This document shows positions 1 through 64,000 of a stretch of DNA of 64,000 nucleotides, one piece after another (within the stretch, counting starts at the first letter, position 1; each line of letters opens with the position of its first letter). The notes under the pieces are model-generated. The model worked only from the letters and a program-made list of their open reading frames with translations. It did not search any database and was not told the origin of the DNA. The stretch lies in assembly GCA_019454105.1 (NCBI GenBank), contig CP075364.1, forward strand, positions 2,235,362 to 2,299,361. The letters are read 5' to 3'. This DNA comes from Fimbriimonadaceae bacterium. GTDB lineage: Bacteria; Armatimonadota; Fimbriimonadia; Fimbriimonadales; Fimbriimonadaceae. Both the position numbers and the translations under genes were made by a program.

Positions 1-3000
1 CAGGCCAGCCAGCCCGAAGGGCCCCTGGATCCTTGGCTCAAGGTTGCCCGTGGCTTCATTCCCGACGAAGTTCAGCGAGAGTACGACCGGGCGGGGGCTC
101 GATCGGTCGAAGGCTTCTTCGAACTAGAGGCTTCCGGCAGACCGGAGGAGACGCCGCGGGTGCGTGGCGCGTTCCAGGCTCGGGTTTCCGCCATTCGGGT
201 GCCTGGCATCTCCGGAGAATCGGGCGCCGAGGCGAGCGCGTTTGGCACGCTCGACTTGGCCCAGGCCAGGATGACGATCAGGAACCGGGGTTCGGTCGGA
301 ACTTTCGATGGGAGGATCGGCTTTGCTGACAAGCTCCTGGCGGACGGAAGGGTTCAAGCCTCGGTCTCCTCCGACGGGGCCCTTGAAAAAGGAATCGTGC
401 CCAGGGGTTTCCGCTTCTCGGGGGCGAGCTACGATGGCCGATTGGTGATCAACGGGCAGGATGTCGGCCTAGACGGCGAGGCGAAAGCCAAAAGCATGCA
501 GTTCCAAGGCGAATCGTTCGCCAATCTGGTCGCCAGGGTCGGGCTTTCGGACAGCCGCTTGAGCGTGACCGGCGGCACGGGCTCTTGGACAGGTGTCCCG
601 TTCAAGGCGGCGGCGCTCGCGGATCTGTCAAAGCAAACGATCGTCGGCGGTCTCGAAGCGGGCTCGGTCCCGCTCGGGCTCTTGGCCAAACGCGCCGGAT
701 TCGATGGGCTCTCGGGATCGGCAGGAGTCAAAGCCGTTCTGCGAGGAACCTTAAAGCGCCCGATTTTGCTGGCGTACGCTGAGGGTCGCGCAGATTACGC
801 GCCCAAGGGTTCGGAATCGTTGAACCTTGGCCGGTTTCAAGTCCAGTTCAAGAGCGAAACAGAAAGGATCCGCATCGATCGCTTGTTCGTCGACGGCCCC
901 GTAGGTACTTTTGTGGCGCATGGGGCTCTTGACGCCAAAGGAGCCGAGATCTTGGTCAGGGCTGGCGGCTTGCCCTTGTCCCTGATCGACCCCGATCTCG
1001 ACGGAACGGGATCGTTTGCCGGTGTTCTCCGCGGCAGTCCCGACAGGCCACGATTTGAGGGGATGGTCGAGGCTGTGGCCGTCGACTACCGTGGACGAAG
1101 CGTGGCCCAGGCCCAGGCAAGACTGTCGGTCGATGCCGAGCGAGTTCAGGTTGACGAGTTCTGGGCCCTCACTGGCTCAGGAATCGCCGAGGCAGGGGGC
1201 TCGCTTGACCTTCGCACCAGACGGATCGAAGGCGAGTTCCAAGTTCGCGACTTGTTGATGGGGCACTGGGCAGGACCTAACATTGTGGGCCCCGCCAACT
1301 TGGAGCATGGGCGAGTGTCAGGAAGCCTTGACGATCCAGTCGTGACCGCCAAACTCACCTCCCAACAAGCCTTCGTCTTCGGAACTCCGGTAGAGAGAAC
1401 GTCAGTGACAGCCCGGTATGAAGGCGGCGTTATGCGATGGGAAGGGACAATGTCGATGCGCTACGGCGGCAGCCTGTCGCATGATGGCGAGTGGGACACA
1501 GCTTCCGAGTCGGCAAAGTTCAAGGCCGAGTTCGAGAGTCTTAACCTCGAATCGGTCGCCAGCATCCAAGGGCCAGCGAGTATCGGTGGGGCCGCCTCGG
1601 GCCGGGTCTCCGGCGAATGGGATCCAAGTCAGGGACTTCGGGGGACGGGAGAAGCCAGGCTCAGTTCCGTCATCGTCAACGGCGAACCCATCGGCAACGG
1701 GAGCCTTGCTCTTCAGATGTCGGGTCCCGAGGTTCTTGGCACGGCGATGGTCGGCTCGACAGACCGGTTCCTGGAAATCGATTCGTTTACGATAAACGCA
1801 GAAAATTTAACTTATCGTGGCACTGGCGCTGCGTTCAACGTGTCGCTCCAAAAGCTCTTGGCCACGGCAACGCGGCGCGCCGGACTCGACATCGAGACCC
1901 AGTCCTTGTTGCAGGATCTGAACGGATCCATCACGGGAGAAGCCGTATTCAGCGGCGAAGGGGCCGATTGGCAGGTGAACGAAGGTGACCTCGTATTCGA
2001 AGGGCTGACGTTCCGTGGCTCGAATGCCGGATCTGTCACCGTGAAGGGGTCGAAAGCAGGCCCCATGTGGTCGGTCGATTCGCTCACATGGGACAGTCCA
2101 GAGGGGTCGTTGACAGCATCGGGGCTCTTTGACGAGAAGGGTGCCGAAAAGCTCGAAGCGACCGTGACGAACCTTTCTCTGTCGTGGATCCATCGCGTGT
2201 TTCCGAATCTGCCGCTCGTCAATGGCAGAGCGACCGTTTCGGCGACGGGTTCCGGGCCTTGGGAGTCGTTGGCCGCGCGCGGCACCGCGCTCTTGAGCAC
2301 GGAGTCTCTCGTCCAGCCTGACGGAAGCGTCCTGCAGTTGCCTCTTCAGATATTGGCAGACGAGTTGGCGCTCTCCAACGGGGACCTCACCGCTCAAGGA
2401 AAGCTGTACTTCAGAGGGTTCAGCGGTGGGGTCTCCGCAAGACTACCGATCGCTGGCTTGACCGAGTTGGACGAGGAGAAGGCGGCCCGTCTGGAGGTCG
2501 CCTTCGACAGGCGGTCGGTAAGCGACCTTGAAGAGTTCCTTCCTGCCGTCGATGTCGGCAAGTCTGAAGGTCATGCGGACCTTCGGTTTGGCCTTCGGGC
2601 GACCCGTGGCTCCGTGAGCCTGGTCGGCGACGCAAACTTTGTTGCCAAGACGCTGGTGCTGAAAGACGACAAAGGCGAATGGCGCGACGTGAACGTCAAT
2701 GTTGGGGCGACGGGCACGTCGGCCACCGTCATGGCTCAGGCCGAGAGCGCAAGGGGCGGATCGGTCACGGCCGAACTGCGAGCGGCGTTCCAAGACGTAC
2801 TGGGCGAATCGTTCTCGGTCAACAACTTGCTGTCTGACACGAGTCTGGCCGGAACAGTCTCGATCGACCGGCTCAATGTCGCTCAGAGTCTGGCCCTCGG
2901 CGCCTTGCCGCCCAACGCGGTCCAACCGAAGGCCAGCACGGCCCAAGTTTCTGGGGAGATCTCAATCGGGGGAGTGGGCAACCGGCCCGTTGTCTCCGGC

Positions 3001-3897
3001 GAGCTACGGGTCAGTGAAGCCATCGTGAACCTACCCGACGAGTTCGGCTCGCCAAGTGGCCAGCCGTTGGCGATCGATCCCGTCTTCGACAATCTTACGA
3101 TCGTTGCTGCGAACGACTCGGTCATCGCCACCGCCATCGGGCCCCTCACTGTGGGCGGGGTCGGCGTGCTCAAAGGCCCCGTCAGCCAGCTCGACGTCGA
3201 TTGGCCCCTGACCCTACAACGAGGCGAACTCAGGCTTCCGAACAATCGGATCCGGCTCGAGCCGGGAGGCACCATCCGGATCGGCACTCAGAGCCTCGCC
3301 GGCGGCGGGCCGACACCGAGGGTCGACCTTGACCTTGAGGGTCGGACTCAAATCGTCGCCCGGTCGGGCACGGGCCAGTACGAGGCTTATCGGATCGACC
3401 TGACGATCCGAGGCAACCTCCTTGACGATGCCAGCGTCAGGATCAAGGCTGCATCCGATCCGCCGGGCCTCTCGGAAGGCGAGATCTTGGCCGCCATCGG
3501 CCAGAGGCAACTGGTCGAGGGCCTCGCCAGCTCTGTGATCGAAGGGAGGATCGAGCAAGACTTCCTGCGGGACACTTTCTACTCGGTCGCGGTACCGAGC
3601 CTGACCCAGCGCCTGACGGACTCGATCGCCGAGGGGCTGGGGCTCGACTTCCTCAGCGTCGATTACAATCCGTTCGAGCAGTTCGTCGTCAGCGTTGGCA
3701 AGACGCTCGCCCCTGGGCTCGTCCTCCAAGCCACGCGCCAATTGCAGGACACTGGGCTTCAGCGGATCCGATACGACGTGCGGTTGTCATACCGATTGCC
3801 GACCTCTGACCGTCGCTTGCGGCGCTTCCGAGTTGGGCTCGGTTTCGACCAAGATTCGCCTTGGAAGATCACTTTGGACTGGAGCACCAGGTTCTGA
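1..3897 (+). CDS. tamB: TamB-like translocation/lipid-transport protein (5' truncated)
   Basis: The frame is open from the first base of the window, so the N-terminus lies outside; at least 1,298 residues are visible. The protein is built of repetitive beta-strand segments rich in G, S and D, as in the AsmA/TamB groove. The last ~300 residues match the TamB C-terminal (DUF490) domain: a stretch on VDLDLEGRTQI, then GEILAAIGQRQL, then a short barrel-like end finishing in TLDWSTRF. TamB proteins span the periplasm and work with Omp85 proteins or in phospholipid transport. It lies 83 bp upstream of bamA, a common arrangement. Family call is firm; exact substrate is unknown. Confidence 0.9.
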   Translation, partial: QASQPEGPLDPWLKVARGFIPDEVQREYDRAGARSVEGFFELEASGRPEETPRVRGAFQARVSAIRVPGISGESGAEASAFGTLDLAQARMTIRNRGSVGTFDGRIGFADKLLADGRVQASVSSDGALEKGIVPRGFRFSGASYDGRLVINGQDVGLDGEAKAKSMQFQGESFANLVARVGLSDSRLSVTGGTGSWTGVPFKAAALADLSKQTIVGGLEAGSVPLGLLAKRAGFDGLSGSAGVKAVLRGTLKRPILLAYAEGRADYAPKGSESLNLGRFQVQFKSETERIRIDRLFVDGPVGTFVAHGALDAKGAEILVRAGGLPLSLIDPDLDGTGSFAGVLRGSPDRPRFEGMVEAVAVDYRGRSVAQAQARLSVDAERVQVDEFWALTGSGIAEAGGSLDLRTRRIEGEFQVRDLLMGHWAGPNIVGPANLEHGRVSGSLDDPVVTAKLTSQQAFVFGTPVERTSVTARYEGGVMRWEGTMSMRYGGSLSHDGEWDTASESAKFKAEFESLNLESVASIQGPASIGGAASGRVSGEWDPSQGLRGTGEARLSSVIVNGEPIGNGSLALQMSGPEVLGTAMVGSTDRFLEIDSFTINAENLTYRGTGAAFNVSLQKLLATATRRAGLDIETQSLLQDLNGSITGEAVFSGEGADWQVNEGDLVFEGLTFRGSNAGSVTVKGSKAGPMWSVDSLTWDSPEGSLTASGLFDEKGAEKLEATVTNLSLSWIHRVFPNLPLVNGRATVSATGSGPWESLAARGTALLSTESLVQPDGSVLQLPLQILADELALSNGDLTAQGKLYFRGFSGGVSARLPIAGLTELDEEKAARLEVAFDRRSVSDLEEFLPAVDVGKSEGHADLRFGLRATRGSVSLVGDANFVAKTLVLKDDKGEWRDVNVNVGATGTSATVMAQAESARGGSVTAELRAAFQDVLGESFSVNNLLSDTSLAGTVSIDRLNVAQSLALGALPPNAVQPKASTAQVSGEISIGGVGNRPVVSGELRVSEAIVNLPDEFGSPSGQPLAIDPVFDNLTIVAANDSVIATAIGPLTVGGVGVLKGPVSQLDVDWPLTLQRGELRLPNNRIRLEPGGTIRIGTQSLAGGGPTPRVDLDLEGRTQIVARSGTGQYEAYRIDLTIRGNLLDDASVRIKAASDPPGLSEGEILAAIGQRQLVEGLASSVIEGRIEQDFLRDTFYSVAVPSLTQRLTDSIAEGLGLDFLSVDYNPFEQFVVSVGKTLAPGLVLQATRQLQDTGLQRIRYDVRLSYRLPTSDRRLRRFRVGLGFDQDSPWKITLDWSTRF

Positions 3898-3965
3898 TGG
3901 GACGTTGGGGCCCGCCATTTCCAAACGGCGATGAGCGGTGCGCGTCTAAACTACACGGTCACTCA

Positions 3966-3971
3966 AGGAGG
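3966..3971 (+). promoter_or_regulatory. Shine-Dalgarno that sets the TTG start of bamA
   Basis: AGGAGG lies 9 nt upstream of a TTG codon at 3981. It decides the start, since the open frame extends upstream into tamB but only this TTG is followed directly by a signal peptide. Confidence 0.8.
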
Positions 3972-3980
3972 ATACGACCC

Positions 3981-5786
3981 TTGGTCAAACGGATCTTGAC
4001 AATAACGATTTTTGCGCTCGTCGCTGCGATGGGCTTTGGGCAAGCGGTGGCGACGGCCAGCGACGTGCTGGTGCAAGGAAACAAGGCGGTCTCGACGGAG
4101 GCCATCTTGGCAGCGATGAAGGTCAAGGTCGGGCGGCCCTTCTCGTCAAAGGAACTCCTTGACGACGAAGCGGCCATCCGCAATCTTGGATTCTTCCAAG
4201 ACGTCAAGGTGATGAGCCGTCCCAAGTCAGAGAGCGAGGCCGACGTCGTGGTCATGGTCGCCGAATGGCCCGTGGTCAGGGAGGTCAAGGTCACCGGCAA
4301 CACGGTCCTTTCGACAGAGAAGGTCACCGAGATTGCGACCTCCATCCAGGAGGTCGGGCTCGTTTGGAACATGCGGAACGCGAGGCCGATCCGAGACGAG
4401 ATCACCAAGGAATACGAGGGCCGCGGGTTCCTTGTCCAGTTCGACGCGCTCGGCCCTGACGAGTCATCACCAGGGACGTTGCTCATCAGCCTGGTCGAGC
4501 CGACCGTGAACGAGATCAAGCTGATCGGGCTGCGCCGGACAGAAGAAAAGGTCATCAGGCGGATCATGAAGACCAAGCCGGGGGGAGTCTTCAGTGCCCG
4601 AGATTGGCGGCGCGACATCGAGGAGCTCTACTACACCTATTGGTTCGAGCCGGACGAGGGCGTGAAGCCGGCGATTCCCGAGCCGACGGACACGCCCGGG
4701 CAGTACAACCTCGCGATCGAGTTCAAGGAGGCCAGGACGGCCATGATCAACGCTGGCATCGCCTTGGATCCCCAGAGCCGCCTGGTCGGCACCCTGAGTT
4801 ACGGCGACAGCAACTTTCTGGGCCGGGGCCAGAATGTCGGGGTTCAGCTGTCGCAGGCGACCGCCGGTGGTGGCCCTAGCGCCGAGTTTGCCTTCGGTAA
4901 CCGGTTCTATGACGCGAAGGACACGTCGATGAACGTGACGCTCTTCTCCCGTGTCGTCTACAACTTCACGGGAAGCGGAACCGACCCGTTTGGAGGGGGC
5001 GGAAGAAGCGACAAGTTTGACGAGCGGCGTTCTGGCGGCTCGGTCAGTTTCACAAGACCCCTGGGCGACTACCGGGCTACGCTGGGTCTGAAAGGCCAGA
5101 ACATTCGCACGATCGAAACCAGCACTGACCCGACGATCGAGTTCATTCAGCAAGACGGCGACCTCGTCACTTTGCAGCTCGGGGTCAGCCATGACCTTCG
5201 CAGACCCTCGGTCGAACCATATAGCGGACGGCTCTTGTCCCTCCTCGTTGAGCCTTCGTACAGCAACGTCAACCGGATTGGCGGCGCTGTGAGCGGGTTC
5301 AAGAACATCCTCGGAACCAACTTCTTCTTGAGGAACCAGGTCGAGTACCGACAGTATTGGTCACGGCCAGTCCCAGATGACACTCCGCTCGATAAACCGC
5401 GGCCGGTCGTCGCCCTCAGGGTCAAATATGGGTTCGTGAGCGGGGACGCGCCGTTCTTCGAGCAGCTGTTCGTCGGCGGTGCCGATTCCTTGCGCGGCTA
5501 TCCCAACCAGAGATTCTGGGGCAAACAGTCGTTGCTCGGAACCCTTGAGTACCGGCATCCTGTCCAGCGTTCCTTCAACATCGTCGCCTTTGCCGACTAC
5601 GGCGGGGCCTGGGGCGGCTATGGCCAGCTCAAAGACTTTCCGCAGAGCCGCCGGCCCGATCTCAGATTGGGCTATGGCCTTGGCGTCGCCTTCCGCGTCC
5701 CACAACTCGGCTCGATCCGAGTCGACTTCGCCTTCAACCAGGAAGGCGGAAACCGCACCCACTTCTCCTTTGGATCTAACTTCTAA
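3981..5786 (+). CDS. bamA: BamA/Omp85 outer-membrane assembly factor
   Basis: About 601 residues from a TTG start. A signal peptide (MVKRILTITIF, then a hydrophobic run ending near AVA) is followed by about three POTRA repeats (residues ~25-270; each has the GN..(V/L)S pattern) and a C-terminal 16-strand-type barrel. LRGY near FVGGADSLRGYPN is the Omp85 VRGF/Y motif in loop 6, and the C-terminus ends in FGSNF, a terminal-Phe beta signal. It folds and inserts outer-membrane barrels. It is shorter than E. coli BamA (five POTRA). It follows tamB and overlaps ompH by one base (TAATG), so it sits in an envelope-biogenesis operon. Confidence 0.93.
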   Translation: MVKRILTITIFALVAAMGFGQAVATASDVLVQGNKAVSTEAILAAMKVKVGRPFSSKELLDDEAAIRNLGFFQDVKVMSRPKSESEADVVVMVAEWPVVREVKVTGNTVLSTEKVTEIATSIQEVGLVWNMRNARPIRDEITKEYEGRGFLVQFDALGPDESSPGTLLISLVEPTVNEIKLIGLRRTEEKVIRRIMKTKPGGVFSARDWRRDIEELYYTYWFEPDEGVKPAIPEPTDTPGQYNLAIEFKEARTAMINAGIALDPQSRLVGTLSYGDSNFLGRGQNVGVQLSQATAGGGPSAEFAFGNRFYDAKDTSMNVTLFSRVVYNFTGSGTDPFGGGGRSDKFDERRSGGSVSFTRPLGDYRATLGLKGQNIRTIETSTDPTIEFIQQDGDLVTLQLGVSHDLRRPSVEPYSGRLLSLLVEPSYSNVNRIGGAVSGFKNILGTNFFLRNQVEYRQYWSRPVPDDTPLDKPRPVVALRVKYGFVSGDAPFFEQLFVGGADSLRGYPNQRFWGKQSLLGTLEYRHPVQRSFNIVAFADYGGAWGGYGQLKDFPQSRRPDLRLGYGLGVAFRVPQLGSIRVDFAFNQEGGNRTHFSFGSNF

Positions 5787-6445
5787 TGCAACAGAACACT
5801 CCGAACTTCGTCACAAAACCGATCGCCTGGGGTGGCTGGGCCCTGGCCGCCGCTCTCGCTGGGTTCATGGCCCTGTCCGGATTCCAAACTCCCGCGAGCA
5901 AGGTCGGCATCATCGACATGGACAAGGTCATCTTCGAGAGCGAAATGGGCAAGAAGAACGCTGACGACCTGGAGGCTGCGGTCAAGTCGCGTCAAGGCGT
6001 CCTTGAGTTCGCCCAGACTCACCGCGTCTTGACCCTTGAACAAGCCCAAGAATTGAAGAACCTCTCGATCAAGCCGACTCTGACCGATCAAGAGAAGCAG
6101 AAGCTCGACAAAGTGCGAGCGGACGTCATCCAGGCCGCCAAGAACTTCGACTCTCTCAACCAAAAGTCCAATCCGACTGAAGAAGACCGAAACCTCCTCC
6201 AGGAGTACAACGGACGCATCCAGACGACGGGAAATCTGTTGAGCGAGTGGAACCAGCAGTTCCAACAAGAGTTGGAGGCCCTGCGCAACAAAATGATTCA
6301 AGACTCAACGACCCGAGCCAACCAAATCCTGAAGGATCTGGCCAAAAAAGAAGGCTATTCGACCGTCTTCTTGTCCCGGGTCGCGCCCTATGCCGCGAAC
6401 GACCTGACCGACTCCGTCGTCAAATCAATGAATGCGCCGCGCTAG
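5786..6445 (+). CDS. OmpH/Skp-family periplasmic chaperone
   Basis: 219 residues: an N-terminal membrane segment (WALAAALAGFMAL, likely uncleaved anchor or signal), then KVGIIDMDKVIFES, the standard Skp opening strand, and a long charged coiled-coil body (~residues 55-185). Skp trimers hold unfolded outer-membrane proteins in the periplasm and hand them to BamA. The start codon overlaps the bamA stop (TAATG), and the 3' end overlaps the following lipoprotein gene by 14 bp. Longer than classic Skp (~160 aa) because of an extended coiled coil. Confidence 0.85.
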   Translation: MQQNTPNFVTKPIAWGGWALAAALAGFMALSGFQTPASKVGIIDMDKVIFESEMGKKNADDLEAAVKSRQGVLEFAQTHRVLTLEQAQELKNLSIKPTLTDQEKQKLDKVRADVIQAAKNFDSLNQKSNPTEEDRNLLQEYNGRIQTTGNLLSEWNQQFQQELEALRNKMIQDSTTRANQILKDLAKKEGYSTVFLSRVAPYAANDLTDSVVKSMNAPR

Positions 6446-7415
6446 TTTGCTCCTCTTGCCAGCCGCGCTGGCCGTCGTCGGGTGTGAATCCGGCCTCACG
6501 GAAGCCAAGATCGTGGCTATGGTCCGGGAACGAGAAGCCGCTCAAGCGGCGGGCAAGGCTTGGGCCATGCCGAATCCACCCGTCGAGACGGCGCAAACCC
6601 CGGATCTTGAGGCCCGCAATGTGCTTGTAGGCTCTACAGAAGAGGAGGCGCGGCGGGCCCAAGGCCTCCTGGACGCCGGACAGGGCTCAGACATCGAGCG
6701 CTTGTCACGAGAGTTGACCCGCGCCTACCTGGCGGAGTTCCGGTCGAAGTCGGCCGGCGAGTGGGGCCAGATCGATGAGCGTAACTCTCAGAGGACCCTT
6801 CAGGCCCTTTTTGCGGCAGAATCGGCGTTCTTGTCCCATGCGAGCCTTGTCGGGCCGCTTTGGGGCACGGTCGCCTTCGCGGCTGCGTTTCCTGACCCCG
6901 ACCCGATGTCGCTCCGGGAACCGCCAGTCTACGACTTCATCGGGCGGCAAGACTTCAAGATGGCTGCGGCGGCCCGGACTCGGATCAGGTCTCTTGACGA
7001 GTCGTTTCGGGCAGTCTATGGCCAATCCATCGATGAGGCGACCCAGAAACTGAGGGCTGAACGGACCACTTGGCTTAAAGATCAGATTCAGGGAGAAGAC
7101 GAGGCCAGGCAGAGGGCGGAGAGAGAAGCCCGGTCCCTTGTCTCGACTTCGACCGGACGAGTCCGAGAGGGCATTCAGCCTCCGGTGGTGGCCATGCCTC
7201 CGACGAGCGGAGAGAGGGTCAGCATCGCAGGAATCAGGCCCAGCGATCCTGATTGGCGTGTTCGCCCGGAGTCCGGTTGGAACGCCGGACAACGGGAACG
7301 AGAGAGAATCCAGGTCTACTCTGACGTCCACGGTTATCGTCCCGACCCACGAGTCGGCACCGACGTCACGTCAGACTTTAGGTCATGGCAGCAGAAGCGC
7401 GGGTTTGGACGCTAG
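6432..7415 (+). CDS. Predicted lipoprotein of unknown function
   Basis: 327 residues. MRRASLLLLPAALAVVGC is a signal peptide with a lipobox (VVGC), so the mature protein should be lipidated at Cys18. The rest is Arg/Glu-rich, with a coiled-coil-like part near residues 190-235 and a proline-rich basic tail. I recognise no domain. It overlaps ompH upstream by 14 bp and lpxD downstream by 31 bp, so it is cotranslated with outer-membrane assembly and lipid A genes, which suggests an envelope role. Confidence 0.75.
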   Translation: MRRASLLLLPAALAVVGCESGLTEAKIVAMVREREAAQAAGKAWAMPNPPVETAQTPDLEARNVLVGSTEEEARRAQGLLDAGQGSDIERLSRELTRAYLAEFRSKSAGEWGQIDERNSQRTLQALFAAESAFLSHASLVGPLWGTVAFAAAFPDPDPMSLREPPVYDFIGRQDFKMAAAARTRIRSLDESFRAVYGQSIDEATQKLRAERTTWLKDQIQGEDEARQRAEREARSLVSTSTGRVREGIQPPVVAMPPTSGERVSIAGIRPSDPDWRVRPESGWNAGQRERERIQVYSDVHGYRPDPRVGTDVTSDFRSWQQKRGFGR

Positions 7416-8419
7416 GCCAAATCGCGAGCCTCGTTGATGGGAAGCTTCATGGCCCTTCTGATCAGCCCGTCTCGCGCCCTGTGCCCGCAGGCTGGGACGA
7501 ACCAAGCGGCATCACGTTCGCCGAAGACGAAGCGAACCTGTCGAAGGCCCAGGGCTCGTCGGTCGGGGCTGTCCTGATCGGGCCCGGTATGGTCTTGGGC
7601 GACCGTCCGCACATCGTCGTTTCAAGCCCAAGAGCAGCATTTTTCAGAGTTCTCGGAGCGTTCGAGACCCAGCCTTTCCTTGAATCTGGGGTTCATCCGA
7701 CGGCGGTCGTTGCGCCCGAGGCAACGGTAGAGCCTGGGGCTTCGGTCGGGGCGTTCGCCGTCATCGAGGCGCGAGCCGTCGTCGAGAGCGGGGCTAGGGT
7801 CTTTGCCCACTGCTATGTCGGCCAGGGCAGTCGGATTGGAGCCAGGAGCGTGCTCATGCCCGGGGTCGTGCTCTACCCGAATGTCGTGATCGGGGCCGAT
7901 TGCCTGCTTCACTCCGGGGTCGTGCTCGGGTGCGATGGCTTCGGCTTCTTCTGGGACGGGTCGCGGCAGATGAAGATTCCTCATGCTGGGCATCTGCGAG
8001 TAGGCGATATGTGCGAGTTTGGGGCTAATACGTGTATTGATCGGGCCACTTGTGGGGACAGTATTGTCGGCGAGGGCGTCAAGCTCGACAATCTGGTCCA
8101 CATCGGCCACAACGCACGGATCGGCGCGCACACGGTAATGGCGGGCCAGGTCGGTGTTTCGGGCAGCGTGACCCTGGGCGAACGGTGCGTCATTGGGGGA
8201 CAGTCGGGAATCACTGATCATGTGACCGTCGCAGGCGGCACACGGGTCGGAGGGATGTCGGGAGTATCGAACGATGTGCCAGATGCCAAGGAGCTCTTCG
8301 GAATCCCGGCTCGGCCCTTGGCTGAGTCGATGAGGTCTTTGGCGGCGCTCCGAAAACTCCCGGAGCTCTTCAAGCGAGTCATGGCCTTGGAGTCCCAAAT
8401 CAAGAGGACTCAAGATTGA
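7385..8419 (+). CDS. lpxD: LpxD, UDP-3-O-acylglucosamine N-acyltransferase
   Basis: 344 residues. LpxD transfers the second 3-hydroxyacyl chain from ACP to UDP-3-O-acyl-glucosamine in lipid A synthesis. Residues ~1-100 form the uridine-binding domain; from ~105 a left-handed beta-helix of hexapeptide repeats follows (HPTAVV, GASVGA, etc.), and LVHIGHNARIG contains the catalytic His. The C-terminus is helical. It overlaps the next gene, lpxC, by 4 bp (TTGA). Confidence 0.93.
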   Translation: MAAEARVWTLGQIASLVDGKLHGPSDQPVSRPVPAGWDEPSGITFAEDEANLSKAQGSSVGAVLIGPGMVLGDRPHIVVSSPRAAFFRVLGAFETQPFLESGVHPTAVVAPEATVEPGASVGAFAVIEARAVVESGARVFAHCYVGQGSRIGARSVLMPGVVLYPNVVIGADCLLHSGVVLGCDGFGFFWDGSRQMKIPHAGHLRVGDMCEFGANTCIDRATCGDSIVGEGVKLDNLVHIGHNARIGAHTVMAGQVGVSGSVTLGERCVIGGQSGITDHVTVAGGTRVGGMSGVSNDVPDAKELFGIPARPLAESMRSLAALRKLPELFKRVMALESQIKRTQD

Positions 8420-9228
8420 AACGTTCGTTCCCAAGGCGAACCCTGGCAGGACCTGTCGAGTTCCAGGGATTGGGGCTGCATTCGGGTCGGCGCGCTGCGG
8501 TCGTCGTCCGTCCTGGATCCGAGGGTTATCGGTTTCACCTCGACGGAGACACTTTGGCTGCGAGCCCAAACGAGGTCACCGACACCTCCCGGTGCACCAA
8601 GCTCGGTTCTGTTTCCGTGGTCGAACATCTGTTGAGCGCGCTCGCTGGAATGGGCCTGACAGACGCCGAAATCGATCTCTCGGAGCCCGAACTGCCTGCC
8701 CTAGACGGGGCAGCCGCGGAATATGCCGAAGGCTTTGAATCGGTGGGCTCCAAGGACATCGGTCGAATAGAATTGTCTATGTTTGAACGTGTGTTCCTGA
8801 TCGAACCACCGATTCGGATCGCCATTTCGGTCGGCACCGGCCACTGGCGGTTCGACTTTGAGTGCGACGATCGCTGGCCTCACTCTCAGTCGTTCGAGGC
8901 CCTTCTTGACCCGGCCACCTATCGTAACGAGATCGCACCGGCTCGGACGTTCGCTTTCGAAGAGGAGGTCGAACCGCTTCGTGCCGCCGGGCTCGGAAAG
9001 GGTCTCGATGAAGGCACCGCCTTGATTCTCGGACGTGACGGATACGTCAACCGAGCCAGATGGCCAGACGAGCCTGCCAGGCACAAGCTCCTCGACCTGA
9101 TCGGAGACCTGGCTCTTGCGGGTGTCCCGCCGTGTCTGCTTGATGTCGTGGCCGTGCGGAGCGGGCACCGGGCCAACGTGGCCGCCGCCCAGCGTTTAGC
9201 CCAGCACGTCCGGGTCGAGCGCTTCTAG
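8416..9228 (+). CDS. lpxC: LpxC, UDP-3-O-acyl-N-acetylglucosamine deacetylase
   Basis: 270 residues from TTG (AGAGGA lies 7 nt upstream). This zinc enzyme performs the committed step of lipid A synthesis. Zinc ligands are visible: H71 in VVEHLLSAL, H223 and D227 in HKLLDLIGD, and the catalytic His in GHRANV (H251). It is shorter than E. coli LpxC (305 aa), mainly in the inserts. The gene ends the envelope operon, and its last 33 bp overlap the 3' end of the oppositely oriented oxidoreductase gene. Confidence 0.92.
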   Translation: MKRSFPRRTLAGPVEFQGLGLHSGRRAAVVVRPGSEGYRFHLDGDTLAASPNEVTDTSRCTKLGSVSVVEHLLSALAGMGLTDAEIDLSEPELPALDGAAAEYAEGFESVGSKDIGRIELSMFERVFLIEPPIRIAISVGTGHWRFDFECDDRWPHSQSFEALLDPATYRNEIAPARTFAFEEEVEPLRAAGLGKGLDEGTALILGRDGYVNRARWPDEPARHKLLDLIGDLALAGVPPCLLDVVAVRSGHRANVAAAQRLAQHVRVERF

Positions 9229-10698
9229 CCCCTCGGGCCACGTGATTTGGACTCCCGCCCGGACAATCCGATCCTGGAACTCTTTCAGCAGGGCCGGGCC
9301 GCTCGCTACGTCTTGGGGCTCGACAGACTTTTCGAGGCAAAAGCCCGCCAGCCGCCCGGCGGCCTCGCCCACGTTCCACTCGACGGGATGAACACGGAAG
9401 CAGCCGTTGGCGACATGGGTGACGCTCAAGCACTTCCCCGCAGCAATGACGTTCGGGGTCGAACCTGGCACGAGACACCCCAACGGGATTTGGAACGGTT
9501 GAGCGGCGATATCCACGGTCGGCGACCCATCGGCGCGCGGATGAAGGTCGATCCGGTACTGGCCAACACCGACACTGTCCGTCCGGAATCGACGTCCAGG
9601 TCCTGTGACATCGTGCTCAGACATTGTCGTGTGGCCGACGATCCGGCGCGACTCGCGGTGATAGGGAGCCATGGCGAGTCCGTCCGGTGTTCCCGCCACG
9701 TCTGGCCGGAGCCGCAGGCCGACCCAGCCCAGTTCCTCCCGCAACCAGTGCACCACGCTCATTGTCAGGCTACGGGCGTGACAAAGCCGCTCTTGAGCGA
9801 GCCCCGGATCGGCTCCAAGCACCGGCCCCAGCCAATAGTCGTTCTGGGGCCAGTTCAGGCAAGTGACGGGTTCCGGTTCGTCACTTTGGACAGCGGGGTC
9901 GATGATCTGGCGATACGTAAACAGACTGGGCTGTCCCGGTTCTTCAGGAAACACCGGAAGCTCCATAGGTGTCCCGGTCCGTACGTTTGGGAAGGTCAGG
10001 CTCAGGAGTCGACCCGTCCAAGAGGACGGGACATGGTCTCGCCAAAAGCGGTAGTCCGGTGGCGGCTCAGACCTGTTTTCGCCGTCCGGGTCGTGGCCCA
10101 GGGCCGCGCACCAGGTGAACCCTTGGACAGCATCGGTCCGGCCCAGCCCGGGAAGGGCGTGAGGCTCGCCGGTTTCGTCCTGACCCTCAGCCCCAATCCT
10201 GTGGTCGCAACCGGCGAGTGCCACCGCGTCCCCGGTTTCAGTCGCGTCGAGCAAGTACTTGGGCCAGACGAGCGTCCGATGGCCTCCAGGCCCCACAAGC
10301 GCGACCTTGGCGACCCTGCCGTCCGGAGCGACCCATAAGTCGGACGGCCGGTGGCCCATCAAGATCATGGCGTCGGAACCCGACTCAGCGATCATCTCGG
10401 CGATGACGGCGACCCCGGCCCGGGGGTCGTGACAAAGACGGCTCACCCATCCGCCGCCAGGGTTCGGGATCCCGCCCAACCGGCCCCTGACCCGGTTTCG
10501 AAACTCGCGATAGGTCCTCGTGCACCCGGTCGATTCGATCCAACGGTGCTCGTCGGGAGGCACGAGTTGGGAAGTGAGCTGTCCGCCCAGCCAACGGGTC
10601 TCCTCGCAGAGCACGACCCTAAGGCCGCTCCCGGCCAAGGCGAGCAGGGCGGCCGTCCCGCCGGTTCCGCCACCGACGATGAGGACGTCGCAGTTCAC
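9196..10698 (-). CDS. FAD-dependent oxidoreductase (FAD_oxidored family)
   Basis: 500 residues. The N-terminal DVLIVGGGTGGTAA is a Rossmann FAD-binding motif followed at ~30 by an acidic ribose-binding residue (LCEE). A second nucleotide-proximal block, KYLLDATETGDAVALAG, is typical of the FAD_oxidored (PF12831) group, which is often secreted or associated with sugar and xanthan-type catabolism. The C-terminal motif (NVIAAGKCLSVTHVANG) closes the FAD site. The substrate cannot be read. Convergent with lpxC, overlapping it by 33 bp. Confidence 0.82.
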   Translation of the reverse strand: MNCDVLIVGGGTGGTAALLALAGSGLRVVLCEETRWLGGQLTSQLVPPDEHRWIESTGCTRTYREFRNRVRGRLGGIPNPGGGWVSRLCHDPRAGVAVIAEMIAESGSDAMILMGHRPSDLWVAPDGRVAKVALVGPGGHRTLVWPKYLLDATETGDAVALAGCDHRIGAEGQDETGEPHALPGLGRTDAVQGFTWCAALGHDPDGENRSEPPPDYRFWRDHVPSSWTGRLLSLTFPNVRTGTPMELPVFPEEPGQPSLFTYRQIIDPAVQSDEPEPVTCLNWPQNDYWLGPVLGADPGLAQERLCHARSLTMSVVHWLREELGWVGLRLRPDVAGTPDGLAMAPYHRESRRIVGHTTMSEHDVTGPGRRFRTDSVGVGQYRIDLHPRADGSPTVDIAAQPFQIPLGCLVPGSTPNVIAAGKCLSVTHVANGCFRVHPVEWNVGEAAGRLAGFCLEKSVEPQDVASGPALLKEFQDRIVRAGVQITWPEGLEALDPDVLG

Positions 10699-11030
10699 TG
10701 TGCCCGCTCGGGATCGGGAAAGTCGCGGTATAGGCCGGACTTATAGTTCGTCACGATCCGGTAGACGCGGGCGTGGGCCTCTTCAACGTCCTGAGTGCGG
10801 CGTGCGGCGTGATGGAAGGCTTCGTCCATCTGGGCCAAATCGCGGAACTCAATCGACACGTGCCACTCACCCAGGCCCTCTGGCCCGAACCCAAACTTGC
10901 GCCGGGAGACACGCCACGATTCAACAGTGCCCCGGTCCTTCAAGAGACCGAGCCAACCTTCGACAGCGGCCACAAACTCCAAGTCGGGAGTTCCAGGCAC
11001 CAAATCGACCCAGATCTCATAAAGGTTCAC
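10695..11030 (-). CDS. Small conserved protein, likely dimeric alpha/beta barrel
   Basis: 111 residues from GTG (MNLYEIWVDL). Beta strands such as YEIWVDL and WHVSIEF alternate with helices, as in ferredoxin-like dimeric barrels (DUF6614-type), but no catalytic residues can be assigned. It overlaps the FAD oxidoreductase start by 4 bp, so the two are cotranscribed and probably act together. Confidence 0.65.
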   Translation of the reverse strand: MNLYEIWVDLVPGTPDLEFVAAVEGWLGLLKDRGTVESWRVSRRKFGFGPEGLGEWHVSIEFRDLAQMDEAFHHAARRTQDVEEAHARVYRIVTNYKSGLYRDFPDPERAQ

Positions 11031-11045
11031 GAGAGAGGATCGTAC

Positions 11046-11732
11046 CTAGGGAGCCCGTTTGGCTGGCCGCCATGCCGCCCGAAGGCCGGCCCAGACCACG
11101 AGGAGGCTCAACACTAACCACGAGGACGCCCAAAGCACGTCAGGGACTCCGGTCGCTTGCTCAAGGATTTTCGCGTCGCTGTGCCCGTCGACATGGGCCG
11201 CGACATAGAACAAGGAAGCGAACGATTGGAGGCTCGTGAGGCAAAGCTGAAGCCCTAAGAATTGGGCCAGAAACAGCGTCGCGGCTCCACGAGTGCGGGC
11301 CGCTGCCAGGATCAGGGCGACCAGCCAACCGGCCGCGCTCAGGAGACCGATCCCATCGCCCCGGACAAAGAGAACGAGGCTGAGACCGAGGAACATGGCC
11401 GCCGCCCCAAGGGCCTGCCGTGCCCCTGACTCGTTCTTCGCCCAGGCAAGGACGAGCCCCCCGACCATGGTGCTTCCAACGTAGCCTGCCGACGCCACGA
11501 CAGGGGTCCACCCACCCATGATTTGCGCTACGCCGCTACCGTTCGCGAACACGAGGATTTGTTGAACTCCACCTCCAGTAGCGATGGCGGCTAGAGCGTG
11601 GCACAGCTCATGGACGTGCGTGTTGTAGTAGACCAAAGGCAGGACAAAGATCCTGAGCTCGGGCACTGTCCAGAGAGCTGCGGCCAAGGTCGCGGCCAGC
11701 AGCAGGGCTCGTTGATCCTTCCGCAGTGCCAT
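11046..11732 (-). CDS. M50B-like membrane metalloprotease
   Basis: 228 residues, six or so hydrophobic segments. HELCHALAA near residue 41 is the HExxH zinc motif of M50 site-2-type proteases, placed in the first membrane region as in the M50B-like family (PF13398). No PDZ domain is present. The substrate is unknown; such proteins are usually housekeeping or regulatory intramembrane proteases. Divergent from the exporter gene with a 62-bp intergenic region. Confidence 0.8.
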   Translation of the reverse strand: MALRKDQRALLLAATLAAALWTVPELRIFVLPLVYYNTHVHELCHALAAIATGGGVQQILVFANGSGVAQIMGGWTPVVASAGYVGSTMVGGLVLAWAKNESGARQALGAAAMFLGLSLVLFVRGDGIGLLSAAGWLVALILAAARTRGAATLFLAQFLGLQLCLTSLQSFASLFYVAAHVDGHSDAKILEQATGVPDVLWASSWLVLSLLVVWAGLRAAWRPAKRAP

Positions 11733-11794
11733 GGGGACTCTTGAAGATAACGCGTGGTGGGCTTCCTAGGTTGCCGTGGCCGCCCCTTTCGGCT

Positions 11795-12814
11795 ATGCTT
11801 CTCGACGTGGAGCGTGCGCGGGCCTTTTTGCCGGGACTCGCGCTGTGCCTCGTCCTGGCCCTGGCTTCAATCGCGCTTGCCGAGATCGTCTGGGTGCGTG
11901 AGACCCTTCGGCTGAGCCCGCTCTTGATAGTGATCCTCCTCGGCATGGCGGTCGGAACTCTTTGGAACCTGCCTCAGGCGGTGGACGCGGGGGTCAAGCT
12001 GGCCCAAAAACCGGTGCTCCGATGGGCCGTTGCCGGTCTCGGGCTCAAGCTTTCGATCCCGAAGCTCATCGAGATCGGCGGCCCAGCCCTCGCTGTCGTC
12101 ACGGTGGCGACCCTCGGCTCGATGGCCTTCGGATGGTGGCTTGCCGTTCGCCTTGGGGCAGGCGAAAAACTCGCCATGCTTCTCAGCGTGGGCACTTCGG
12201 TGTGCGGAGCCTCGGCGGTCGTTGCGGCCGACTCGGTGGTGCAGGCTGAAGGAGAAGAAGCGGCGGTCTCGCTCGGCACGATCACCTTGTGGGGGACTGT
12301 CGGCATCTTCGCCATGCCGTGGATCGCGCATGGGCTGGGCATGACCGACTTCGCCTACGGCGTCTGGGCTGGGGCGACCCTGCAAGAAATGGCCCAGGTA
12401 GTGGCTGGCGCCGAAGGTTTCAGCCAAGGGTCCGTCGCAGTGGCGACGGTCGTCAAGCTGGCCCGGATCTGCTGGCTGGCGCCGATCGTGTTCTTCTTGG
12501 CGTGGTGGCTCAACCGAAGGGGAACCCAGACGGGCGAGGCCCGCGTCCAGGCCGTGCCATGGTTCCTTGTCGCTTTCTTGGTTCTGGCCGCGCTCAATTC
12601 AGTCGCTCCGTCGCTCGGCGTCCCGGAGGGGCTCTTGGCCCAGGCCAACCGGCTCGTGCTGCTCCTTTTGAGCGTAGGGATGGCCGGCGTAGGCCTTAAG
12701 ACGAACCTGCGCGACCTCAAGCGGGCCGGTTGGCTGCCGGTCGGGCTCGGGTTAGCCCAGATGGTCTTCCTTGCCGTCTGCGCCTACGGTTTGGCTGTGG
12801 TCCTCCGGGTCTAG
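11795..12814 (+). CDS. YeiH/UPF0324-family putative sulfate exporter
   Basis: 339 residues from the ATG at MLLDVERARAF. About ten hydrophobic segments; SPLLIVILLGMAVG and the SVGTSVCGASAVVA block are family signatures, as is the final GVGLKTNLRDLKR. Inner-membrane transporter of unproven substrate (annotated as sulfate exporter by similarity). Its TAG stop lies in a CTAG shared with the stop of the convergent DUF1800 gene. Confidence 0.85.
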   Translation: MLLDVERARAFLPGLALCLVLALASIALAEIVWVRETLRLSPLLIVILLGMAVGTLWNLPQAVDAGVKLAQKPVLRWAVAGLGLKLSIPKLIEIGGPALAVVTVATLGSMAFGWWLAVRLGAGEKLAMLLSVGTSVCGASAVVAADSVVQAEGEEAAVSLGTITLWGTVGIFAMPWIAHGLGMTDFAYGVWAGATLQEMAQVVAGAEGFSQGSVAVATVVKLARICWLAPIVFFLAWWLNRRGTQTGEARVQAVPWFLVAFLVLAALNSVAPSLGVPEGLLAQANRLVLLLLSVGMAGVGLKTNLRDLKRAGWLPVGLGLAQMVFLAVCAYGLAVVLRV

Positions 12815-14298
12815 GCGAACTGGAACTCGGGAGAGGCGAACACGAGGCGGGCCACTGAGCGGGCGATGCCGTTCGCAGTTTGGGGAGTGACAGCCCCTCT
12901 GGGCGCGCCTTGGGCTGCCGCTTCGGCCGCTTGCTCAAGGATCGGGACGTCCCCTGGCTTGGGTTGAGCGTCGAAAAGCGACACGATGGCTCGGACGGCT
13001 CCCTTCGGGCTCGGATCGTTCTCGAAAAGTGGATAGGCTTGCACACTGGCCATTGCGGGCCTCGCCGCGCCTTGAAGCCGAGGCGAGGCTTGCGAAACTC
13101 CGAACAACCGGTCGGCCCACTTGGACCGCTCGATCACGGTGCTGGACGTGATCCAGGCTGCCCCGTTCTTCCAGCCGTTCACGTCGGCTGGAAACATCAA
13201 GTCCATCCCCATCGCCTCGCAGGCGTTAGCGACCGAAAACAGTGGGGGAAGAGTCCTGAGGAGAGCGCGGTTCACACCGTTTTCGTCCCTTTCGGCCGAC
13301 TGCGCGGCTGCCAGCACACCCTCCATGAGCCTCTCACCGAGACCAAGTTGCCGGACGGTGCTGATCGTAAAGTCGACCGGGTTTTTGACGACAGCCCGGA
13401 ACGCCTTCTCGCTCAAGAACTCGCTCGACGTCATGATGGCCCGCAGGAGCACGGACACGTCGAGCCCCGAATCGATGAACTGTCCCGCCAATCGGTCGAC
13501 GAGCTTCGGTTCCGGGTCGGGATAAACAAACCAGTCCCACACCTTGGCCACGAGGTGGAGGGCGGTCTGCCGCTTGGAGCCCAAGATCCGGAGGACGTCG
13601 TCGCCGTCGAACCTTCCTGACTCACCGAGGACCGTCTTTCGGCCATTGTCGTGAGACCTGGCCCAGAACAGGAACCTATCGGACTTGCGCGGCGGGTCGC
13701 TGGCCGATCGGCGAGGAGCCCTGCCCGCAGGCCCATACGTCCATCCGGTGAACGCGCGAGCTGCCTCTTTGACGTCCTCTTCAGTATAGTGCCCGATACC
13801 TAGCGTGAACAGCTCCATCACCTCGCGGGCAAAGTTCTCGTTCGGGCTTCCCGCTACGTTCTCTTGGTTGTCCAACCAATAGAGCATGGCTGGATCTTTG
13901 CTCACAGCCTCGAGCAACCGAGGAAACTTGCCGGTCGCGTGTTCACGGAGTGTCCGCACGTGGGCTTCCATCACGAAGGCGTTGTCCACCTTTTGGCCAC
14001 TGGTGGCAAAGTGGTGGTGCCAGAAGACCGTGAGTCGCTCTTCCAGAGGCTTGCGAGTGCCGATCAGGCGCATGTACCAGAGGGCCTGCATCACACGGAA
14101 GTTCACGGCGCCGTTCCGAGCGGCGAAGGCCGTCGGGTCGACTTCGACGCCTGAGTCCAAGTCTTGATAGCCAAGCAACCGGTCGACCGCTCCCAGGTAG
14201 CCGTCCCGGCCGTAATAGTCGACTTCGGCTTCGCTGGCGCCGAGGCCGAACCGCCGGAGAAGGTGAGCCACTTGTCCAGCTTCGTTCTGCGGGTTCAT
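12811..14298 (-). CDS. DUF1800 family protein
   Basis: 495 residues. HLLRRFGLGAS near the N-terminus, ERLTVFWHHHFATS, NENFAREVMELFTLGIGHYTEEDV and the C-terminal ARLVFASPEFQ are the hallmark blocks of DUF1800 (PF08811), common in Planctomycetes, Armatimonadota and Verrucomicrobia. These proteins are usually paired with a DUF1501 protein; none is adjacent here. Function unknown. The open frame continues upstream into the divergent amidohydrolase, so the start is placed at the first Met before the conserved block. Confidence 0.88.
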   Translation of the reverse strand: MNPQNEAGQVAHLLRRFGLGASEAEVDYYGRDGYLGAVDRLLGYQDLDSGVEVDPTAFAARNGAVNFRVMQALWYMRLIGTRKPLEERLTVFWHHHFATSGQKVDNAFVMEAHVRTLREHATGKFPRLLEAVSKDPAMLYWLDNQENVAGSPNENFAREVMELFTLGIGHYTEEDVKEAARAFTGWTYGPAGRAPRRSASDPPRKSDRFLFWARSHDNGRKTVLGESGRFDGDDVLRILGSKRQTALHLVAKVWDWFVYPDPEPKLVDRLAGQFIDSGLDVSVLLRAIMTSSEFLSEKAFRAVVKNPVDFTISTVRQLGLGERLMEGVLAAAQSAERDENGVNRALLRTLPPLFSVANACEAMGMDLMFPADVNGWKNGAAWITSSTVIERSKWADRLFGVSQASPRLQGAARPAMASVQAYPLFENDPSPKGAVRAIVSLFDAQPKPGDVPILEQAAEAAAQGAPRGAVTPQTANGIARSVARLVFASPEFQFA

Positions 14299-14407
14299 GT
14301 CCCATTCTGACGTCGGAACAGGGCCGCAGTTCAATGCCCGTGCGGCGCATGGCTGGCGGCACGAGGTTGCGCGAGCAGGCCCCGACAGTGGAGAATCGGG
14401 GCAAGGC

Positions 14408-15736
14408 ATGGTTTTTCGATTTTTCGCTTCCGTGATCGCCGCCCTGATGGCCCTGGGTTCGCTGGGCCAGTCCCCGTCTCCAGATTTCGCCGTCATCAAC
14501 GTTAAGGTCGAAGACGGCTTGGGCCGCGTGCTCGAGGGGGCGACAGTGGTCGTCCGTGGCGGTCGGATCGAGTCCGTCGGCATGGAGCCCTCGCCCGCCG
14601 AGCTCCCGATCGTGGACGGGAAGGGCAAAACGCTCTATCCAGGCTTCATCGACGCCTTTTCCACGAGGGGCCTCAAGTTGCCGCCTGCCCCATCGACCCC
14701 TTCCGGGCCTGGCCAAGCGACGCCGCAGACGCGTCCGATCCGACCCGGCGCCGACACCACGGCCCACGGATCGATGTGGGAGGCCAACCGAAAGGGACTG
14801 GCTCCCGAATGGAAAGCGTCCGACAACCTCGACTTCTCCCCGAGTGAGCGCGAGGTCAAGTCCGGCGTGACCGCGCTCATGCTGAGCTCTTCCCGAGGCT
14901 CCCTCAGGGGACAACCGGTCGTGGTCGCCGCGCTGCCGGCCGAAGAGCCAGGCAGGGTGTTGGCTCAAACCGCTGGCCAAGCCGCCTCTTTTAGGATCGG
15001 TCCAGGTTCTGGTTACCCCGGGAACGTGCTCGGCTCCATCGCCCTTCTGCGCCAAACGCTCTTGGACGCGCAGTCGCACAAGGCGGGCGCGCGACTCTGG
15101 ACTGGCGACAAGAAGCCGGATTGGGCCGCCTCGCTCGAGGCTCTCCAACCTGCTTTGGACGGTAGCGCCCGGGTGTTCTTCGAGGCCAGCCAATCCAGGG
15201 AGATCCTACGGGCTTTGGCACTGGCCGACGAGTTCGGCCTTCGTCTTGTGATCGTGGGCGGAAGGGAAGCGGGGCTTCATGCGGCCGAGCTTTCCAAGCG
15301 CCAGATCCCGGTCGTCCTCACCAATGATCTCGGGCCAGAGCCGGGAGTCGAGCCCAGCCAAAACGTCCCCGCGGCTGACCGGCAACCCGAGGAGTTCCTC
15401 AAGGAAAGGCACGCGAACTGGTTGAAGAGCGCTCGGAGCGCGGAGGCACTGTTCGAAGCCAAGGTGCCGGTTGCCTTCGCTTCCGAAGGGTCTGACCGAG
15501 GACTCTTGGCCGGCGTGAGGGCCCGGATCGCTCGAGGCCTGGATCGAAACCTGGCCCTCGGCGCCCTGACCATCGGAGCGGCGCGAATCCTCGGCATCGA
15601 TCAAGAAACGGGTTCGGTCACGCCCGGCAAGAGGGCCGACCTTGTCCTGTTGTCAGGAGATTTCGCCGACCCTGAGTCCACCGTCGAAAGAGTCTGGGTC
15701 GCTGGTCGTGAGTCCAAAGTGGAGGTCAAATCGTGA
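14408..15736 (+). CDS. Secreted amidohydrolase-like protein lacking the metal-binding HxH
   Basis: 442 residues with signal peptide (MVFRFFASVIAALMALGSLGQS). The N-terminal composite beta-sandwich (VVVRGGRIESVG) and the C-terminal GSVTPGKRADLVLLSGD are typical of amidohydrolases. The strand that should carry PGFIDxHxH reads YPGFIDAFSTRG, so both metal ligands are missing. Likely catalytically dead, or a partner subunit of the next protein, whose start overlaps this stop by 4 bp. A hairpin (GCCCCGA/TCGGGGC, 14384-14403) precedes the start codon. Confidence 0.82.
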   Translation: MVFRFFASVIAALMALGSLGQSPSPDFAVINVKVEDGLGRVLEGATVVVRGGRIESVGMEPSPAELPIVDGKGKTLYPGFIDAFSTRGLKLPPAPSTPSGPGQATPQTRPIRPGADTTAHGSMWEANRKGLAPEWKASDNLDFSPSEREVKSGVTALMLSSSRGSLRGQPVVVAALPAEEPGRVLAQTAGQAASFRIGPGSGYPGNVLGSIALLRQTLLDAQSHKAGARLWTGDKKPDWAASLEALQPALDGSARVFFEASQSREILRALALADEFGLRLVIVGGREAGLHAAELSKRQIPVVLTNDLGPEPGVEPSQNVPAADRQPEEFLKERHANWLKSARSAEALFEAKVPVAFASEGSDRGLLAGVRARIARGLDRNLALGALTIGAARILGIDQETGSVTPGKRADLVLLSGDFADPESTVERVWVAGRESKVEVKS

Positions 15737-18411
15737 AGCGCTGGCTCTTGGCCTTGACCTTGGCTGCCACGTACGCCCACGCCCAAACTTTCCCCTTTGA
15801 GACGGAGGCCGACCGGAAGCCCAAAACGGTCACTTCGGGCAACTGCCTTATTCGTGGCGCGCGAGTCTTGACCGTGGCCAAAGGGATCCTTGAAAGCGGG
15901 GACGTCCTCGTCAAGGGTGGCAAGATCGCGGCGGTTGGCAGGGACCTTCAGGCTCCCGAGGGGTTCGTCGTCATTGACGGTCGCGGGAAGACCCTCGCCC
16001 CCGGCATCGTCGACGGGCACTCGCACCGAGGCTCGGACGGCACCAACGAAGGCGCCGAAAGCGTGACCTGCGAGGTCCGAATCGGCGACGTGCTCAACAC
16101 CGGGGCCTTCAACGTCTGGCAGGCGGTGGCGAGCGGCCACACCTCGGCCTTGATCTTGCATGGCAGCGCCAATTCGATCGGAGGCGAAAGCGTCGTGGTC
16201 AAGTACAAGTTCGAGCGGCCTGTCAGCGAGTTCATCGTGGCCGATGCGCCGCGCCAAGTCAAGTTCGCGCTGGGCGAAAACGTCACGCGCAAGAACTCCC
16301 GAGACACCAACCGGTTCCCGAGGTCAAGGATGGGCGTCGAAGCCGTCTATCGTCGGGTCTTCGAGGAAGCCAGGCAGTACGCCAAGTCATGGACGGACTT
16401 TGAGTCGGGAGCCAGCAAGGTCCGCCCCCGTCGCGATCTCAGGCTTCAGACCCTGGCCGACATCCTCGCTAAAAGGGTCTGGGTGCAGTGCCACAGTTAT
16501 CGCTCCGACGAGATGCTGATGATGGTGCGGCTGAGCCAGGAATTCGGATTCAAGATCGGGGCGATGCAGCACGCCCTCGAGGCCTACAAGATCGCGCCCG
16601 AGCTGGCCCAAGCAGGCGTGCCGGTCTCGATCTTTGTCGACAATTGGTCGTTCAAGGTCGAAAGTTACGACGCGATTCCATGGAACGCGGCGATCTGTCA
16701 CCAAGCCGGAGTCAACGTCTCGATCAACACCGACGGGGTCTCTGGCACTTCAGCCCTCAACATCGACGCGGCGAAGGTGATGCGCTTTGGCGGGCTGTCG
16801 GAAGACGTAGCCCTACGGATGGTCACCTTGAACCCAGCAATCCAACTAGGGATCGACCACAGGACGGGCAGCATCGAAGTCGGCAAAGACGCCGACTTGG
16901 TCCTCTGGAACGGCCACCCCTTGAGCGTCTATTCCAAAGTCGCCATGACGATGATCGAAGGCGACGTGTACTTCGAACGCCGCGACGCGTTCGGGGTCGA
17001 TTCTGGCTTCGCGGCTCCCGTCCGGCTTCCTCGTCAGGCCCATCGCGGATCGGCTCCTCCGTTGCGGAGGTCCACAACCTATGCGATCGTCGGGGCCGAC
17101 ATCCATACGGTCTCCGGTCCGGTAATCCGAGGGGGAACGGTGGTCGTTCGCGACGGGCGCATCGCCGCAGTCGGCAAGAACGTCGCCGTCCCGAGCGGGG
17201 CGACTGTGGTGCAAGGCGTGGGGCACCGGGTCTACCCGGGGTGGTTCGATGGTGCGACTTCCCTTGGCCTGGCAGAGATCAGCCCCGTGGCGACCATGGT
17301 CGACAACAGCGAGCTCGGCTCGGTTCAACCCGATTTGGACGCCGCCACCGCCCTCTGGGTTGAGTCCGCGCACTTCGGCCCGGCCGTGGCCAACGGCGTC
17401 ACGAACGCGTTCACTTCCGCCACGTTCGGCACCGTTTCGGGCCAGGGAGCGGTGATCCACCTTGAAGGGAAGACGCCTGAGGAACTGACGCTGGCCCGAC
17501 GAGCCGCCCTTGCGGTCGGGGCACCAAGTGCGTCCTCCCGGTTCAACGAGTTTGACGCCTGTCACGACGTAGCCGACGCGTCTTGGCTCCTGGGTCTTGG
17601 CGGGAACGAAGACGAGATCCTCGGGGACGAGGGCCTCTCTGCCTTTGACCGCGACCGGTTCTTTGACCTGCTTGGCGGCGCTCAAGAGGTGAGCCCGGGC
17701 CAAGAATCGGACGCGACTCCAGGGGGGGCCATCGGAAAGGCCGTGGACGATGCGCTCGCTTACTATAAACAACGCCAAGACGACCCTTCCGCCCCGATCA
17801 ATCTGGGCTTGGAAGCCATGCGGCCCTACTTACAGGACAAGCGGTTGATCGTGGTCACGGCCCGCACCCCGGGGCAAATCCGCGCCGCGGTCGAGGTCGC
17901 GACCAAGCACAGGCTCAATATCGCCCTTCGTGGGGCGAGCGGGGCTTGGCGGGAAGCTGACTTGCTCCGCCGCTCTGGGGTGCCGGTCATCATCAGCCCG
18001 GCTGGCCGCTCGACCCTGGGGGCGAATACCACCGACAACGCCTGGGATCCCTACGACACGCCGTATGTGACTCCGGCCTTGCTCGCCAGGGCCGGAGTCC
18101 GGTTTTGCTTTGGAACAGGTGGCGCCGCCGACGTCATGAACCTGGCGGTGAGGGTGGGGCAGCACTGCGCCTACGGCTTGACCCAGGAGCAAGCGGTCCG
18201 GGCCCTGACTTTGGACGCGGCCAAGATCTTTGGCGTCGACCACCTCATCGGTTCGATCGAGCCCGGCAAGATCGCGAACTTCGTGGTCACCGACGGTGAC
18301 CCGTTCGAACTGACGACCTCTTATCGCTACGTCTTCGTGAAGGGCCAGCCCGCCGGGGGCGACAACAAGCACACGCGGCTCCGGGACAAGTACCAAGGCA
18401 GGCGGCCTTAA
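15733..18411 (+). CDS. Tandem-domain secreted amidohydrolase
   Basis: 892 residues, signal peptide ending near AHA. Domain 1 (residues ~35-430) has the intact metal motif GIVDGHSHRG (H96, H98) and the closing GSIEVGKDADLVLWNG. Domain 2 (~445-885) repeats the fold (AIVGADIHTVSG, then GSIEPGKIANFVVTDGD) but has PGWFDGATSLG in place of HxH, so only the first half should bind metal. Probably a periplasmic peptidase/imidazolonepropionase-like hydrolase; substrate not readable. Cotranslated with the preceding degenerate paralogue. Confidence 0.85.
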   Translation: MKRWLLALTLAATYAHAQTFPFETEADRKPKTVTSGNCLIRGARVLTVAKGILESGDVLVKGGKIAAVGRDLQAPEGFVVIDGRGKTLAPGIVDGHSHRGSDGTNEGAESVTCEVRIGDVLNTGAFNVWQAVASGHTSALILHGSANSIGGESVVVKYKFERPVSEFIVADAPRQVKFALGENVTRKNSRDTNRFPRSRMGVEAVYRRVFEEARQYAKSWTDFESGASKVRPRRDLRLQTLADILAKRVWVQCHSYRSDEMLMMVRLSQEFGFKIGAMQHALEAYKIAPELAQAGVPVSIFVDNWSFKVESYDAIPWNAAICHQAGVNVSINTDGVSGTSALNIDAAKVMRFGGLSEDVALRMVTLNPAIQLGIDHRTGSIEVGKDADLVLWNGHPLSVYSKVAMTMIEGDVYFERRDAFGVDSGFAAPVRLPRQAHRGSAPPLRRSTTYAIVGADIHTVSGPVIRGGTVVVRDGRIAAVGKNVAVPSGATVVQGVGHRVYPGWFDGATSLGLAEISPVATMVDNSELGSVQPDLDAATALWVESAHFGPAVANGVTNAFTSATFGTVSGQGAVIHLEGKTPEELTLARRAALAVGAPSASSRFNEFDACHDVADASWLLGLGGNEDEILGDEGLSAFDRDRFFDLLGGAQEVSPGQESDATPGGAIGKAVDDALAYYKQRQDDPSAPINLGLEAMRPYLQDKRLIVVTARTPGQIRAAVEVATKHRLNIALRGASGAWREADLLRRSGVPVIISPAGRSTLGANTTDNAWDPYDTPYVTPALLARAGVRFCFGTGGAADVMNLAVRVGQHCAYGLTQEQAVRALTLDAAKIFGVDHLIGSIEPGKIANFVVTDGDPFELTTSYRYVFVKGQPAGGDNKHTRLRDKYQGRRP

Positions 18412-18447
18412 CGGAACCACAACATTGGGCTGGGTAAGGTCTGGGCC

Positions 18448-19968
18448 ATGAAGCTCTCCCGTCGGTCGCTGATCGGTGCCGGTGCCTTGGGTGTCGGCGC
18501 CACCGCCCTGGGTTGGCCCAACGCCTGGCCAAACCCGTCCCGCAGGCGGCATGGAGTCAAGAACGTGATCTTTTGCGTCGTGGACGGGATGGCGCTCCAA
18601 GCCCTCGCCATGGCCGACCAGCTACGGCAGCTTGAGGGTGGGGAGCCGACCTATTGGACGCAACTCATCGGTAAGCCGCATGCCACGACCGGGCTGCAGT
18701 CCACTCGCTCGCTCAGCTCGATCGTGACCGACTCGGCCGCCGCGTCTTCCGCGTGGGGTTCGGGGCGCAAGGTTTGGAACCGGATGCTCAATGAGTTTCC
18801 AGACGGGACGAAGCTTAAGACATTGGCTAGCATCATGGTCGAGGCGGGCGTCAAGGTTGGGCTGGTCACCACGACCTCCATCACCCATGCGACCCCGGCC
18901 GGTTTCGCGGTCAATTGCCACGACCGCGACCTGGAAGGCCTCATCGCCGAGAGATATCTCACGAGCGGGGTCGATGTCCTGATGGGAGGCGGCAACCGGT
19001 TCTTCGCCCCGGACAAGCGGCCGGACAAAAAGGATCTTTACGCGGAGTTTGCCAAGGCGGGCTACACGGTCGCCCTCAACCGCGACCAAGCTCTGGCCTG
19101 GAAGGGCGGCAAGATATTGGGCGTTTTCAGCGAGCGCCACTTGCCCTTCGCAGTCGACCGAAAGAATTCAGCCGATCTCACTCGCAGGGTGCCGTCGCTG
19201 GCAGAGATGGCGCGCACCGCGATCAACGGCCTGCAAAGTTCGCCCGATGGCTTCTTGCTTCAGATCGAAGGAGGACGGGTCGATCACGGGGGCCACGCCA
19301 ACGACCTGGCCGGGCTCCTGTTCGATCAATATGAGTTCGATGAGGCGGTCAAGGTCGCCGTGGAGTTTGCCCTTGAGGACGGCGAGACCCTCGTCGTCAT
19401 CACCGCCGACCATGCTTGCGGGGGGCCGTCGTTGAACGGGGCCGGCACCGAGTACTTTGACACGACGGAGTCGTTCAAGGCAGTCTCAAACATGAAGGCG
19501 AGCTACGAGTCGCTGATTCCCGTCCTGGGCGAGAGGCCCGATTCGGACAAGGTGAGGGCGACCATCAAGGACTTGCTGGGAATCGAAATGACCACCGAAG
19601 ATGCCGATCTTGCGTCAGGCATCTTCAAAGGGCAAAACCCGTTCAAAGCTGGTCAGTTCTTCAAAGGCACGACCCAAGCGCTCGCCGCCCTGCTCGGGAA
19701 CTACACGAAGGTCACTTGGACAAGCGGCAACCACACTTCTGAGCATGTGCTGCTGACTGCCGTTGGCCCTGGCAGCGACTTCGCGGTCGGACTTCACGAG
19801 AACGCGACGCTCTTCGACGTGATGCTCGATGCGAAAGAAATCCAGTACCAGAACCCGGTGATGGACTTTGAGAGCGCGAAGAAGTTCTACGACAAGATGA
19901 AAACGGGGGCCGACCCAGAACTTCAGGCCCTCTATGGCGCCCACGAGGAATGCGCCTGCCACGGTTGA
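18448..19968 (+). CDS. Alkaline phosphatase (PhoA superfamily)
   Basis: 506 residues. SRRSLIGAGALGVGA is a Tat-type signal. VVDGM (D46) is a metal ligand and VTDSAAAS carries the nucleophile Ser96; RVDHGGHAND and TADHACGG supply further zinc ligands. It hydrolyses phosphomonoesters in the periplasm. Likely its own transcription unit; 36 bp separate it from the amidohydrolase. Confidence 0.9.
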   Translation: MKLSRRSLIGAGALGVGATALGWPNAWPNPSRRRHGVKNVIFCVVDGMALQALAMADQLRQLEGGEPTYWTQLIGKPHATTGLQSTRSLSSIVTDSAAASSAWGSGRKVWNRMLNEFPDGTKLKTLASIMVEAGVKVGLVTTTSITHATPAGFAVNCHDRDLEGLIAERYLTSGVDVLMGGGNRFFAPDKRPDKKDLYAEFAKAGYTVALNRDQALAWKGGKILGVFSERHLPFAVDRKNSADLTRRVPSLAEMARTAINGLQSSPDGFLLQIEGGRVDHGGHANDLAGLLFDQYEFDEAVKVAVEFALEDGETLVVITADHACGGPSLNGAGTEYFDTTESFKAVSNMKASYESLIPVLGERPDSDKVRATIKDLLGIEMTTEDADLASGIFKGQNPFKAGQFFKGTTQALAALLGNYTKVTWTSGNHTSEHVLLTAVGPGSDFAVGLHENATLFDVMLDAKEIQYQNPVMDFESAKKFYDKMKTGADPELQALYGAHEECACHG

Positions 19969-20093
19969 CGCCTCTCCAGAGTACGAGTTCCTGTCAGGGA
20001 GAGCCGCAAAATTTTTCCGGCTCCTGATCAGGCACGATCAGCGTCCTGTCTGATGGGCCATCTGTGAAGCGAGGTGGCTGTGGAAATCCTGCG

Positions 20094-20663
20094 ATGACAA
20101 GGAACCGCCTTGAAGCGTTCAGCGACGGCGTCTTGGCGATCGTGATCACGATCATGGTGCTTGAGCTCAAGGTGCCGCACGAGCCAACGATCGAAGCTGT
20201 CCGGCCCTTGGCCGACGTGTTCATGAGCTATGTCCTCAGCTTCGTCTTCATCAGCATCTATTGGAACAACCACCACCACATGATGCATCTTGTCCAACAT
20301 GTCTCAGGGAAGATCCTTTGGGCTAACCTGCACCTGCTCTTTTGGCTCTCCTTAGTGCCCTTCGTCACAGGCTGGCTTGGTGAAAACGGTTTTGCCAAGC
20401 TACCGACGGCTGCCTATGGGATCGTGCTCTTCTTCGCTGGTGTCGCTTATTGGATCCTGGAAAACACGATCGTCAGACACCAAGGGCCTGGTTCTCCGCT
20501 GGGCCAAGCCGTCGGCTTCGACTTGAAAGGCAAGGCGTCGATCGCGATCTATGTCGTGGGCGTGGCCTGCAGCTTCTGGAACCAGTGGGTCTCCATCGCT
20601 CTCTATGCCCTGGTCGCCGCGATGTGGCTGGTTCCGGACAGGCGGATCGAGTCCCGAGCTTGA
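20094..20663 (+). CDS. TMEM175/DUF1211-family potassium channel-like protein
   Basis: 189 residues from MTRNRLEAFSDGVLAI. RLEAFSDG followed by a hydrophobic helix is the signature of bacterial TMEM175 channels (RxxxFSDG lining the pore). About six membrane segments; one DUF1211 repeat, as in bacterial tetramers. Last host gene before the attachment site. An upstream ATG at 20064 is possible but would add ten residues that do not fit the family. Confidence 0.87.
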   Translation: MTRNRLEAFSDGVLAIVITIMVLELKVPHEPTIEAVRPLADVFMSYVLSFVFISIYWNNHHHMMHLVQHVSGKILWANLHLLFWLSLVPFVTGWLGENGFAKLPTAAYGIVLFFAGVAYWILENTIVRHQGPGSPLGQAVGFDLKGKASIAIYVVGVACSFWNQWVSIALYALVAAMWLVPDRRIESRA

Positions 20664-20766
20664 CTTGGCCCCTTGGAGCTCAGCGTGGTGTCAAGAAGCC
20701 CTTGTCCACGCCGTAGAGAGTTGTCAGAAAGGCAGCCGGCCGGAATCAGCCGTCCGCGGCCCCGGC
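20664..20766. other. Host intergenic spacer before attL
   Basis: About 100 bp between the channel gene and the repeated tRNA segment. I see no gene; it would be the 3' flank of the original tRNA-Ala gene. Confidence 0.5.
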
Positions 20767-20821
20767 TCAGGTTGGTGGAGATGATGGGATTCGAACCCAC
20801 GACCTCTGCAGTGCGATTGCA
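20767..20821. repeat. Left attachment core (attL), 55-bp direct repeat
   Basis: This 55-bp stretch is identical to 57,826-57,880, in the same orientation. It contains the T arm, acceptor 3' strand, CCA and most of the anticodon arm of a tRNA gene on the minus strand, a usual target of tyrosine integrases. Similarity ends abruptly at 20,822. It marks the host-prophage junction. Confidence 0.9.
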
Positions 20822-20822
20822 G
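20773..20822 (-). tRNA. tRNA-Ala(CGC) 3' fragment at attL
   Basis: Reading the minus strand: anticodon stem CTGCA/TGCAG with loop ATCGCAC (anticodon CGC), variable loop AGGTC, T arm GTGGG-TTCGAAT-CCCAT, then CATCTCC-A-CCA. U70 in the acceptor strand would pair with G3 in a GGGGATG 5' strand, the alanine identity pair. No such 5' strand (CATCCCC on the plus strand) is found nearby, so this is a 3' fragment and not a working gene. Confidence 0.75.
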
Positions 20823-20900
20823 ACGCGTCATGCCTATTGAGCCTGGCCGTGGCCGACACGGAGACCCTCGTGGAACCTGTCGACGCGCCCGCCGACAAAG

Positions 20901-20923
20901 ACAAGGTTAGCGAACAAGGTTAG
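20901..20923 (+). repeat. Putative integrase arm-type sites, left end (ACAAGGTTAG x2)
   Basis: ACAAGGTTAG occurs at 20,901-20,910 and 20,914-20,923, 13 bp apart, about 80 bp inside the core. The same pair with the same spacing and orientation is at the right end (57,767-57,789). Such short direct repeats flanking the core are expected for the N-terminal DNA-binding domain of a lambda-type integrase. The second copy overlaps the spike stop codon. Confidence 0.65.
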
Positions 20924-21789
20924 CTGCGGCCTACTCGAAGCCTCATTCCAGCGTCGTAGCTGTCGACCGTCACCCCGAGCGGCGCGTACAGCGCCGAACC
21001 GGGCCACCGCGGCGTCGTGAGCGTCGACACTCCCTTCCCTGGACCAAGGTCGCTGTGCATCAGAACCGCCACCGGGTAAGTCCCGGCCCGCATCTCGGCG
21101 CCTCGGACCTCCACGTCCTCGCAAGAACGGAACTCGCCGTCGCGGTCGTGGTTCCGCACGGTGACCATTGGATTGCCCCAGCCGGTACGGGACCGCAATG
21201 ACCGGAACATTCCCCCTCGAGAACGGACCCGGCGGCAGCCCTGAAACTCTAAGTGGCCCCAGGGCCAATCGGCCTCGCCGACCGAAACGGCCACGTCGTC
21301 GCACAGGACGAACTTGAGCATCGTGCCATAGGTCGAAGCCCCGTCGCCCCGCATCGACGCCGAACCGACCTTGACCCTGACCCGCTTGCACCTGTCCAAG
21401 TAGACCAAGTGCGGATATTGGTCCTCGCCGTCCAAGGGCAGCAGCCCGACCGCCTCGTCGATCCTGATCAGGACGTCCTCGCAATCGGTCAGCCGCAACC
21501 CGAACAGGACGTCCTCCACACGCCGGGCGTGGATCCTTAAGGACCTGCACCCGGCCGCGCGAACCCCGACACGACCAGAAAGCGTCCCGATCCGGATCCG
21601 CACATCAGCGCCATCGGCCACGACCCCGGCCATGTTGTCCGTGTCCCGGCCCCAAAGGTTGGGCGCAAGGCCCATACCGAGCTCGATGACCTCCGTCGGC
21701 ACCCGCGAGAACACGCGCGCCGGTGACGAGACCGAGCCACAAGAGAACCGCGCGCCGGACCTCAACACGTGAGGACGCCAATCCATCAC
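20920..21789 (-). CDS. Tail spike, right-handed beta-helix
   Basis: 289 residues (GTG at 21,789; an ATG follows at 21,786). After ~50 residues the sequence falls into short repeats of the form C(R/E)(S/D)(L/V)xI/VxxxxAxxV, e.g. CRSLRIHARRVEDV and CKRVRVKVGSASM, the pattern of pectin-lyase-like parallel beta-helices found in tail spikes. Probably binds or cuts a surface polysaccharide. It is the last gene of the leftward structural unit. No catalytic residues assigned. Confidence 0.6.
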   Translation of the reverse strand: MMDWRPHVLRSGARFSCGSVSSPARVFSRVPTEVIELGMGLAPNLWGRDTDNMAGVVADGADVRIRIGTLSGRVGVRAAGCRSLRIHARRVEDVLFGLRLTDCEDVLIRIDEAVGLLPLDGEDQYPHLVYLDRCKRVRVKVGSASMRGDGASTYGTMLKFVLCDDVAVSVGEADWPWGHLEFQGCRRVRSRGGMFRSLRSRTGWGNPMVTVRNHDRDGEFRSCEDVEVRGAEMRAGTYPVAVLMHSDLGPGKGVSTLTTPRWPGSALYAPLGVTVDSYDAGMRLRVGRS

Positions 21790-23045
21790 GCCTCCATGAA
21801 CCAGGAGCTCGTCGTCACTGACACATACGTCCTGGCGCGGTTCGCCGGTTGTGAGACCGCGCTGCCAGCTCCGTTGAGCGCGCCGAGCGACGGCGGGTGC
21901 ACGTCGACCGCGTTGGACGAGTCGTTCACTATCGTGAGCCTGCGGCCCGAGCCGGACGGCAGGCGCACCCCTTGGCCTGCTCCACTTGTGGTCACACGAG
22001 TGATGTCGCGGTTCACGGTCGGAGGCGTTGCCGCCGCCGCCACCGTGACCACTTGGTTGACCTCGTCCCCGCTAGCGGTCACACCCCATGCCGACGCGCC
22101 CGCAGGGTCGGTCGACGTGTACAACCTGGCGGTCTGCCCGCTCCTCGCCCGTGCCTCGACCGTGGCTTGGCCGTCGGCAAAAGACTGGAACGAGTGACCC
22201 GCGTCCGTTGTGTTGTGAGGACCGTGGTTCACGACCCGGGTCTCCAGCATCTGGACAAGCTGGTGCCTCACCTCGACCCCGTCGCGCATGGTCTTGAACT
22301 CGGTCTGGCCGTTGTAGTGTTGCGCGAACCACTGGAAGGTCTCCCAGTTGCCGATCCGGAGATACGTCGGTTCCGACAGACCGGCCGGATGCCAAAGGTG
22401 CACCGTCCGTTGCCCCCAGTCCGACGGCACCTCGTCGAAGAACAATATGATCGGTCGCCGGTCGGCCACGACCGCGCCCAGGGCGTCACAATCGATCTTG
22501 AGGACTCTCGGCCCGTTGGCTCCGTACGCCCCGCTCTGGAAAGAATAAACGTTCGCGCGGAGGCCGAGGTCGGAGGCGAGGTCGCCGCCATAACGGCCGA
22601 CGAACATGATCGGCCGCAGTTCTTGAACGACGTCGCCGATCGTCTGCTTCACCGTGAGATAGGCCTCGACGAACTCGGAACCGCCGGTCGACCACCGCCG
22701 CTCGAACATCAGCGCGACGCCGCTCGTCGCCCCTGCGTCGAGCTGGCCGTCCGGCCTAATCCAGCCGAGCGACAGGATAGGGTTCGGAACGGCGGGATCG
22801 CCCATGGTGGGCAGACCGATCCTCAAAGCCGCCGCCGTGTAGAGCCCGGTCGAGACCGAATGGTTGATCGGAAAGACCAGCCCGCCGTGTTTGAACTCCC
22901 CAGAACCGACGTCGGTCGCGACGAACCGGAACAAGTCGTACGCCGAATACCGGACCGGCAGGCCGTTAGAAAATCCGGACGAGGGGACCGTCAGCTCAGT
23001 GACAGAGCCAACACCCGGCAGCGACCGCGGCCGCGACCGCGGCAT
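21786..23045 (-). CDS. Putative tail fibre / receptor-binding protein
   Basis: 419 residues, beginning MPRSRPRSLPG. Rich in beta-strand and aromatic residues with no recognised domain; C-terminal Ser/Thr/Gly-rich region. Position between the tail hub and the beta-helix spike is the usual fibre location. It overlaps the spike start by 4 bp and lies 1 bp after the upstream small tail gene. Assignment is by position. Confidence 0.5.
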   Translation of the reverse strand: MPRSRPRSLPGVGSVTELTVPSSGFSNGLPVRYSAYDLFRFVATDVGSGEFKHGGLVFPINHSVSTGLYTAAALRIGLPTMGDPAVPNPILSLGWIRPDGQLDAGATSGVALMFERRWSTGGSEFVEAYLTVKQTIGDVVQELRPIMFVGRYGGDLASDLGLRANVYSFQSGAYGANGPRVLKIDCDALGAVVADRRPIILFFDEVPSDWGQRTVHLWHPAGLSEPTYLRIGNWETFQWFAQHYNGQTEFKTMRDGVEVRHQLVQMLETRVVNHGPHNTTDAGHSFQSFADGQATVEARARSGQTARLYTSTDPAGASAWGVTASGDEVNQVVTVAAAATPPTVNRDITRVTTSGAGQGVRLPSGSGRRLTIVNDSSNAVDVHPPSLGALNGAGSAVSQPANRARTYVSVTTSSWFMEA

Positions 23046-23046
23046 T

Positions 23047-23415
23047 CTAACCCACCCACCCGATCTCGTAGACCTGCCCGGCCGACCAGACAGACAGCGA
23101 GGACGACGACGGCGCCACAACGGTCAAGCCGCTCTGAGTATAACCAGTGTTAAAATGACAGTCCACGCTCGGAGAGACCACCGCCCCGACCGCTTGGCCC
23201 AAAGAAGCGCCGATCCCCGAGGCGCCGGCCATGACGTCGACCAGACGGGCCGGAGCGCCGCCGGTCAAAGGTGCAGTACCGGCATAGACCGTCCCCCCGT
23301 CCCGGGCAAGCAGCTCGAACGACAGTGTCCCGTTCGAAACTGGGAAGACGCCGTACTGACCAAGAAGCGGCTGAGGCCCCGCGACAGCTATCTCGTGAGC
23401 TCCGACTCCTGCCAT
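23047..23415 (-). CDS. Small tail-associated protein
   Basis: 122 residues (MAGVGAHEIAV start). No recognised domain; hydroxyl- and glycine-rich, beta-rich. Its start codon is preceded by a CGTAGTTGG box 6 nt upstream, shared with other virion genes, and the TAG inside the box is the stop of the upstream hub gene. Confidence 0.55.
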   Translation of the reverse strand: MAGVGAHEIAVAGPQPLLGQYGVFPVSNGTLSFELLARDGGTVYAGTAPLTGGAPARLVDVMAGASGIGASLGQAVGAVVSPSVDCHFNTGYTQSGLTVVAPSSSSLSVWSAGQVYEIGWVG

Positions 23416-23425
23416 GACCAGCCAA

Positions 23426-25792
23426 CTACGGCGGCCCGAAAAACCCGATGAGTCGGATCGAGCAGCCCTCTTCGAAACCTTCCAAAATCCGGTACTGGAA
23501 CGTCCGTGACTCCGTCATCGGCACGAACGCTTGCTGGCCATAGGCCGGTGCGTCGCCCGAACCGGCCATCCTGGCCCGCAGCAGCACCAAAGCGGGCGCG
23601 AGGCCGTCCTTCCGCCCCTCCACTTGCGGGAACACCCCCAGGTCGTCTGGGCCCTGGCCCTGGCCGACCGCCTCTAAGATCGCGACCGTAGAGCCGTCCG
23701 GGCAATGGCCGGCAGCGTCGAACGTCGTCCAATCGACCGCGGCGGTGGTCGACGACTGCACTGTCGCAGGCGAGCCGAGGAACTGCGGCACGACCACCGA
23801 GGCCAGCGCCTGTTCGCCGGAGGTCGGAGTCCTCGCCGCGATCACCACCGCCTTCGACGTCGCTTCGGCCAACGATTGGCCGGGCGAGACGCACTTGACG
23901 AACACCGTCTCGCCGACGAAAGAGTCCGCCACCTGCACTCTCCCCACGGAGGGAGAGGCCAGCACTACCAGCTCGCCTGCGGCGTGCCCTGTCATCGGCG
24001 ACTTCCTCAATCCTCGCTTGAGGCGCGAAAACGTGTACCTGTGAGGCCCTAACAGCGAAGCGTCCGCGACACCTAAAACCTCGTAGCCGACGACAAAGAC
24101 GTTCTCGCCCGCGTGCACCTGCGCGTCGGCGACCGAAGCCGCAAAGCCATTGCTCTCCGAGAGATCGACGTCAACAGTGTTCGTGTCGTCGAACTGCCCT
24201 GCCACCGCTCCCGACGAGCCTAAAGCCGTCTCCGTCTCGCCAAAGACACTCTTCGCGCCGATCGATGGCCCGATCGACCAGGTCGAACCGTCGTCCAACG
24301 AGTACCAGACCGCGCAACCTCGCCAACCAGCCCCGCCGGTCGCCGCCACATAGAAGCCGGCCGAATACTGGTGCTCGTCAAGAAGCTCTTTGCCGCTCCA
24401 GACCACGAACGTCGTCGGCACGACCGTCAGCCCGCCGCCGCCGCCGCCGCCACCGCCGCCCGGAGGGTCTTGGACGACGACGGCGGAATCGTCTGCAACC
24501 AGATCGACCTCTACAGGCCCCCAAGGAAGAACAGCCATCCGCACCACGCGGCCGCGAAAACCACCAGCGATCTTGACCACGTCCCCTGGGGCGAGCCTCA
24601 GCCATCGCGGCAACAAGGACAGGCCTTCGACGGTCTCGAGCTCGACCCAAGAACGGTCGAGCTCGCGGGCCGCCACCGCGCGGGCCTGCGAAGCGGTCAA
24701 GGCCATCGGAAGATCGATGGATCGAGACTCTTGCACCCCCGCCGTCTGTCTCACGGCCGACTGGGACGACTGCGCAAAGTCGGAGTCTAAGTCCCAATAC
24801 CGGACTTCGACGCGGGACGGCACCTCGGTCTCCATTAGCCGCTTCCGGACGTGACCTCGGAACTCGCCGTCCAACCCGGCGCCGGTCTCGTCCTGCGACA
24901 AATACGCCATGACAGAGCCGCCCCGCTTGACGAGCCTGATCGCTCCGTCCACCTCGACCGCGTCGTAACCATAAGTCGTCAGCAACGGCTGCAACGACTC
25001 TTGGACGCTCGACCGGCCGGAGACCACGTATCCGGACACGACCTCGGTCGCGCCAGCGACGTCGATCAGGCCAGGCGGGATCCCGGCCGACCGGCACAGG
25101 TCAGAGAACACGTCCCCGACGGTCACCGGCTCCGTCCCGACTTCGGCGACCAGGTTCGGGATCCGGTTGCCGTACCTCTCAAGGTCCATGTCCGTCAGCA
25201 CAAAATACGCCAGACCGCGGTAGGCCTCGACCGACCCAGAAGGCAAGCCAAGAAGGCTCACCATCGTGGCGTCGGGCGGCTGGCTCTCGCCGCCGTCGTG
25301 CCACACGGGCTCCACCGCGTTCGACGAAGCGGCAGAATCGTAGACCAGCTCGTCGTCCGCCCAAAGCCTCTTGAGCTCAAGGCCGCGGTCGACGGTCCCG
25401 CCGTCAGGCATCGTCGCTGCTCCCGAGCACACGGCCGCCGCGAACGTCGACGTGTACCAATAGGTCGTCACCCGCCCGCCGCCTCCTCCAGAACCTCCGC
25501 CGCCGCGCCCCGAAGTCCTCGACCGCTCCACCAAATGGTTCCCGTCGACCTCGTGCGCCCAGACGACCTGACAACCCACGCGCGCCCGGCCCCAGACGCG
25601 CGGCAACGGAGAGCCGTACGACGAGCCCGAATAACGAAGGTCGCTCAGCTTTCCCAACTCCGCGCCAGGGACCGATTGCTGGTCGATCCACGACCCGACC
25701 AAGGAGCCGACCGCCCAGCCCCACCTGGCTCCTGCCGGCCCAAACGCCGAACCAACCACCGCGCCCAAGCCACCCAGGACGAGCGTCGCCAT
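23426..25792 (-). CDS. Tail hub / tip protein (GTA gp15-like, phage_tail_3)
   Basis: 788 residues from the ATG at 25,792 (TAATG with the NlpC/P60 stop). N-terminal hydrophobic glycine-rich region (GAVVGSAFGPAGA) and a block on YGSPLPRVWGRARV are typical of large tail tip proteins of the lambda J/GTA gp15 type. The middle (~250-450) resembles the phage_tail_3 domain (LPRWLRLAPGDVVKI). A run of ten glycines (codons from a GC-only repeat, ~24,430-24,462) links to a beta-rich C-terminal half. Should form the tail tip and connect the spike/fibres. Confidence 0.72.
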   Translation of the reverse strand: MATLVLGGLGAVVGSAFGPAGARWGWAVGSLVGSWIDQQSVPGAELGKLSDLRYSGSSYGSPLPRVWGRARVGCQVVWAHEVDGNHLVERSRTSGRGGGGSGGGGGRVTTYWYTSTFAAAVCSGAATMPDGGTVDRGLELKRLWADDELVYDSAASSNAVEPVWHDGGESQPPDATMVSLLGLPSGSVEAYRGLAYFVLTDMDLERYGNRIPNLVAEVGTEPVTVGDVFSDLCRSAGIPPGLIDVAGATEVVSGYVVSGRSSVQESLQPLLTTYGYDAVEVDGAIRLVKRGGSVMAYLSQDETGAGLDGEFRGHVRKRLMETEVPSRVEVRYWDLDSDFAQSSQSAVRQTAGVQESRSIDLPMALTASQARAVAARELDRSWVELETVEGLSLLPRWLRLAPGDVVKIAGGFRGRVVRMAVLPWGPVEVDLVADDSAVVVQDPPGGGGGGGGGGLTVVPTTFVVWSGKELLDEHQYSAGFYVAATGGAGWRGCAVWYSLDDGSTWSIGPSIGAKSVFGETETALGSSGAVAGQFDDTNTVDVDLSESNGFAASVADAQVHAGENVFVVGYEVLGVADASLLGPHRYTFSRLKRGLRKSPMTGHAAGELVVLASPSVGRVQVADSFVGETVFVKCVSPGQSLAEATSKAVVIAARTPTSGEQALASVVVPQFLGSPATVQSSTTAAVDWTTFDAAGHCPDGSTVAILEAVGQGQGPDDLGVFPQVEGRKDGLAPALVLLRARMAGSGDAPAYGQQAFVPMTESRTFQYRILEGFEEGCSIRLIGFFGPP

Positions 25793-26226
25793 TAGAGCGG
25801 CCACCTCGGCCGCCACACCGATCGGAGCGAGCGCGACCAAAACGTCGCAAACGGCGTCTCCACCACCGACATCACCGACGGTGTCGACCAAGCGTGAACA
25901 AAGCCGCCCTCGCCGGTGGCCACGGCCAGATGGTGGTGCATCGGGCTTGGAGCGCGGTCGCGGACGAACAGGAGCACGTCCCCAAGCTGAAAAGCGCCGT
26001 CGGGCACCAAATCAGCGACCGCGAGCAGAGCCATGGCCAACAGCTCCGACTCGTCCGAAGTGTCCGAATATCGTCCAGGGTCCGGAGCGTCGAGACCGCC
26101 AGCCGACAGACTGGCGATCACCAGCCCGGCACAGTCGACCCCGACCCCCTTCGACCTCCCACAGTGGTGCCATGGGGTCCCGATCCACGTCCGCGCCTCA
26201 GCGACCGCCAACCGCGCCGGGTTCAT
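25792..26226 (-). CDS. NlpC/P60 tail peptidase (GTA gp14-like)
   Basis: 144 residues. GVDCAGLVIASL carries the nucleophile Cys32, with His99 in MHHHLAVATGEGG and a third polar His111 in FVHAW: the NlpC/P60 catalytic set. In this position (after DUF2460 and DUF2163, before the hub) it matches the cell-wall peptidase of gene transfer agents and lambda K-like tails, which helps the tail cross peptidoglycan. Start overlaps the DUF2163 stop by 4 bp. Confidence 0.87.
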   Translation of the reverse strand: MNPARLAVAEARTWIGTPWHHCGRSKGVGVDCAGLVIASLSAGGLDAPDPGRYSDTSDESELLAMALLAVADLVPDGAFQLGDVLLFVRDRAPSPMHHHLAVATGEGGFVHAWSTPSVMSVVETPFATFWSRSLRSVWRPRWPL

Positions 26227-27104
26227 GCGGGAGGGCGCCCCCGCTTTATCGTTTTGTCGTTTCCAGGCAACCGGGGCTCGCCGTGAAAGTTGGCCGCGTT
26301 CCCGAACTTGTCGCGACAGGTCGCCGACAAACGGTCGCAGCCGGCCTCGAGCACCGCCGACTCGCCAGGCGTGGCCTCGAAAGGAAACGCTTGGCGAAGC
26401 TCGACGACCGCATTGCCAGAGCTCAACGAGTGCGCCTTCACCTCGCGTTCGATCCCGGCGTTCGAGCCCGTCACGAAACGCACGACCCCGAACTTGTAAA
26501 AACCGCTTGGGGCGGGATCGGAAGAGAACGTCAGCGTCCTGCCAGATCCCGAGGCCAAGACCCTCGTCGAACGGCCCAACGGCCCAACAAGGGTCGCCGA
26601 GTCCAGGTCGAACTTGCACTGTGGGTCTCCCAGGCGGCGGCACCGGCAGGTCGGCGAGGTCAAGTCCCCGACCTGCTGCTTCAAAAGGTGCGAAAGGGAC
26701 CGCACCTCGGCACGGAACTCCCCCGACCCCGCAGAGACCTCGCCCAGCCTGCCGCGGAGCAGGACGACAGCGCCCAGGCCAGTGTCCGTACGGTCGACCA
26801 GCCTCACCGTCACCTGCGCCGAGTCCCATAGGCCGGCCGTCAAATCGGCCGCCGTGATCCTCGCCGAGCTCACCGCACCGAACACGTCCATGTTGTCGAC
26901 CCCGGTCCCAGCCGTTTGGCCGATGCGAGAAACCCGCAGACCGTCGCTCGGCTCGTAAACGTCGCCCGACAGCGCGAGGGCGCGGTCCGAGTCTGTGAAT
27001 CCAAGTCGCAGACCGTCCTTCCGCTCCACCAAGACCAAGACCGCGCCCTCGAAAGTCTCGGACTCGAGCTTGGACAGCAGGCCGGAGGGCACAGCGCGCG
27101 GCAC
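26223..27104 (-). CDS. DUF2163 tail protein (GTA gp13-like)
   Basis: 293 residues from a GTG that overlaps the preceding TAG by one base. The C-terminal CRCRRLGDPQCKFDL, then CDRLSATCRDKFGNAANFHGE, are the conserved cysteine blocks of the DUF2163/GTA gp13 family. Baseplate/tail tip component located with DUF2460 and NlpC/P60 partners. Start chosen by the short overlap; the open frame extends far upstream as a shadow of DUF2460. Confidence 0.85.
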   Translation of the reverse strand: MPRAVPSGLLSKLESETFEGAVLVLVERKDGLRLGFTDSDRALALSGDVYEPSDGLRVSRIGQTAGTGVDNMDVFGAVSSARITAADLTAGLWDSAQVTVRLVDRTDTGLGAVVLLRGRLGEVSAGSGEFRAEVRSLSHLLKQQVGDLTSPTCRCRRLGDPQCKFDLDSATLVGPLGRSTRVLASGSGRTLTFSSDPAPSGFYKFGVVRFVTGSNAGIEREVKAHSLSSGNAVVELRQAFPFEATPGESAVLEAGCDRLSATCRDKFGNAANFHGEPRLPGNDKTIKRGRPPA

Positions 27105-27730
27105 TAACCCCGCACCTCGACCACCCGCAAGACCGCCGAGCCAGAGAAAACACCGTCGTCGGTGAACTCGAAGAAGTCCGAATCGAACCTGGCGTGGCAA
27201 TCGAACTCGCCAGTCCATGCCAGCGAAGCGCCCAGGGAAGGAGCCGCCCCGAACGTCACGACGCCGGTGGCCGCCGCCACCGTCCACCCAGACGTCTGCT
27301 CGACACCGTCCGCGAACACTTTCACCGTACCGGCGACGATCTTCGTCACCTGCCTCACCAGCGTGTGGCCGCCGCTCGAATAACGCTTCGCGAGCTGGAA
27401 CTGCGTCGCCGTGCCGTTCCCGGTCCCGAACTGGACCGGCGTGTCGTAGACCGCAGGCGCGAGGCGCCTGCCAGCATAATAGTCGGTCCAGTCCTTGAAC
27501 CGGAACGAATGGAGCCGGCCCTGCCGCGCCACAAAGAACGCGAGCAGCGCCGCCAGCCTCTCGGCGCTCCAACTGGGCGCCGAGAGCGACCACTCTCGCC
27601 TTGCATCGATCCAGTGGCCGATCCGCTGCTCCCAGCCCGTCTCGCTGCCCACGACCGTCGTCATGAACTTCGGCCCGCCGCGCATCCCGCGCGAGACGTC
27701 GGTCGGAAAGCGAACGTCGTGGAACGCCAC
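27104..27730 (-). CDS. DUF2460 distal tail protein (GTA gp12-like)
   Basis: 208 residues from GTG, giving MAFHDVRFPTDVSRG, the expected N-terminus of the DUF2460/TIGR02217 family. RLHSFRFKDWTDYY and TRWFDCHARFDSD-like C-terminal strands fit. It should form the distal tail ring next to the tape-measure end. A TTG nine bases upstream is open too, but it lies inside the conserved CGTAGTTGG box, which favours the GTG. Confidence 0.85.
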   Translation of the reverse strand: MAFHDVRFPTDVSRGMRGGPKFMTTVVGSETGWEQRIGHWIDARREWSLSAPSWSAERLAALLAFFVARQGRLHSFRFKDWTDYYAGRRLAPAVYDTPVQFGTGNGTATQFQLAKRYSSGGHTLVRQVTKIVAGTVKVFADGVEQTSGWTVAAATGVVTFGAAPSLGASLAWTGEFDCHARFDSDFFEFTDDGVFSGSAVLRVVEVRG

Positions 27731-27745
27731 GACCGCCAACTACGC

Positions 27746-30553
27746 TCAACCGTTCCGCCGGACGGCGCGAGACGCCGCCCGGCCCATCGCCTCGGCTACC
27801 TGGCCCTCAGAGGCCAGGAACGAACGCGCGTCCGGAGTGGAGACGTTGACCACCACCGTCACCCCGCCAGCGCTCCAGCCAGGCCCCGCCGGGACAAGGG
27901 CGCCCCCGCCGCCGCCCTCGCTCAGCACGCCCGGAGGGGCCACGTTGCCGCCAGGAGCGTTGAGCAGCAACAGGCCGCTCCCGCCGCCGACTCCGCGGCC
28001 GCCCGAGGAAGAAGGAGCTCCAAAGACCGTGCCGACAAGGCCGCCGAGCAAACCGGCCACACCCCGACGGACCTGGCTGAGCAACCACTCCCTCGCCATG
28101 TCGGCGAGCATTTGGCGGAAGCCTGCCATGACGTCTGCGAAGAACGAACGGAATCCGGTCCGGAGCACGCCGTCGAGCAACGCCATGAACCGGTCCTCGA
28201 CCGTCTGGGTCAACCGCTCCAAGGCTTGCCTCGCCTCTTCGATCCGTTCGACCCGCAGCGTCTCCTCCATGACGCGCTGGGCCCGCTCCATACCGTCGGC
28301 CATCCGCTCCGCCTCCGTTTTGCCGACGCCGAACGCCGATGCCAACCTCTCCAAACGATAACGATAGGCCTCAGAAGCAGGCCCAAGCGACGACGAGCGC
28401 TCGGCCAGCCTTTGCATCGCTTCCTCGAAGCGGCCTTCCGCGGCCTCGCGCAGCCGCTTCTCCTCTTCGAGGCCCCTGACGGCCCAGTCCCGTGGCACCG
28501 GCAGCCCGAACAGCAAGAAGCGCCCCTGCAAAGACTGGTCGATCTTCTCCTTCGCCTTTTTTTGGTCGGCCGCCTCCCCCAACGCGCGCAAGATCCCTGC
28601 CGCGAGCGGAGGAGCCCCGCTCCGCCGGGCGACGGCCATCGCCCGCTCCGCCTCGCTCAGCCGTCTCGTCAGCCCTAAAAGGTCGGACAACCGCGCCAGT
28701 TCGTCCTGCACGGCAACGGACGCCTGCCGATTGCGCCTCTCGGCCTCGTCCCGGGCCTGCGACTCCGCGTCGGCGCGGTCGCGGTGGGCGCGGTAGAGCC
28801 TCTCGGCGCCGGCCAGCTCCGACACCAACCGTCGGTTCTCGTCGCTTGTGAGCTTATCGAACTCCTTGCCGAAGTTCAGGAGCGCGATCCGGTCCTCGTC
28901 GCGCACCGCCACCAAGGCCTCCGCCTCGAGCCGGGTACGGCGGGTCTGTTCCGTCATCCGCTCTTGGAGCCTCACCATCGCTTCGTTCGCCGCCTTCCTC
29001 GCCTCAAGCTCAGGGTCGTGAAGGACCACCTCGACAAACTCTTTGCCGAACGGGTCCAGCGGTTCGTAACCACCGCCGCGGGGCTTGCCGGAAGCACGGC
29101 CGGTCGTCTTAGAGGCCTTCTGTTTTCGGCCACCGCCACCGATCGGGCCGAAAACAGAAGGATCGATGCGGAGCTCGGACTGGGACGGCGCGGACCGGGG
29201 CGCTCCGTGCAGCTCGTCGGCCGCCGCCAACACCGCCCTGCTGAGCGCGTCATACCGCGGGTCGCCACGCTGGCCCTGCATCCCGGGAGGCAACAACCCC
29301 TGCGCGAGGCCGTCGCGCCTCGGGCGGCCTAAGATCTCCATGAACAGCCGTGAGTCCTCCAACCGCGCCGGGCCGCTCGCGCGGAGCCGGTTGTATTCCT
29401 CGGCCGCAGCGACCACCCGCCGTTTGAGGTCCTCGTCGGCCGCACGGCCCAAATGGCCGAAGACCGCCTCCGAAACGCCATAGCCCAAGGCCAGTCCGGC
29501 CCCAGCGGCCCCGACGCGCCCGATCGCTCCAAAACGCGCCAGCGCCCCTCCGGCCCCAGCGGCCCCGGCCGCCGCCGCCGTCGCCTGGGCCGCCGCCGCC
29601 GCCGTCGCCGCCGCTTGCACCGCCGCCCACGCCTGGGCCAGGCGGGCCAGGCCAGAAAGGACAGGGCCAGCCGCGGCCAAAGCCACAAGCGTGTAGCCGA
29701 ACGCCTTCCGTTGCCCGTCGTCCATACCGCCGATCGTCTCGGCGATCCGCCGGATCCAGCCGACAGCCTCCTTCGCCACCGGCAAGAAGTTCTCACCGAG
29801 CTTCGCCGAAACGTCCTCCCATTCGGCCGCCAAAATCCGCTGGGAGTTCGCCAGCTCGCCGGACGTCCGACCGATGTCGCCGTGGGCGTCGGCCGTCTGC
29901 GCCAAGACCTCCTTGTAACGGACATAGACCTTGGCGCCCTCGCTCAGCTTCTTGTACTCGACGTCGAAACCCTCCAACTGCGCCCGCCTCGTCAAGACCT
30001 GTTCGGACAGCAGCACGCCGACCGAGCGCAACGGCTCGATCTGCCCCACCAGGCCTGACCGGAGTTTCTCGAGCGCGTCCTCCACGCGAAGGTTCTTGAG
30101 CGACGCCAGATCGGCCGCGAGCTGGACGGTCCGGACCGACATCTCCGCCGCCGCGCGCTCGGCCAGACCCGAGGCCTTGAAAATAGAGCCCAGGGTCGCC
30201 GCGTGCTCATAGGCCGCCCGCGAAGAGACCGCGAAAGACCTGGCCGAGACCGCCGCGAACTGGTCGATCACTCCGATCGCGCGCTTGAAAACCTGCACCG
30301 CCGCGTTCTGGGCCTCCCCAAGGTCCGACGAGGCTTTGACCGCCTTGGCCAGACCGGCCGTCAACGGCAAAGTCAAGGCCAGGCTCATCGCGTCGCCAAG
30401 GCGCCTGGCGCCGGCGACCAGCTCTTTCGAGAACCTTTGAGCCACGGAACGGCCTTTCTCGCCGGCTTTGCGCTCCGCCTCGTCGAGACTCGCCTCCAAT
30501 TCGTCGATACGGCCGGTGACCCGCACCTCCAAAGTCGAAAGTTCGGCGCTCAC
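27746..30553 (-). CDS. Tape-measure protein
   Basis: 935 residues from GTG, overlapping the upstream stop by 4 bp (GTGA). Long alpha-helical protein with an Ala-rich hydrophobic stretch at ~residues 290-350 (many AAAAQAT-like repeats) and charged coiled-coil parts; the N-terminal DLGEAQNAAVQVFKRA block is typical of phage tape measures. It sets tail length and is ejected with the DNA. The C-terminus is Gly-rich. Its start has a CGTAGAGGG box 5 nt upstream. Confidence 0.88.
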   Translation of the reverse strand: MSAELSTLEVRVTGRIDELEASLDEAERKAGEKGRSVAQRFSKELVAGARRLGDAMSLALTLPLTAGLAKAVKASSDLGEAQNAAVQVFKRAIGVIDQFAAVSARSFAVSSRAAYEHAATLGSIFKASGLAERAAAEMSVRTVQLAADLASLKNLRVEDALEKLRSGLVGQIEPLRSVGVLLSEQVLTRRAQLEGFDVEYKKLSEGAKVYVRYKEVLAQTADAHGDIGRTSGELANSQRILAAEWEDVSAKLGENFLPVAKEAVGWIRRIAETIGGMDDGQRKAFGYTLVALAAAGPVLSGLARLAQAWAAVQAAATAAAAAQATAAAAGAAGAGGALARFGAIGRVGAAGAGLALGYGVSEAVFGHLGRAADEDLKRRVVAAAEEYNRLRASGPARLEDSRLFMEILGRPRRDGLAQGLLPPGMQGQRGDPRYDALSRAVLAAADELHGAPRSAPSQSELRIDPSVFGPIGGGGRKQKASKTTGRASGKPRGGGYEPLDPFGKEFVEVVLHDPELEARKAANEAMVRLQERMTEQTRRTRLEAEALVAVRDEDRIALLNFGKEFDKLTSDENRRLVSELAGAERLYRAHRDRADAESQARDEAERRNRQASVAVQDELARLSDLLGLTRRLSEAERAMAVARRSGAPPLAAGILRALGEAADQKKAKEKIDQSLQGRFLLFGLPVPRDWAVRGLEEEKRLREAAEGRFEEAMQRLAERSSSLGPASEAYRYRLERLASAFGVGKTEAERMADGMERAQRVMEETLRVERIEEARQALERLTQTVEDRFMALLDGVLRTGFRSFFADVMAGFRQMLADMAREWLLSQVRRGVAGLLGGLVGTVFGAPSSSGGRGVGGGSGLLLLNAPGGNVAPPGVLSEGGGGGALVPAGPGWSAGGVTVVVNVSTPDARSFLASEGQVAEAMGRAASRAVRRNG

Positions 30554-30765
30554 GCCCGCCCTCTACGGCGCCTCTGCGCCTCGGACTCCAAGTGCCTCGA
30601 GCGTACTCGGACAGCCTCCGACTCCGAGTTCAAGACCGCCACCACCCACTGGTAGTGCGTGGCCGGCATCCTCAGGACCGTCTCGGGAGTCTGGTTGAGC
30701 GCGCGCGCCACCGCCACCACCTCCGCCCACCACGGGGCCTCGCCCAAAAGGCCGTCGTGGGCCAT
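30550..30765 (-). CDS. Tail assembly chaperone, T-like part (frameshift-fused)
   Basis: 71 residues if started at the ATG (MAHDGLLGEAPWWAEVV); the frame is open upstream to beyond the slippery site at 30,789-30,795. It lies in the -1 frame relative to the preceding gene, so a -1 shift joins 79 residues from this frame to the first 128 of the G-like protein (207 aa). This is the lambda G/GT arrangement, always just upstream of the tape measure. Arg-rich C-terminus. Confidence 0.7.
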   Translation of the reverse strand: MAHDGLLGEAPWWAEVVAVARALNQTPETVLRMPATHYQWVVAVLNSESEAVRVRSRHLESEAQRRRRGRA

Positions 30766-30773
30766 GTAGAGCG

Positions 30774-31172
30774 TCAGCCCTCGGACGCTAAAGGGTCCGG
30801 GGACTGGTCCCCCAGCACCGCGAAGAACACCTCGCGGAGCAACGCGACCGGGACCCGGCGCAAAGACTCCTCGTCGGTGCCGACCGGCTCGCCCGACGAC
30901 GTCAAGTTCCACTCGACCAGCACAGCTCCGACGAACGCGCGCATCTGGTCGACCCTCTCTCGCGCCGCCGCGAGGCCTTCAGCGGTCTCGTCCGGATCGA
31001 TCAGGGCCAGCATCCGGTGGTACGCCTCGGTATCGATCAAAGCCATGTCATAGACGAGCTCGACCGTCAGGCCAAGGGCCTCCACCGACAAAGCGCGCCG
31101 GTCGCCGACCATCGACCCCAGATCGGCGAGCCCGGCCCGCTTCCTGCGGCCGATCACCGGACGCTTCGCCAT
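30774..31172 (-). CDS. Tail assembly chaperone, G-like
   Basis: 132 residues (MAKRPVIGRRKRAGLADLG). Helical, acidic; sits between tail tube and tape measure as expected for the tape-measure chaperone. Start overlaps the tail-tube stop by one base (TGATG). A canonical slippery heptamer lies 12 nt before its stop codon. No sequence domain claimed; call rests on gene order and the frameshift signal. Confidence 0.7.
   Translation of the reverse strand: MAKRPVIGRRKRAGLADLGSMVGDRRALSVEALGLTVELVYDMALIDTEAYHRMLALIDPDETAEGLAAARERVDQMRAFVGAVLVEWNLTSSGEPVGTDEESLRRVPVALLREVFFAVLGDQSPDPLASEG
30789..30795 (-). promoter_or_regulatory. Programmed -1 frameshift heptamer CCCTTTA
   Basis: On the minus strand the zero frame reads gaC-CCT-TTA: a canonical X-XXY-YYZ heptamer (CCC, TTT, A). 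Slipping back one base continues as S-V-R-G-L-T-L-Y-M into the T-like frame. A 6-bp hairpin (AGCGTC/GACGCT) follows immediately, which is closer than usual for a stimulatory element. Confidence 0.7.
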
Positions 31173-33466
31173 CAGTAAGCCGAGACCTCGTTCGTCAGCA
31201 CCAGCCTGAGCGCCCTGCCCCACGACGGCTCGAAACGTGCCGAAAAGGCGAACTCCCGCGCCACGATCGACTGGTCGTCGCCACGGTTGCCGAGCGAAGT
31301 GACGTGCGCGCTCATCGTCGCCTCCAGACGGTAAGGCGTCGACGAGCCCGGAATCGTCACCTTGCTCTGCCAGACCGCGCGCAACCACCGGTAAGCCGAG
31401 TCCCGATAGGCGGCGATCAACGGCGCGGACGCCGAGTTCGCCTCGATCAAGACCCGCATCGTGACCGCAGTGTCGGACTCGGTCGCCTCTTTGAAGGAGT
31501 CCAGCGAGTCGTCGAGCACGTAGACGGGCCGGTGCCGCTCAGCGATCGCGAAATCGGCCATGAAACAGCTGCCCAGCTTTCCGGAAGCCAGCCCCGCGAG
31601 CGTCGACGCAGAATAGACCGACAAGTGGGCCGCCTCCACCGGCACCGGCCTGTACTCCGTATAGCCCCCGAGCGTCGTCACCGCAGTGGCCACGTCGGGC
31701 GAAGTCCCGCCAGTCAGATTGTTCGCCGCCCGCTCCAAAAGCGGCTGGTAAACGCCCGCCAACGCACCGGCGAAGGTCACCGTCCACGGCCCGCCCGCCG
31801 ATCCAGAGACGGTCGCGTTCCCAGAACCGACCGTCGACAAGGCCTGCAAGGCCGACTGCACAGCCGCCGCACCCGCGTTATAGGCGATGTCCGACGTCTC
31901 GGCGCCCTTGAACCTCAATCGGAAAGTCCCTCCGGTCGGCGAGCCGGTCAAGGTCACGGTCTGCACCGCGCTCACGCCCGGAGCGATCGCTGGCGGCGCG
32001 TCGTCGAACTCCATCCGCCTCGCAAAGGCGGTCCCGCTCAAGCTGGGCGGCTCGTTCCGCCTCGTCGAGACCTCAAGACTGTTGATAAGCACATAGGCGA
32101 ACCGCTCGCAGAAGTTCTGGTCGCCCCACTCGCAGGTATAGGTTCGCATTGGAGACTGCCCGCGAGGGTCGAAGTCGAACTCGTGCCGGAACGCGCCGCT
32201 CCCCAGGTTCGTCGTCACAGGCTCGCCGAACAAGCCTCGCAGCACTAAGCCAAGCTCGTTGTAGCACGGCACCCCAGCCAACGCCCCGGTCGAGAACTGT
32301 TCGCCGTGCCGCACCACCCCAGGCACCACTTCGCCTTGGAACCGCTCCTCCTCGATCTGCTCGGAGGGCTGCAAATCCAGCCGGGCCGACCGCAGCATCA
32401 CCGTCGGCGCTACCGGAACACCATGTGTCGACTCTTTGCCGAGCAGGCACTTCTGAAGCGGGAATTCTCGCGGCATCAACGAGCCCTCTACGCTCTCAAA
32501 AGCGACTTCGAGAGCCACGTGGTCGACACGACGGTCGCTCGCGACCGTCTCTCCCGCCAGATCGGCACGACGGACCACGACACCGAAGGTCGCCGCCCCG
32601 ACTTCGGCGGGCGACCACAGAGCGCCCCAAAGGTCGTCGACCGCGCCGACCAGGTACGTCCCGCCGCCAGCCCCGATCGACACTGTCCTGACCTCGCCCG
32701 CCGGAGCGGAGCCGTCCTTCGTCAGCGCGACCTGCAACCGCTCGACCACGTCCCCGCCGGCCCCGCCGGTCAGGCGCGTCGGGCCGTCGTACAACTGGAA
32801 CTCGTGCACGCGCGGCCGGGTCTGGTCTCCCTGCTCGTTCCCGTCCTGCAAGCGGAACCGCCAATACCGCGCGGTCACCGGAACCTCCAACTCACGGTCG
32901 TCGGTATAAACCGTGTCAGGGTCCGCAAAGCCATGAGGCTCGTCGAACGGGACTTCGGCCCAATCGGTCCCGTTCGCGCTATAAGCCCACCGAGCGACGT
33001 AACTCTGGCTCTGGCCGTACCGGAACACCGTCCTGACCCGGGTCACCTGGTACGGCGAGCCCAGATCGTGCGCCACCGAGACCGCCCGTCCCGTCGTCCC
33101 AGAATAATCGTCCTCGCCGTACCAGGTGGCGTCGTCCTCGTCCCAAGCCAGGTAAGCGTCCTCGCCGTGCTGGGCCCAAGAAGGCCACGACAGACCCTCG
33201 TCGACCGTCTGGCCGCGCCAACCTTGGGCCATCGTCCCGAACGGGGGTGTGTACCCAGAACCGAGCGCGGTCACAGTCAACCGAAAACCGACCACCTCCG
33301 TGTCCAGGGGCAACGAACGGTCGCTAGCGTCCGTCAGCCGGAGCCACTGGACCGGCGACGATCCTCCCGGCCAGACCGCCGCCTGACCGTCAAGCGACAA
33401 AGCCTTGTCCGGATCGGTCCACCCAGTCCCGACCGCCGAGCCGAAGACCAAAGAGCGCACCGGCAT
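31172..33466 (-). CDS. Major tail tube protein with N-terminal discoidin-like extension
   Basis: 764 residues. Residues ~110-230 look like an F5/8 type C (discoidin) module (YVARWAYSANGTDWAEVP, ARYWRFRLQDGN). From M331 (MPREFPLQKCLLGKESTHG) the sequence is a typical tail tube (RSARLDLQPSEQ, CYNELGLVLRGLFG). Within it, residues ~510-615 insert an Ig-like domain (TVTLTGSPTGGTFRLRF ... NNLTGGTSPD) that also occurs in the head decoration protein. M331 (32,476) has a CGTAGAGGG box 7 nt upstream, so a 434-residue tube form could be made separately. Confidence 0.75.
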   Translation of the reverse strand: MPVRSLVFGSAVGTGWTDPDKALSLDGQAAVWPGGSSPVQWLRLTDASDRSLPLDTEVVGFRLTVTALGSGYTPPFGTMAQGWRGQTVDEGLSWPSWAQHGEDAYLAWDEDDATWYGEDDYSGTTGRAVSVAHDLGSPYQVTRVRTVFRYGQSQSYVARWAYSANGTDWAEVPFDEPHGFADPDTVYTDDRELEVPVTARYWRFRLQDGNEQGDQTRPRVHEFQLYDGPTRLTGGAGGDVVERLQVALTKDGSAPAGEVRTVSIGAGGGTYLVGAVDDLWGALWSPAEVGAATFGVVVRRADLAGETVASDRRVDHVALEVAFESVEGSLMPREFPLQKCLLGKESTHGVPVAPTVMLRSARLDLQPSEQIEEERFQGEVVPGVVRHGEQFSTGALAGVPCYNELGLVLRGLFGEPVTTNLGSGAFRHEFDFDPRGQSPMRTYTCEWGDQNFCERFAYVLINSLEVSTRRNEPPSLSGTAFARRMEFDDAPPAIAPGVSAVQTVTLTGSPTGGTFRLRFKGAETSDIAYNAGAAAVQSALQALSTVGSGNATVSGSAGGPWTVTFAGALAGVYQPLLERAANNLTGGTSPDVATAVTTLGGYTEYRPVPVEAAHLSVYSASTLAGLASGKLGSCFMADFAIAERHRPVYVLDDSLDSFKEATESDTAVTMRVLIEANSASAPLIAAYRDSAYRWLRAVWQSKVTIPGSSTPYRLEATMSAHVTSLGNRGDDQSIVAREFAFSARFEPSWGRALRLVLTNEVSAY

Positions 33467-33948
33467 CAGCCAGATCCCCGGACCGCCGCGTCCACGAACC
33501 GCCGCACCGTCTCGTCAACCATCCGGGACACCGTCTCCCGTGCCGGGCCGAGGAACGGGGTCGCTGGACGCCGGTCGGTGCCGAGCTCGATGAACACCGC
33601 GTACTCCTGGCCGAAAACCACCGCCGCCTCCAAATCGGCCATAGGGTCAGGGACAGGCGAAAAGCGCGCCTTGCCCGGGCGGCCAGACTTTCGACCAGGC
33701 CGCGAGGCCGCACGGCCCGCGTCCGACAACGCCCGCGACCGGGCGCCAGGGTCGCCGGTGTCGACATAACCGGAGGCCCTCAAAGCCCCGGTGTCGATCG
33801 GCCGACGTTCCTCCGGATAACGCAGCATCTCGTCCATGGCCTGGCCCTGAAGCTCGAACGCCAAGGCCCGCACCGCGCGGCCCAAACCCTGTCTGTAAGC
33901 GGCCTTCAAGGCCGCGCGTCGCGAAAAAACGATCTTGACGTCGTCCAC
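33466..33948 (-). CDS. HK97 gp10-like head-tail connector protein
   Basis: 160 residues from GTG (MDDVKIVFSRRAALK). The end YAVFIELGTDRRPATPFLGPA is the conserved C-terminal block of the gp10-like family. It helps join head and tail. The start follows a TTAGTTGG box by 5 nt. Its stop overlaps the tail-tube start (ATGA). Confidence 0.85.
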   Translation of the reverse strand: MDDVKIVFSRRAALKAAYRQGLGRAVRALAFELQGQAMDEMLRYPEERRPIDTGALRASGYVDTGDPGARSRALSDAGRAASRPGRKSGRPGKARFSPVPDPMADLEAAVVFGQEYAVFIELGTDRRPATPFLGPARETVSRMVDETVRRFVDAAVRGSG

Positions 33949-33963
33949 GAACGCCAACTAAGC

Positions 33964-34401
33964 TCAGGCAGGCGGCTGGTCCGCCTCGAGGGCGCGGCAG
34001 AACGACCGATAGACGCCCCCGAGGTTCCAGCGCCGACGGCCCGAGTCAGCCCTGTAGCACTGCATCACCGGCCTGAGCCGCAAAACCCCGAACACTGTCC
34101 CGACCAAGGGGTGGTCACCGGAAGAGTCGTGCAAGGCCGCGTGCAGCTCCTGAGCGAACGACAAACCAGGGCCAGGCTCCTCGCCGTCGAAACAATACAC
34201 GACGACATGATCGACGACCGTCTGCACGCGCACCGGGCCGACCGGCACCGACTGCTCAGGCTGGCCGGCCAACCAATACGCGACGCCGCTCGTAAAGTCC
34301 TCCGGGGCGGGCGCCCTCACGACCCGCAGCCCACCGAGCGCGGGGCGCGACCGCAAACGGGACAACAAGTGCTTCTCGGCCAAAGCGACGTCCGCGCTCA
34401 A
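33964..34401 (-). CDS. Putative tail terminator protein
   Basis: 145 residues from a TTG overlapping the previous stop (TTGA). The fold pattern (VQTVVDHVVVYCFDGEE, then helices and a final WNLGGVYRSF strand) and position between closure and gp10-like genes fit a tail terminator that stops tube growth. No firm motif; upstream open frame is a shadow. Confidence 0.55.
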   Translation of the reverse strand: MSADVALAEKHLLSRLRSRPALGGLRVVRAPAPEDFTSGVAYWLAGQPEQSVPVGPVRVQTVVDHVVVYCFDGEEPGPGLSFAQELHAALHDSSGDHPLVGTVFGVLRLRPVMQCYRADSGRRRWNLGGVYRSFCRALEADQPPA

Positions 34402-34772
34402 AAGCCCTCCCGCGCCACGACGACCGACTTCGACACGGCTTGACCGAGCATGTCCTCCTCGACCGCCACGACCTCGAAACGCGCGCCGTCCGCAATCCTG
34501 ACGACGACGTCGCCGTGCCGGACGTCGACCGAAGCCTCCACCACCAAACGCCAAGCCCGGCCAACCACCAGCCTCTCTTCCCGGACCGCCTCGCCAGCCC
34601 TGACCGGAGAAAACCTTGTGCGGAACGAACCGACCACGGTCTCCGCCTCGGCCTCCCCAAAAGCGACCGGAGACCGGCTTTTGCGCCTCAATTGGCAACC
34701 CGGCGAGAGCGAGCGGGCCAAAGCGCGGCGAAGCTGGCCCAGCGCGGACCCAGCCAGCCTCACCGAGGCCAC
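34398..34772 (-). CDS. Putative head closure / head-tail joining protein
   Basis: 124 residues. Basic N-terminal helix, then a small beta-barrel: DVRHGDVVVRIADGARFEVVAVEE is typical of stopper proteins that seal the portal channel. Overlaps the connector gene upstream by 13 bp and the terminator gene by 4 bp. Confidence 0.55.
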   Translation of the reverse strand: MASVRLAGSALGQLRRALARSLSPGCQLRRKSRSPVAFGEAEAETVVGSFRTRFSPVRAGEAVREERLVVGRAWRLVVEASVDVRHGDVVVRIADGARFEVVAVEEDMLGQAVSKSVVVAREGF

Positions 34773-35131
34773 TCCACATGGTCAGGGATCACCGAGCCGA
34801 CCGGGCCGAACGCGACGGCGGGGCCTGGCGACACCGACCCTGCCCGCAGGCGCCTGGCCAGATCGAGCCACGTCCGGATCCGCGTCTCTGCCCACTGAGC
34901 CCGGAAGCCCGTTTCGTCTTGCACAGAGTCAGGTTGCTGGGCCACTTTCGCCGCGCACGCCTCGGCGCACTGGGCCACCCCTTCGGTAAAGCTCGGAGCC
35001 GCCGACAACGCTGCATCGATCTCTTCGTCCTGCAGCACGGCCGCATCCCCGCCAATAGTGTCGCCAAGCAAAAAACGAGCCCGATTCCTAGCGTCGGAAC
35101 CAATCTGCGTCGGATCGTAGCTCCAAGCCAT
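34760..35131 (-). CDS. Head-tail connector (gp6/adaptor-like)
   Basis: 123 residues. MAWSYDPTQIGSDARNRAR, FLLGDT and LQDEEIDAAL are the usual N-terminal blocks of the phage adaptor that binds the portal. Helical bundle, acidic mid-part. Confidence 0.75.
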   Translation of the reverse strand: MAWSYDPTQIGSDARNRARFLLGDTIGGDAAVLQDEEIDAALSAAPSFTEGVAQCAEACAAKVAQQPDSVQDETGFRAQWAETRIRTWLDLARRLRAGSVSPGPAVAFGPVGSVIPDHVEWPR

Positions 35132-35134
35132 CCG

Positions 35135-35419
35135 TCACCGCCGGCCCGCCCGCCGATTTGGCGTCCCGGCCACCGTGGGCGCCGGATCGTCGGGCGTCCC
35201 GGCCACCGTGGGCGCCGGATCGTCGGGCAGCTCGGCCACCGTGGGCGCCGGATCGTCGGGCAGCTCGGCCACCGTGGGCGCCGGATCGTCGGGCAGCTCG
35301 GCCACCGTGGGCGCCGGATCGTCGGGCAGCTCGGCCACCGTGAAAACCGTCCGCCCGTCGTCCAAAGTCACGCCACCGCCAGCCTCGATCGCCGCGACCA
35401 GTTTTTGGTCTTTACGCAT
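35135..35419 (-). CDS. Small capsid-region protein with 11-residue tandem repeats
   Basis: 94 residues from the ATG (MRKDQKLVAAIEAGG). After residue 26, five copies of TVA(E/G)(L/T)PDDPAP follow, then a basic tail NRRAGRR. The repeat is Pro/Asp-rich and probably extended. A CGTAGTTGG box lies 5 nt before the start. Between capsid and connector genes; may be a virion surface or packaging-related protein. Function unknown. Confidence 0.65.
   Translation of the reverse strand: MRKDQKLVAAIEAGGGVTLDDGRTVFTVAELPDDPAPTVAELPDDPAPTVAELPDDPAPTVAELPDDPAPTVAGTPDDPAPTVAGTPNRRAGRR
35177..35341 (-). repeat. 33-bp tandem repeat (five copies) inside a coding region
   Basis: Five head-to-tail 33-bp units encode the TVAELPDDPAP motif; the first four are almost identical at DNA level and the last differs by a two-residue change (GT for EL). 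In-frame unit length means copy-number change would keep the frame. Confidence 0.9.
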
Positions 35420-35480
35420 GAACGCCAACTACGAAGAGCGGCCGCCCCGACAGAGGCGGCCGCTCCGACCCAACAAGCGG

Positions 35481-36605
35481 TTACGAGATCGTCAAGCAGG
35501 CCGAGGCGGCCTCCAAGTGCTTGCGCGGGAAGCCGCGCTGCACCGCCCAAGCCGTCAGCGACGGAGGGTTCATGTCTGGCGGCATCGTCCAATAGCTCAC
35601 TGGACCGCGCATCCCGGCCGGCATCTCGCCTGCGCCGATGATCTGCGCCCCTAGCGAGGCTAGTCGCGATTCCGTCACCTCGCCGTTGGCAAAGTCGTAA
35701 GCCTGCCGGCTGCCGTCATACGCGGTCGAGGTCAAAAGCACCTTGTTCTCAGGCAAGTACCGGTTCGTGTCCGTCCGGGCCCCGTTCTCGCCTTCTGTAC
35801 TGAACATCGCGTCCTCCACCTCGACGGTCAGACCGAGCAACTGGCCGACCATGCCCGCCAAGCTTTCCGTCGAGAACGTCCCCTCAAGGGACAGCCCCGC
35901 GTTCAAAGTGTTCGGGAAGCGCAGCTGGGCCGCGTTACGGACCTCGCTCGTCGAGACCATGAACAACAAAGCCGTCTCGCTCATCGTGACACGGTCGAGC
36001 ACCAACCCCCTGCGGCGGCCCGCCCGCCTCAGCGCCATCAAGTCGGTCAGCGGAAGAGCCGTCGCCTCGTTGCCGGCCAGCCACCGCCGCGAACCGGCCA
36101 GCGTGACCTTCTGGTCCGCAGGCATCCCCCAAGTCATGCCGGCCCACTGGACACCAAAAGCCGAATAACTCGACTCGTCCATCAACATCGCCATGACCAG
36201 GGCCGCGCGTCGACAGGCCACACCGGCCAAAAGGTCGTCCGTAACCTTCACCAGATAGGCGTCGAACGCCCGCAGGTCGCCCGGGAGCCCAGTGGCCGTC
36301 AAACGCGACAAAAGCTGGATCCGCTCCTGGTCGATCGAAAGACCGGTCTTGAGGTTCGGGGCCCTGAACGACTCGACCTTGACCGGATCGCCCGACCGAG
36401 CGCGCGCTTTGGCCCCGTCCGCCACGACGTCGGCCGCCACCACGCTCGGCAAGAACTTCGCCGTCAAGTCTGACTCGCTCGCCGTGTCGTCGTCGAGCAC
36501 CCGCGAAGCGAACGCTGGCATCATCGTCCGACGGACGTCCCGCGCCTGCTCGACGATCGTCACGATGCGCCGAGGCGAAAGGATCTCTCTCAGTGTCAAT
36601 GGCAT
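35481..36605 (-). CDS. Major capsid protein, lambda-E type
   Basis: 374 residues. TLREILSPRRIVTIVEQ start, DLTAKFLPSVVAADVVADG, NLKTGLSIDQERIQLL and the C-terminal SYWTMPPDMNPPSLT follow the major capsid protein E (PF03864) pattern. Forms the HK97-fold shell. It has the clearest Shine-Dalgarno of the virion genes (GGGAGGA, ~5 nt before ATG), matching the need for high output. Confidence 0.82.
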   Translation of the reverse strand: MPLTLREILSPRRIVTIVEQARDVRRTMMPAFASRVLDDDTASESDLTAKFLPSVVAADVVADGAKARARSGDPVKVESFRAPNLKTGLSIDQERIQLLSRLTATGLPGDLRAFDAYLVKVTDDLLAGVACRRAALVMAMLMDESSYSAFGVQWAGMTWGMPADQKVTLAGSRRWLAGNEATALPLTDLMALRRAGRRRGLVLDRVTMSETALLFMVSTSEVRNAAQLRFPNTLNAGLSLEGTFSTESLAGMVGQLLGLTVEVEDAMFSTEGENGARTDTNRYLPENKVLLTSTAYDGSRQAYDFANGEVTESRLASLGAQIIGAGEMPAGMRGPVSYWTMPPDMNPPSLTAWAVQRGFPRKHLEAASACLTIS

Positions 36606-36624
36606 TTGTGTCCTCCCTGGCCAC

Positions 36625-37395
36625 TTACGAGGACCAGGTCACCCCCGGCAACGCCGACAAAAGGTCAGACTCGGACGGGCCCCCCGCGGACGCGAGCTTC
36701 ACACGCTGCTTGAAGAACACTCCAGCGTCGAAAACGTGGCCGGTCACCTCGCTGCCGGCCTCGCTCATCAAAAGCGTCTGGTTCAGGATGAACACCTTCC
36801 CGCGCTTCGAGGCCACCGTCTGACGGCCGTCGGACGCCGAGGCGCTGAACGGGCCGTAACGACCGCTCACCGAGATCTCGACCAAAACCGTCCCCGCCTC
36901 GATGAACTTGTCGCCAGCCTTGACCACCGTCCCGTCAGAAAGCGTCAGATCGGACTCGGAACGACCCTCGGTCGTCACCGAGATGACCACGTTCGGCGAC
37001 GTCCCGCCAGTCAGATTGTTCACCGCGGTGACGGCTCCGACGTTCGTCTTTCCGAGGTCCTCGATGAACTCCAGAGCGAACGGGTTCGTTCCGGAAACAC
37101 GGACATTCCCGTTCCCGATTGTCGAAAGAAGCTCCAACGCGGCCTCGATGGCCGCCGCGTCGGCGTTGTAGGCCAGGTTCGACGTCGTCTGGCCACCGAA
37201 CACCAGCGCGAACGTACCGCCAGTCGGTGAGCCGGTGATCTGGACGCTCACCACCTCGTTGCGACCGATCGGTGGCACCGTCGACCAGTCGATCGTCACG
37301 CCGCCGACTTTCTGGCGGCCACTGTCCGGAACCGCCAACGCGGCAAACACGGTGCCAAAAGACGCCAGGCTCTGACCGCCGAACGTACCAGGCAT
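36625..37395 (-). CDS. Head decoration-like protein with Ig-like domain
   Basis: 256 residues. Residues ~45-145 (VVSVQITGSPTGGTFALVFGG ... NNLTGGTSPNVV) form an Ig-like domain also inserted in the tail tube. The C-terminal half (TLSDGTVVKAGDKFIEAGTVL) resembles lambda D/head-decoration proteins. Gene order protease-decoration-capsid equals lambda C-D-E. Start overlaps the protease/scaffold stop (TAATG). Confidence 0.65.
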   Translation of the reverse strand: MPGTFGGQSLASFGTVFAALAVPDSGRQKVGGVTIDWSTVPPIGRNEVVSVQITGSPTGGTFALVFGGQTTSNLAYNADAAAIEAALELLSTIGNGNVRVSGTNPFALEFIEDLGKTNVGAVTAVNNLTGGTSPNVVISVTTEGRSESDLTLSDGTVVKAGDKFIEAGTVLVEISVSGRYGPFSASASDGRQTVASKRGKVFILNQTLLMSEAGSEVTGHVFDAGVFFKQRVKLASAGGPSESDLLSALPGVTWSS

Positions 37396-37910
37396 TACGC
37401 CTTCACCCCCAGCGCCGCCCGCACGTCGACCGAGACCGGGACGACGCCGTCGTCATCCGCCTTGAAGCCCGGCTCGACATGAAAGGACGCGCCTGCAGGG
37501 ACGTCCTCCGACGTCCACACCAACGGAGGCAGCGAATCGACCATAGACCTCAATGAACGCGCACGCGCCCCTTCGACCGGCCGGCCGTGCTCGAACACCG
37601 CCGCTCCGCCACCGTCGTCGATCAAAGCTTGCCTGTAGGCCTCAGTCATCGGCCCCACCGAAGCCGGGACGACGCGCCCCGACCCTTGCAGATAAGACCG
37701 GAACGATTCGACGGCGCCGCTCAACTGCTCCGGAGTCGCCGCCGACCGGCCAGAAAACGCCTTGAGGCGCTCGTCGACGATCCGCGCCACGTCCTCGGCG
37801 GTCAAACCGCCTTCGGTCGGATCCGACGCGCCAAAAGAGACCCCCGACGGGGCAGGAAGCTCGTCCGGTACGCCCGCGACCGCCGCCTTCAACCGCTTGA
37901 ACCATTCCAT
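37395..37910 (-). CDS. Nested scaffold protein (internal start)
   Basis: 171 residues from an in-frame ATG inside the protease gene (MEWFKRLKAAVAGVPDELP). CGTAGTGGG precedes it by 6 nt. Nested scaffolds (lambda Nu3 in C) are usual in this position. Evidence is the box and the domain boundary; expression is inferred. Confidence 0.5.
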   Translation of the reverse strand: MEWFKRLKAAVAGVPDELPAPSGVSFGASDPTEGGLTAEDVARIVDERLKAFSGRSAATPEQLSGAVESFRSYLQGSGRVVPASVGPMTEAYRQALIDDGGGAAVFEHGRPVEGARARSLRSMVDSLPPLVWTSEDVPAGASFHVEPGFKADDDGVVPVSVDVRAALGVKA

Positions 37911-38585
37911 GCCAGACCCACTACGGTGCGCGTCGAACGCCGCAAGCAACCCAGCGCCGTCGATGCGCGGGTCAAGAACAAGGGAGCACTCCACCACCCG
38001 CTTCGGGTGCCTCGACCATCCCAAAGAAACTTTCGGCGCTTGACCGCTAAGGGCGTCGGCCACCCACCTTCGGAACCGGATCAAGCCGTAGAGAGCTTTT
38101 CCTTCGCGCCACATCTTGAACAACTCGCCGATGTTCCAGGGGTCGTGCGCGTCCAGCACCGTGCGCTGGTGCGACAAACGCACTGGGGCCGGGTTCGCCT
38201 CCACTTCGGCGGCCGCCTCGGACGCCTCTTCGGCCGACAGCGAAAACTTCTTGTCCGGCCAGTCTCCAAGCTCAAAGACCTTCACGGTCGCGACCACGTC
38301 GCCGCTGGACTCGACCAAGATCTTCTCGAACACGGCCTCATAAGTCACCGGGGCCCACTCGCTTCGTCTTGAGACCTCTGTCGGCTCGCCAATGACGACC
38401 GAACCGTCCACAATCTCGTAGGAAACCGACCAATAACGCGTCGAACCGTCCGGCTGGTCGACGCCGTACACGCACTCGTCGTCGTACATGTCGACGATCC
38501 ATAACGACGAGCCCGCGGGCATCATCGAAACGATCGCCGTCCGGACCATTTGACGGACTTCCTCGTGGCTCATCCTGGCGGCCAT
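37395..38585 (-). CDS. Capsid maturation protease fused to scaffold
   Basis: 396 residues. Residues ~120-215 look like a prohead protease: LSHQRTVLDAHDPWNIGELF, LYGLIRFRRW, then CSLVLDPRIDGAGL (the VSLVxxPA-type strand). The C-terminal ~170 residues are charged and helical, as expected of scaffold. An internal ATG at 37,910 (MEWFKRLKAAVAG) has the same CGTAGTGGG box as other starts, so the scaffold may also be made alone. Catalytic residues not certain. Confidence 0.65.
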   Translation of the reverse strand: MAARMSHEEVRQMVRTAIVSMMPAGSSLWIVDMYDDECVYGVDQPDGSTRYWSVSYEIVDGSVVIGEPTEVSRRSEWAPVTYEAVFEKILVESSGDVVATVKVFELGDWPDKKFSLSAEEASEAAAEVEANPAPVRLSHQRTVLDAHDPWNIGELFKMWREGKALYGLIRFRRWVADALSGQAPKVSLGWSRHPKRVVECSLVLDPRIDGAGLLAAFDAHRSGSGMEWFKRLKAAVAGVPDELPAPSGVSFGASDPTEGGLTAEDVARIVDERLKAFSGRSAATPEQLSGAVESFRSYLQGSGRVVPASVGPMTEAYRQALIDDGGGAAVFEHGRPVEGARARSLRSMVDSLPPLVWTSEDVPAGASFHVEPGFKADDDGVVPVSVDVRAALGVKA

Positions 38586-38595
38586 GAACGGCCAA

Positions 38596-39492
38596 CTACG
38601 GGCCGTTCATCGCTTCCACAATGCGGCGGTGCGACGCCGCCCGCTCCAAGCACGCCGCTGGAGTGTACGCGGCAGGGTTCGAGGGCGCGCGCTCCAAAAA
38701 GCTCTCGACCATCGACTGGTAAAGCTCGATCTCAGAACCGTCTGCGACAAGAGGATCGATGCCCCGGTCAAAACGCAGGCGTTTGTCGCTCGCCCGGTCG
38801 ACCAAAGTCAAGAACGACTCGCCGTCCACTTCGAAAACTCCCGTCCAAGTCTCGCCATTGACCCTCCACCAGTCCAAACCGCCAGGGATCCGAACAAGCT
38901 GCTCGACCGCCACGATCGGCGCAAACTCTGGAAAGGCCGCCGAAGCGGCCCGGGCAAGACGAGCATCAAGTTGTCCAGTATACCCGAAAAGAGCCCACAC
39001 ATAATATCCGTCAGGATGGGCAGGACCACGAGCCGCGACCACGGCGATCTGGCCGATACCCAAGGCCCGGCAGGCGGCCGCTTGCCGGGCAAAGACCCTG
39101 AGCCCCGTCCCTTGGCCGCGCTCAGAACCCTCCAACACCAACTCGTCGTTGGCCATCCAAAGCTCGCCTCCGCCGCCGCGGAGCAGCCGGCGGTGGCAAG
39201 ACTCGAAGCGCCGGTCGGACACTGAAATGGACAGTCCGCCGGGCGCCCGGTCGACCACGACCGACGACCCGCCGGGCGCACCGACCAGATCCTGACAGAC
39301 CAAGCGAGGGTCAAAACCTGGGAACAGACTGGCGACCACAGCCTCCGCGCCTCGGCCAAAGTCCACAGTCGCGTCCGAGGAGAACATTCCGCGCGACAAC
39401 AAGTCTGCGCCAGGGCGCAGCCGCGATCCCTCCCGCAAAAAGACGTCGGACGGGAGCTCCAGCCTCTCGACCTCGCGCGGATAGTCCGCCAC
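38596..39492 (-). CDS. GNAT-fold-like protein in the head module
   Basis: 298 residues from GTG. The middle block ANDELVLEGSERGQGTGLRVF, ARQAAACRALGIGQIAVVAA and GYYVWALFGYTGQ match the acetyl-CoA-binding (Q/RxxGxG/A) helix and following strand of GNAT domains seen in some phage head-region proteins. Residues 1-60 and the C-terminal helix are unassigned. Whether it binds acetyl-CoA is unknown. Confidence 0.55.
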   Translation of the reverse strand: MADYPREVERLELPSDVFLREGSRLRPGADLLSRGMFSSDATVDFGRGAEAVVASLFPGFDPRLVCQDLVGAPGGSSVVVDRAPGGLSISVSDRRFESCHRRLLRGGGGELWMANDELVLEGSERGQGTGLRVFARQAAACRALGIGQIAVVAARGPAHPDGYYVWALFGYTGQLDARLARAASAAFPEFAPIVAVEQLVRIPGGLDWWRVNGETWTGVFEVDGESFLTLVDRASDKRLRFDRGIDPLVADGSEIELYQSMVESFLERAPSNPAAYTPAACLERAASHRRIVEAMNGP

Positions 39493-39513
39493 GGAAACGA
39501 CTGGAAGGCCGTA

Positions 39514-40572
39514 CTAACCGCTCGGCGACACCCGTGAAGGCAACCGGGACAACGGAAGCGCGCGCAGGCCAGGGCCCCACTTCGGATGGTCCACCTCCTC
39601 GTACATCGCCCGCAACGGGAGGCCTGCGCGGAACAGAGCGAAACGCGAGCGGCCGAGCTTCGCAAGCTGTACAGCCTCTGCCTGAGACCTGAGCCACTCC
39701 TCACCGGATGACACCGTCTCCGGCATCCCCGCGACGATCGGCCTCAAAGCGCAACGGCAACCAGGGTGCCGATGGATCGACTCGCCGTGCTCCACGACGC
39801 GCCCGTGCTGCCCGACACACAGATAACAGGTCCTGCCGTCGAGCGCCGAGACCACCACCGACCTCAAGACCACGTCGGCGTTCTCGGCATAAAGCGCCGA
39901 CTGCGCCGACGTGTAAGCCCGCATGGCGCCGTCACGGGCGATCAGGACCGCCCGGTCCCGGGCCGAGCGCCTCACGGCGCTCGAGACCAGTCCAGGAAGG
40001 GGCGCGAGGCTGCGCGCAACATCCCGAGGGTTCTTCCCAAGAGCTATGCCGTCAAGAAAGGCCCGCCGGGCTGCCGCTATCGCGTCCGAAGCCATCCCGT
40101 CGAACAACCCGAGCACCGGCGACCCGTCCTCGAACTGGGACACCATCGCCTCGAAAGCCCTGGACGGCACGCCCGCCAAACTCCGCCTGATCCCCAAAGC
40201 CTTGACCAGCTCCCGACCGTGCTCGATCCCAAGAGCGGACGTCTCGCGCCGCCTGGCCAACACCAGGCGCCCCGACGACCGCGCATAACGGCCGACTTGC
40301 GTTTCCACGTCGGACAGCAACTGACGGTAACGCTCACGCCGGGCCAACCACTTCGCACCGACCGGCACGCCGGCCGAACGGGCCGCCTCGATCTCGCGCG
40401 CGACCTCCGCGAGGCGCAGCGAGATCGCAGACTCGACCACACGATAATCGCGCACCAACCGGTCGACCACTTGACGCTCGCCACGAATCAACTGCCGACG
40501 GTGGCGCGCCATCACCGATTCCACACTCGGCGGATCGAGACGAGAGACCGCGAACCACGGAAAGCGCGTCAC
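39514..40572 (-). CDS. MuF-like head morphogenesis protein
   Basis: 352 residues from GTG overlapping the portal stop by 4 bp. Helical N-terminal two thirds; then ALDGRTCYLCVGQHGRVVE ... HRHPGCRCALRPI is the Mu gpF (PF04233) zinc-like signature (CxxC, HPxCRC). Small number of copies enter the head and are ejected with DNA. The last ~60 residues follow the domain and are unassigned. Confidence 0.88.
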   Translation of the reverse strand: MTRFPWFAVSRLDPPSVESVMARHRRQLIRGERQVVDRLVRDYRVVESAISLRLAEVAREIEAARSAGVPVGAKWLARRERYRQLLSDVETQVGRYARSSGRLVLARRRETSALGIEHGRELVKALGIRRSLAGVPSRAFEAMVSQFEDGSPVLGLFDGMASDAIAAARRAFLDGIALGKNPRDVARSLAPLPGLVSSAVRRSARDRAVLIARDGAMRAYTSAQSALYAENADVVLRSVVVSALDGRTCYLCVGQHGRVVEHGESIHRHPGCRCALRPIVAGMPETVSSGEEWLRSQAEAVQLAKLGRSRFALFRAGLPLRAMYEEVDHPKWGPGLRALPLSRLPSRVSPSG

Positions 40573-41933
40573 GGAGCGAACACGCGGGCCGCCTCCGCCA
40601 ACGATTGAGAAGCGCGAGCGCGATCCTCTTCGCGCTCGGCCGACATCGCCGCCATGTCCCTGGCGGGCAGACCCAGCGAAGCGTCCAAAGCCGGCAACTG
40701 GCTGTCGTGAAGGTATCCCTGCGCGTAAGCGCCGGCGACCGACCGCAACGCCTCCCAGCGGTCTTGAGGCTCGACCTCGCCAAGCGCGATCCGAGGCGCC
40801 AGCCTGACCGCCGACTCTCCAAAATTCAACCTGACCAACAGCCTCGACAGCTGCCGCGTCAGCACAGCCGACAGATCGATCCTCAGGTCGGCGACCCGGA
40901 GACCGAGAACGTCCTGAGCCACTTGCTTGCTCGCACGAGACTCATGCTGCGCCTCGGTGGTCGCTTGCGCCGTGCCCAAAATCGCGCGATGGATCGAGCG
41001 CGAGAACCATCCGAGAGCGTGCTCAAAAGCCTTCCCCTCGCCCGAGCTCTCGACCAGCTCGACCTCAGAACCGGCCCGCACCGCGATCGCGTAGGCGTTC
41101 CGCCACTTCAGCAGCTCGTCGAGCAACCGGCGCTGAGCAGTGACCAACTGGGGCTGACCGTCGTCGCCGACCAAAGGACGGCCGTCTGGGTCTGTGCGCG
41201 GCACCATCTCCGGATCGGTCGGCGACGTCTTGCCGACCACCTGCGGCGACCCGAATTTGCTCAGATATTTCAAAAATTCAGGCATTACGTGCTTTTTCAT
41301 GAACCAAGGCAGATACGCCCGTCGCAAAAGCGACCGTCCGCGCACATCGCCGCACTCGTAACCATAAGTGAAGACCACGAACTTCTCGGGAGGAAGCGCG
41401 TCGCCAGAACCGGCCGGCACAATGGCCGCTAGCCTGCCGACACGGTCGAGCCGATAAATGACCGACGACGGGTCTTTGGGACGCACCCCCGCCAATGTCA
41501 ACCACGGGCCTTCAGGACGCATCACCACCTCCGCCACCCGTGAACCGACAAAAGCCGCCTCGGCAAGCGCCTTGACCGTCGTCCGGAACGAAGGGTCCGT
41601 GTCGCCAAGCGACTCCCGCACGAACTGCGCCAAGGCCTCCGACTCCTCCGCGTCGGCAATGAGTCCAGGGTCCGCAGGCGCCGAGGAGTCCAAGGGACGA
41701 GCCACCGCCGGCAGCACCTCGATAGACCCGGAACATGTCAGCAATTTGAACGTGTCGCACGCCGAACCGACGTCGTCGTCGGCCAGCATCTCACCGTAAA
41801 TTCCCGGATCGCGCCAGGTGAGATCGTCGATGTAGCGCGGGGCCACCGACTGCACAGCCGCCACCGCGGCGCCCAGCCAGGCAGGCCCGCCACCTGCCAC
41901 GTACTCTTCGGTCAGACGGCGCTCGAGCCTCAT
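40569..41933 (-). CDS. Portal protein, DUF935 (Mu gp29-like)
   Basis: 454 residues. YGEMLADDDVGSACDTFKL near the N-terminus, AEAAFVGSRVAEVVMRP and the LIKWRNAY-like helical wing fit DUF935 portals. It forms the dodecameric DNA gate and binds terminase. A CGTAGTGGG box lies 7 nt upstream of the ATG, within the TerL 3' end. Confidence 0.83.
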   Translation of the reverse strand: MRLERRLTEEYVAGGGPAWLGAAVAAVQSVAPRYIDDLTWRDPGIYGEMLADDDVGSACDTFKLLTCSGSIEVLPAVARPLDSSAPADPGLIADAEESEALAQFVRESLGDTDPSFRTTVKALAEAAFVGSRVAEVVMRPEGPWLTLAGVRPKDPSSVIYRLDRVGRLAAIVPAGSGDALPPEKFVVFTYGYECGDVRGRSLLRRAYLPWFMKKHVMPEFLKYLSKFGSPQVVGKTSPTDPEMVPRTDPDGRPLVGDDGQPQLVTAQRRLLDELLKWRNAYAIAVRAGSEVELVESSGEGKAFEHALGWFSRSIHRAILGTAQATTEAQHESRASKQVAQDVLGLRVADLRIDLSAVLTRQLSRLLVRLNFGESAVRLAPRIALGEVEPQDRWEALRSVAGAYAQGYLHDSQLPALDASLGLPARDMAAMSAEREEDRARASQSLAEAARVFAP

Positions 41934-41936
41934 CCG

Positions 41937-43415
41937 TCAACCCACTACGGCTCCACCGACACCGAACGAACGCTCCCGGACCGCCCCGACGGCGGTCCCC
42001 AACGCGTCTATCTGGTCCTTCCGCTTGCGGGGGAACGCGGACGCCTCTTCCAGAAACGTCTCCACCCAGCCCGAGCCGTCCTCCACCAACACGAACCGAC
42101 CAGCGGCGGCCATAGGAGCCCAGCCTTTGGCGCGCGCCATTTTGTCGCGGTCGACTGGGGCCGGCACCACCGAGACCCCGGCCAGATCGGCCCGCCGCTG
42201 CAACCGCTGCACGAACGACAGCTGATAGGCCGTCGACTCGACAGCGATCACCGTGCACCGGTGCGCAAGAGCGTGACCGGCGACGCCGTCCTCGGCGTCA
42301 GGAGCTTCCGCCCGCTCGCGATAAGGCCGGAACAAGTAAAGCATACCGTCGTAACCGAGACCCAGCGGAAAAGCGACTGTGTAGTCCGCGCTCTCGCTCG
42401 TCGTGAGCGCAAGGTCGACACCCAGCACCCTGGCGACCAGCGGCGGCAAGAACCTGGCGTCGATCCGTTTCGCGAACCACTCCCGCCGCAACACCGCGCC
42501 TCCCTGCGGCCTTGGGCGCTGCTGGTACTGGGCCAGCCACTCTTCCTCGTCGAGCATCAGCCGCGAAACGGTCGCCGGGTCGAAGACCAACTCGTCCAGA
42601 GGCTCGCCCGGGCGCCTCCAGTCAGGCAACAACGGCACAAACTCCGGATAAGGATATCGGTCCACGCTCCTCACTGCGTCGAGCGCCAGAACAGTCCAGC
42701 TGCGCGCGTCGGGCCTTCCCAGGAGCCAGCCGGTCGCGTCCGCAGGATCGAGCCGTTGCATCACCACGACTTGGGCCGGATCGAACCCGCCGAACAACTG
42801 CCGCCGGTTTTCCCAGGTGTTCGACCACCAGCGCTCGAAGCGCGCCCGGCGCGCTTCGCTCAAAACCTCGGCGGTGTCCTTGTTCGGATCGTCGCAAATC
42901 CCCAAATGGTAACCGCGGCCGCGGATCGCGCCCCCGACTCCGGCGGCCCATGAGCTGCCGCCTTCGGTGGTCGCCCAGCGGCGCTTGAGTCGCATGGCTG
43001 GATCGACCGCCCCGCCACCCGACAAAAAGGCGTGGCGCGCGTCCTTGTTCACGTCGTACACGATCTCGGCCGCGTAGGAGGCGAGGCCCACGTCCAGATG
43101 AGGACGCCTGGCCAAGAAATACGCCGGAAAAAGCCGACCGACGATCTCCGTCTTGCCCACGCGCGGAGGAACGTTGATAAGCAGCCGCTTGATTTCGCCG
43201 TCCGCCACCAACTGGAGCGCCTCGACCACAGCCAAAGTCATCCTCGACCACCTGAACCATGGCCGGAGCCGGCGGCAAAACTGATCGAACGACTCCCCCC
43301 GCTCGGAAAGAAAGTTCCTCTCTTCAGGCGTCTGACGGCAAAGGGCCCGGCTCAGGCAAAGAGCCGACCCGCGCAGCAATCCGCCGACCGAGCTCGGCCC
43401 TGGCCTGGGGGTCAC
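41937..43415 (-). CDS. Terminase large subunit
   Basis: 492 residues from GTG (a TTG at 43,379 is an alternative; both overlap the small subunit gene). LINVPPRVGKTE (81-89) is the ATPase P-loop variant; GYHLGICDDPNKD is Walker B. The nuclease half has VLGVDLALTTSESADY, a second acidic site near VIAVESTAYQ and RKRKDQIDAL. It cuts and packages DNA. Confidence 0.9.
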   Translation of the reverse strand: MTPRPGPSSVGGLLRGSALCLSRALCRQTPEERNFLSERGESFDQFCRRLRPWFRWSRMTLAVVEALQLVADGEIKRLLINVPPRVGKTEIVGRLFPAYFLARRPHLDVGLASYAAEIVYDVNKDARHAFLSGGGAVDPAMRLKRRWATTEGGSSWAAGVGGAIRGRGYHLGICDDPNKDTAEVLSEARRARFERWWSNTWENRRQLFGGFDPAQVVVMQRLDPADATGWLLGRPDARSWTVLALDAVRSVDRYPYPEFVPLLPDWRRPGEPLDELVFDPATVSRLMLDEEEWLAQYQQRPRPQGGAVLRREWFAKRIDARFLPPLVARVLGVDLALTTSESADYTVAFPLGLGYDGMLYLFRPYRERAEAPDAEDGVAGHALAHRCTVIAVESTAYQLSFVQRLQRRADLAGVSVVPAPVDRDKMARAKGWAPMAAAGRFVLVEDGSGWVETFLEEASAFPRKRKDQIDALGTAVGAVRERSFGVGGAVVG

Positions 43416-44106
43416 CGACGAGCTCCATCACGTCGGCCAAGAGCGAGTCGAAAAACGCCCTCAGCGTCTGAGCGTCGACGTGCCGCTCCAAAAACGCGCG
43501 ACGGCGGTGCTCCACGGCCGCCACTCGGGCGCGCGCCTCGCTCAACGCGACCAACCTGTCCCGCCGGACGCGCTCGCCCAAACCGTTCTGGAGGACCGAG
43601 CGCAAGCTCGACCATGCGGCGGCGCCCACCTCGACGACCGGGCAATTCTTGGAAGCCCGACCCGCTGCGTCGTAAAGGGCGACCGCCTCGCGCCACAAGT
43701 CCGCCGGTGTGAGGTTCCCGCACTCTTTCAGCTCTTCCCCGATCACGGCCTCGATCGTCGCCAAGTCCTCCTCGAGCGCCACCAACGACGGGTCGCCCAG
43801 CGCCTCCGAGATCAATCTGCCCAAATCCGGCGGAGCGAGCCTCGATCGGCGCCCGTGCACCCAACCAGGATGGTCCGGGCCAGACACCGCCGCACCGTTG
43901 TGCATCCGGCACCGGCCGCTGCCGCCCAGGACCGGGCTCCCCAAGCAAAGACCGGCGGCCCGGCGCCTCGCGCCGCACACCTGCCGCCGAGAACCACAAG
44001 ACCGGCAAACGACGAAAACGCGCGAAGGGCTCGCACCCTCCACCACGACGTCCTCCGAACGGCAACGTCGACAGCGCGGAGAAGCCGGAGGACGCCAGTC
44101 GGACAC
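43324..44106 (-). CDS. Terminase small subunit with zinc ribbon
   Basis: 260 residues from GTG (VSDWRPPASPR). A CxxC...CxxC ribbon (CRRC, CRSCG) and GRCRMHNGAAVSGPDHPGW start the protein; the GRCRMHGG-like motif plus HGRRSRLAPPDLGRLI is typical of small terminase subunits of this class. A charged helical oligomerisation part follows. Ends inside the TerL gene by 92 bp. Confidence 0.72.
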   Translation of the reverse strand: MSDWRPPASPRCRRCRSEDVVVEGASPSRVFVVCRSCGSRRQVCGARRRAAGLCLGSPVLGGSGRCRMHNGAAVSGPDHPGWVHGRRSRLAPPDLGRLISEALGDPSLVALEEDLATIEAVIGEELKECGNLTPADLWREAVALYDAAGRASKNCPVVEVGAAAWSSLRSVLQNGLGERVRRDRLVALSEARARVAAVEHRRRAFLERHVDAQTLRAFFDSLLADVMELVGDPQARAELGRRIAARVGSLPEPGPLPSDA

Positions 44107-44108
44107 TG

Positions 44109-44450
44109 TCAGAACCGGAATCCGAGAGAAACCTGCAAGACGCCGGTTGGACGGGCGCCGGCCGGCGACAACAGCGAGGCCCCGACACGCCCGACCACCC
44201 GACCGGACGCATATTCGAGCCACAGCGAACCGCCGAACAGCGATGCTCCGTCCCGCAACCGCACACCCGCCACAGGACCGTAGTCGATAGTCCACTGACG
44301 ACCGGCCGGACGAGGATCCAGACCCAGAGAGACCAAAGAGTAAGCCTCACCGTCAGTGGCGTAAGAAAAGTCGAAGACCGGCCGCGCCTGTGCTCCAAGC
44401 ATCGCCGACACCGCCACCAGTGTCCAAACGCACAAAGACCGAAACGCCAT
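44109..44450 (-). CDS. Small secreted beta-barrel-like protein in the lysis cassette
   Basis: 113 residues. MAFRSLCVWTLVAVSAMLGAQA is a signal peptide. The mature ~91 residues alternate polar and hydrophobic residues and end in GVLQVSLGFRF, a terminal-Phe beta signal recognised by BamA. Likely inserted in the host outer membrane; possible roles are outer-membrane disruption or superinfection exclusion. Too short for a classical 8-strand barrel unless very compact. CGTAGTTGG box 5 nt before ATG. Confidence 0.6.
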   Translation of the reverse strand: MAFRSLCVWTLVAVSAMLGAQARPVFDFSYATDGEAYSLVSLGLDPRPAGRQWTIDYGPVAGVRLRDGASLFGGSLWLEYASGRVVGRVGASLLSPAGARPTGVLQVSLGFRF

Positions 44451-44459
44451 GACCACCAA

Positions 44460-44873
44460 CTACGGCTTCGCTTGAGTGCCCGCTTGGCCGCTTGGCTCAG
44501 CGGTCTCGCCAGGCACGACCGCGATCGTGATCGGCCGCGCCTCGCCCTCCGAACGGAGCTTCGCCAGAGCCGCCCTTAAGAACCCTGGAATAGGGACCCC
44601 CAGCCGTGCCGCGTTCTCGACCACACTGAGAGCTTCGGTCAACGCGAAAAACGCCGCGGTCGCCAGTCCGACAGGAGTCTGGACGTAAGTCTCGACCAGA
44701 TACGCGACGGCCACCACCAGCAACACCGCCGCTTTCCTGGCCATTCCGACCCGACTGACGGAGCTGGAGACCTCTTTCCGCCCGAAGGCGATGAGAAGAC
44801 CCATCAGCACGTCGCACGCCATCAGCACGAGCAGCGCGGTCTGCACATCGTGCGTCACCAAGGCCTCCGTCAT
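44460..44873 (-). CDS. Holin (phage_holin_4-like)
   Basis: 137 residues (TTG three bases upstream is alternative). VLMACDVLMGLLIAFGRK, MARKAAVLLVVAVAYLVE and ATAAFFALTEALSVVENAARLG are the three membrane segments and conserved blocks of the toxin-secretion/phage-lysis holin family. C-terminal tail is hydrophilic. Directly follows the endolysin (TGATG overlap). Confidence 0.85.
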   Translation of the reverse strand: MTEALVTHDVQTALLVLMACDVLMGLLIAFGRKEVSSSVSRVGMARKAAVLLVVAVAYLVETYVQTPVGLATAAFFALTEALSVVENAARLGVPIPGFLRAALAKLRSEGEARPITIAVVPGETAEPSGQAGTQAKP

Positions 44874-45406
44874 CAAGCCAACAACCGCCTCACCGTCTCC
44901 TCGGCCAACTCGAAGTGCATCGCGTCCTCACGCGCGAACCCTGCCCCCCAGTACCATCCGTGCGCTTGAAAAAACGGACGGACGCGCAAAAGTCCCAGTT
45001 GGACCATTCCGTCCCCCATGACGTCCAACCGGCGGTCGAACGTCAAGTCGACCGCCGTGCCCCAACTATGGTTCGAAATTGTCTTGGCGGAACCGCGCAC
45101 AAGCCTCGCGCACAGCATCCCGGCCGTACCGACGGACGCGTAAGCCTCCGGGTCGGCCTTCCGAAAGGCCGTCATCACCTTGCGGAGCGAGTCGACGGCA
45201 ACGTCCAGTCCCGTGACCCTGAACGGGCCTACGTCCGCGGTCACGAGGCGCGACCGGAACGGGCCTGTCACAGGGCGACAATCCTCGCCATAATCACCGC
45301 GCGGCTCGCCGAGCAACGCGCGCAACGTCGACGGTCGACACGGGCTTAGGCCCGTGTTGTAAGAACCCTTTTTGGGAACCGGCACCAACGCCGCCATCGA
45401 GGTCAC
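44873..45406 (-). CDS. Endolysin, M15-family peptidase
   Basis: 177 residues from GTG overlapping the sigma-like stop (GTGA). SNHSWGTAVDLTF gives zinc ligands H113 and D120; EDAMHFEL gives H164: the VanY/Ply M15 motif set. Cleaves peptidoglycan cross-links for lysis. CGTAGATGG box 6 nt upstream of the GTG supports this start. Confidence 0.87.
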   Translation of the reverse strand: MTSMAALVPVPKKGSYNTGLSPCRPSTLRALLGEPRGDYGEDCRPVTGPFRSRLVTADVGPFRVTGLDVAVDSLRKVMTAFRKADPEAYASVGTAGMLCARLVRGSAKTISNHSWGTAVDLTFDRRLDVMGDGMVQLGLLRVRPFFQAHGWYWGAGFAREDAMHFELAEETVRRLLA

Positions 45407-46023
45407 AAACAACCATCTACGAGGAGGCGCGCGCAAGCCCGGACCGCGCGCAACATTGCTCCGTCCAGTTTGACCATTCGAGTTTTGCCGTCGGCAACCG
45501 CGTCAAAGTACAGGTTGGCGAACGCGGCAAAGCGCTCGAGATCGTCAATGCGAGGCGCATCCTCCAATGTAGCCCCGCTCGCGATCAAACGTTGCCGATA
45601 AGACTCCACCGCTCCGCACTGCGCCAAAATCCGATCAGGCGACATGAGGACGAGGTCGCGGCCTTGCACGGCCAGCAGGGCCGCAGAGCGGTCCGTCTCG
45701 AGCTCTAAGTCCAACGGCACCGCTTCGGACTCGATCCGCCTGGCCAAACGTTGCGGTCCTTCACGGCGAGCCAGCTCGATCAGCGCGCGCCTGACGCAAA
45801 TCTTTACATAGCTGGACACATTGGCCCCACGGTCGGGCCGCCACGAGCGGCAAGCCGCCACCACAGCGGCCAACGCCACCATGTGCCGGTCGTCTAGAGC
45901 CAGACGGCCGATCACGAAGTCGCGCGCCTCCAAGCGAGCGATCGACCAAAAACGAGCGACGAAACGCGCCTCGGCGTCACGATCGCCAGATTGCGCCCGC
46001 AAGGCCAAATCAACGTCCGACAC
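45403..46023 (-). CDS. Phage sigma-factor-like protein
   Basis: 206 residues from GTG (GGAG 6 nt upstream). RAQSGDRDAEARFVARFW, RLALDDRHMVALAAVV and RPDRGANVSSYVKICVRRALIE fit region 2 of sigma-70 factors (the last block is like the -10-binding helix, FxxYxxxxIRxxL). Region 4 is not evident in the C-terminal half. Placed just before the lysis and virion genes, so likely the late-gene regulator. Confidence 0.65.
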   Translation of the reverse strand: MSDVDLALRAQSGDRDAEARFVARFWSIARLEARDFVIGRLALDDRHMVALAAVVAACRSWRPDRGANVSSYVKICVRRALIELARREGPQRLARRIESEAVPLDLELETDRSAALLAVQGRDLVLMSPDRILAQCGAVESYRQRLIASGATLEDAPRIDDLERFAAFANLYFDAVADGKTRMVKLDGAMLRAVRACARLLVDGCL

Positions 46024-46291
46024 CGCGTTCTCCAAACGACAACACCTCAGCGACAAACCTGCCGGCCGGAGTGAGGCGGCCGGATTCTCCATCGACAAGG
46101 CCGAGGCCCGTCACAGTGCTCTTGACCGTCCGGGCCGACCCAGGAGGCGACTGCGTCGCCACGGCCTCTTCGAACGAGAATCCGGCCCACATGGCGCGGA
46201 CGACCAGTTCCACCGTCCTGCGCTCGCCGGCCGTGAGACGAAACGGTGGCGAGCGCAGGACGGTCTCCTCAGAGCCGCGCGACGGCGCCAT
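46010..46291 (-). CDS. Small winged-helix-like protein
   Basis: 93 residues. Helical LTAGERRTVELVVRAMWAG followed by VKSTVTGLGLVDGESGRLTP, which looks like the recognition helix and wing of a winged HTH (the LxxxGLVDxxxGRLTPxG pattern). Overlaps the sigma-like gene by 14 bp. Probably a regulator; not certain. Confidence 0.5.
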   Translation of the reverse strand: MAPSRGSEETVLRSPPFRLTAGERRTVELVVRAMWAGFSFEEAVATQSPPGSARTVKSTVTGLGLVDGESGRLTPAGRFVAEVLSFGERGVGR

Positions 46292-46293
46292 CG

Positions 46294-46734
46294 TCAGTCG
46301 AACGCCCCCTCAGCCCCAGCAGGCCGTTTGGAAAACGTCTTCTTGATCGCGGAATAAAGCTCTAAACCGGTCAGAGACCGGTGGCGGTCTACCAAGTCAG
46401 AGACCAAGCGCATCGTGCGAGGGTCGGCACGTAACGTCGCATGGACATCTTCATAGGCCTTACGGCTCAGGTCAGTCGCCGACCTCAACTGTTTCACAGT
46501 TTCCGCCAAAGGCGAACCGTCGAGTTCTAACGACCATTCGATCAAAGCGAGCCAGGCCTGCAAGCCTTCGGGCCAACGCCTGCTACGCGCCATCGACAAG
46601 AACCGCTTGATGTCCTTGGCGAACGGCCGCGCCTCGTCGAGGACCTCTACAGGCCCCCAAACGTCGAGCCTGTCCCCGCACAGCCGCGCCCGAAAGCCCT
46701 TTTCGACCAGCTCGCCAAGCGCCTCCGCCGTCAC
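46294..46734 (-). CDS. Hypothetical protein with TubC_N-like N-terminus
   Basis: 146 residues from GTG overlapping the primase stop. GELVEKGFRARLCGDRLDVW, GPVEVLDEARPFAKDIKRFL resembles the small TubC N-terminal domain common next to phage primases. The rest is helical. Function unknown; translationally coupled to the replication gene. Confidence 0.6.
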   Translation of the reverse strand: MTAEALGELVEKGFRARLCGDRLDVWGPVEVLDEARPFAKDIKRFLSMARSRRWPEGLQAWLALIEWSLELDGSPLAETVKQLRSATDLSRKAYEDVHATLRADPRTMRLVSDLVDRHRSLTGLELYSAIKKTFSKRPAGAEGAFD

Positions 46735-49475
46735 CAGACCTCCTCCGCCGTCGTGCCGGGTGAATCTCCCGTCAAGAGATTCACATGTGGTTTTGAACCT
46801 GAATCAATGCTTGGTGAATGTCGGTGAATCTCAGAAGCATCGTTGTCGCCATAAATAGGATCACCAAAGGGTGCCCCGCGCGCGTGCGCGAAGATCGGAC
46901 TAGATTCACAAAATTCACCGTCTACTAATCGGTCTGTATCTGTTCCAACCATGGTGAATGTACTAGTGAGTGTCTCTCTGTCTACCTGATCAGAACCAGG
47001 TTCGTCCGAACCTGGTGAATCTCCTGGTGAATATCGAGATAAGAGGCACTGCGCCGAATGATGGCCTCGGTCTTGGTTTGGTGCTGAGGGTGAATCTGGT
47101 GAATCTAGTCCGAGGTTTTCCAGGACGTAGGTCGAGGCCCGTTGTTTGGTGCCGACGACTATGACGCGCCGGCCGTCGAGGACGATCCCGACGCGCCGTC
47201 TTAGAGCCTTCCCGAACGCCACTTTCTGCGAACGCTCGCTCCCGTCTCCAAGCAGGTTCGCCAGAGCATCGATCGCTTTTGCGGTCTCAAAAAGGTCGGC
47301 CGCGGTCGTGCGCGACTCTCCGAACCGGTTGGACCACTCTTCGTAAAGCTGCGCCCATTCTTCGTCGCCTCCATGGCTGAGCGCCGTGCGCATCTCCTCA
47401 ATGTTATCGAGGAAACCATTGACGCCAGCGTGACAAAGTATGCCACCGATTGTTTTGGACCATTGCTCAAAGCTTCCTAGTTTCTTATCGATGAAGCCAG
47501 GTCGGCCGGCATCGCACCAGTTGTCGATTATGTGACAAAGTGCCGACACGAGGCGCGGCCGTTGAGAGGCGGCGTAAACCTCCAGCTCCTCGTGCCGAAA
47601 GCCCGTTCTGTCTTCTGGCCTTTCTGTCCGCGCGTCCAAACGGATCCAGACCGTCCGGCGGGCCAGGTCGCGCGACAATTCGGCGTTGTTGGCCGTCGCC
47701 GCCCAAACGCAACGGACCGGCACGTTGATGGCTCGCATCGCGCCTAGGGCGCGATCGTTCCACTCAGGGGCGGTGAGCGCCGCCGCGAGGCTGTCCGAGT
47801 CCAGCTTTCTGGACAAATTGTCTAAAAAAATCACTTGGCGGCCCTCGAGCAGCGCAGTGGCGATCTTTTTGCGCCACTCTTCCTCGTCCCTGGTCGCCGT
47901 CGTGGCGGCCGCCGCCGACCCCAGCGCGGGCCACAAGCACGCCCGCACCAAAAGGGACTTGCCGCTACCTTGGACGGGCGCGTCCACCAGGTGGAGAGGG
48001 GTCGGGCCAGCGATGACCGGCCTGACGAACGGCAACAGAGCGAGGGCTAGCGCGTGCGCCCGGTCGCTCATGCTGGCGAAAGGAAAATCGGCCAGGTAGT
48101 CGTCAAGGACGAACGCGACCGCCGATTCGAGGCTTCCGTCCCAATTGGCGAACGGGCCGTCGGTGACGTACGTTCGGCTCGACGCGTCGTATCCGACTGT
48201 CCGGTTTAACCGTCCTTCTCTGCCGAGAACAGGCACTCGGGAGACGATCGTCACCGGCGGCACGCCTGGCCACTTTGACAGACTGGCCAAATCCTGGACG
48301 ACCTCGGCCGGAGGTGCGCACGGCCGAGGGCCTTTCTCGCCGGTCCTGCGCCAGTCGGCGGCCCGCGCCAACGTTCCTCGCAACGCGGCTTCTCCGAGCG
48401 AGGCGATCCGTGCCGCTCCCCGTTCGTCGATCTCCACCCGCACGAGCTCTCCGGCACGCACGAAGACGCTCGGGAGATCGTTCTTCAACAACAGGGCATT
48501 CAGCGCGTCAGCGGTCACGTCGCGCATTTGGCGGTTGCCCGTCTCGATAGTCGGCAACCTGGCCAGCGGTTTCCCGTTCCTGTTGTCCAAAACGTCGGTC
48601 GGAGAACCATAACCCTTCTTGTGCAAATCTTTGGCCGCGGCCGCGTAGTCGCCGCCGTGCCAGATCCACGCGTAAAGCGCGAACTTGGTCAACAGACAGT
48701 TCGCTGGCACGCCGGCCGTCGTGCTCCAGCAATAGAACCGGTCGCCTGCCGAGCCTGGACCGGTCCGCGCAGAGACGCCGTCGGACACCGCCTTGCCAGG
48801 CCTCGTCCACAAGCGCCAGTCGCTTCGCCGAGAATGCAGCTTCCAGCCTGCCGGCTCCAGGATCTCGGCCCAGTCGATGGCCGCCTCGAACTCGTCGCCG
48901 GGCCGGGCCCCTCCCACGGGACGGTGGGAGTCTCGTGGAGAGTCGTCGACCTGCTGTTGGCGCGGCACTTGGCGGACAGAGAGCGCCGCTCCAGGCACCG
49001 AGCAGCTCCAAGAAGAACCGCCAAGAGGCCGGCTGGGCAAATAGTACATTCTGGCGGGATCGCGGTGCTCTTCGGCCAGGCCGTGACCCAGGTAGAGCGT
49101 CGCCGCCGAGCAAAACTCGCCCCACCCCTCGCGGGGATGCTCGATCGCGAGGGGAAAGACAGCGCGCCAACGCGGCGACCTCGGTGCGTGCCGCCAGGTC
49201 GTGTGGCACGCGAACGCGAGCCCAAGGCCCGTCCAGTGCCCGACGAGATCGTCCCAATCATGACCGCCGTCGAAATCCAGGCACACGGCTGAGACCGCTA
49301 TGACGTTTTCGTTGGCGCGGCGGGCCCCCTCCGCGTACACGGCGGGCGACCAGAGCGGACCGTCCTTCTCAGAACGTTCGGAGAACGAGGTGAGCCAGTT
49401 CGCCAGGGCCTCCCATGAGAGTTCCTCCCCTTTTGGCCTGGTGTCCGTCTTCGACCTGAACCTACTGATCCGCAT
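46731..49475 (-). CDS. Primase-polymerase / helicase replication protein
   Basis: 914 residues. Residues ~60-150 are AEP primase-like: VCLDFDGG (acidic DxD, 67-69), HTTWRHAPRSPRWRAVFPL and ARMYYLPSRP. An SF3-type helicase follows: P-loop APVQGSGKSL (499-508), VIFLDNLSR Walker B and the AATANNAEL sensor. Residues ~790-914 are low-complexity with several DSP motifs, encoded by the iteron region. The start at 49,475 overlaps the upstream nuclease gene by 14 bp; the longer frame upstream is a shadow. Confidence 0.87.
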   Translation of the reverse strand: MRISRFRSKTDTRPKGEELSWEALANWLTSFSERSEKDGPLWSPAVYAEGARRANENVIAVSAVCLDFDGGHDWDDLVGHWTGLGLAFACHTTWRHAPRSPRWRAVFPLAIEHPREGWGEFCSAATLYLGHGLAEEHRDPARMYYLPSRPLGGSSWSCSVPGAALSVRQVPRQQQVDDSPRDSHRPVGGARPGDEFEAAIDWAEILEPAGWKLHSRRSDWRLWTRPGKAVSDGVSARTGPGSAGDRFYCWSTTAGVPANCLLTKFALYAWIWHGGDYAAAAKDLHKKGYGSPTDVLDNRNGKPLARLPTIETGNRQMRDVTADALNALLLKNDLPSVFVRAGELVRVEIDERGAARIASLGEAALRGTLARAADWRRTGEKGPRPCAPPAEVVQDLASLSKWPGVPPVTIVSRVPVLGREGRLNRTVGYDASSRTYVTDGPFANWDGSLESAVAFVLDDYLADFPFASMSDRAHALALALLPFVRPVIAGPTPLHLVDAPVQGSGKSLLVRACLWPALGSAAAATTATRDEEEWRKKIATALLEGRQVIFLDNLSRKLDSDSLAAALTAPEWNDRALGAMRAINVPVRCVWAATANNAELSRDLARRTVWIRLDARTERPEDRTGFRHEELEVYAASQRPRLVSALCHIIDNWCDAGRPGFIDKKLGSFEQWSKTIGGILCHAGVNGFLDNIEEMRTALSHGGDEEWAQLYEEWSNRFGESRTTAADLFETAKAIDALANLLGDGSERSQKVAFGKALRRRVGIVLDGRRVIVVGTKQRASTYVLENLGLDSPDSPSAPNQDRGHHSAQCLLSRYSPGDSPGSDEPGSDQVDRETLTSTFTMVGTDTDRLVDGEFCESSPIFAHARGAPFGDPIYGDNDASEIHRHSPSIDSGSKPHVNLLTGDSPGTTAEEVW
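46759..47106. repeat. GGTGAAT iterons, putative prophage replication origin
   Basis: Eight direct GGTGAAT copies on the plus strand: 46759, 46813, 46823, 46953, 47014, 47026, 47089 and 47098; five are GGTGAATCT. Three inverted copies (AGATTCACA at 46777 and 46902, AATTCACC at 46912) lie between. The stretch is more AT-rich than its surroundings and sits in the disordered tail of the primase-helicase gene. Iterons inside the initiator gene are a known origin layout (lambda O). Confidence 0.7.
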
Positions 49476-49965
49476 CCAGCCACACTTCCTTGTGTTCGAA
49501 CCTCCCGTTCGCGCCTTTTCGCCATCCGTGGACGACCGCTTTCCATCCGAACTGCAGCGCCAAGGCCAACCGCTGCGAAGACCGCATCTTCGCGACACGT
49601 GCCGACACGTTGTCCCAGCTGGTGGATTGGACGGCGATGGTGCCGAGCGGGCCGACAGCGACAGCGTCGACGCAACCGAACAGGTCGTGCCGCCTCTTGT
49701 TGACGGCGTCGTACCACTCGCAGCGCTCGACGAGATACCCCTCCCTCTCAAGCAGCTTGATCGAGAGCCTCAACAGGTCGACCGGTTTTGCCGAGAGCCC
49801 TTTGGCCAGCCGCGCCTCTTTCCGACGGCGCCGCTCCTCAGCGACGGCGTCCTTGATGGTTCGGGGTCTCGCGACATGCTCGGCGATAGCGGCGGCGATC
49901 CGCTGCCGGTACGCTTCTGAGTCGAAACCTGGCTTGTCGGGCCCGACGACGTCGTCCCAATCCAT
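49462..49965 (-). CDS. PD-(D/E)XK nuclease-like phage protein
   Basis: 167 residues. The core EGYLVERCEWYDAVNKRRHD, LFGCVDAVAVGPLGTIAVQS has the pattern of small phage PD-(D/E)XK proteins (E, then D in the VDAVAV strand, then Q in place of the E/K catalytic pair); VVHGWRK closes it. Could be a resolvase or recombination nuclease, or inactive because of the missing Lys. Located 4 bp after the upstream gene and translationally coupled to the primase. Confidence 0.65.
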   Translation of the reverse strand: MDWDDVVGPDKPGFDSEAYRQRIAAAIAEHVARPRTIKDAVAEERRRRKEARLAKGLSAKPVDLLRLSIKLLEREGYLVERCEWYDAVNKRRHDLFGCVDAVAVGPLGTIAVQSTSWDNVSARVAKMRSSQRLALALQFGWKAVVHGWRKGANGRFEHKEVWLDADQ

Positions 49966-49969
49966 GTTT

Positions 49970-50779
49970 TTAGTCGTTTGCGAACGGATCGTGCTCGTCG
50001 AGCCGCTTCATGGCCTCAGCAAGGAACTTCGGGCATTCGGCGCGCGGCTCGATCTTCAACCTGGCTTCGCCCCAAGTGTCCTCGTCGACGTCGTCGACGC
50101 TCTTGAACGATCGGCCACTGGCCTTCTCGCAGGCTTTGCGCCATTCCTCCGGCGCCTGGTAGGTCGTCGGCCATCCGCGCGAGGACAGGTGCTCGTCGAG
50201 CAGTGACCGGTGAGTGGCGCCGCCCCTCTCGTCGCTTTTGACGCGAACGGAGTACAGCGGACATTGCTCGAGCCGTTCCAGCAGCGAGGTGAGCCGCTCT
50301 GCGCAGGACTTCTCGCTACCCTCGCTCTTCAATTGTATCCAACCTTCGTCCTGCCGCCATCGCGAGACGTAGACGAACGTCATCGTGCCGCCTTTCGGAG
50401 TGTCTTTGCCGCCCGCCTCGACAGCGACGTAGTCGTCTTTGGAGAGTTGGAGCAACCGCTCCGCCATCATCGCGCTCGCGACGGTGCTTTTCAGGTTGGT
50501 CTGCACGAGGATCCTGCCACCAGCCTCGGTCTCGAGCTCGAGCTCGAGCGTCTCGACTTGCTCGCCGTTGATCACGGACACGTGCCGGCCGAACCGCTGT
50601 GCCCAGCCGAGCAACCGCTCGGCCACGACCGTCTCTCCGTCCACCTTTCTGTGGATGCGGCCGTCCGACAGCTTCCAGTACTCGCGCTTCCCGCGCGGTG
50701 GAAGGGTCGTAGGGGCCTGCCGGCGAGAGTCTTCGTTCATGGTGTGTTCGTTCATGGTCTGTTCGTTCATCGTTGTCAT
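49970..50779 (-). CDS. Phage protein of unknown function, possible ssDNA-binding role
   Basis: 269 residues from the ATG (MTTMNEQTMNEHTMNEDS). Three MNE(Q/H/D) repeats give several possible starts. A beta-rich N-terminal part (EYWKLSDGRIHRKVDGETVV, ETEAGGRILVQTNLK) then helices. Position beside primase and nuclease genes suggests replication/recombination; the ssDNA-binding idea is inference only. Confidence 0.6.
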   Translation of the reverse strand: MTTMNEQTMNEHTMNEDSRRQAPTTLPPRGKREYWKLSDGRIHRKVDGETVVAERLLGWAQRFGRHVSVINGEQVETLELELETEAGGRILVQTNLKSTVASAMMAERLLQLSKDDYVAVEAGGKDTPKGGTMTFVYVSRWRQDEGWIQLKSEGSEKSCAERLTSLLERLEQCPLYSVRVKSDERGGATHRSLLDEHLSSRGWPTTYQAPEEWRKACEKASGRSFKSVDDVDEDTWGEARLKIEPRAECPKFLAEAMKRLDEHDPFAND

Positions 50780-50780
50780 G

Positions 50781-50994
50781 GCCCCGGCCGCAAGGGCCGG
50801 GGCGGTAGTGGGTCGCGGGAGCCTCAGGCTCCGTCGTTGTCGGTCGCAGGCGCCTCGGCGGGCTCTGGAGCGGTCGCCGTTTGGTCCTGTTCGTCGTCGA
50901 TGGTCTTCATGTGTTTGTGTCCATCCCCCCGCACGGGCCGGGGGAAACCGTGAAAAGTGCCGGGCGGAATGAAGAGCCAAAGGCGCCGCCCGGC
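50781..50994 (-). terminator. Hairpin cluster with a likely leftward terminator/attenuator
   Basis: Several strong GC hairpins lie between early gene and replication operon. One is GCCGGGCGG/CCGCCCGGC (50,959-50,967 with 50,986-50,994); on the minus strand it is followed by ACTTTTC. A second, CCCCGGCC/GGCCGGGG (50,784-50,804), directly precedes the replication operon start. Looks like an attenuation zone comparable to lambda tL1; efficiency unknown. Confidence 0.45.
50824..50910 (-). CDS. Very small acidic ORF (28 aa)
   Basis: MKTIDDEQDQTATAPEPAEA and a short acidic tail. Gly-rich leader GGGGGGATGG lies 12 nt upstream. Lies between two hairpins; could be a leader peptide or noise. Confidence 0.3.
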   Translation of the reverse strand: MKTIDDEQDQTATAPEPAEAPATDNDGA

Positions 50995-51031
50995 GAGTGG
51001 TCGTCTGCAGGTCTGACGCCTGCGTTTGTCG

Positions 51032-51373
51032 CTACGAGAGGTAGGAAGCAAGTCGGATCTGGTGCGTGACAGGCGGCAAGGCCACCGGGTCGACGGGGTA
51101 GGCCCCAGGCGTGGCGCCAACGGCCAACAACGCATGGCGGAGGCTAGAGCAATAGCCAGACGCCGTCAGTTGGGCGATGCCGCTTGGATCGGCGGCGATG
51201 CCGACTCTGCCGCCTTCTGTGTCGACCCATATGGACAGTCGGCCGCCCGGACGCAGCTGGGCCATGCCGATCGCAGCTTTGTTGAACCGCAGCGACTTTT
51301 CGGTCAAAACGACCGCGGGGCGCCTTGTGCGACAGCACAAAGCGGGAGGTACGAAAACCTTAAACTCGCCCAT
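51032..51373 (-). CDS. Small phage protein of unknown function
   Basis: 113 residues (MGEFKVFVPPALCCRTRRPA). Beta-rich, conserved-looking N-terminal KVFVPP..RTRRPAVVLTEKS. Overlaps the HTH gene by 14 bp, so it is the second gene of the leftward early operon. No domain recognised. Confidence 0.6.
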   Translation of the reverse strand: MGEFKVFVPPALCCRTRRPAVVLTEKSLRFNKAAIGMAQLRPGGRLSIWVDTEGGRVGIAADPSGIAQLTASGYCSSLRHALLAVGATPGAYPVDPVALPPVTHQIRLASYLS

Positions 51374-51563
51374 CGTCGCCCCCATCCTGGCCATGCCCGC
51401 GCGGCTCGCCGAGCGCTTCCGCCATTCGGAGATATTTGTATACTGTAGGCACGCTGACGTCCATCAGCGCCGCCAGCTTGCTCTTCGCCAACCCAGTCTG
51501 CGCGAGCTCGCGCAGCCGCCTCGCCTCTTCCGGCCCGAACGCCGGTCTGCCTGCCTTGGCCAT
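51360..51563 (-). CDS. Small HTH regulator (Cro-position)
   Basis: 67 residues. LRELAQTGLAKSKLAALMDV, SVPTVYKYLRMAEA is a resolvase/Hin-type helix-turn-helix. Divergent from the CI-like repressor, the position of a Cro/early regulator. The promoter -10 lies 6 bp upstream of ATG, so the mRNA is probably leaderless. The tail is Gly/Asp-rich. Confidence 0.75.
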   Translation of the reverse strand: MAKAGRPAFGPEEARRLRELAQTGLAKSKLAALMDVSVPTVYKYLRMAEALGEPRGHGQDGGDDGRV

Positions 51564-51569
51564 AAGACC

Positions 51570-51598
51570 AGTATAACGGCGGGCTGTAATTTTGTCAA
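51570..51598 (-). promoter_or_regulatory. Leftward early promoter (PL-like)
   Basis: Minus strand: TTGACA (51,593-51,598), 17-bp spacer, TATACT (51,570-51,575). The ATG at 51,563 begins 6 nt after the -10, so transcription should start at or next to the A of the start codon. Confidence 0.8.
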
Positions 51599-51601
51599 GA
51601 C
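51583..51601 (-). promoter_or_regulatory. 19-bp early-promoter box (putative operator), left copy
   Basis: GTCTTGACAAAATTACAGC, identical to 53,675-53,693. It covers the -35 of the leftward promoter and lies 24 bp before the CI-like start, so a bound repressor would block leftward transcription and could control its own gene. Not palindromic by eye. Confidence 0.6.
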
Positions 51602-51624
51602 TGTGCCACAATGAATTTGAAAAA

Positions 51625-52338
51625 ATGCTCCTCGTGCCGACCGGGGACATCGGACGCCGCGTGCGCCAAGTCAGGCTTTCGGTCAAGCCTGTCGCTCCGA
51701 AACAACAATGGCTCGCCGAGCAGCTCGGCGTGTCGCAGGCGGTCGTCTCGAACTGGGAGCGCGGCCGCCACGACCCGTCTCCTCACCACGTGTCTAAGAT
51801 CGCGCAGGTGCTGGGCGTCGATCCCGGCTTCTTGACGGGTGGATCGACGGTGCGCGCGACGCTTGGGTCGCCGACGATCCCCGTCGGGTTTCCTATGGCC
51901 AGGATCAGGCACGCCGGGACCGTGCCGGCCGGCGACTGGGGCGACCCGCTCGCCTCCGAAGACTTCGTCGAGGTCGACGTCAGGTTCGACCACCCTCGCC
52001 GTTTCGCCGCGACGGTGGTCGGGGACTCTTGCTGGCCGGCGCTTCGGCAGGGCGACCTAACCGTCTGGCACTCAGATCCGGCCCCGCCGTACAACCTGAT
52101 CGTCCTGGCCCAACGGACGGCAGACCAAGCGTGCACCGTGAAAGAGCTCGTCTGGGACCCGGCGGCCAATCGGCCCGTGCTCGTGCCGGTGAACCCGGCC
52201 TATGGCCAGACCGATGATGGCGATGGATGGGCCGTGATAGCCAGACTCGTGGCGGTGGTGCGGCGACAGGACGGCGTCGAGCAGACTTGGTACTCGCCCG
52301 AAGGGCTCAGAGTGAAGTACCTCGCAGGGGCCGAATGA
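51625..52338 (+). CDS. CI/LexA-like prophage repressor
   Basis: 237 residues from the ATG at MLLVPTGDIG. HTH_XRE: WLAEQLGVSQAVVSNWERG (29-47). S24 peptidase domain: cleavage-type pair Ala97-Gly98 (HAGTV), nucleophile Ser135 in GDSCWPAL, Lys173 in TVKELV (38 residues apart, as in LexA). RecA-stimulated self-cleavage would induce the prophage. First gene of a three-gene operon with ATGA overlaps. Confidence 0.88.
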   Translation: MLLVPTGDIGRRVRQVRLSVKPVAPKQQWLAEQLGVSQAVVSNWERGRHDPSPHHVSKIAQVLGVDPGFLTGGSTVRATLGSPTIPVGFPMARIRHAGTVPAGDWGDPLASEDFVEVDVRFDHPRRFAATVVGDSCWPALRQGDLTVWHSDPAPPYNLIVLAQRTADQACTVKELVWDPAANRPVLVPVNPAYGQTDDGDGWAVIARLVAVVRRQDGVEQTWYSPEGLRVKYLAGAE

Positions 52339-52793
52339 TCATTTCGTTCGCATGGACGACGCCCGCCGTGGTGATCGGCGAGAAATGCGTCACCCGCCGC
52401 GATTGGGCCGCCAAGACGATCCGGGCCTTCGAGGGCGCGGTGGTTTCGGGCGCGACGGTCGAAGCGTGGGACAAAAGCCCCCGGTTCGGCGGGAAGCGGT
52501 TCGGAACGGTTCGGATCGTCGAGGTGATCGCCGAAGAGGATTCGCGCACGATCCCCGAAACCGCTTGGGAGGAAGAAGGCTTCCACGTTCTCACGCCACT
52601 CGGGGCCAAGATCGGCAAGAGCACGGCCCGCGACGTTTGGCTTTTCTGGCTTCACGAGAACGATCAGCCGCAAACGGTGGTGAGATTCGAGCTTGTGGAA
52701 CTGAACGACTACGGGCGCGAGCTTGAGCGTTCGGCGCGGGCCGCGCTCGAGGCGTCGGGCGGCGTGATGATCCCTCTTCACGAAGCCCTATGA
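52335..52793 (+). CDS. ASCH-domain phage protein
   Basis: 152 residues (MIISFAWTTPAVVIGEKCVT). The start ISFAWTTPAVVIGEKCVTRR, GKRFGTVRIVEV and the later EEEGFHVL match the ASCH fold (RNA-binding, PUA-like) common in phages. Overlaps the repressor stop by 4 bp; transcribed in the lysogen, so it may act on RNA or in defence. Confidence 0.75.
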   Translation: MIISFAWTTPAVVIGEKCVTRRDWAAKTIRAFEGAVVSGATVEAWDKSPRFGGKRFGTVRIVEVIAEEDSRTIPETAWEEEGFHVLTPLGAKIGKSTARDVWLFWLHENDQPQTVVRFELVELNDYGRELERSARAALEASGGVMIPLHEAL

Positions 52794-53086
52794 CGCACAC
52801 TTACGGCCTCAAGATCACGAAGGCCGACTCGAAAGGCGGGGTGAGGTATCAGCTTGGCCCCGCCTTCAAGGTGTCGGACGACGATCCCGAAACATACGCC
52901 CGGTCGATGATCGAAGCGAACATGCACCCGCTTGGCGCGATCATCGAGCGCGTGCAGGGGGCCACGATCCGCGAGACTCTTGGGCTCGAGGGCGGCGTGA
53001 TCCTTCGCTTCCATGCTCGAGGGGCGAGCGCGAGCTACCTTCTTTTGCACGAATCGGGATCACTTTCGGCCAAAACGCCGACGTAG
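52790..53086 (+). CDS. Hypothetical protein of the repressor operon
   Basis: 98 residues (MTHTYGLKITKADSKGGVRY). No domain seen. ATGA overlap with the ASCH gene shows cotranslation; expected to be expressed in the lysogen. Its last 27 bp overlap a possible convergent gene. Confidence 0.6.
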   Translation: MTHTYGLKITKADSKGGVRYQLGPAFKVSDDDPETYARSMIEANMHPLGAIIERVQGATIRETLGLEGGVILRFHARGASASYLLLHESGSLSAKTPT

Positions 53087-53326
53087 GTTCTGAGCCGATC
53101 CGAAGTTTCTCGGGGCGTCTTGCCGCTGTGGGCCGATTTGCGGCGCGTTCCCGCCAAACTGCTCTCTTATGCCCTGAGTCACCTCTTCCGGACGTGGCGT
53201 GCCGTCTGGCGGGGCGGCGGCGGGCCTTCTCATCGTGCCGCCATACCGAAGGGCACACTCTACGGCCAATGCGCGGGCGATCACCACGTCGTCGTTCGGC
53301 TCGCTATAGCAAGGCTCGAGTTCCAT
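53060..53326 (-). CDS. Possible small phage protein
   Basis: 88 residues (MELEPCYSEPNDDVVIARAL). N-terminal half looks protein-like (acidic, helical), C-terminal half is disordered and basic (NLRRRFGRK). Convergent to the repressor operon. Alternative start at 53,443 would include the hairpin region. Moderate support only. Confidence 0.4.
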   Translation of the reverse strand: MELEPCYSEPNDDVVIARALAVECALRYGGTMRRPAAAPPDGTPRPEEVTQGIREQFGGNAPQIGPQRQDAPRNFGSAQNLRRRFGRK

Positions 53327-53372
53327 GCCAGGCCTTGGAATCCTGTGACCTGGAGGGGAGCGATCGCAGGAT

Positions 53373-53412
53373 GGCTCTTCCTCGACTTTCTGCCAAGGGT
53401 CGAGGAAGAGCC
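53373..53412. repeat. 14-bp perfect inverted repeat
   Basis: GGCTCTTCCTCGAC (53,373-53,386) and its complement (53,399-53,412) with a 12-nt loop. No T-run on either side, so not a typical terminator. Could be a regulator-binding site, an RNA stem or a remnant. Lies between the repressor operon and the rightward promoter. Confidence 0.7.
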
Positions 53413-53487
53413 GCGCGTGCCGACCCCCGAGCGGGCCGCGCATGAGGTCTGTGAGACCTCGCGCCTAGCGCAGACCTGAAGGCGGAC

Positions 53488-53610
53488 CTATCTGACGCAG
53501 GTCAGACCAAGGAACAAGACCGCCGCCGCGGCCAACAGCCAGACGGCGGCGGCCCACACCCGTCTCGCCGCTTCCACGCGCAGTTCGAAAGGCGTCTTCT
53601 CGCTGGACAT
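53488..53610 (-). CDS. Small single-pass membrane protein (40 aa)
   Basis: MSSEKTPFELRVEAARRVWA then a hydrophobic helix AAAVWLLAAAAVLFLGLTCV and a final Arg. Typical of tiny phage membrane proteins. Antisense to nothing else; alone between two transcription units. Too short for many gene finders. Confidence 0.55.
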   Translation of the reverse strand: MSSEKTPFELRVEAARRVWAAAVWLLAAAAVLFLGLTCVR

Positions 53611-53674
53611 GGCCGATTATGCGTAAACAAGCGCCCCGCCCGCCGCCAAGAATTTTGAAAAATATAACTGCCAT

Positions 53675-53693
53675 GTCTTGACAAAATTACAGC
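53675..53693 (+). promoter_or_regulatory. 19-bp early-promoter box, right copy
   Basis: GTCTTGACAAAATTACAGC, identical to the left copy, and again overlapping a -35 element (TTGACA at 53,678). Two identical boxes at two early promoters around the repressor gene argue for operator function. Confidence 0.6.
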
Positions 53694-53707
53694 TCATGCC
53701 ATATAAT
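53678..53707 (+). promoter_or_regulatory. Rightward early promoter (PR-like)
   Basis: TTGACA (53,678-53,683), 18-bp spacer, TATAAT (53,702-53,707). Start near 53,714 gives a ~30-nt leader with GAAGGGAA before the ATG at 53,743. Drives the operon to the integrase. Confidence 0.85.
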
Positions 53708-53742
53708 CTCCCCGAGGCCGCCTACGGTGGCCGAAGGGAACC

Positions 53743-54084
53743 ATGAACAACGCTGACAACCGCACCACCGATCGGCGCGCGGTCTCGCGACGACAATATC
53801 AAGTCGTCTTTCCCAATCCGTGCGGGCCGCTCACCGTCACGCGCACCAACGACCGGGAACGGGCAAAAGGCTGTGCGCGCGCCGTCAGGGGTTTCGTCCG
53901 CGACACCGTCACGGGCCAGGTCTTCTGCCCGCCCATCAACGCGTGGATGGTCGAGGAGGCGCTGGAGGAGCCGGGTATGAGACGGCTGATCGACGCTGTC
54001 CTTGGCGACGCTCGCGACTCCGTCTGCTGTTGCGAGCACGACTACATTTGTCCGCGGTGCGCCAGAGCGAGGGGACTGGCCTGA
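53743..54084 (+). CDS. Early phage protein with C-terminal cysteine cluster
   Basis: 113 residues (MNNADNRTTDRRAVS). C-terminal SVCCCEHDYICPRCARARG may bind zinc. N-terminal basic strands. First gene of the rightward early operon; next start overlaps its stop by one base. Function unknown; DNA/RNA binding possible. Confidence 0.65.
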   Translation: MNNADNRTTDRRAVSRRQYQVVFPNPCGPLTVTRTNDRERAKGCARAVRGFVRDTVTGQVFCPPINAWMVEEALEEPGMRRLIDAVLGDARDSVCCCEHDYICPRCARARGLA

Positions 54085-54689
54085 TGGCCTATCCCTACGG
54101 CGAGGTGCCCCAGATGCACTTCACCGCCGAGGTGAAGCTCAACCTGGGCGACTACCAATCGGCCAGCGTGTCGTTCGGCCTGTCGCGGGTCCCGATCGAC
54201 GTCACTCCCGAGCAGTTCGAACAAATGCTCGACGGCGTCGTGGTCGACATGCTCGGCCGGGTGAACGACCGAGTGCGAGGCGCCGTCGTCGAGAGGCTCC
54301 GGAGCGTGCTCGGCCCGTACGCCGAAAACCACGAGCTCGTGCGCCAGTACAACGAGGACGCAACAGAACGAACGGAGCGAAGACCGCCACCGCGGCACGG
54401 CCCGAGCGGCGAGCAAGGGTACGAGAACCAGTCGTTGACCGACCGGCAGAAAAATCTGATCGGCGCCATGTTGAAGGACCTGTGGCCGGACGGCGCCGAG
54501 GCTCGCCTCGCGCTGATGAGGCTCCTCGCCGACGGCGGCCACATCCCGGAACACCGCGTGGCCTCGCTGCGGATCGAGGACTTCGACAAGCGGCTCGCGT
54601 CCACGGCGATCGACGTCATCAAGGGCGCCTCGGGGGCCGACATGGCCGGCGCCTTCGAGCGAGCCAGCGTTCAAGGTCGGTTCGAGTGA
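54084..54689 (+). CDS. Early phage protein of unknown function
   Basis: 201 residues (MAYPYGEVPQMHFTAEVKLN). A beta-rich N-terminal part (VSFGLSRVPIDVTPEQFEQ), then a basic linker rich in Pro/Arg, then QSLTDRQKNLIGAMLKDLWP and a helical C-terminus. Position before the Gam/Gp157-like gene suggests recombination or nuclease control. Name not assigned. Confidence 0.55.
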   Translation: MAYPYGEVPQMHFTAEVKLNLGDYQSASVSFGLSRVPIDVTPEQFEQMLDGVVVDMLGRVNDRVRGAVVERLRSVLGPYAENHELVRQYNEDATERTERRPPPRHGPSGEQGYENQSLTDRQKNLIGAMLKDLWPDGAEARLALMRLLADGGHIPEHRVASLRIEDFDKRLASTAIDVIKGASGADMAGAFERASVQGRFE

Positions 54690-55300
54690 TCCCGGTCCTG
54701 CTTGACGGCAAATGGGTCGATCCCGCTTCGGGCGAGATCCTTGGAGAGGCCGTGGCCGAGTCGGCCTGCCTGAACGAGGAAGAGGCCGAAAGAATCCTTG
54801 AGCGCATTCAAGCGGCCGTCATCGCCAGAGACTCTGCGGCCACAAGACGGGCTACGGTCGCCGAGCTCCGGTCAGCGCGGTTGGCCGAGCTCGAACGGAC
54901 GGACGAGGCGCTCATGGCGCTTGCCGACCGCGACGCCAACCTGAGCGCGTTAGAGGCGGCCGCGTCGCAGAAGGTCGAGTTCTTGGCAGAGGCCTACCGG
55001 GAAGCCCTTCGCGAGTTCGCCCAGCGCAAGCTCGCAGGGGTGAAGACCCGTACATGGAAAACCGAGTGCGGCTCTGTCTCCCTCAGGCGCGTCTCGCCAC
55101 GGCCGACGGTCGTCGACCATGAGGCGGCGGCCGCGTGGCTCGAAGCTAAGGGCCACGACGAGGCCATCGAGCGCCGGGTCAAGGTCACTCAGATCCCGGC
55201 CGATGTCGTCAGCGAGGCGCTGCTGAGCGATGCGAGCGGGATCTGGCAGGAGCGGGAGCGCGAAGAGTGCGACCTGAAGGTCGCAGGGACAAGGCTGTGA
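54686..55300 (+). CDS. Gam/Gp157-like host nuclease inhibitor
   Basis: 204 residues from GTG (GTGA overlap). Long acidic coiled coil (~25-110), then LAGVKTRTWKTECGSVSLRR, SPRPTVVDHEAAAAWLEAKG: the GSVSxRRxxPxxxVxDxxAAxxW pattern of Gam and Siphovirus Gp157 proteins, which protect DNA ends or block host nucleases. Good family match by pattern. Confidence 0.75.
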   Translation: MIPVLLDGKWVDPASGEILGEAVAESACLNEEEAERILERIQAAVIARDSAATRRATVAELRSARLAELERTDEALMALADRDANLSALEAAASQKVEFLAEAYREALREFAQRKLAGVKTRTWKTECGSVSLRRVSPRPTVVDHEAAAAWLEAKGHDEAIERRVKVTQIPADVVSEALLSDASGIWQEREREECDLKVAGTRL

Positions 55301-55328
55301 CCTTATTCGTCGGCCCAAGGGAGGCGCC

Positions 55329-55658
55329 GTGAAGATCTTGAGCCCTGGCGACTTCATGGGCCTCTGCATGGCGTTCAGGGCCGTTTTGACAGCCAGGGAG
55401 CCGTATCTCGTGTACAAAGACGGCGACACAGTCGGCTATGCGCCAGTCCGGGCGGTTAGGGCCGATGGCGCGATGACCGGCCGGACATACCTCTGCGTGC
55501 ACTATCCTGGCGTAGGGACGTACTCCGAACTGTCCGGACAAGACCATTTCCTCGTCGACCTCGCTTACCGCGAGGCTCAAAAGCGCGGGCCGCTCGTGCC
55601 TGTCGCCCACGGACGGTACGACTTCGCCGCTTATCCGCACCTGGGGGTCGCTCAGTGA
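55329..55658 (+). CDS. Hypothetical early phage protein
   Basis: 109 residues from GTG, GGGAGG 7 nt upstream. Alpha/beta with DHFLVDLAYREAQKRGPLVP; no domain seen. Confidence 0.55.
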   Translation: MKILSPGDFMGLCMAFRAVLTAREPYLVYKDGDTVGYAPVRAVRADGAMTGRTYLCVHYPGVGTYSELSGQDHFLVDLAYREAQKRGPLVPVAHGRYDFAAYPHLGVAQ

Positions 55659-56245
55659 ACTTCTCACCAACGGCCTACCCCCTGTGCTGGCCAGAAGGTT
55701 GGCCGCGCACCAATCCCGCCGATCGCCAGACGTGGATGGGCCACCGGCACATGGTCCCGAATGCTTACGATTGCCTCCTTCAGGAGATAAGGCGTGTCGA
55801 CGGCGTCTCCGCTGTCGTTGTGAGCACAGACATCCCTGTTCAGCGCAACGGGCGGCCGTACTCGGGCGAGCCACAAGACCCCGGCGTGGCCGTGTGGTGG
55901 AGGGTCGGGGACGGCCCATGGCTTTGTGTCGCCATCGACCGCTTTCGGGGCGTGGCCTACAACATGAGGGCTGCCATGCTGGTCATTGAGGGCCGACGGC
56001 GTGAGCTCAGATACGGCACCGACGCTCTGGTGGCCGCCAGCTGGTCGGTGTTCGAGATCAAGGCCTTGCCTGTTCCCGCGCGGCCATGGCACGACGTTCT
56101 GGGTGTGAGCCCGGACGCGCCTACCGAGGTCGTTGAGGCCGCCTACAGGGCCCTAGCCCGGATCCATCACCCGGGCAAGGGTGGCGACTCGGGCTATATG
56201 GCTGAGATCAACGCTGCGATCGAGGAGGCGCGCAGGCCATTCTGA
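55655..56245 (+). CDS. Phage protein with C-terminal J domain (degenerate HPD)
   Basis: 196 residues from GTG (GTGA overlap). Residues ~1-140 are unassigned and resemble phage DUF-type N-termini. C-terminal WHDVLGVSPDAPTEVVEAAY, RALARIHHPGKGGDSGYMAE is a J domain, but the HPD tripeptide reads HPG, so DnaK stimulation may be lost or changed. Confidence 0.72.
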   Translation: MNFSPTAYPLCWPEGWPRTNPADRQTWMGHRHMVPNAYDCLLQEIRRVDGVSAVVVSTDIPVQRNGRPYSGEPQDPGVAVWWRVGDGPWLCVAIDRFRGVAYNMRAAMLVIEGRRRELRYGTDALVAASWSVFEIKALPVPARPWHDVLGVSPDAPTEVVEAAYRALARIHHPGKGGDSGYMAEINAAIEEARRPF

Positions 56246-56247
56246 CA

Positions 56248-56502
56248 ATGCTCTATCTGCGCGCGGCCATTGTCAGATTGCTGGTCTCCGCTTCCAGTGG
56301 TGCGTTTTGGGATCGGCGTTGTGTTTGGTGCTCGCGCCAGCCGAAGTGCCAAAATGGTGCGCCGTCACCGCGGTGGTCCTTGCCGCGGAGGGGGGCGGCG
56401 GTCCTTGCACAACAGTATAGAGATCTCCAGGAGCACATCGAGCTCCATCATTGGCTGGCAGAAGGCCGCGGCGCGCCCGCGGACGACGAGGAAACGAAGT
56501 GA
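56248..56502 (+). CDS. Small hypothetical protein
   Basis: 84 residues. FWDRRCVWCSRQPKCQNG has three cysteines; helical C-terminus (AQQYRDLQEHIELHHW). Follows the J-domain gene by 2 bp and overlaps the Xis-like gene (GTGA). Confidence 0.45.
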   Translation: MLYLRAAIVRLLVSASSGAFWDRRCVWCSRQPKCQNGAPSPRWSLPRRGAAVLAQQYRDLQEHIELHHWLAEGRGAPADDEETK

Positions 56503-56837
56503 GCGCTGACGTTCGATGGCCGTTCGAACAGAGCTGCGTCATCGACGCCTCCACTCTCATTCCGCGACCGGTCGAGACTTACGCCGAACTCTGGCGCACA
56601 ACGCCTTGCAACGCCGCCCGCTGGGCGCGCGAAGGAAAGATTCCCGGGGCGTTCAAAGGCCCTGACGGCGATTGGTGGGTAAAACCTCTCGACCTCATCG
56701 AATGGAGCCCACCGCATGAGACGGCGCGCAAAAGGGTCGGGGACGGTCGTCCACATCCAGGGGAGTTGGTACGCGAAGTTCGTCCGGCTTGGCAAGAGCG
56801 TCTACGGCCAGGCCTGGCCGACCAGGGACGAGGCTGA
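56499..56837 (+). CDS. Excisionase-like HTH protein
   Basis: 112 residues from GTG. ETYAELWRTTPCNAARWARE, GKIPGAFKGPDGDWWVKPLD is a MerR-type HTH typical of excisionases (AxxLgxsxxTVxrWxxxGxIPgxxxxgxxwxixxxxL). It overlaps the integrase gene by 122 bp. The overlap region is basic and may be a frame shadow if translation ends earlier, but no earlier stop exists. Confidence 0.65.
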   Translation: MSADVRWPFEQSCVIDASTLIPRPVETYAELWRTTPCNAARWAREGKIPGAFKGPDGDWWVKPLDLIEWSPPHETARKRVGDGRPHPGELVREVRPAWQERLRPGLADQGRG

Positions 56838-57789
56838 GGCCGACCGGCTGCGCCTGGCCGCCGCAGGCGCCCCCAGGGAGCCGGGGGCCGTACCGACCCT
56901 CAGGGAATGGGCCCACGAGTGCCTCACCGGCCAGTACGGGGCGCGCCTCGCGCCGAGCACTTTCGCTACGAACGAGCTCTATCGGCACCTCCACATCAAT
57001 CCGTCGGCCCTAGGCGGCGTCCGCCTGGACAGGGCCACCCGCTCAATGGTTCAGGCGTGGGCCGACCAACTGCGGCTCCAAGACGGCTCGGCCCCGTCGC
57101 CCCGTTATGCCCGACGCATCGTCGCGTTCGCCTCTAAACTCTTCGCTTTGGCCGTCCGGGCAGGCCACTGCGCCTCCAACCCGTTCAGCGGTGTCGAACT
57201 TTCAGCGGTCCGCGAGCGGCAGAACCGAGTGCTCGCGCCAGACGAGGCCATACGGCTGCTCAATCCCAACAACGACGTCGAGACGGCGCTCCTGCTCGCC
57301 ATGGCCTGTGGGCTCAGGCGCGGCGAGATCGCCGCGCTCGAGTGGAAGCACGTCGACCTTGAAAGACGCCTTTTGTGGGTCGAGGGCACGAAGACCGCCG
57401 CATCCCGTCGCTGGGCGCCGATCCCGGCTCCTGCCCTCTCCGCCCTCTCCGCGCTTGCGCGCACGTCCGAATGGGTGTTCCCAGGCCGAGGCGGGCGCCG
57501 GCGCACTCCCGCCTCGCTCACAAGAGCGTTCGCGCGGGCGAGGGAACGGCTCGGGATCCCGACGGAGACCAGGCTCCACGACCTCCGAGGCACGTTCGCA
57601 AGCCTGCTTGTGGAAGGCGGGGCCGATCCGCGGGCCGTGCAAGAGCTCCTCGGGCACACCGACGTCCGGACCACCCTCCGAATGTACGCGCGGTCAAGGG
57701 CCGAGCACAAGGCCGCGCTCGTCGAGGACGCCCTCTCCCGCCTCCAGACAGCTCCAGCCGACTCGGACAAGGTTAGTCGACAAGGTTAG
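56716..57789 (+). CDS. Tyrosine integrase
   Basis: 357 residues. N-terminal arm-binding region (GSWYAKFVRLGKSVYGQ), core-binding helices (~60-155), catalytic domain with R201 (CGLRRGEI), K226, H288xxR291 (LHDLRGT), H314 (LLGHTD) and Y324 (RMYARS). Inserts the prophage at the tRNA-Ala 3' end; the core begins 37 bp after its stop. The stop codon lies in the last arm-type repeat. Confidence 0.92.
   Translation: MRRRAKGSGTVVHIQGSWYAKFVRLGKSVYGQAWPTRDEAEADRLRLAAAGAPREPGAVPTLREWAHECLTGQYGARLAPSTFATNELYRHLHINPSALGGVRLDRATRSMVQAWADQLRLQDGSAPSPRYARRIVAFASKLFALAVRAGHCASNPFSGVELSAVRERQNRVLAPDEAIRLLNPNNDVETALLLAMACGLRRGEIAALEWKHVDLERRLLWVEGTKTAASRRWAPIPAPALSALSALARTSEWVFPGRGGRRRTPASLTRAFARARERLGIPTETRLHDLRGTFASLLVEGGADPRAVQELLGHTDVRTTLRMYARSRAEHKAALVEDALSRLQTAPADSDKVSRQG
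57767..57789 (+). repeat. Putative integrase arm-type sites, right end (ACAAGGTTAG x2)
   Basis: Copies at 57,767-57,776 and 57,780-57,789, same 13-bp period and orientation as the left pair. They overlap the 3' end of the integrase gene. Confidence 0.65.
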
Positions 57790-57825
57790 CGGACGTCCGC
57801 GGCGTCCATCGCCCGTGAACCCGGG

Positions 57826-57880
57826 TCAGGTTGGTGGAGATGATGGGATTCGAACCCACGACCTCTGCAGTGCGATTGCA
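57826..57880. repeat. Right attachment core (attR) / shared junction of two elements
   Basis: 55 bp identical to 20,767-20,821. It holds the tRNA-Ala(CGC) 3' part on the minus strand, but sequence on the right (57,881 on) is not a tRNA 5' half. If this were a simple attR, the restored tRNA should be here. I infer a second element begins here. Confidence 0.85.
57832..57880 (-). tRNA. Second tRNA-Ala(CGC) 3' fragment
   Basis: Same T arm, acceptor strand and CCA as the left copy. The anticodon stem 5' strand is TTGCA instead of CTGCA and no D arm follows. Non-functional alone. Confidence 0.7.
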
Positions 57881-57952
57881 AGATTTCTCGACTCGCATGC
57901 CCTGATTTAGGTTGAAGTATCAGGTCATGACGGGTCAAGTTGGGGCTACTCG

Positions 57953-57974
57953 TTTAGGAACCCATTTAGGAACC
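57953..57974 (+). repeat. TTTAGGAACC x2, putative arm sites of the second element
   Basis: Copies at 57,953-57,962 and 57,965-57,974, 12 bp apart, ~73 bp right of the core. Same distance and layout as the prophage left-end pair but with another sequence, as expected if a different integrase inserted this block. Confidence 0.55.
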
Positions 57975-58046
57975 AGGTCGATTCGTGCGTTTCGTGCGAG
58001 TGGCTGCAAATCCGCCCGTAGAGATAGACTGTCGGCAACGACCGAC

Positions 58047-58826
58047 ATGCTCGTTTTTCTCGATGAAAGTTACGAACGCGACTCGACTGGCACATGGCAT
58101 TATGCTCTAGCCGGGTTCGGGATCAACGAGTTTCGATATAGGGCACTCCAAGCAGCCGTATATCAGCTGTGCCTCGATACTTTCGATGTTCGCGAGAATT
58201 ATGAAGGGGAGACCTGGAGAGAGGCTTTGGGCGAGAAGATCATCACCGAGTCAGCTCCCGACTGCATCGAGCTCAAAAGCAGCGAACTCCTGAAGTCTGG
58301 AAGTTTGCGCCGATTCGGGGGCGAGCAATCCCCACATTATCGACTTGTATCGCAGGTGCTCCAGAAGGTCTATGAGTGCCGGGGAACGACCGTCGGTGTA
58401 ATCTTAAATCCAAACCATCCTGATGATGTAAAGGATGTCACTGACGGATGCCCCAGGGCTTATGTTCGCTTGATTGAAGTGGTCGCGGCTTGGATGGCCG
58501 AAGAGTATGAAGGGCAGCCAGTCACCCTGGTAATGGACACCGAGCACAATGGGATCAATCTGCCCTTGAGTCGGGCAATTGCGCAGTATATGTACCGCTC
58601 AGCGTTTGGAAAGCGAGTGAAGCATGTCTTTCCTTCACCTTTCTGGATCGATTCGCAGTCAATGGCCGGAGCGCAAGTGGCAGACCTCATGGCGCACATT
58701 CTGATGAACGCCATGAAACCTGAGGGGGAGCGGAAACAACTTCAAAGGCTAACTAGCCAGGTCTACGGACTGAGCCATAGATGGCAGGGTCGAGCCGGAG
58801 GGACGATCACACGCTTGAGGGGATGA
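58047..58826 (+). CDS. DUF3800 protein (RNase H-like fold)
   Basis: 259 residues from MLVFLDESYERD. DES at the first strand, TLVMDTEHN in the middle and IDSQSMAGAQVADLMAHIL near the end are the acidic/polar active-site blocks of DUF3800, a family frequent in defence islands and mobile elements. An upstream ATG (57,912) would start inside the attachment region and is unlikely. Codon use and base composition are more AT-rich than the prophage. Confidence 0.82.
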   Translation: MLVFLDESYERDSTGTWHYALAGFGINEFRYRALQAAVYQLCLDTFDVRENYEGETWREALGEKIITESAPDCIELKSSELLKSGSLRRFGGEQSPHYRLVSQVLQKVYECRGTTVGVILNPNHPDDVKDVTDGCPRAYVRLIEVVAAWMAEEYEGQPVTLVMDTEHNGINLPLSRAIAQYMYRSAFGKRVKHVFPSPFWIDSQSMAGAQVADLMAHILMNAMKPEGERKQLQRLTSQVYGLSHRWQGRAGGTITRLRG

Positions 58827-58833
58827 AATCGAC

Positions 58834-58885
58834 GGCAGGCGAGGGATGGTTCCCGCCGACGCTGACGAAGCATCGTTCGCCTGCC
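58834..58885. terminator. Likely terminator between DUF3800 and helicase genes
   Basis: GGCAGGCGA pairs with TCGCCTGCC across a ~34-nt loop, followed by TGTTTTTATT. Would stop rightward transcription from DUF3800. Confidence 0.5.
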
Positions 58886-58987
58886 TGTTTTTATTATGAC
58901 GCCTACCGGGGCGAAAACAACCCGGTGAAGTGACCAGACAGGCGTCGAGTTGGTCAATTCAAGGCTTGGTAGGTTCAGACATCTCCG

Positions 58988-61900
58988 CTAAGGACTCGCG
59001 ACGACTTGGAGCGGAATCTGGTGGACCTCATGCAGGAACGTTTCTGTACCGCCGAGTAGCTCTAGCTGTGACGCCGAAACGGAAGCTTTGGACAATCCCG
59101 GCTGGACGAGCCACATGCTGAAGTCGGGCCTTAGTAGTCGAGCTGCGTTCCTTAGCTCAATCAGCTTGTTACGATCACCCTTGATGAGGCGTGAGGCTCC
59201 AGAGTCGGCCAGAGACTTGTCTTCGCGTGCCAACAAGCGGGAGATCATTTTCTCCATTTCATCCCTCCACTTGATCGCCTTCTGAGCCTGGCCACACACT
59301 TCGTAAAGGTCATCAACTCGACTCCCGGGCTTATCTCCGTGAGAGTATTTGCAGTGGATCAGGCTCACCTTCAAAATGTCGTCTTGCCGCTTGAGGCACA
59401 CGATGTCGGCAACCTCCCCTGTCCCGTCGTCATCAAAAACCACTTCCCATGATGCGTCGGAGAGAAACTCTTGAACAGCCCGGAATTGGATCGAATCTGA
59501 TTCCTGGGTGATTCCCTGCGACTCCTTTTTGAGGTTCGTGCCCTTCCAATCCCAGGCGATTATTTTGGTTCGATCAAACGAAGAACGGCTTCCTTTCTTC
59601 GGTTGAACTAGGAGTCCGCCTTCTAGGACGGCTTCGGCTTCGAAGTAGATGATCGGCGGATAGTTTTCGAACTCATCGCTGAGCTTTGAAGTGACAGAGC
59701 CAATTCTCAGCATGGCTGTGTCGCCCTCCAACTGATCGAACTTGATCTCTTTGTTCTGGAACTTGATCTTGAAGACGGCGCGCTTGCCATTCGCAGTGAC
59801 CGCGAACTTCAAGGGGTCGGTCACTTCAGTCGGGACGATCTCAATATCGGCGTCAAACACGGGGCACTCTACGTTGCCAATCTTGATGAACGTCCTTCTC
59901 TCAAGTTCAATGAAGAACTGATCGTGCCAGTCCGCCGAAAGTGCGGTCAAACGCGGGCGATCCGAAAGCTCCTGGGGAACGACGAACCAATCGTTGATCT
60001 TCGCGATCGTGATGGAATCATCGAGAAGCTTCTTGCCGATGTGTTTACACCACGCAACCCAGTGGGAGATGTCGTCAGCCACCAAGTACGACCAAAGCCG
60101 ACCGCGAATCGAACATCCCATCGTTGCTCGTTCCCCGTCCTCATAGCCGTGCGCGAACAGGTTTGTTTTGGTGCGCGTTCCGGCTTGGGCTATCGTTATC
60201 CCCTCAAGAACGTCGGAACCTGCCAGCATGGTGAATCGGACGTTGCGTCCGGTAACGTGTTTTAGTCCGAGGTTGAAGAGGACGAGACGGTTGATGCCGT
60301 ACACCGCTCGGTAGATTTCCTCGCCTTGGACCCGCTCGACATCCTCGCCGCAAACCAGCACAGCCAGGTCTCTTTGAAAGCCTCTGTTGTCCGTGCTGTT
60401 GATGAAGAGCAATTGACGGTCCTTGTCCCAATGCAGCAAGAAAAGCGCATAGTGGACATCCAGGGCATCCTTTGCTAGACCCCACTCAACTTCTGATGCT
60501 TCCACCACGACGTAGAAGGCGGTTCGGTGTTCATCGCTGATCGATGGACCTGCAAACACTTGGGCCTTCTCAAGCCACTTTTCCAGGTTCTTCGGGATCC
60601 AATCCTCGCACTTCGTCCGGTAGACGACAGTGCTCATTTTGGGCTGGATGTTCTCTGGTGGAAAATCAACGCCGTACGGCTTGAAGGTAGCAGAGAACTC
60701 AGTTTTCTTGACCTTGGATCCGATTGTCTGGTCGGCCATCTCCTGAATCAAGCGGTTCCAGTCGGCGTCTTGGGCATAAAGATCCCTGAGCTCGTCGCCA
60801 ATTCCAGATAAGGCTGCGTTGGCAATCATGGTAGCGGGCCCGAGCTTTGCGTCCAGGCTCGTCCTCGTGAAGCGACCCGTGAATTGGAGAGTAATTGCCA
60901 AGCTTTTATGGAGATCGTGAAGTGCCGCGACTTTGAGCTGTGCGTAATCGAACCCTTCCCCGAGCATGTTGTCGCATAGAATCACGCGAGACTTGCCGGT
61001 CTTCATCGAGTCCAACGCGAGCTTTCGGTCGGCCCGCGACATTTGTGAGTGGATGATCACTGGATTGAGGTCCGCCGCATTGGCCGCGTAGGCCGGCAGG
61101 ATCTGCTTCAGCCTTTCAATCGGATGGGCACGGGCCATGAGAACATGGTCGAATCCGCCTTTGAGATCTTCTCTAAGCTGTTTAACGGCGGCTTGGGCGA
61201 TCGCCTCGTCGGACAACTCGGGTCGAAATTGGTAGATCGGCTTGTATTGAATGGGCTTGAAATAGCCTTGCTCTTGGGCTTTCCGTAACGGGAAAGAGTA
61301 GATGACCTTGCCATCGACTCGCTTACCGTCGTTTCGATATGGAGTGGCCGTGAATTGAAGAACATGTTTGTGCTGAAACTGCGCTTTAAGGTGCGACCAC
61401 GTTCTGGCTGGGACGTGGTGAGCCTCGTCTATGAACAGATGACTGCAGGTTTCAGCGATACGACTTATTGCTTCAGGGCTACTCGCAGCAACGGAGTTGA
61501 TAACGGCCACGATCACGTTCGCAGGGCCGAACAGTTCGTCAACCGCTGCAGCAGTTTGGAGACTCGATCGCATGAGAGCGACGACCGGAAACTGTGCGCT
61601 TTGGACGAGGTTGGTTAGCTTTTTCAGCAATCCCAGCGTTGCGAATTTCCCAAAGAGCTGGTCACGCAGGACAACGCTGGGAACGATAACCAGGACACGA
61701 TCACACCGCTCGCTAACAAGGGTGGCCAACATCGTCTCCGTCTTGCCTGTACCTGTTGGCATGACGATCGTTGCGGGCTCGTCAGAGACCGTCCAATGGG
61801 CGTGAATCGCATGAAGGGCTCCAATTTGAGGTGGTCGCAAACCGGGCTGGCCGGAGGTTTGGTCCTCTCGGTAGAACTTGAATGCGTCTTTCCACGAGTC

Positions 61901-62227
61901 CAATGCCTCCTGACGACATGACGCCACTGGTCCGGGCAACTTCGCGTTTTCCCATTTCAGCTTTGAGCCCGCAACGCGAAGGTGGGGTTGTGTGAACGTC
62001 GATCGTGCGCCGCTCTCGTAGACCCGGATCAGATCACCGGTCGGCAGCTTCAGCTCGGTCCATGATTCTGGGCCATTAGAGGCCGTTGTGGATTCTGCGC
62101 TCCCTTCATAGCCTTCGAAGCCAAGCTGAAAAATCTTGTTCTTCCCAACGTACGCCTCAATGCGGGTAGCGTCCGGGATTTTGACCTCGGGCACGTGTTC
62201 AGTGAATAGCCCTTCTTGTCGAGACAT
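58988..62227 (-). CDS. Superfamily 2 helicase-nuclease fusion (defence-type)
   Basis: 1,079 residues. Helicase: VMPTGTGKTE (155-164, motif I), FIDEAHH (265-271, motif II), FTATP (292-296), QFTGRFTR (448-455, motif VI). C-terminal PD-(D/E)XK-like domain at ~912-1000: GEVADIVC (D941) and IHCKYSHG (K960). The final ~70 residues (WLVQPGLSKASVSASQL) are a conserved-looking tail. A single-protein nucleic-acid-degrading machine next to a type I restriction gene suggests anti-phage defence. Specific system name not assigned. Confidence 0.8.
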   Translation of the reverse strand: MSRQEGLFTEHVPEVKIPDATRIEAYVGKNKIFQLGFEGYEGSAESTTASNGPESWTELKLPTGDLIRVYESGARSTFTQPHLRVAGSKLKWENAKLPGPVASCRQEALDSWKDAFKFYREDQTSGQPGLRPPQIGALHAIHAHWTVSDEPATIVMPTGTGKTETMLATLVSERCDRVLVIVPSVVLRDQLFGKFATLGLLKKLTNLVQSAQFPVVALMRSSLQTAAAVDELFGPANVIVAVINSVAASSPEAISRIAETCSHLFIDEAHHVPARTWSHLKAQFQHKHVLQFTATPYRNDGKRVDGKVIYSFPLRKAQEQGYFKPIQYKPIYQFRPELSDEAIAQAAVKQLREDLKGGFDHVLMARAHPIERLKQILPAYAANAADLNPVIIHSQMSRADRKLALDSMKTGKSRVILCDNMLGEGFDYAQLKVAALHDLHKSLAITLQFTGRFTRTSLDAKLGPATMIANAALSGIGDELRDLYAQDADWNRLIQEMADQTIGSKVKKTEFSATFKPYGVDFPPENIQPKMSTVVYRTKCEDWIPKNLEKWLEKAQVFAGPSISDEHRTAFYVVVEASEVEWGLAKDALDVHYALFLLHWDKDRQLLFINSTDNRGFQRDLAVLVCGEDVERVQGEEIYRAVYGINRLVLFNLGLKHVTGRNVRFTMLAGSDVLEGITIAQAGTRTKTNLFAHGYEDGERATMGCSIRGRLWSYLVADDISHWVAWCKHIGKKLLDDSITIAKINDWFVVPQELSDRPRLTALSADWHDQFFIELERRTFIKIGNVECPVFDADIEIVPTEVTDPLKFAVTANGKRAVFKIKFQNKEIKFDQLEGDTAMLRIGSVTSKLSDEFENYPPIIYFEAEAVLEGGLLVQPKKGSRSSFDRTKIIAWDWKGTNLKKESQGITQESDSIQFRAVQEFLSDASWEVVFDDDGTGEVADIVCLKRQDDILKVSLIHCKYSHGDKPGSRVDDLYEVCGQAQKAIKWRDEMEKMISRLLAREDKSLADSGASRLIKGDRNKLIELRNAARLLRPDFSMWLVQPGLSKASVSASQLELLGGTETFLHEVHQIPLQVVASP

Positions 62228-62311
62228 CTCTTGGGTTACTTATAGCTGCTAATGAAGGAGCCCGCCATAGAGCTGGGGGTCTCCCCTCTATCGGAAGGGA
62301 GACCGAACCCT

Positions 62312-62455
62312 CTACTTGCCCTTTTTCGGAGCTGGCTTCGGAGCAGGCTTATTGGCCGGCTCGCTGACGGTGGTCTTCGGATGCTTGTCAGCGTATTTCT
62401 CGGTGACATATTTTCCGGTTCCTGCGTCGCGGTGAACTCGCTTTTCGGCTGCCAT
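62312..62455 (-). CDS. 47-residue basic protein of a widespread small family
   Basis: MAAEKRVHRDAGTGKYVTEK, then YADKHPKTTVSEP and a Lys/Pro tail. The VHRDAxTGxxVTxxYAxxHPxTTV pattern is seen in many short bacterial proteins (sometimes misnamed as multidrug transporter). Too short for a 60-residue cutoff. Function unknown. Confidence 0.75.
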   Translation of the reverse strand: MAAEKRVHRDAGTGKYVTEKYADKHPKTTVSEPANKPAPKPAPKKGK

Positions 62456-62715
62456 ACTTGCCTCCATCTATCGATAGTCGGCATGGCCTCTACTATTAGC
62501 GCCAGACTCGCATCGCTGTGACGAGAACCTTTCTGGGTTCTGCCTACGTCCCTTCCATTGGTATGTAAACGGGGCTCGCGAAGGACGACCGGGTGCGTTT
62601 CGGGCTTCGGCCAATGCCGCCATTCGTATGGACGGGCGTCCCTGTGATTTTGGAGCGGGCTCCGTCTCTTTTTTGGCACTCACTCACTGACTCTGCTATT
62701 TGAGGCGCTGCAGAT
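62456..62715. other. Intergenic region with no supported gene
   Basis: Between the 47-residue gene and hsdR. Frames here read as low-quality shadows. No clear hairpin or promoter found by eye. Confidence 0.5.
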
Positions 62716-64000
62716 TTATAAGTCGTCTCCCCTGCCAATTCCCGAAACCAAGCCCAAGAACCTCTCAAAGAAGGCGATCAGTTTCGTGAGTACGCGTTGC
62801 TTCCTCTCCCCATGTGCGCCATCGGCGGCGAACCTCGTGGTCGGCGGCATCACCTTTGTTATCGCCGTGCCGGTCGTCCGGATTTGGCCATCACGAAACG
62901 CGGCGTCAACGAAAGCGCGGGTCTCCTCCGGCTTCAAGCTTTCCTCGTTAATGATTTGATCCAGCTCCGCCTTTCGACGCGTGTCAACGAACGCCCGCCA
63001 TTCGGCGTCGATCTCTCCGCTGGCCGAAACCGAGTCCACGAAGTTCTCGATCAAATCCTTCTTGTTGCGCAATGTTGGCGATGAATCGACCGCGCGGGTG
63101 ATCTGCGCCCGGATTTCAACGTCGAGGCCGTCCCCCTTGGCTTCGCGCATCTTCGCTACGAGCATCAGGATGTAATCAACATTGATTTCGACCTGCTTGA
63201 TGAGCTCGATTTCGAATACGATGTCATCGAGAATCTGCTCCTTGTCGGATTCCTTTGTCGAGCGGAAGTCGGTATAAAAGTCTAGATAAACGCTGCGGTA
63301 ATCCTGTCCTTGACGTTGGCTCAAGATCTCATGCCCCTCGAATTCATCGAATGAGGTCAGGATGTTCTCCAAGCGCAGGATCGATCCGAATAGAGCGATG
63401 AAGTCCTTCTTGGCCTGCTCGCCGATGATCTGCTGGCCAAGAGGGAAAATTGCCAAGAGCTCCCCAACTTTCTCTTCGTAATCGGCATAGTAGTCGCCGT
63501 ATGGCTTGAGGATCGCGATGCCACGAGCCTCCTTGTTGCCAAAAAGGGCGAGAGCGTCGTTCGTCTCTTGCTCAAGGTCGCGGAAGCTCACGATGTTGCC
63601 GTAAGCCTTCACCGAATTGAGAATCCGGTTCGTTCGCGAATACGCTTGAAGCAGGCCATGGGCTCTAAGGTTCTTGTCAACAAAGAGCGTGTTCAGCGTG
63701 GTCGCGTCGAATCCGGTGAGGAACATGTTGACCACGATCACCAGATCGATCTCGCGGTTCTTCATCCGCAAGCTCAGGTCTTTATAGTAGTTCTGAAACT
63801 TGTCTGATGACGTGTCGAACGAGGTGCCGAACATCCCGTTGTAATCTTTGATTGCGGCGTCAAGGAAATCTCTGGCTGGGCCGGAAAGTTGAGCCGTTTC
63901 GAAGCCTTCTTCTTCAAGCGCTCCGTTTTCAACCTCCTCATTTGCGGCGTACGAGAAGATGATCCCTACCTTGAGCTGCTGGTCGGGAACGAGAGAACCC
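62716..64000 (-). CDS. hsdR: Type I restriction enzyme R subunit HsdR (3' part)
   Basis: At least 428 residues are visible; the frame stays open to the window edge (KVGIIFSYAANEE...). IDLVIVVNMFLTGFDATTLN, LFVDKNLRAHGLLQAYSRTN, NRI are helicase motifs V-VI of HsdR; the C-terminal helical domain (LDDIVFEIELIKQVEINVDY) binds the M2S core. N-terminal nuclease and ATPase motifs are outside. hsdM/hsdS should lie to the right. Confidence 0.9.
   Translation of the reverse strand, partial: GSLVPDQQLKVGIIFSYAANEEVENGALEEEGFETAQLSGPARDFLDAAIKDYNGMFGTSFDTSSDKFQNYYKDLSLRMKNREIDLVIVVNMFLTGFDATTLNTLFVDKNLRAHGLLQAYSRTNRILNSVKAYGNIVSFRDLEQETNDALALFGNKEARGIAILKPYGDYYADYEEKVGELLAIFPLGQQIIGEQAKKDFIALFGSILRLENILTSFDEFEGHEILSQRQGQDYRSVYLDFYTDFRSTKESDKEQILDDIVFEIELIKQVEINVDYILMLVAKMREAKGDGLDVEIRAQITRAVDSSPTLRNKKDLIENFVDSVSASGEIDAEWRAFVDTRRKAELDQIINEESLKPEETRAFVDAAFRDGQIRTTGTAITKVMPPTTRFAADGAHGERKQRVLTKLIAFFERFLGLVSGIGRGDDL

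Follow-up and report, generated by a model that had tools for sequence, protein, structure and literature searches.

Why is the 3' end of a prophage primase-helicase gene crowded with copies of one short repeat, and is this sequence kept for the DNA or for the protein it encodes? The locus lies in the window (the whole stretch of 64,000 nucleotides of Fimbriimonadaceae DNA that was analysed), and a preliminary description had proposed an iteron origin hidden in the disordered tail of the primase-helicase. We consider it very likely that the array is the prophage's self-encoded replication origin, located inside the initiator gene and read by the DNA-binding domain of that gene's product; that this prophage replicates from it is so far an inference.

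The iteron array and the coding tail

The array and the genes around it had the following arrangement:

46731..49475, minus strand: primase-helicase gene (initiator), 914 aa from the likely ATG, with a D5-type helicase, a C-terminal winged helix and a disordered tail
46734..47111, minus strand: disordered coding tail (residues 789-914, pLDDT ~31), with the whole iteron array inside; the only open frame of the three of its strand
46738..46746, minus strand: Shine-Dalgarno GGAGGAGGT of the next gene, within the last codons of the tail (from the sequence)
46294..46734, minus strand: next gene, 146 aa, function unknown; its GTG start overlaps the primase stop (GTGA)
47099..47106, plus strand: iteron GTGAATCT (repeat search)
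47090..47097, plus strand: iteron GTGAATCT, 9-bp pair with 47099
47027..47034, plus strand: iteron GTGAATAT (repeat search)
47015..47022, plus strand: iteron GTGAATCT, 12-bp pair with 47027
46954..46961, plus strand: iteron GTGAATGT (repeat search)
46911..46918, minus strand: inverted iteron GTGAATTT, preceded by G, convergent pair
46902..46909, minus strand: inverted iteron GTGAATCT, preceded by T, 9-bp pair with 46911
46832..46901, no strand: core of 70 bp between both convergent iteron pairs, containing CGCGCGCGTGCGCG (46877-46890) and CATAAATAGG (46850-46859)
46824..46831, plus strand: iteron GTGAATCT, convergent pair
46814..46821, plus strand: iteron GTGAATGT, 10-bp pair with 46824
46777..46784, minus strand: inverted iteron GTGAATCT, preceded by T
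46760..46767, plus strand: iteron GTGAATCT (repeat search)

Eleven copies of GTGAAT were found between 46759 and 47106 (approximately 0.03 expected by chance in 346 bp, as estimated from shuffles), all of them within the coding tail. Eight were direct copies of GGTGAAT (at 46759, 46813, 46823, 46953, 47014, 47026, 47089 and 47098) and a single one was an exact inverted copy (46913). The preliminary description had counted eight direct and three inverted GGTGAAT; the direct copies and one inverted copy agreed with this count, but the remaining two inverted ones read TGTGAATC (with GTGAAT at 46779 and 46904). Elsewhere in the window GGTGAAT occurred once (60230), and pairs of this word no more than 30 nt apart were restricted to the array when the whole 2.74-Mb genome was scanned. 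The array region is a local GC minimum (51.7% vs. 63.8% for the window). The following criteria were fulfilled: an iteron array directly at the 3' end of the gene and the only one in the element; convergent iteron groups flanking a core (two pairs and a 70-bp core in the window); and the lambda-type criterion of iterons within the initiator coding sequence. The array, its position and its architecture are direct observations.

Two other features of the region were recorded. A second repeated word, TTTTGAACCTG, is present within the array (46791-46801; five copies in total in the genome), is also repeated in the relative L010, and is a possible second site. The core contains an alternating CG/CA tract (46877-46890) which is also present in most of the clade with embedded arrays, where it is flanked by runs of T and A; Z-DNA or a hairpin is possible.

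The tail frame was observed to be open over 126 codons (chance 0.3-1.8%), and the two alternative frames of the same strand contain several stops each. Because of this open frame, the stops in the other frames and the stop/start overlap (GTGA) behind a strong Shine-Dalgarno, the tail is, as far as the sequence can tell, very probably translated. The repeated DSP of the tail had been explained as the translation of the repeat, which applies to six of the eight direct copies; the others lie in the two other frames. Further along the prophage, a gene on the minus strand (45403-46098) gave a weak match to sigma-70 region 2 (E=0.002, below the cut-off).

The primase-helicase and its winged helix

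The window protein matched PHROG 10537 (E=4e-71) and PHROG 19930 (E=3e-42), both phage DNA primase/helicase proteins, and its N-terminal half matched PHROG 9765, a DNA primase (E=4e-13), in a region where the AF2 model is poor. No Pfam family was matched at E<=0.01, so there was no D5_N, Pox_D5 or DUF5906 signature, and a sequence search against solved structures gave no convincing relative. The criterion of a D5-like AAA+ helicase fold was fulfilled: the top Foldseek and VIA matches were poxvirus D5/E5, AsfvPrimPol and SaPI5 PriRep1 (Z 13-14), the AF2 model being closest to SaPI5 PriRep1 (7ola_C; Z 13.9, 370 residues aligned, rmsd 6.4). By its modelled fold and its inferred working, the window protein is a D5-type primase-helicase outside the D5_N/Pox_D5/DUF5906 Pfam families, with primase activity inferred. 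The Walker A lysine is kept in the window protein (GSGKS, residues ~503-507) and missing in many relatives (GTGAT, GTGAS; L056, L009, L014, L015 and others).

Upstream of the tail, the AF2 models place a putative DNA-binding domain:

47112..47363, minus strand: C-terminal winged-helix domain, residues ~705-788, inferred iteron reader (AF2 wHTH model; the five specificity columns map here)
47199..47237, minus strand: predicted recognition helix, residues 747-759, with R748, V752 and K756 (alignment columns 446, 450 and 454; AF2 models)
47115..47171, minus strand: predicted beta wing, residues 769-787, with Q778 and A780 (columns 480 and 482) at the turn (AF2 models)

Folded alone, the winged helix reached a pLDDT of 86.7 with the same residue placement as in the full model. 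In the model, R748, V752 and K756 are spaced four apart on one face of the helix, and Q778 and A780 lie at the turn (wing tip) of the following hairpin. A fold search with the isolated domain gave generic winged-helix matches only (Z <7; MecI, Fur and Orc1/Cdc6 included), and the P4 origin-binding domain was not among the matches listed. The criterion of a C-terminal winged helix recognising the origin was fulfilled by the wHTH model and the covariation between residues and iterons described below, without binding data.

Position and architecture of the array in related viruses

About 90 related viruses were compared by alignment-based family scans (63, 80 and 80 viral loci, in overlapping sets). 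Using the GGTGAAT 7-mer itself as a diagnostic was rejected: a scan of viral contigs (three copies, 30-nt gaps) returned mostly collagen-like and 7-bp tandem repeats, not origins. Most temperate relatives had an array of 7-14 copies at the 3' end of the corresponding gene, the iteron being particular to each relative, and no such array was found in the virulent large relatives (Caulobacter phages and others). The preliminary description had suggested comparing relatives for conserved iterons; position and architecture turned out to be kept, but not the iteron sequence. Nearly all iterons fit the register G1-N2-G3-N4-N5-N6-N7-T8 (for instance GTGAATCT in the window, GTGAGGTT in L001, GCGGGTAT in L014 and GGGAACCT in L230), those of L026 and L030 not cleanly. 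Natural iterons of the relatives also include GTGAACCT, GGGAACCT and GGGGACCT, with matching domains from L227, L230 and L231.

The copies of most arrays were spaced 9-10 bp apart, in groups of two or three, convergent across a core. Core length was 53-74 bp in the relatives and 53-65 bp in nearly all embedded ones: 56 bp in 38 cases, 62 bp in 19, and 53, 59 or 65 bp in seven more. Core lengths in the reading frame differ mostly by steps of three; the window core has 70 bp. An overlapping downstream frame of at least 40 aa was found in 65 of 84 loci.

The embedded set comprised 70 non-redundant loci, including the window, with at least 80% of the copies inside the coding sequence. The array was downstream of the stop in L014, L026, L041 and L048 and straddled it in L001. 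Since L026, the nearest homologue of the window protein (51%), has its array outside the gene, the embedding in the window probably arose independently, as inferred from these sequences. Embedding also seems to have arisen more than once in general, judging by the outside array of L026, by L152/L291 and L292-L294, which are embedded outside the main clade, and by L095, which belongs to another family. In this last case (L095:4380-6782) a D5_N/Pox_D5 primase-helicase of a different family has a GGTGAAT-type array in its coding tail. The L010 protein (L010:5968-8355, a Chthonomonas MAG) has the N-terminal primase half in common with the window protein (38%), fused to a D5_N helicase, and its gene is followed at the 3' side by its own GGGTGATTT repeats, interspersed with the TTTTGAACCTG repeats.

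One family member has been characterised experimentally: RepA of plasmid pWTY27 (tblastn E=9e-38 with L056). In this plasmid, repAB and the adjacent iterons form the basic replication locus, and replication is bidirectional (PMC3583192). RepA binds the iterons in vitro, with DNase I protection at 405-447 and 462-509 (PMC3583192). These footprints correspond to 174-216 and 112-159 bp after the repA stop (621) and cover both convergent iteron pairs (118/127 and 200/209 after the stop), in a layout as in the window. Binding to convergent iterons, and the need of the iteron region for replication, have been shown by others in this homologue only.

Concerted switching of iterons and a five-residue code

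An alignment of ten relatives showed some 12 iterons at identical positions and with identical flanks, while all the copies carried a new word. The switched words were TGTGAACCT, GGGGAATGT, GGGGGCCT, GGGGAACCT and GGGGACCT, and two were mixed at position 7. In total, 18 iteron types and about 29 switches were counted in 67 loci.

Covariation between iteron letters and protein columns was analysed in 39 representatives and then in 67 loci and 486 columns. In the representatives, three letters tracked a residue without exception. Letter 2 was G where residue 480 was H, and T in all other cases; letter 4 was A where residue 482 was A, G where it was S, T or V, and T where it was L; letter 5 was A where residue 446 was R or K, and G where it was H, Q or N. 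Letter 6 tracked residue 450, T going with the letter C and I or V with the alternative, and letter 7 tracked residue 454, being mostly G or A where this residue was K, R or L. In the 67 loci, columns 480, 482, 446, 450 and 454 ranked first of the 486 for letters 2, 4, 5, 6 and 7, respectively. Because related sequences are not independent, switches rather than counts matter: 10, 9, 7, 10 and 12 switches of these letters were inferred from a helicase-only tree from which the winged helix was left out. The covariation itself is an observation.

Prediction rules were fixed before the last scan, which supplied new loci to try them on. Thirteen of these had arrays of at least five copies, and 60 of their 63 letters were predicted correctly, including GGGGACGT, a combination missing from the training set. 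One of the 13 (L291) is the same virus as the previously examined L152, and several share a clade, so they are only partly independent. Adding the window, L048 and L028, which were examined before the rules were fixed and lie outside the training set, gave 74 correct letters of 78 (shuffled mean 47, maximum 63); once repeated combinations were removed, 54 of 58 were correct vs. a shuffled maximum of 47. For the window, four of the five letters were predicted, position 7 being the failure (mostly C; K756 predicts G or A). The code partly fails in distant relatives (2/5 in L001, 3/5 in L296). Whether the concerted change occurred by gene conversion or stepwise, through a tolerant residue such as K454, remains open.

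Selection on the coding tail

Since no close relative turned up for the tail of the window itself, selection was tested on the tails of relatives. Among close relatives, the helicase substitutions were distributed over codon positions 1, 2 and 3 as 12/6/82%; for the tail, in pairs of close relatives with the same iteron, the distribution was 31/34/35%, and tail third positions changed less than half as often as helicase third positions. This lack of codon-level selection in the relatives was observed directly. Iterons changed at 0.041 per base vs. 0.150 in the rest of the tail (3.7-fold slower). The tail frame was open in 69 of 69 loci, the other frames averaging 1.7 and 5.0 stops, and 61 of 76 tail indels were multiples of three. 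The loci had been selected for an array in frame, so the open frame partly reflects how they were chosen, which does not apply to the lack of codon bias.

The final eight codons behaved differently, with a third-position bias (20/13/67% by codon position in L056 and its clade) and tips such as WLDGVP, DWLKELDP and PDWLKEVL. On this comparative evidence, the extreme C-terminal tip is protein-constrained in the relatives, so that the tail is not DNA only, and the gene layout there is a putative succession of winged helix, DNA-constrained linker and conserved tip. The earlier suggestion that the tail is shaped by a DNA function rather than a protein one is consequently upheld for the lack of codon-level constraint, but not for the tip. 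For the tail of the window, precedence of DNA over protein may be assumed by analogy with the relatives and from its use of frames.

Proposed mechanism and alternative explanations

In the proposed mechanism, the C-terminal winged helix of the D5-type primase-helicase would read each iteron, three residues of the recognition helix pairing with letters 5, 6 and 7 and two wing residues with letters 2 and 4. If the analogy with SaPI and P4 holds, hexamers would form on both convergent groups of iterons and open the core, where bidirectional replication would start. The tail would be translated as a disordered linker whose amino-acid sequence merely follows from the DNA sites, and its frame would have to remain free of stops so that the C-terminal tip and the overlapping next gene can be reached. 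That the origin fires in this prophage, that hexamers load and that they open the core are inferences; there are no replication or binding data for this prophage.

The repeats might instead be a feature of the protein, a DSP-rich low-complexity tail selected as such with the DNA repeat as by-product. Six of the eight direct copies do share one frame and the tip is protein-constrained in relatives, but copies occur in three frames and both orientations, the tails of relatives lack codon-position bias, other relatives have the same arrays outside the gene, and the letters of the repeat covary with residues of the winged helix, which lies upstream of the tail. A protein-level repeat was rejected as already contradicted in the relatives, and for the window we find this explanation hardly tenable. 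Marginally less implausible, though still very improbable, is a site for another DNA-binding protein (a phage repressor, a partition protein or a host factor). The window also encodes a CI-type repressor (51592-52338), and iteron-like arrays serve partition in some plasmids. However, the initiator columns that covary best are its own predicted DNA-reading residues, and the homologue RepA binds its sites in vitro (PMC3583192); on these two grounds a site for an unrelated protein was rejected.

An array bound by the same protein, but used for autoregulation or copy control or as an accessory site similar to P4 crr, with the true origin elsewhere, is unlikely but deserves more weight. The repeats of P4 occur both in an origin and in crr, 4.5 kb apart, and the iterons of the window lie within the transcribed part of the operon. 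Against this, no second array was found in the genome, the minimal replicon of pWTY27 needs repAB and the iteron region and replicates bidirectionally (PMC3583192), and SaPI origins lie at the same place (PMC7581432). The preferred reading remains the iteron origin of the preliminary description, which gained support by comparison (arrays at the same place in relatives, winged-helix covariation and the pWTY27 footprints), replication here being inferred.

A more general proposal is offered only tentatively, with doubt slightly outweighing confidence: that these are self-encoded origins with modular, evolvable specificity, in which some 12 sites, fixed in position within the initiator's reading frame, switch letters jointly as single residues of a five-residue code change. 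Reader and sites would be kept together because they form one gene, changes would be driven by escape from interference between related replicons, and the origin would double as a translated disordered linker to the conserved C-terminal tip. With origin and reader in one gene, an apparent base-by-base code can be read from the sequence and is testable with natural proteins and sites. The family gives a tractable natural system for following how the specificity between a protein and its many DNA sites can switch, and an example of coding sequence maintained for its role as DNA, and it offers a route to origins in unannotated prophages, by inspecting the 3' end of the primase-helicase gene.

Comparison with known systems

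P4 crr, the SaPI ori and the lambda ori in O are of kinds already known. The literature searched described no origin within the tail-coding part of a primase-helicase gene, no concerted switching of such an origin at fixed sites and no five-residue code, an absence which is no proof of novelty. Like the window, pWTY27 has convergent iteron pairs 3' of repA and a core of ~64 bp; unlike the window, its array is outside the gene and its primase is encoded by a separate gene. Its authors proposed recognition of a stem-loop (PMC3583192), unlike the helix/wing code described here.

P4 shares with the window an alpha primase-helicase with a C-terminal DNA-binding domain, and has type I iterons in crr and ori. 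Its crr is directly 3' of alpha, with 9-bp-phased convergent GTGAACA repeats in the register G-N-G-N-N-N-N, as in the window. In contrast, the P4 array is outside the gene, a second origin region is 4.5 kb from crr, and alpha has Pfam matches to D5_N, Pox_D5 and DUF5906, of which the window protein has none.

In SaPI and SCCmec (Cch2) the origin is directly downstream of the D5-type helicase gene and its iterons are read by the C-terminal domain; two hexamers have been proposed at these origins (PMC7581432). SaPI Rep/PriRep1 has the closest fold to the window protein and an origin at the 3' end of the gene, but the SaPI/SCCmec array is downstream of the gene, not inside it, and the iterons are different.

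Lambda O is not a helicase and belongs to a different family. The lambda ori has iterons inside the initiator gene O, where additional iterons mean additional residues (PMC7466680). It resembles the window in having iterons within the initiator coding sequence, and differs in that these lie in the middle of O with an AT-rich tract, without a convergent array in a C-terminal tail. The conserved tip after an unconstrained linker, in turn, resembles the layout of SSB or lambda O.
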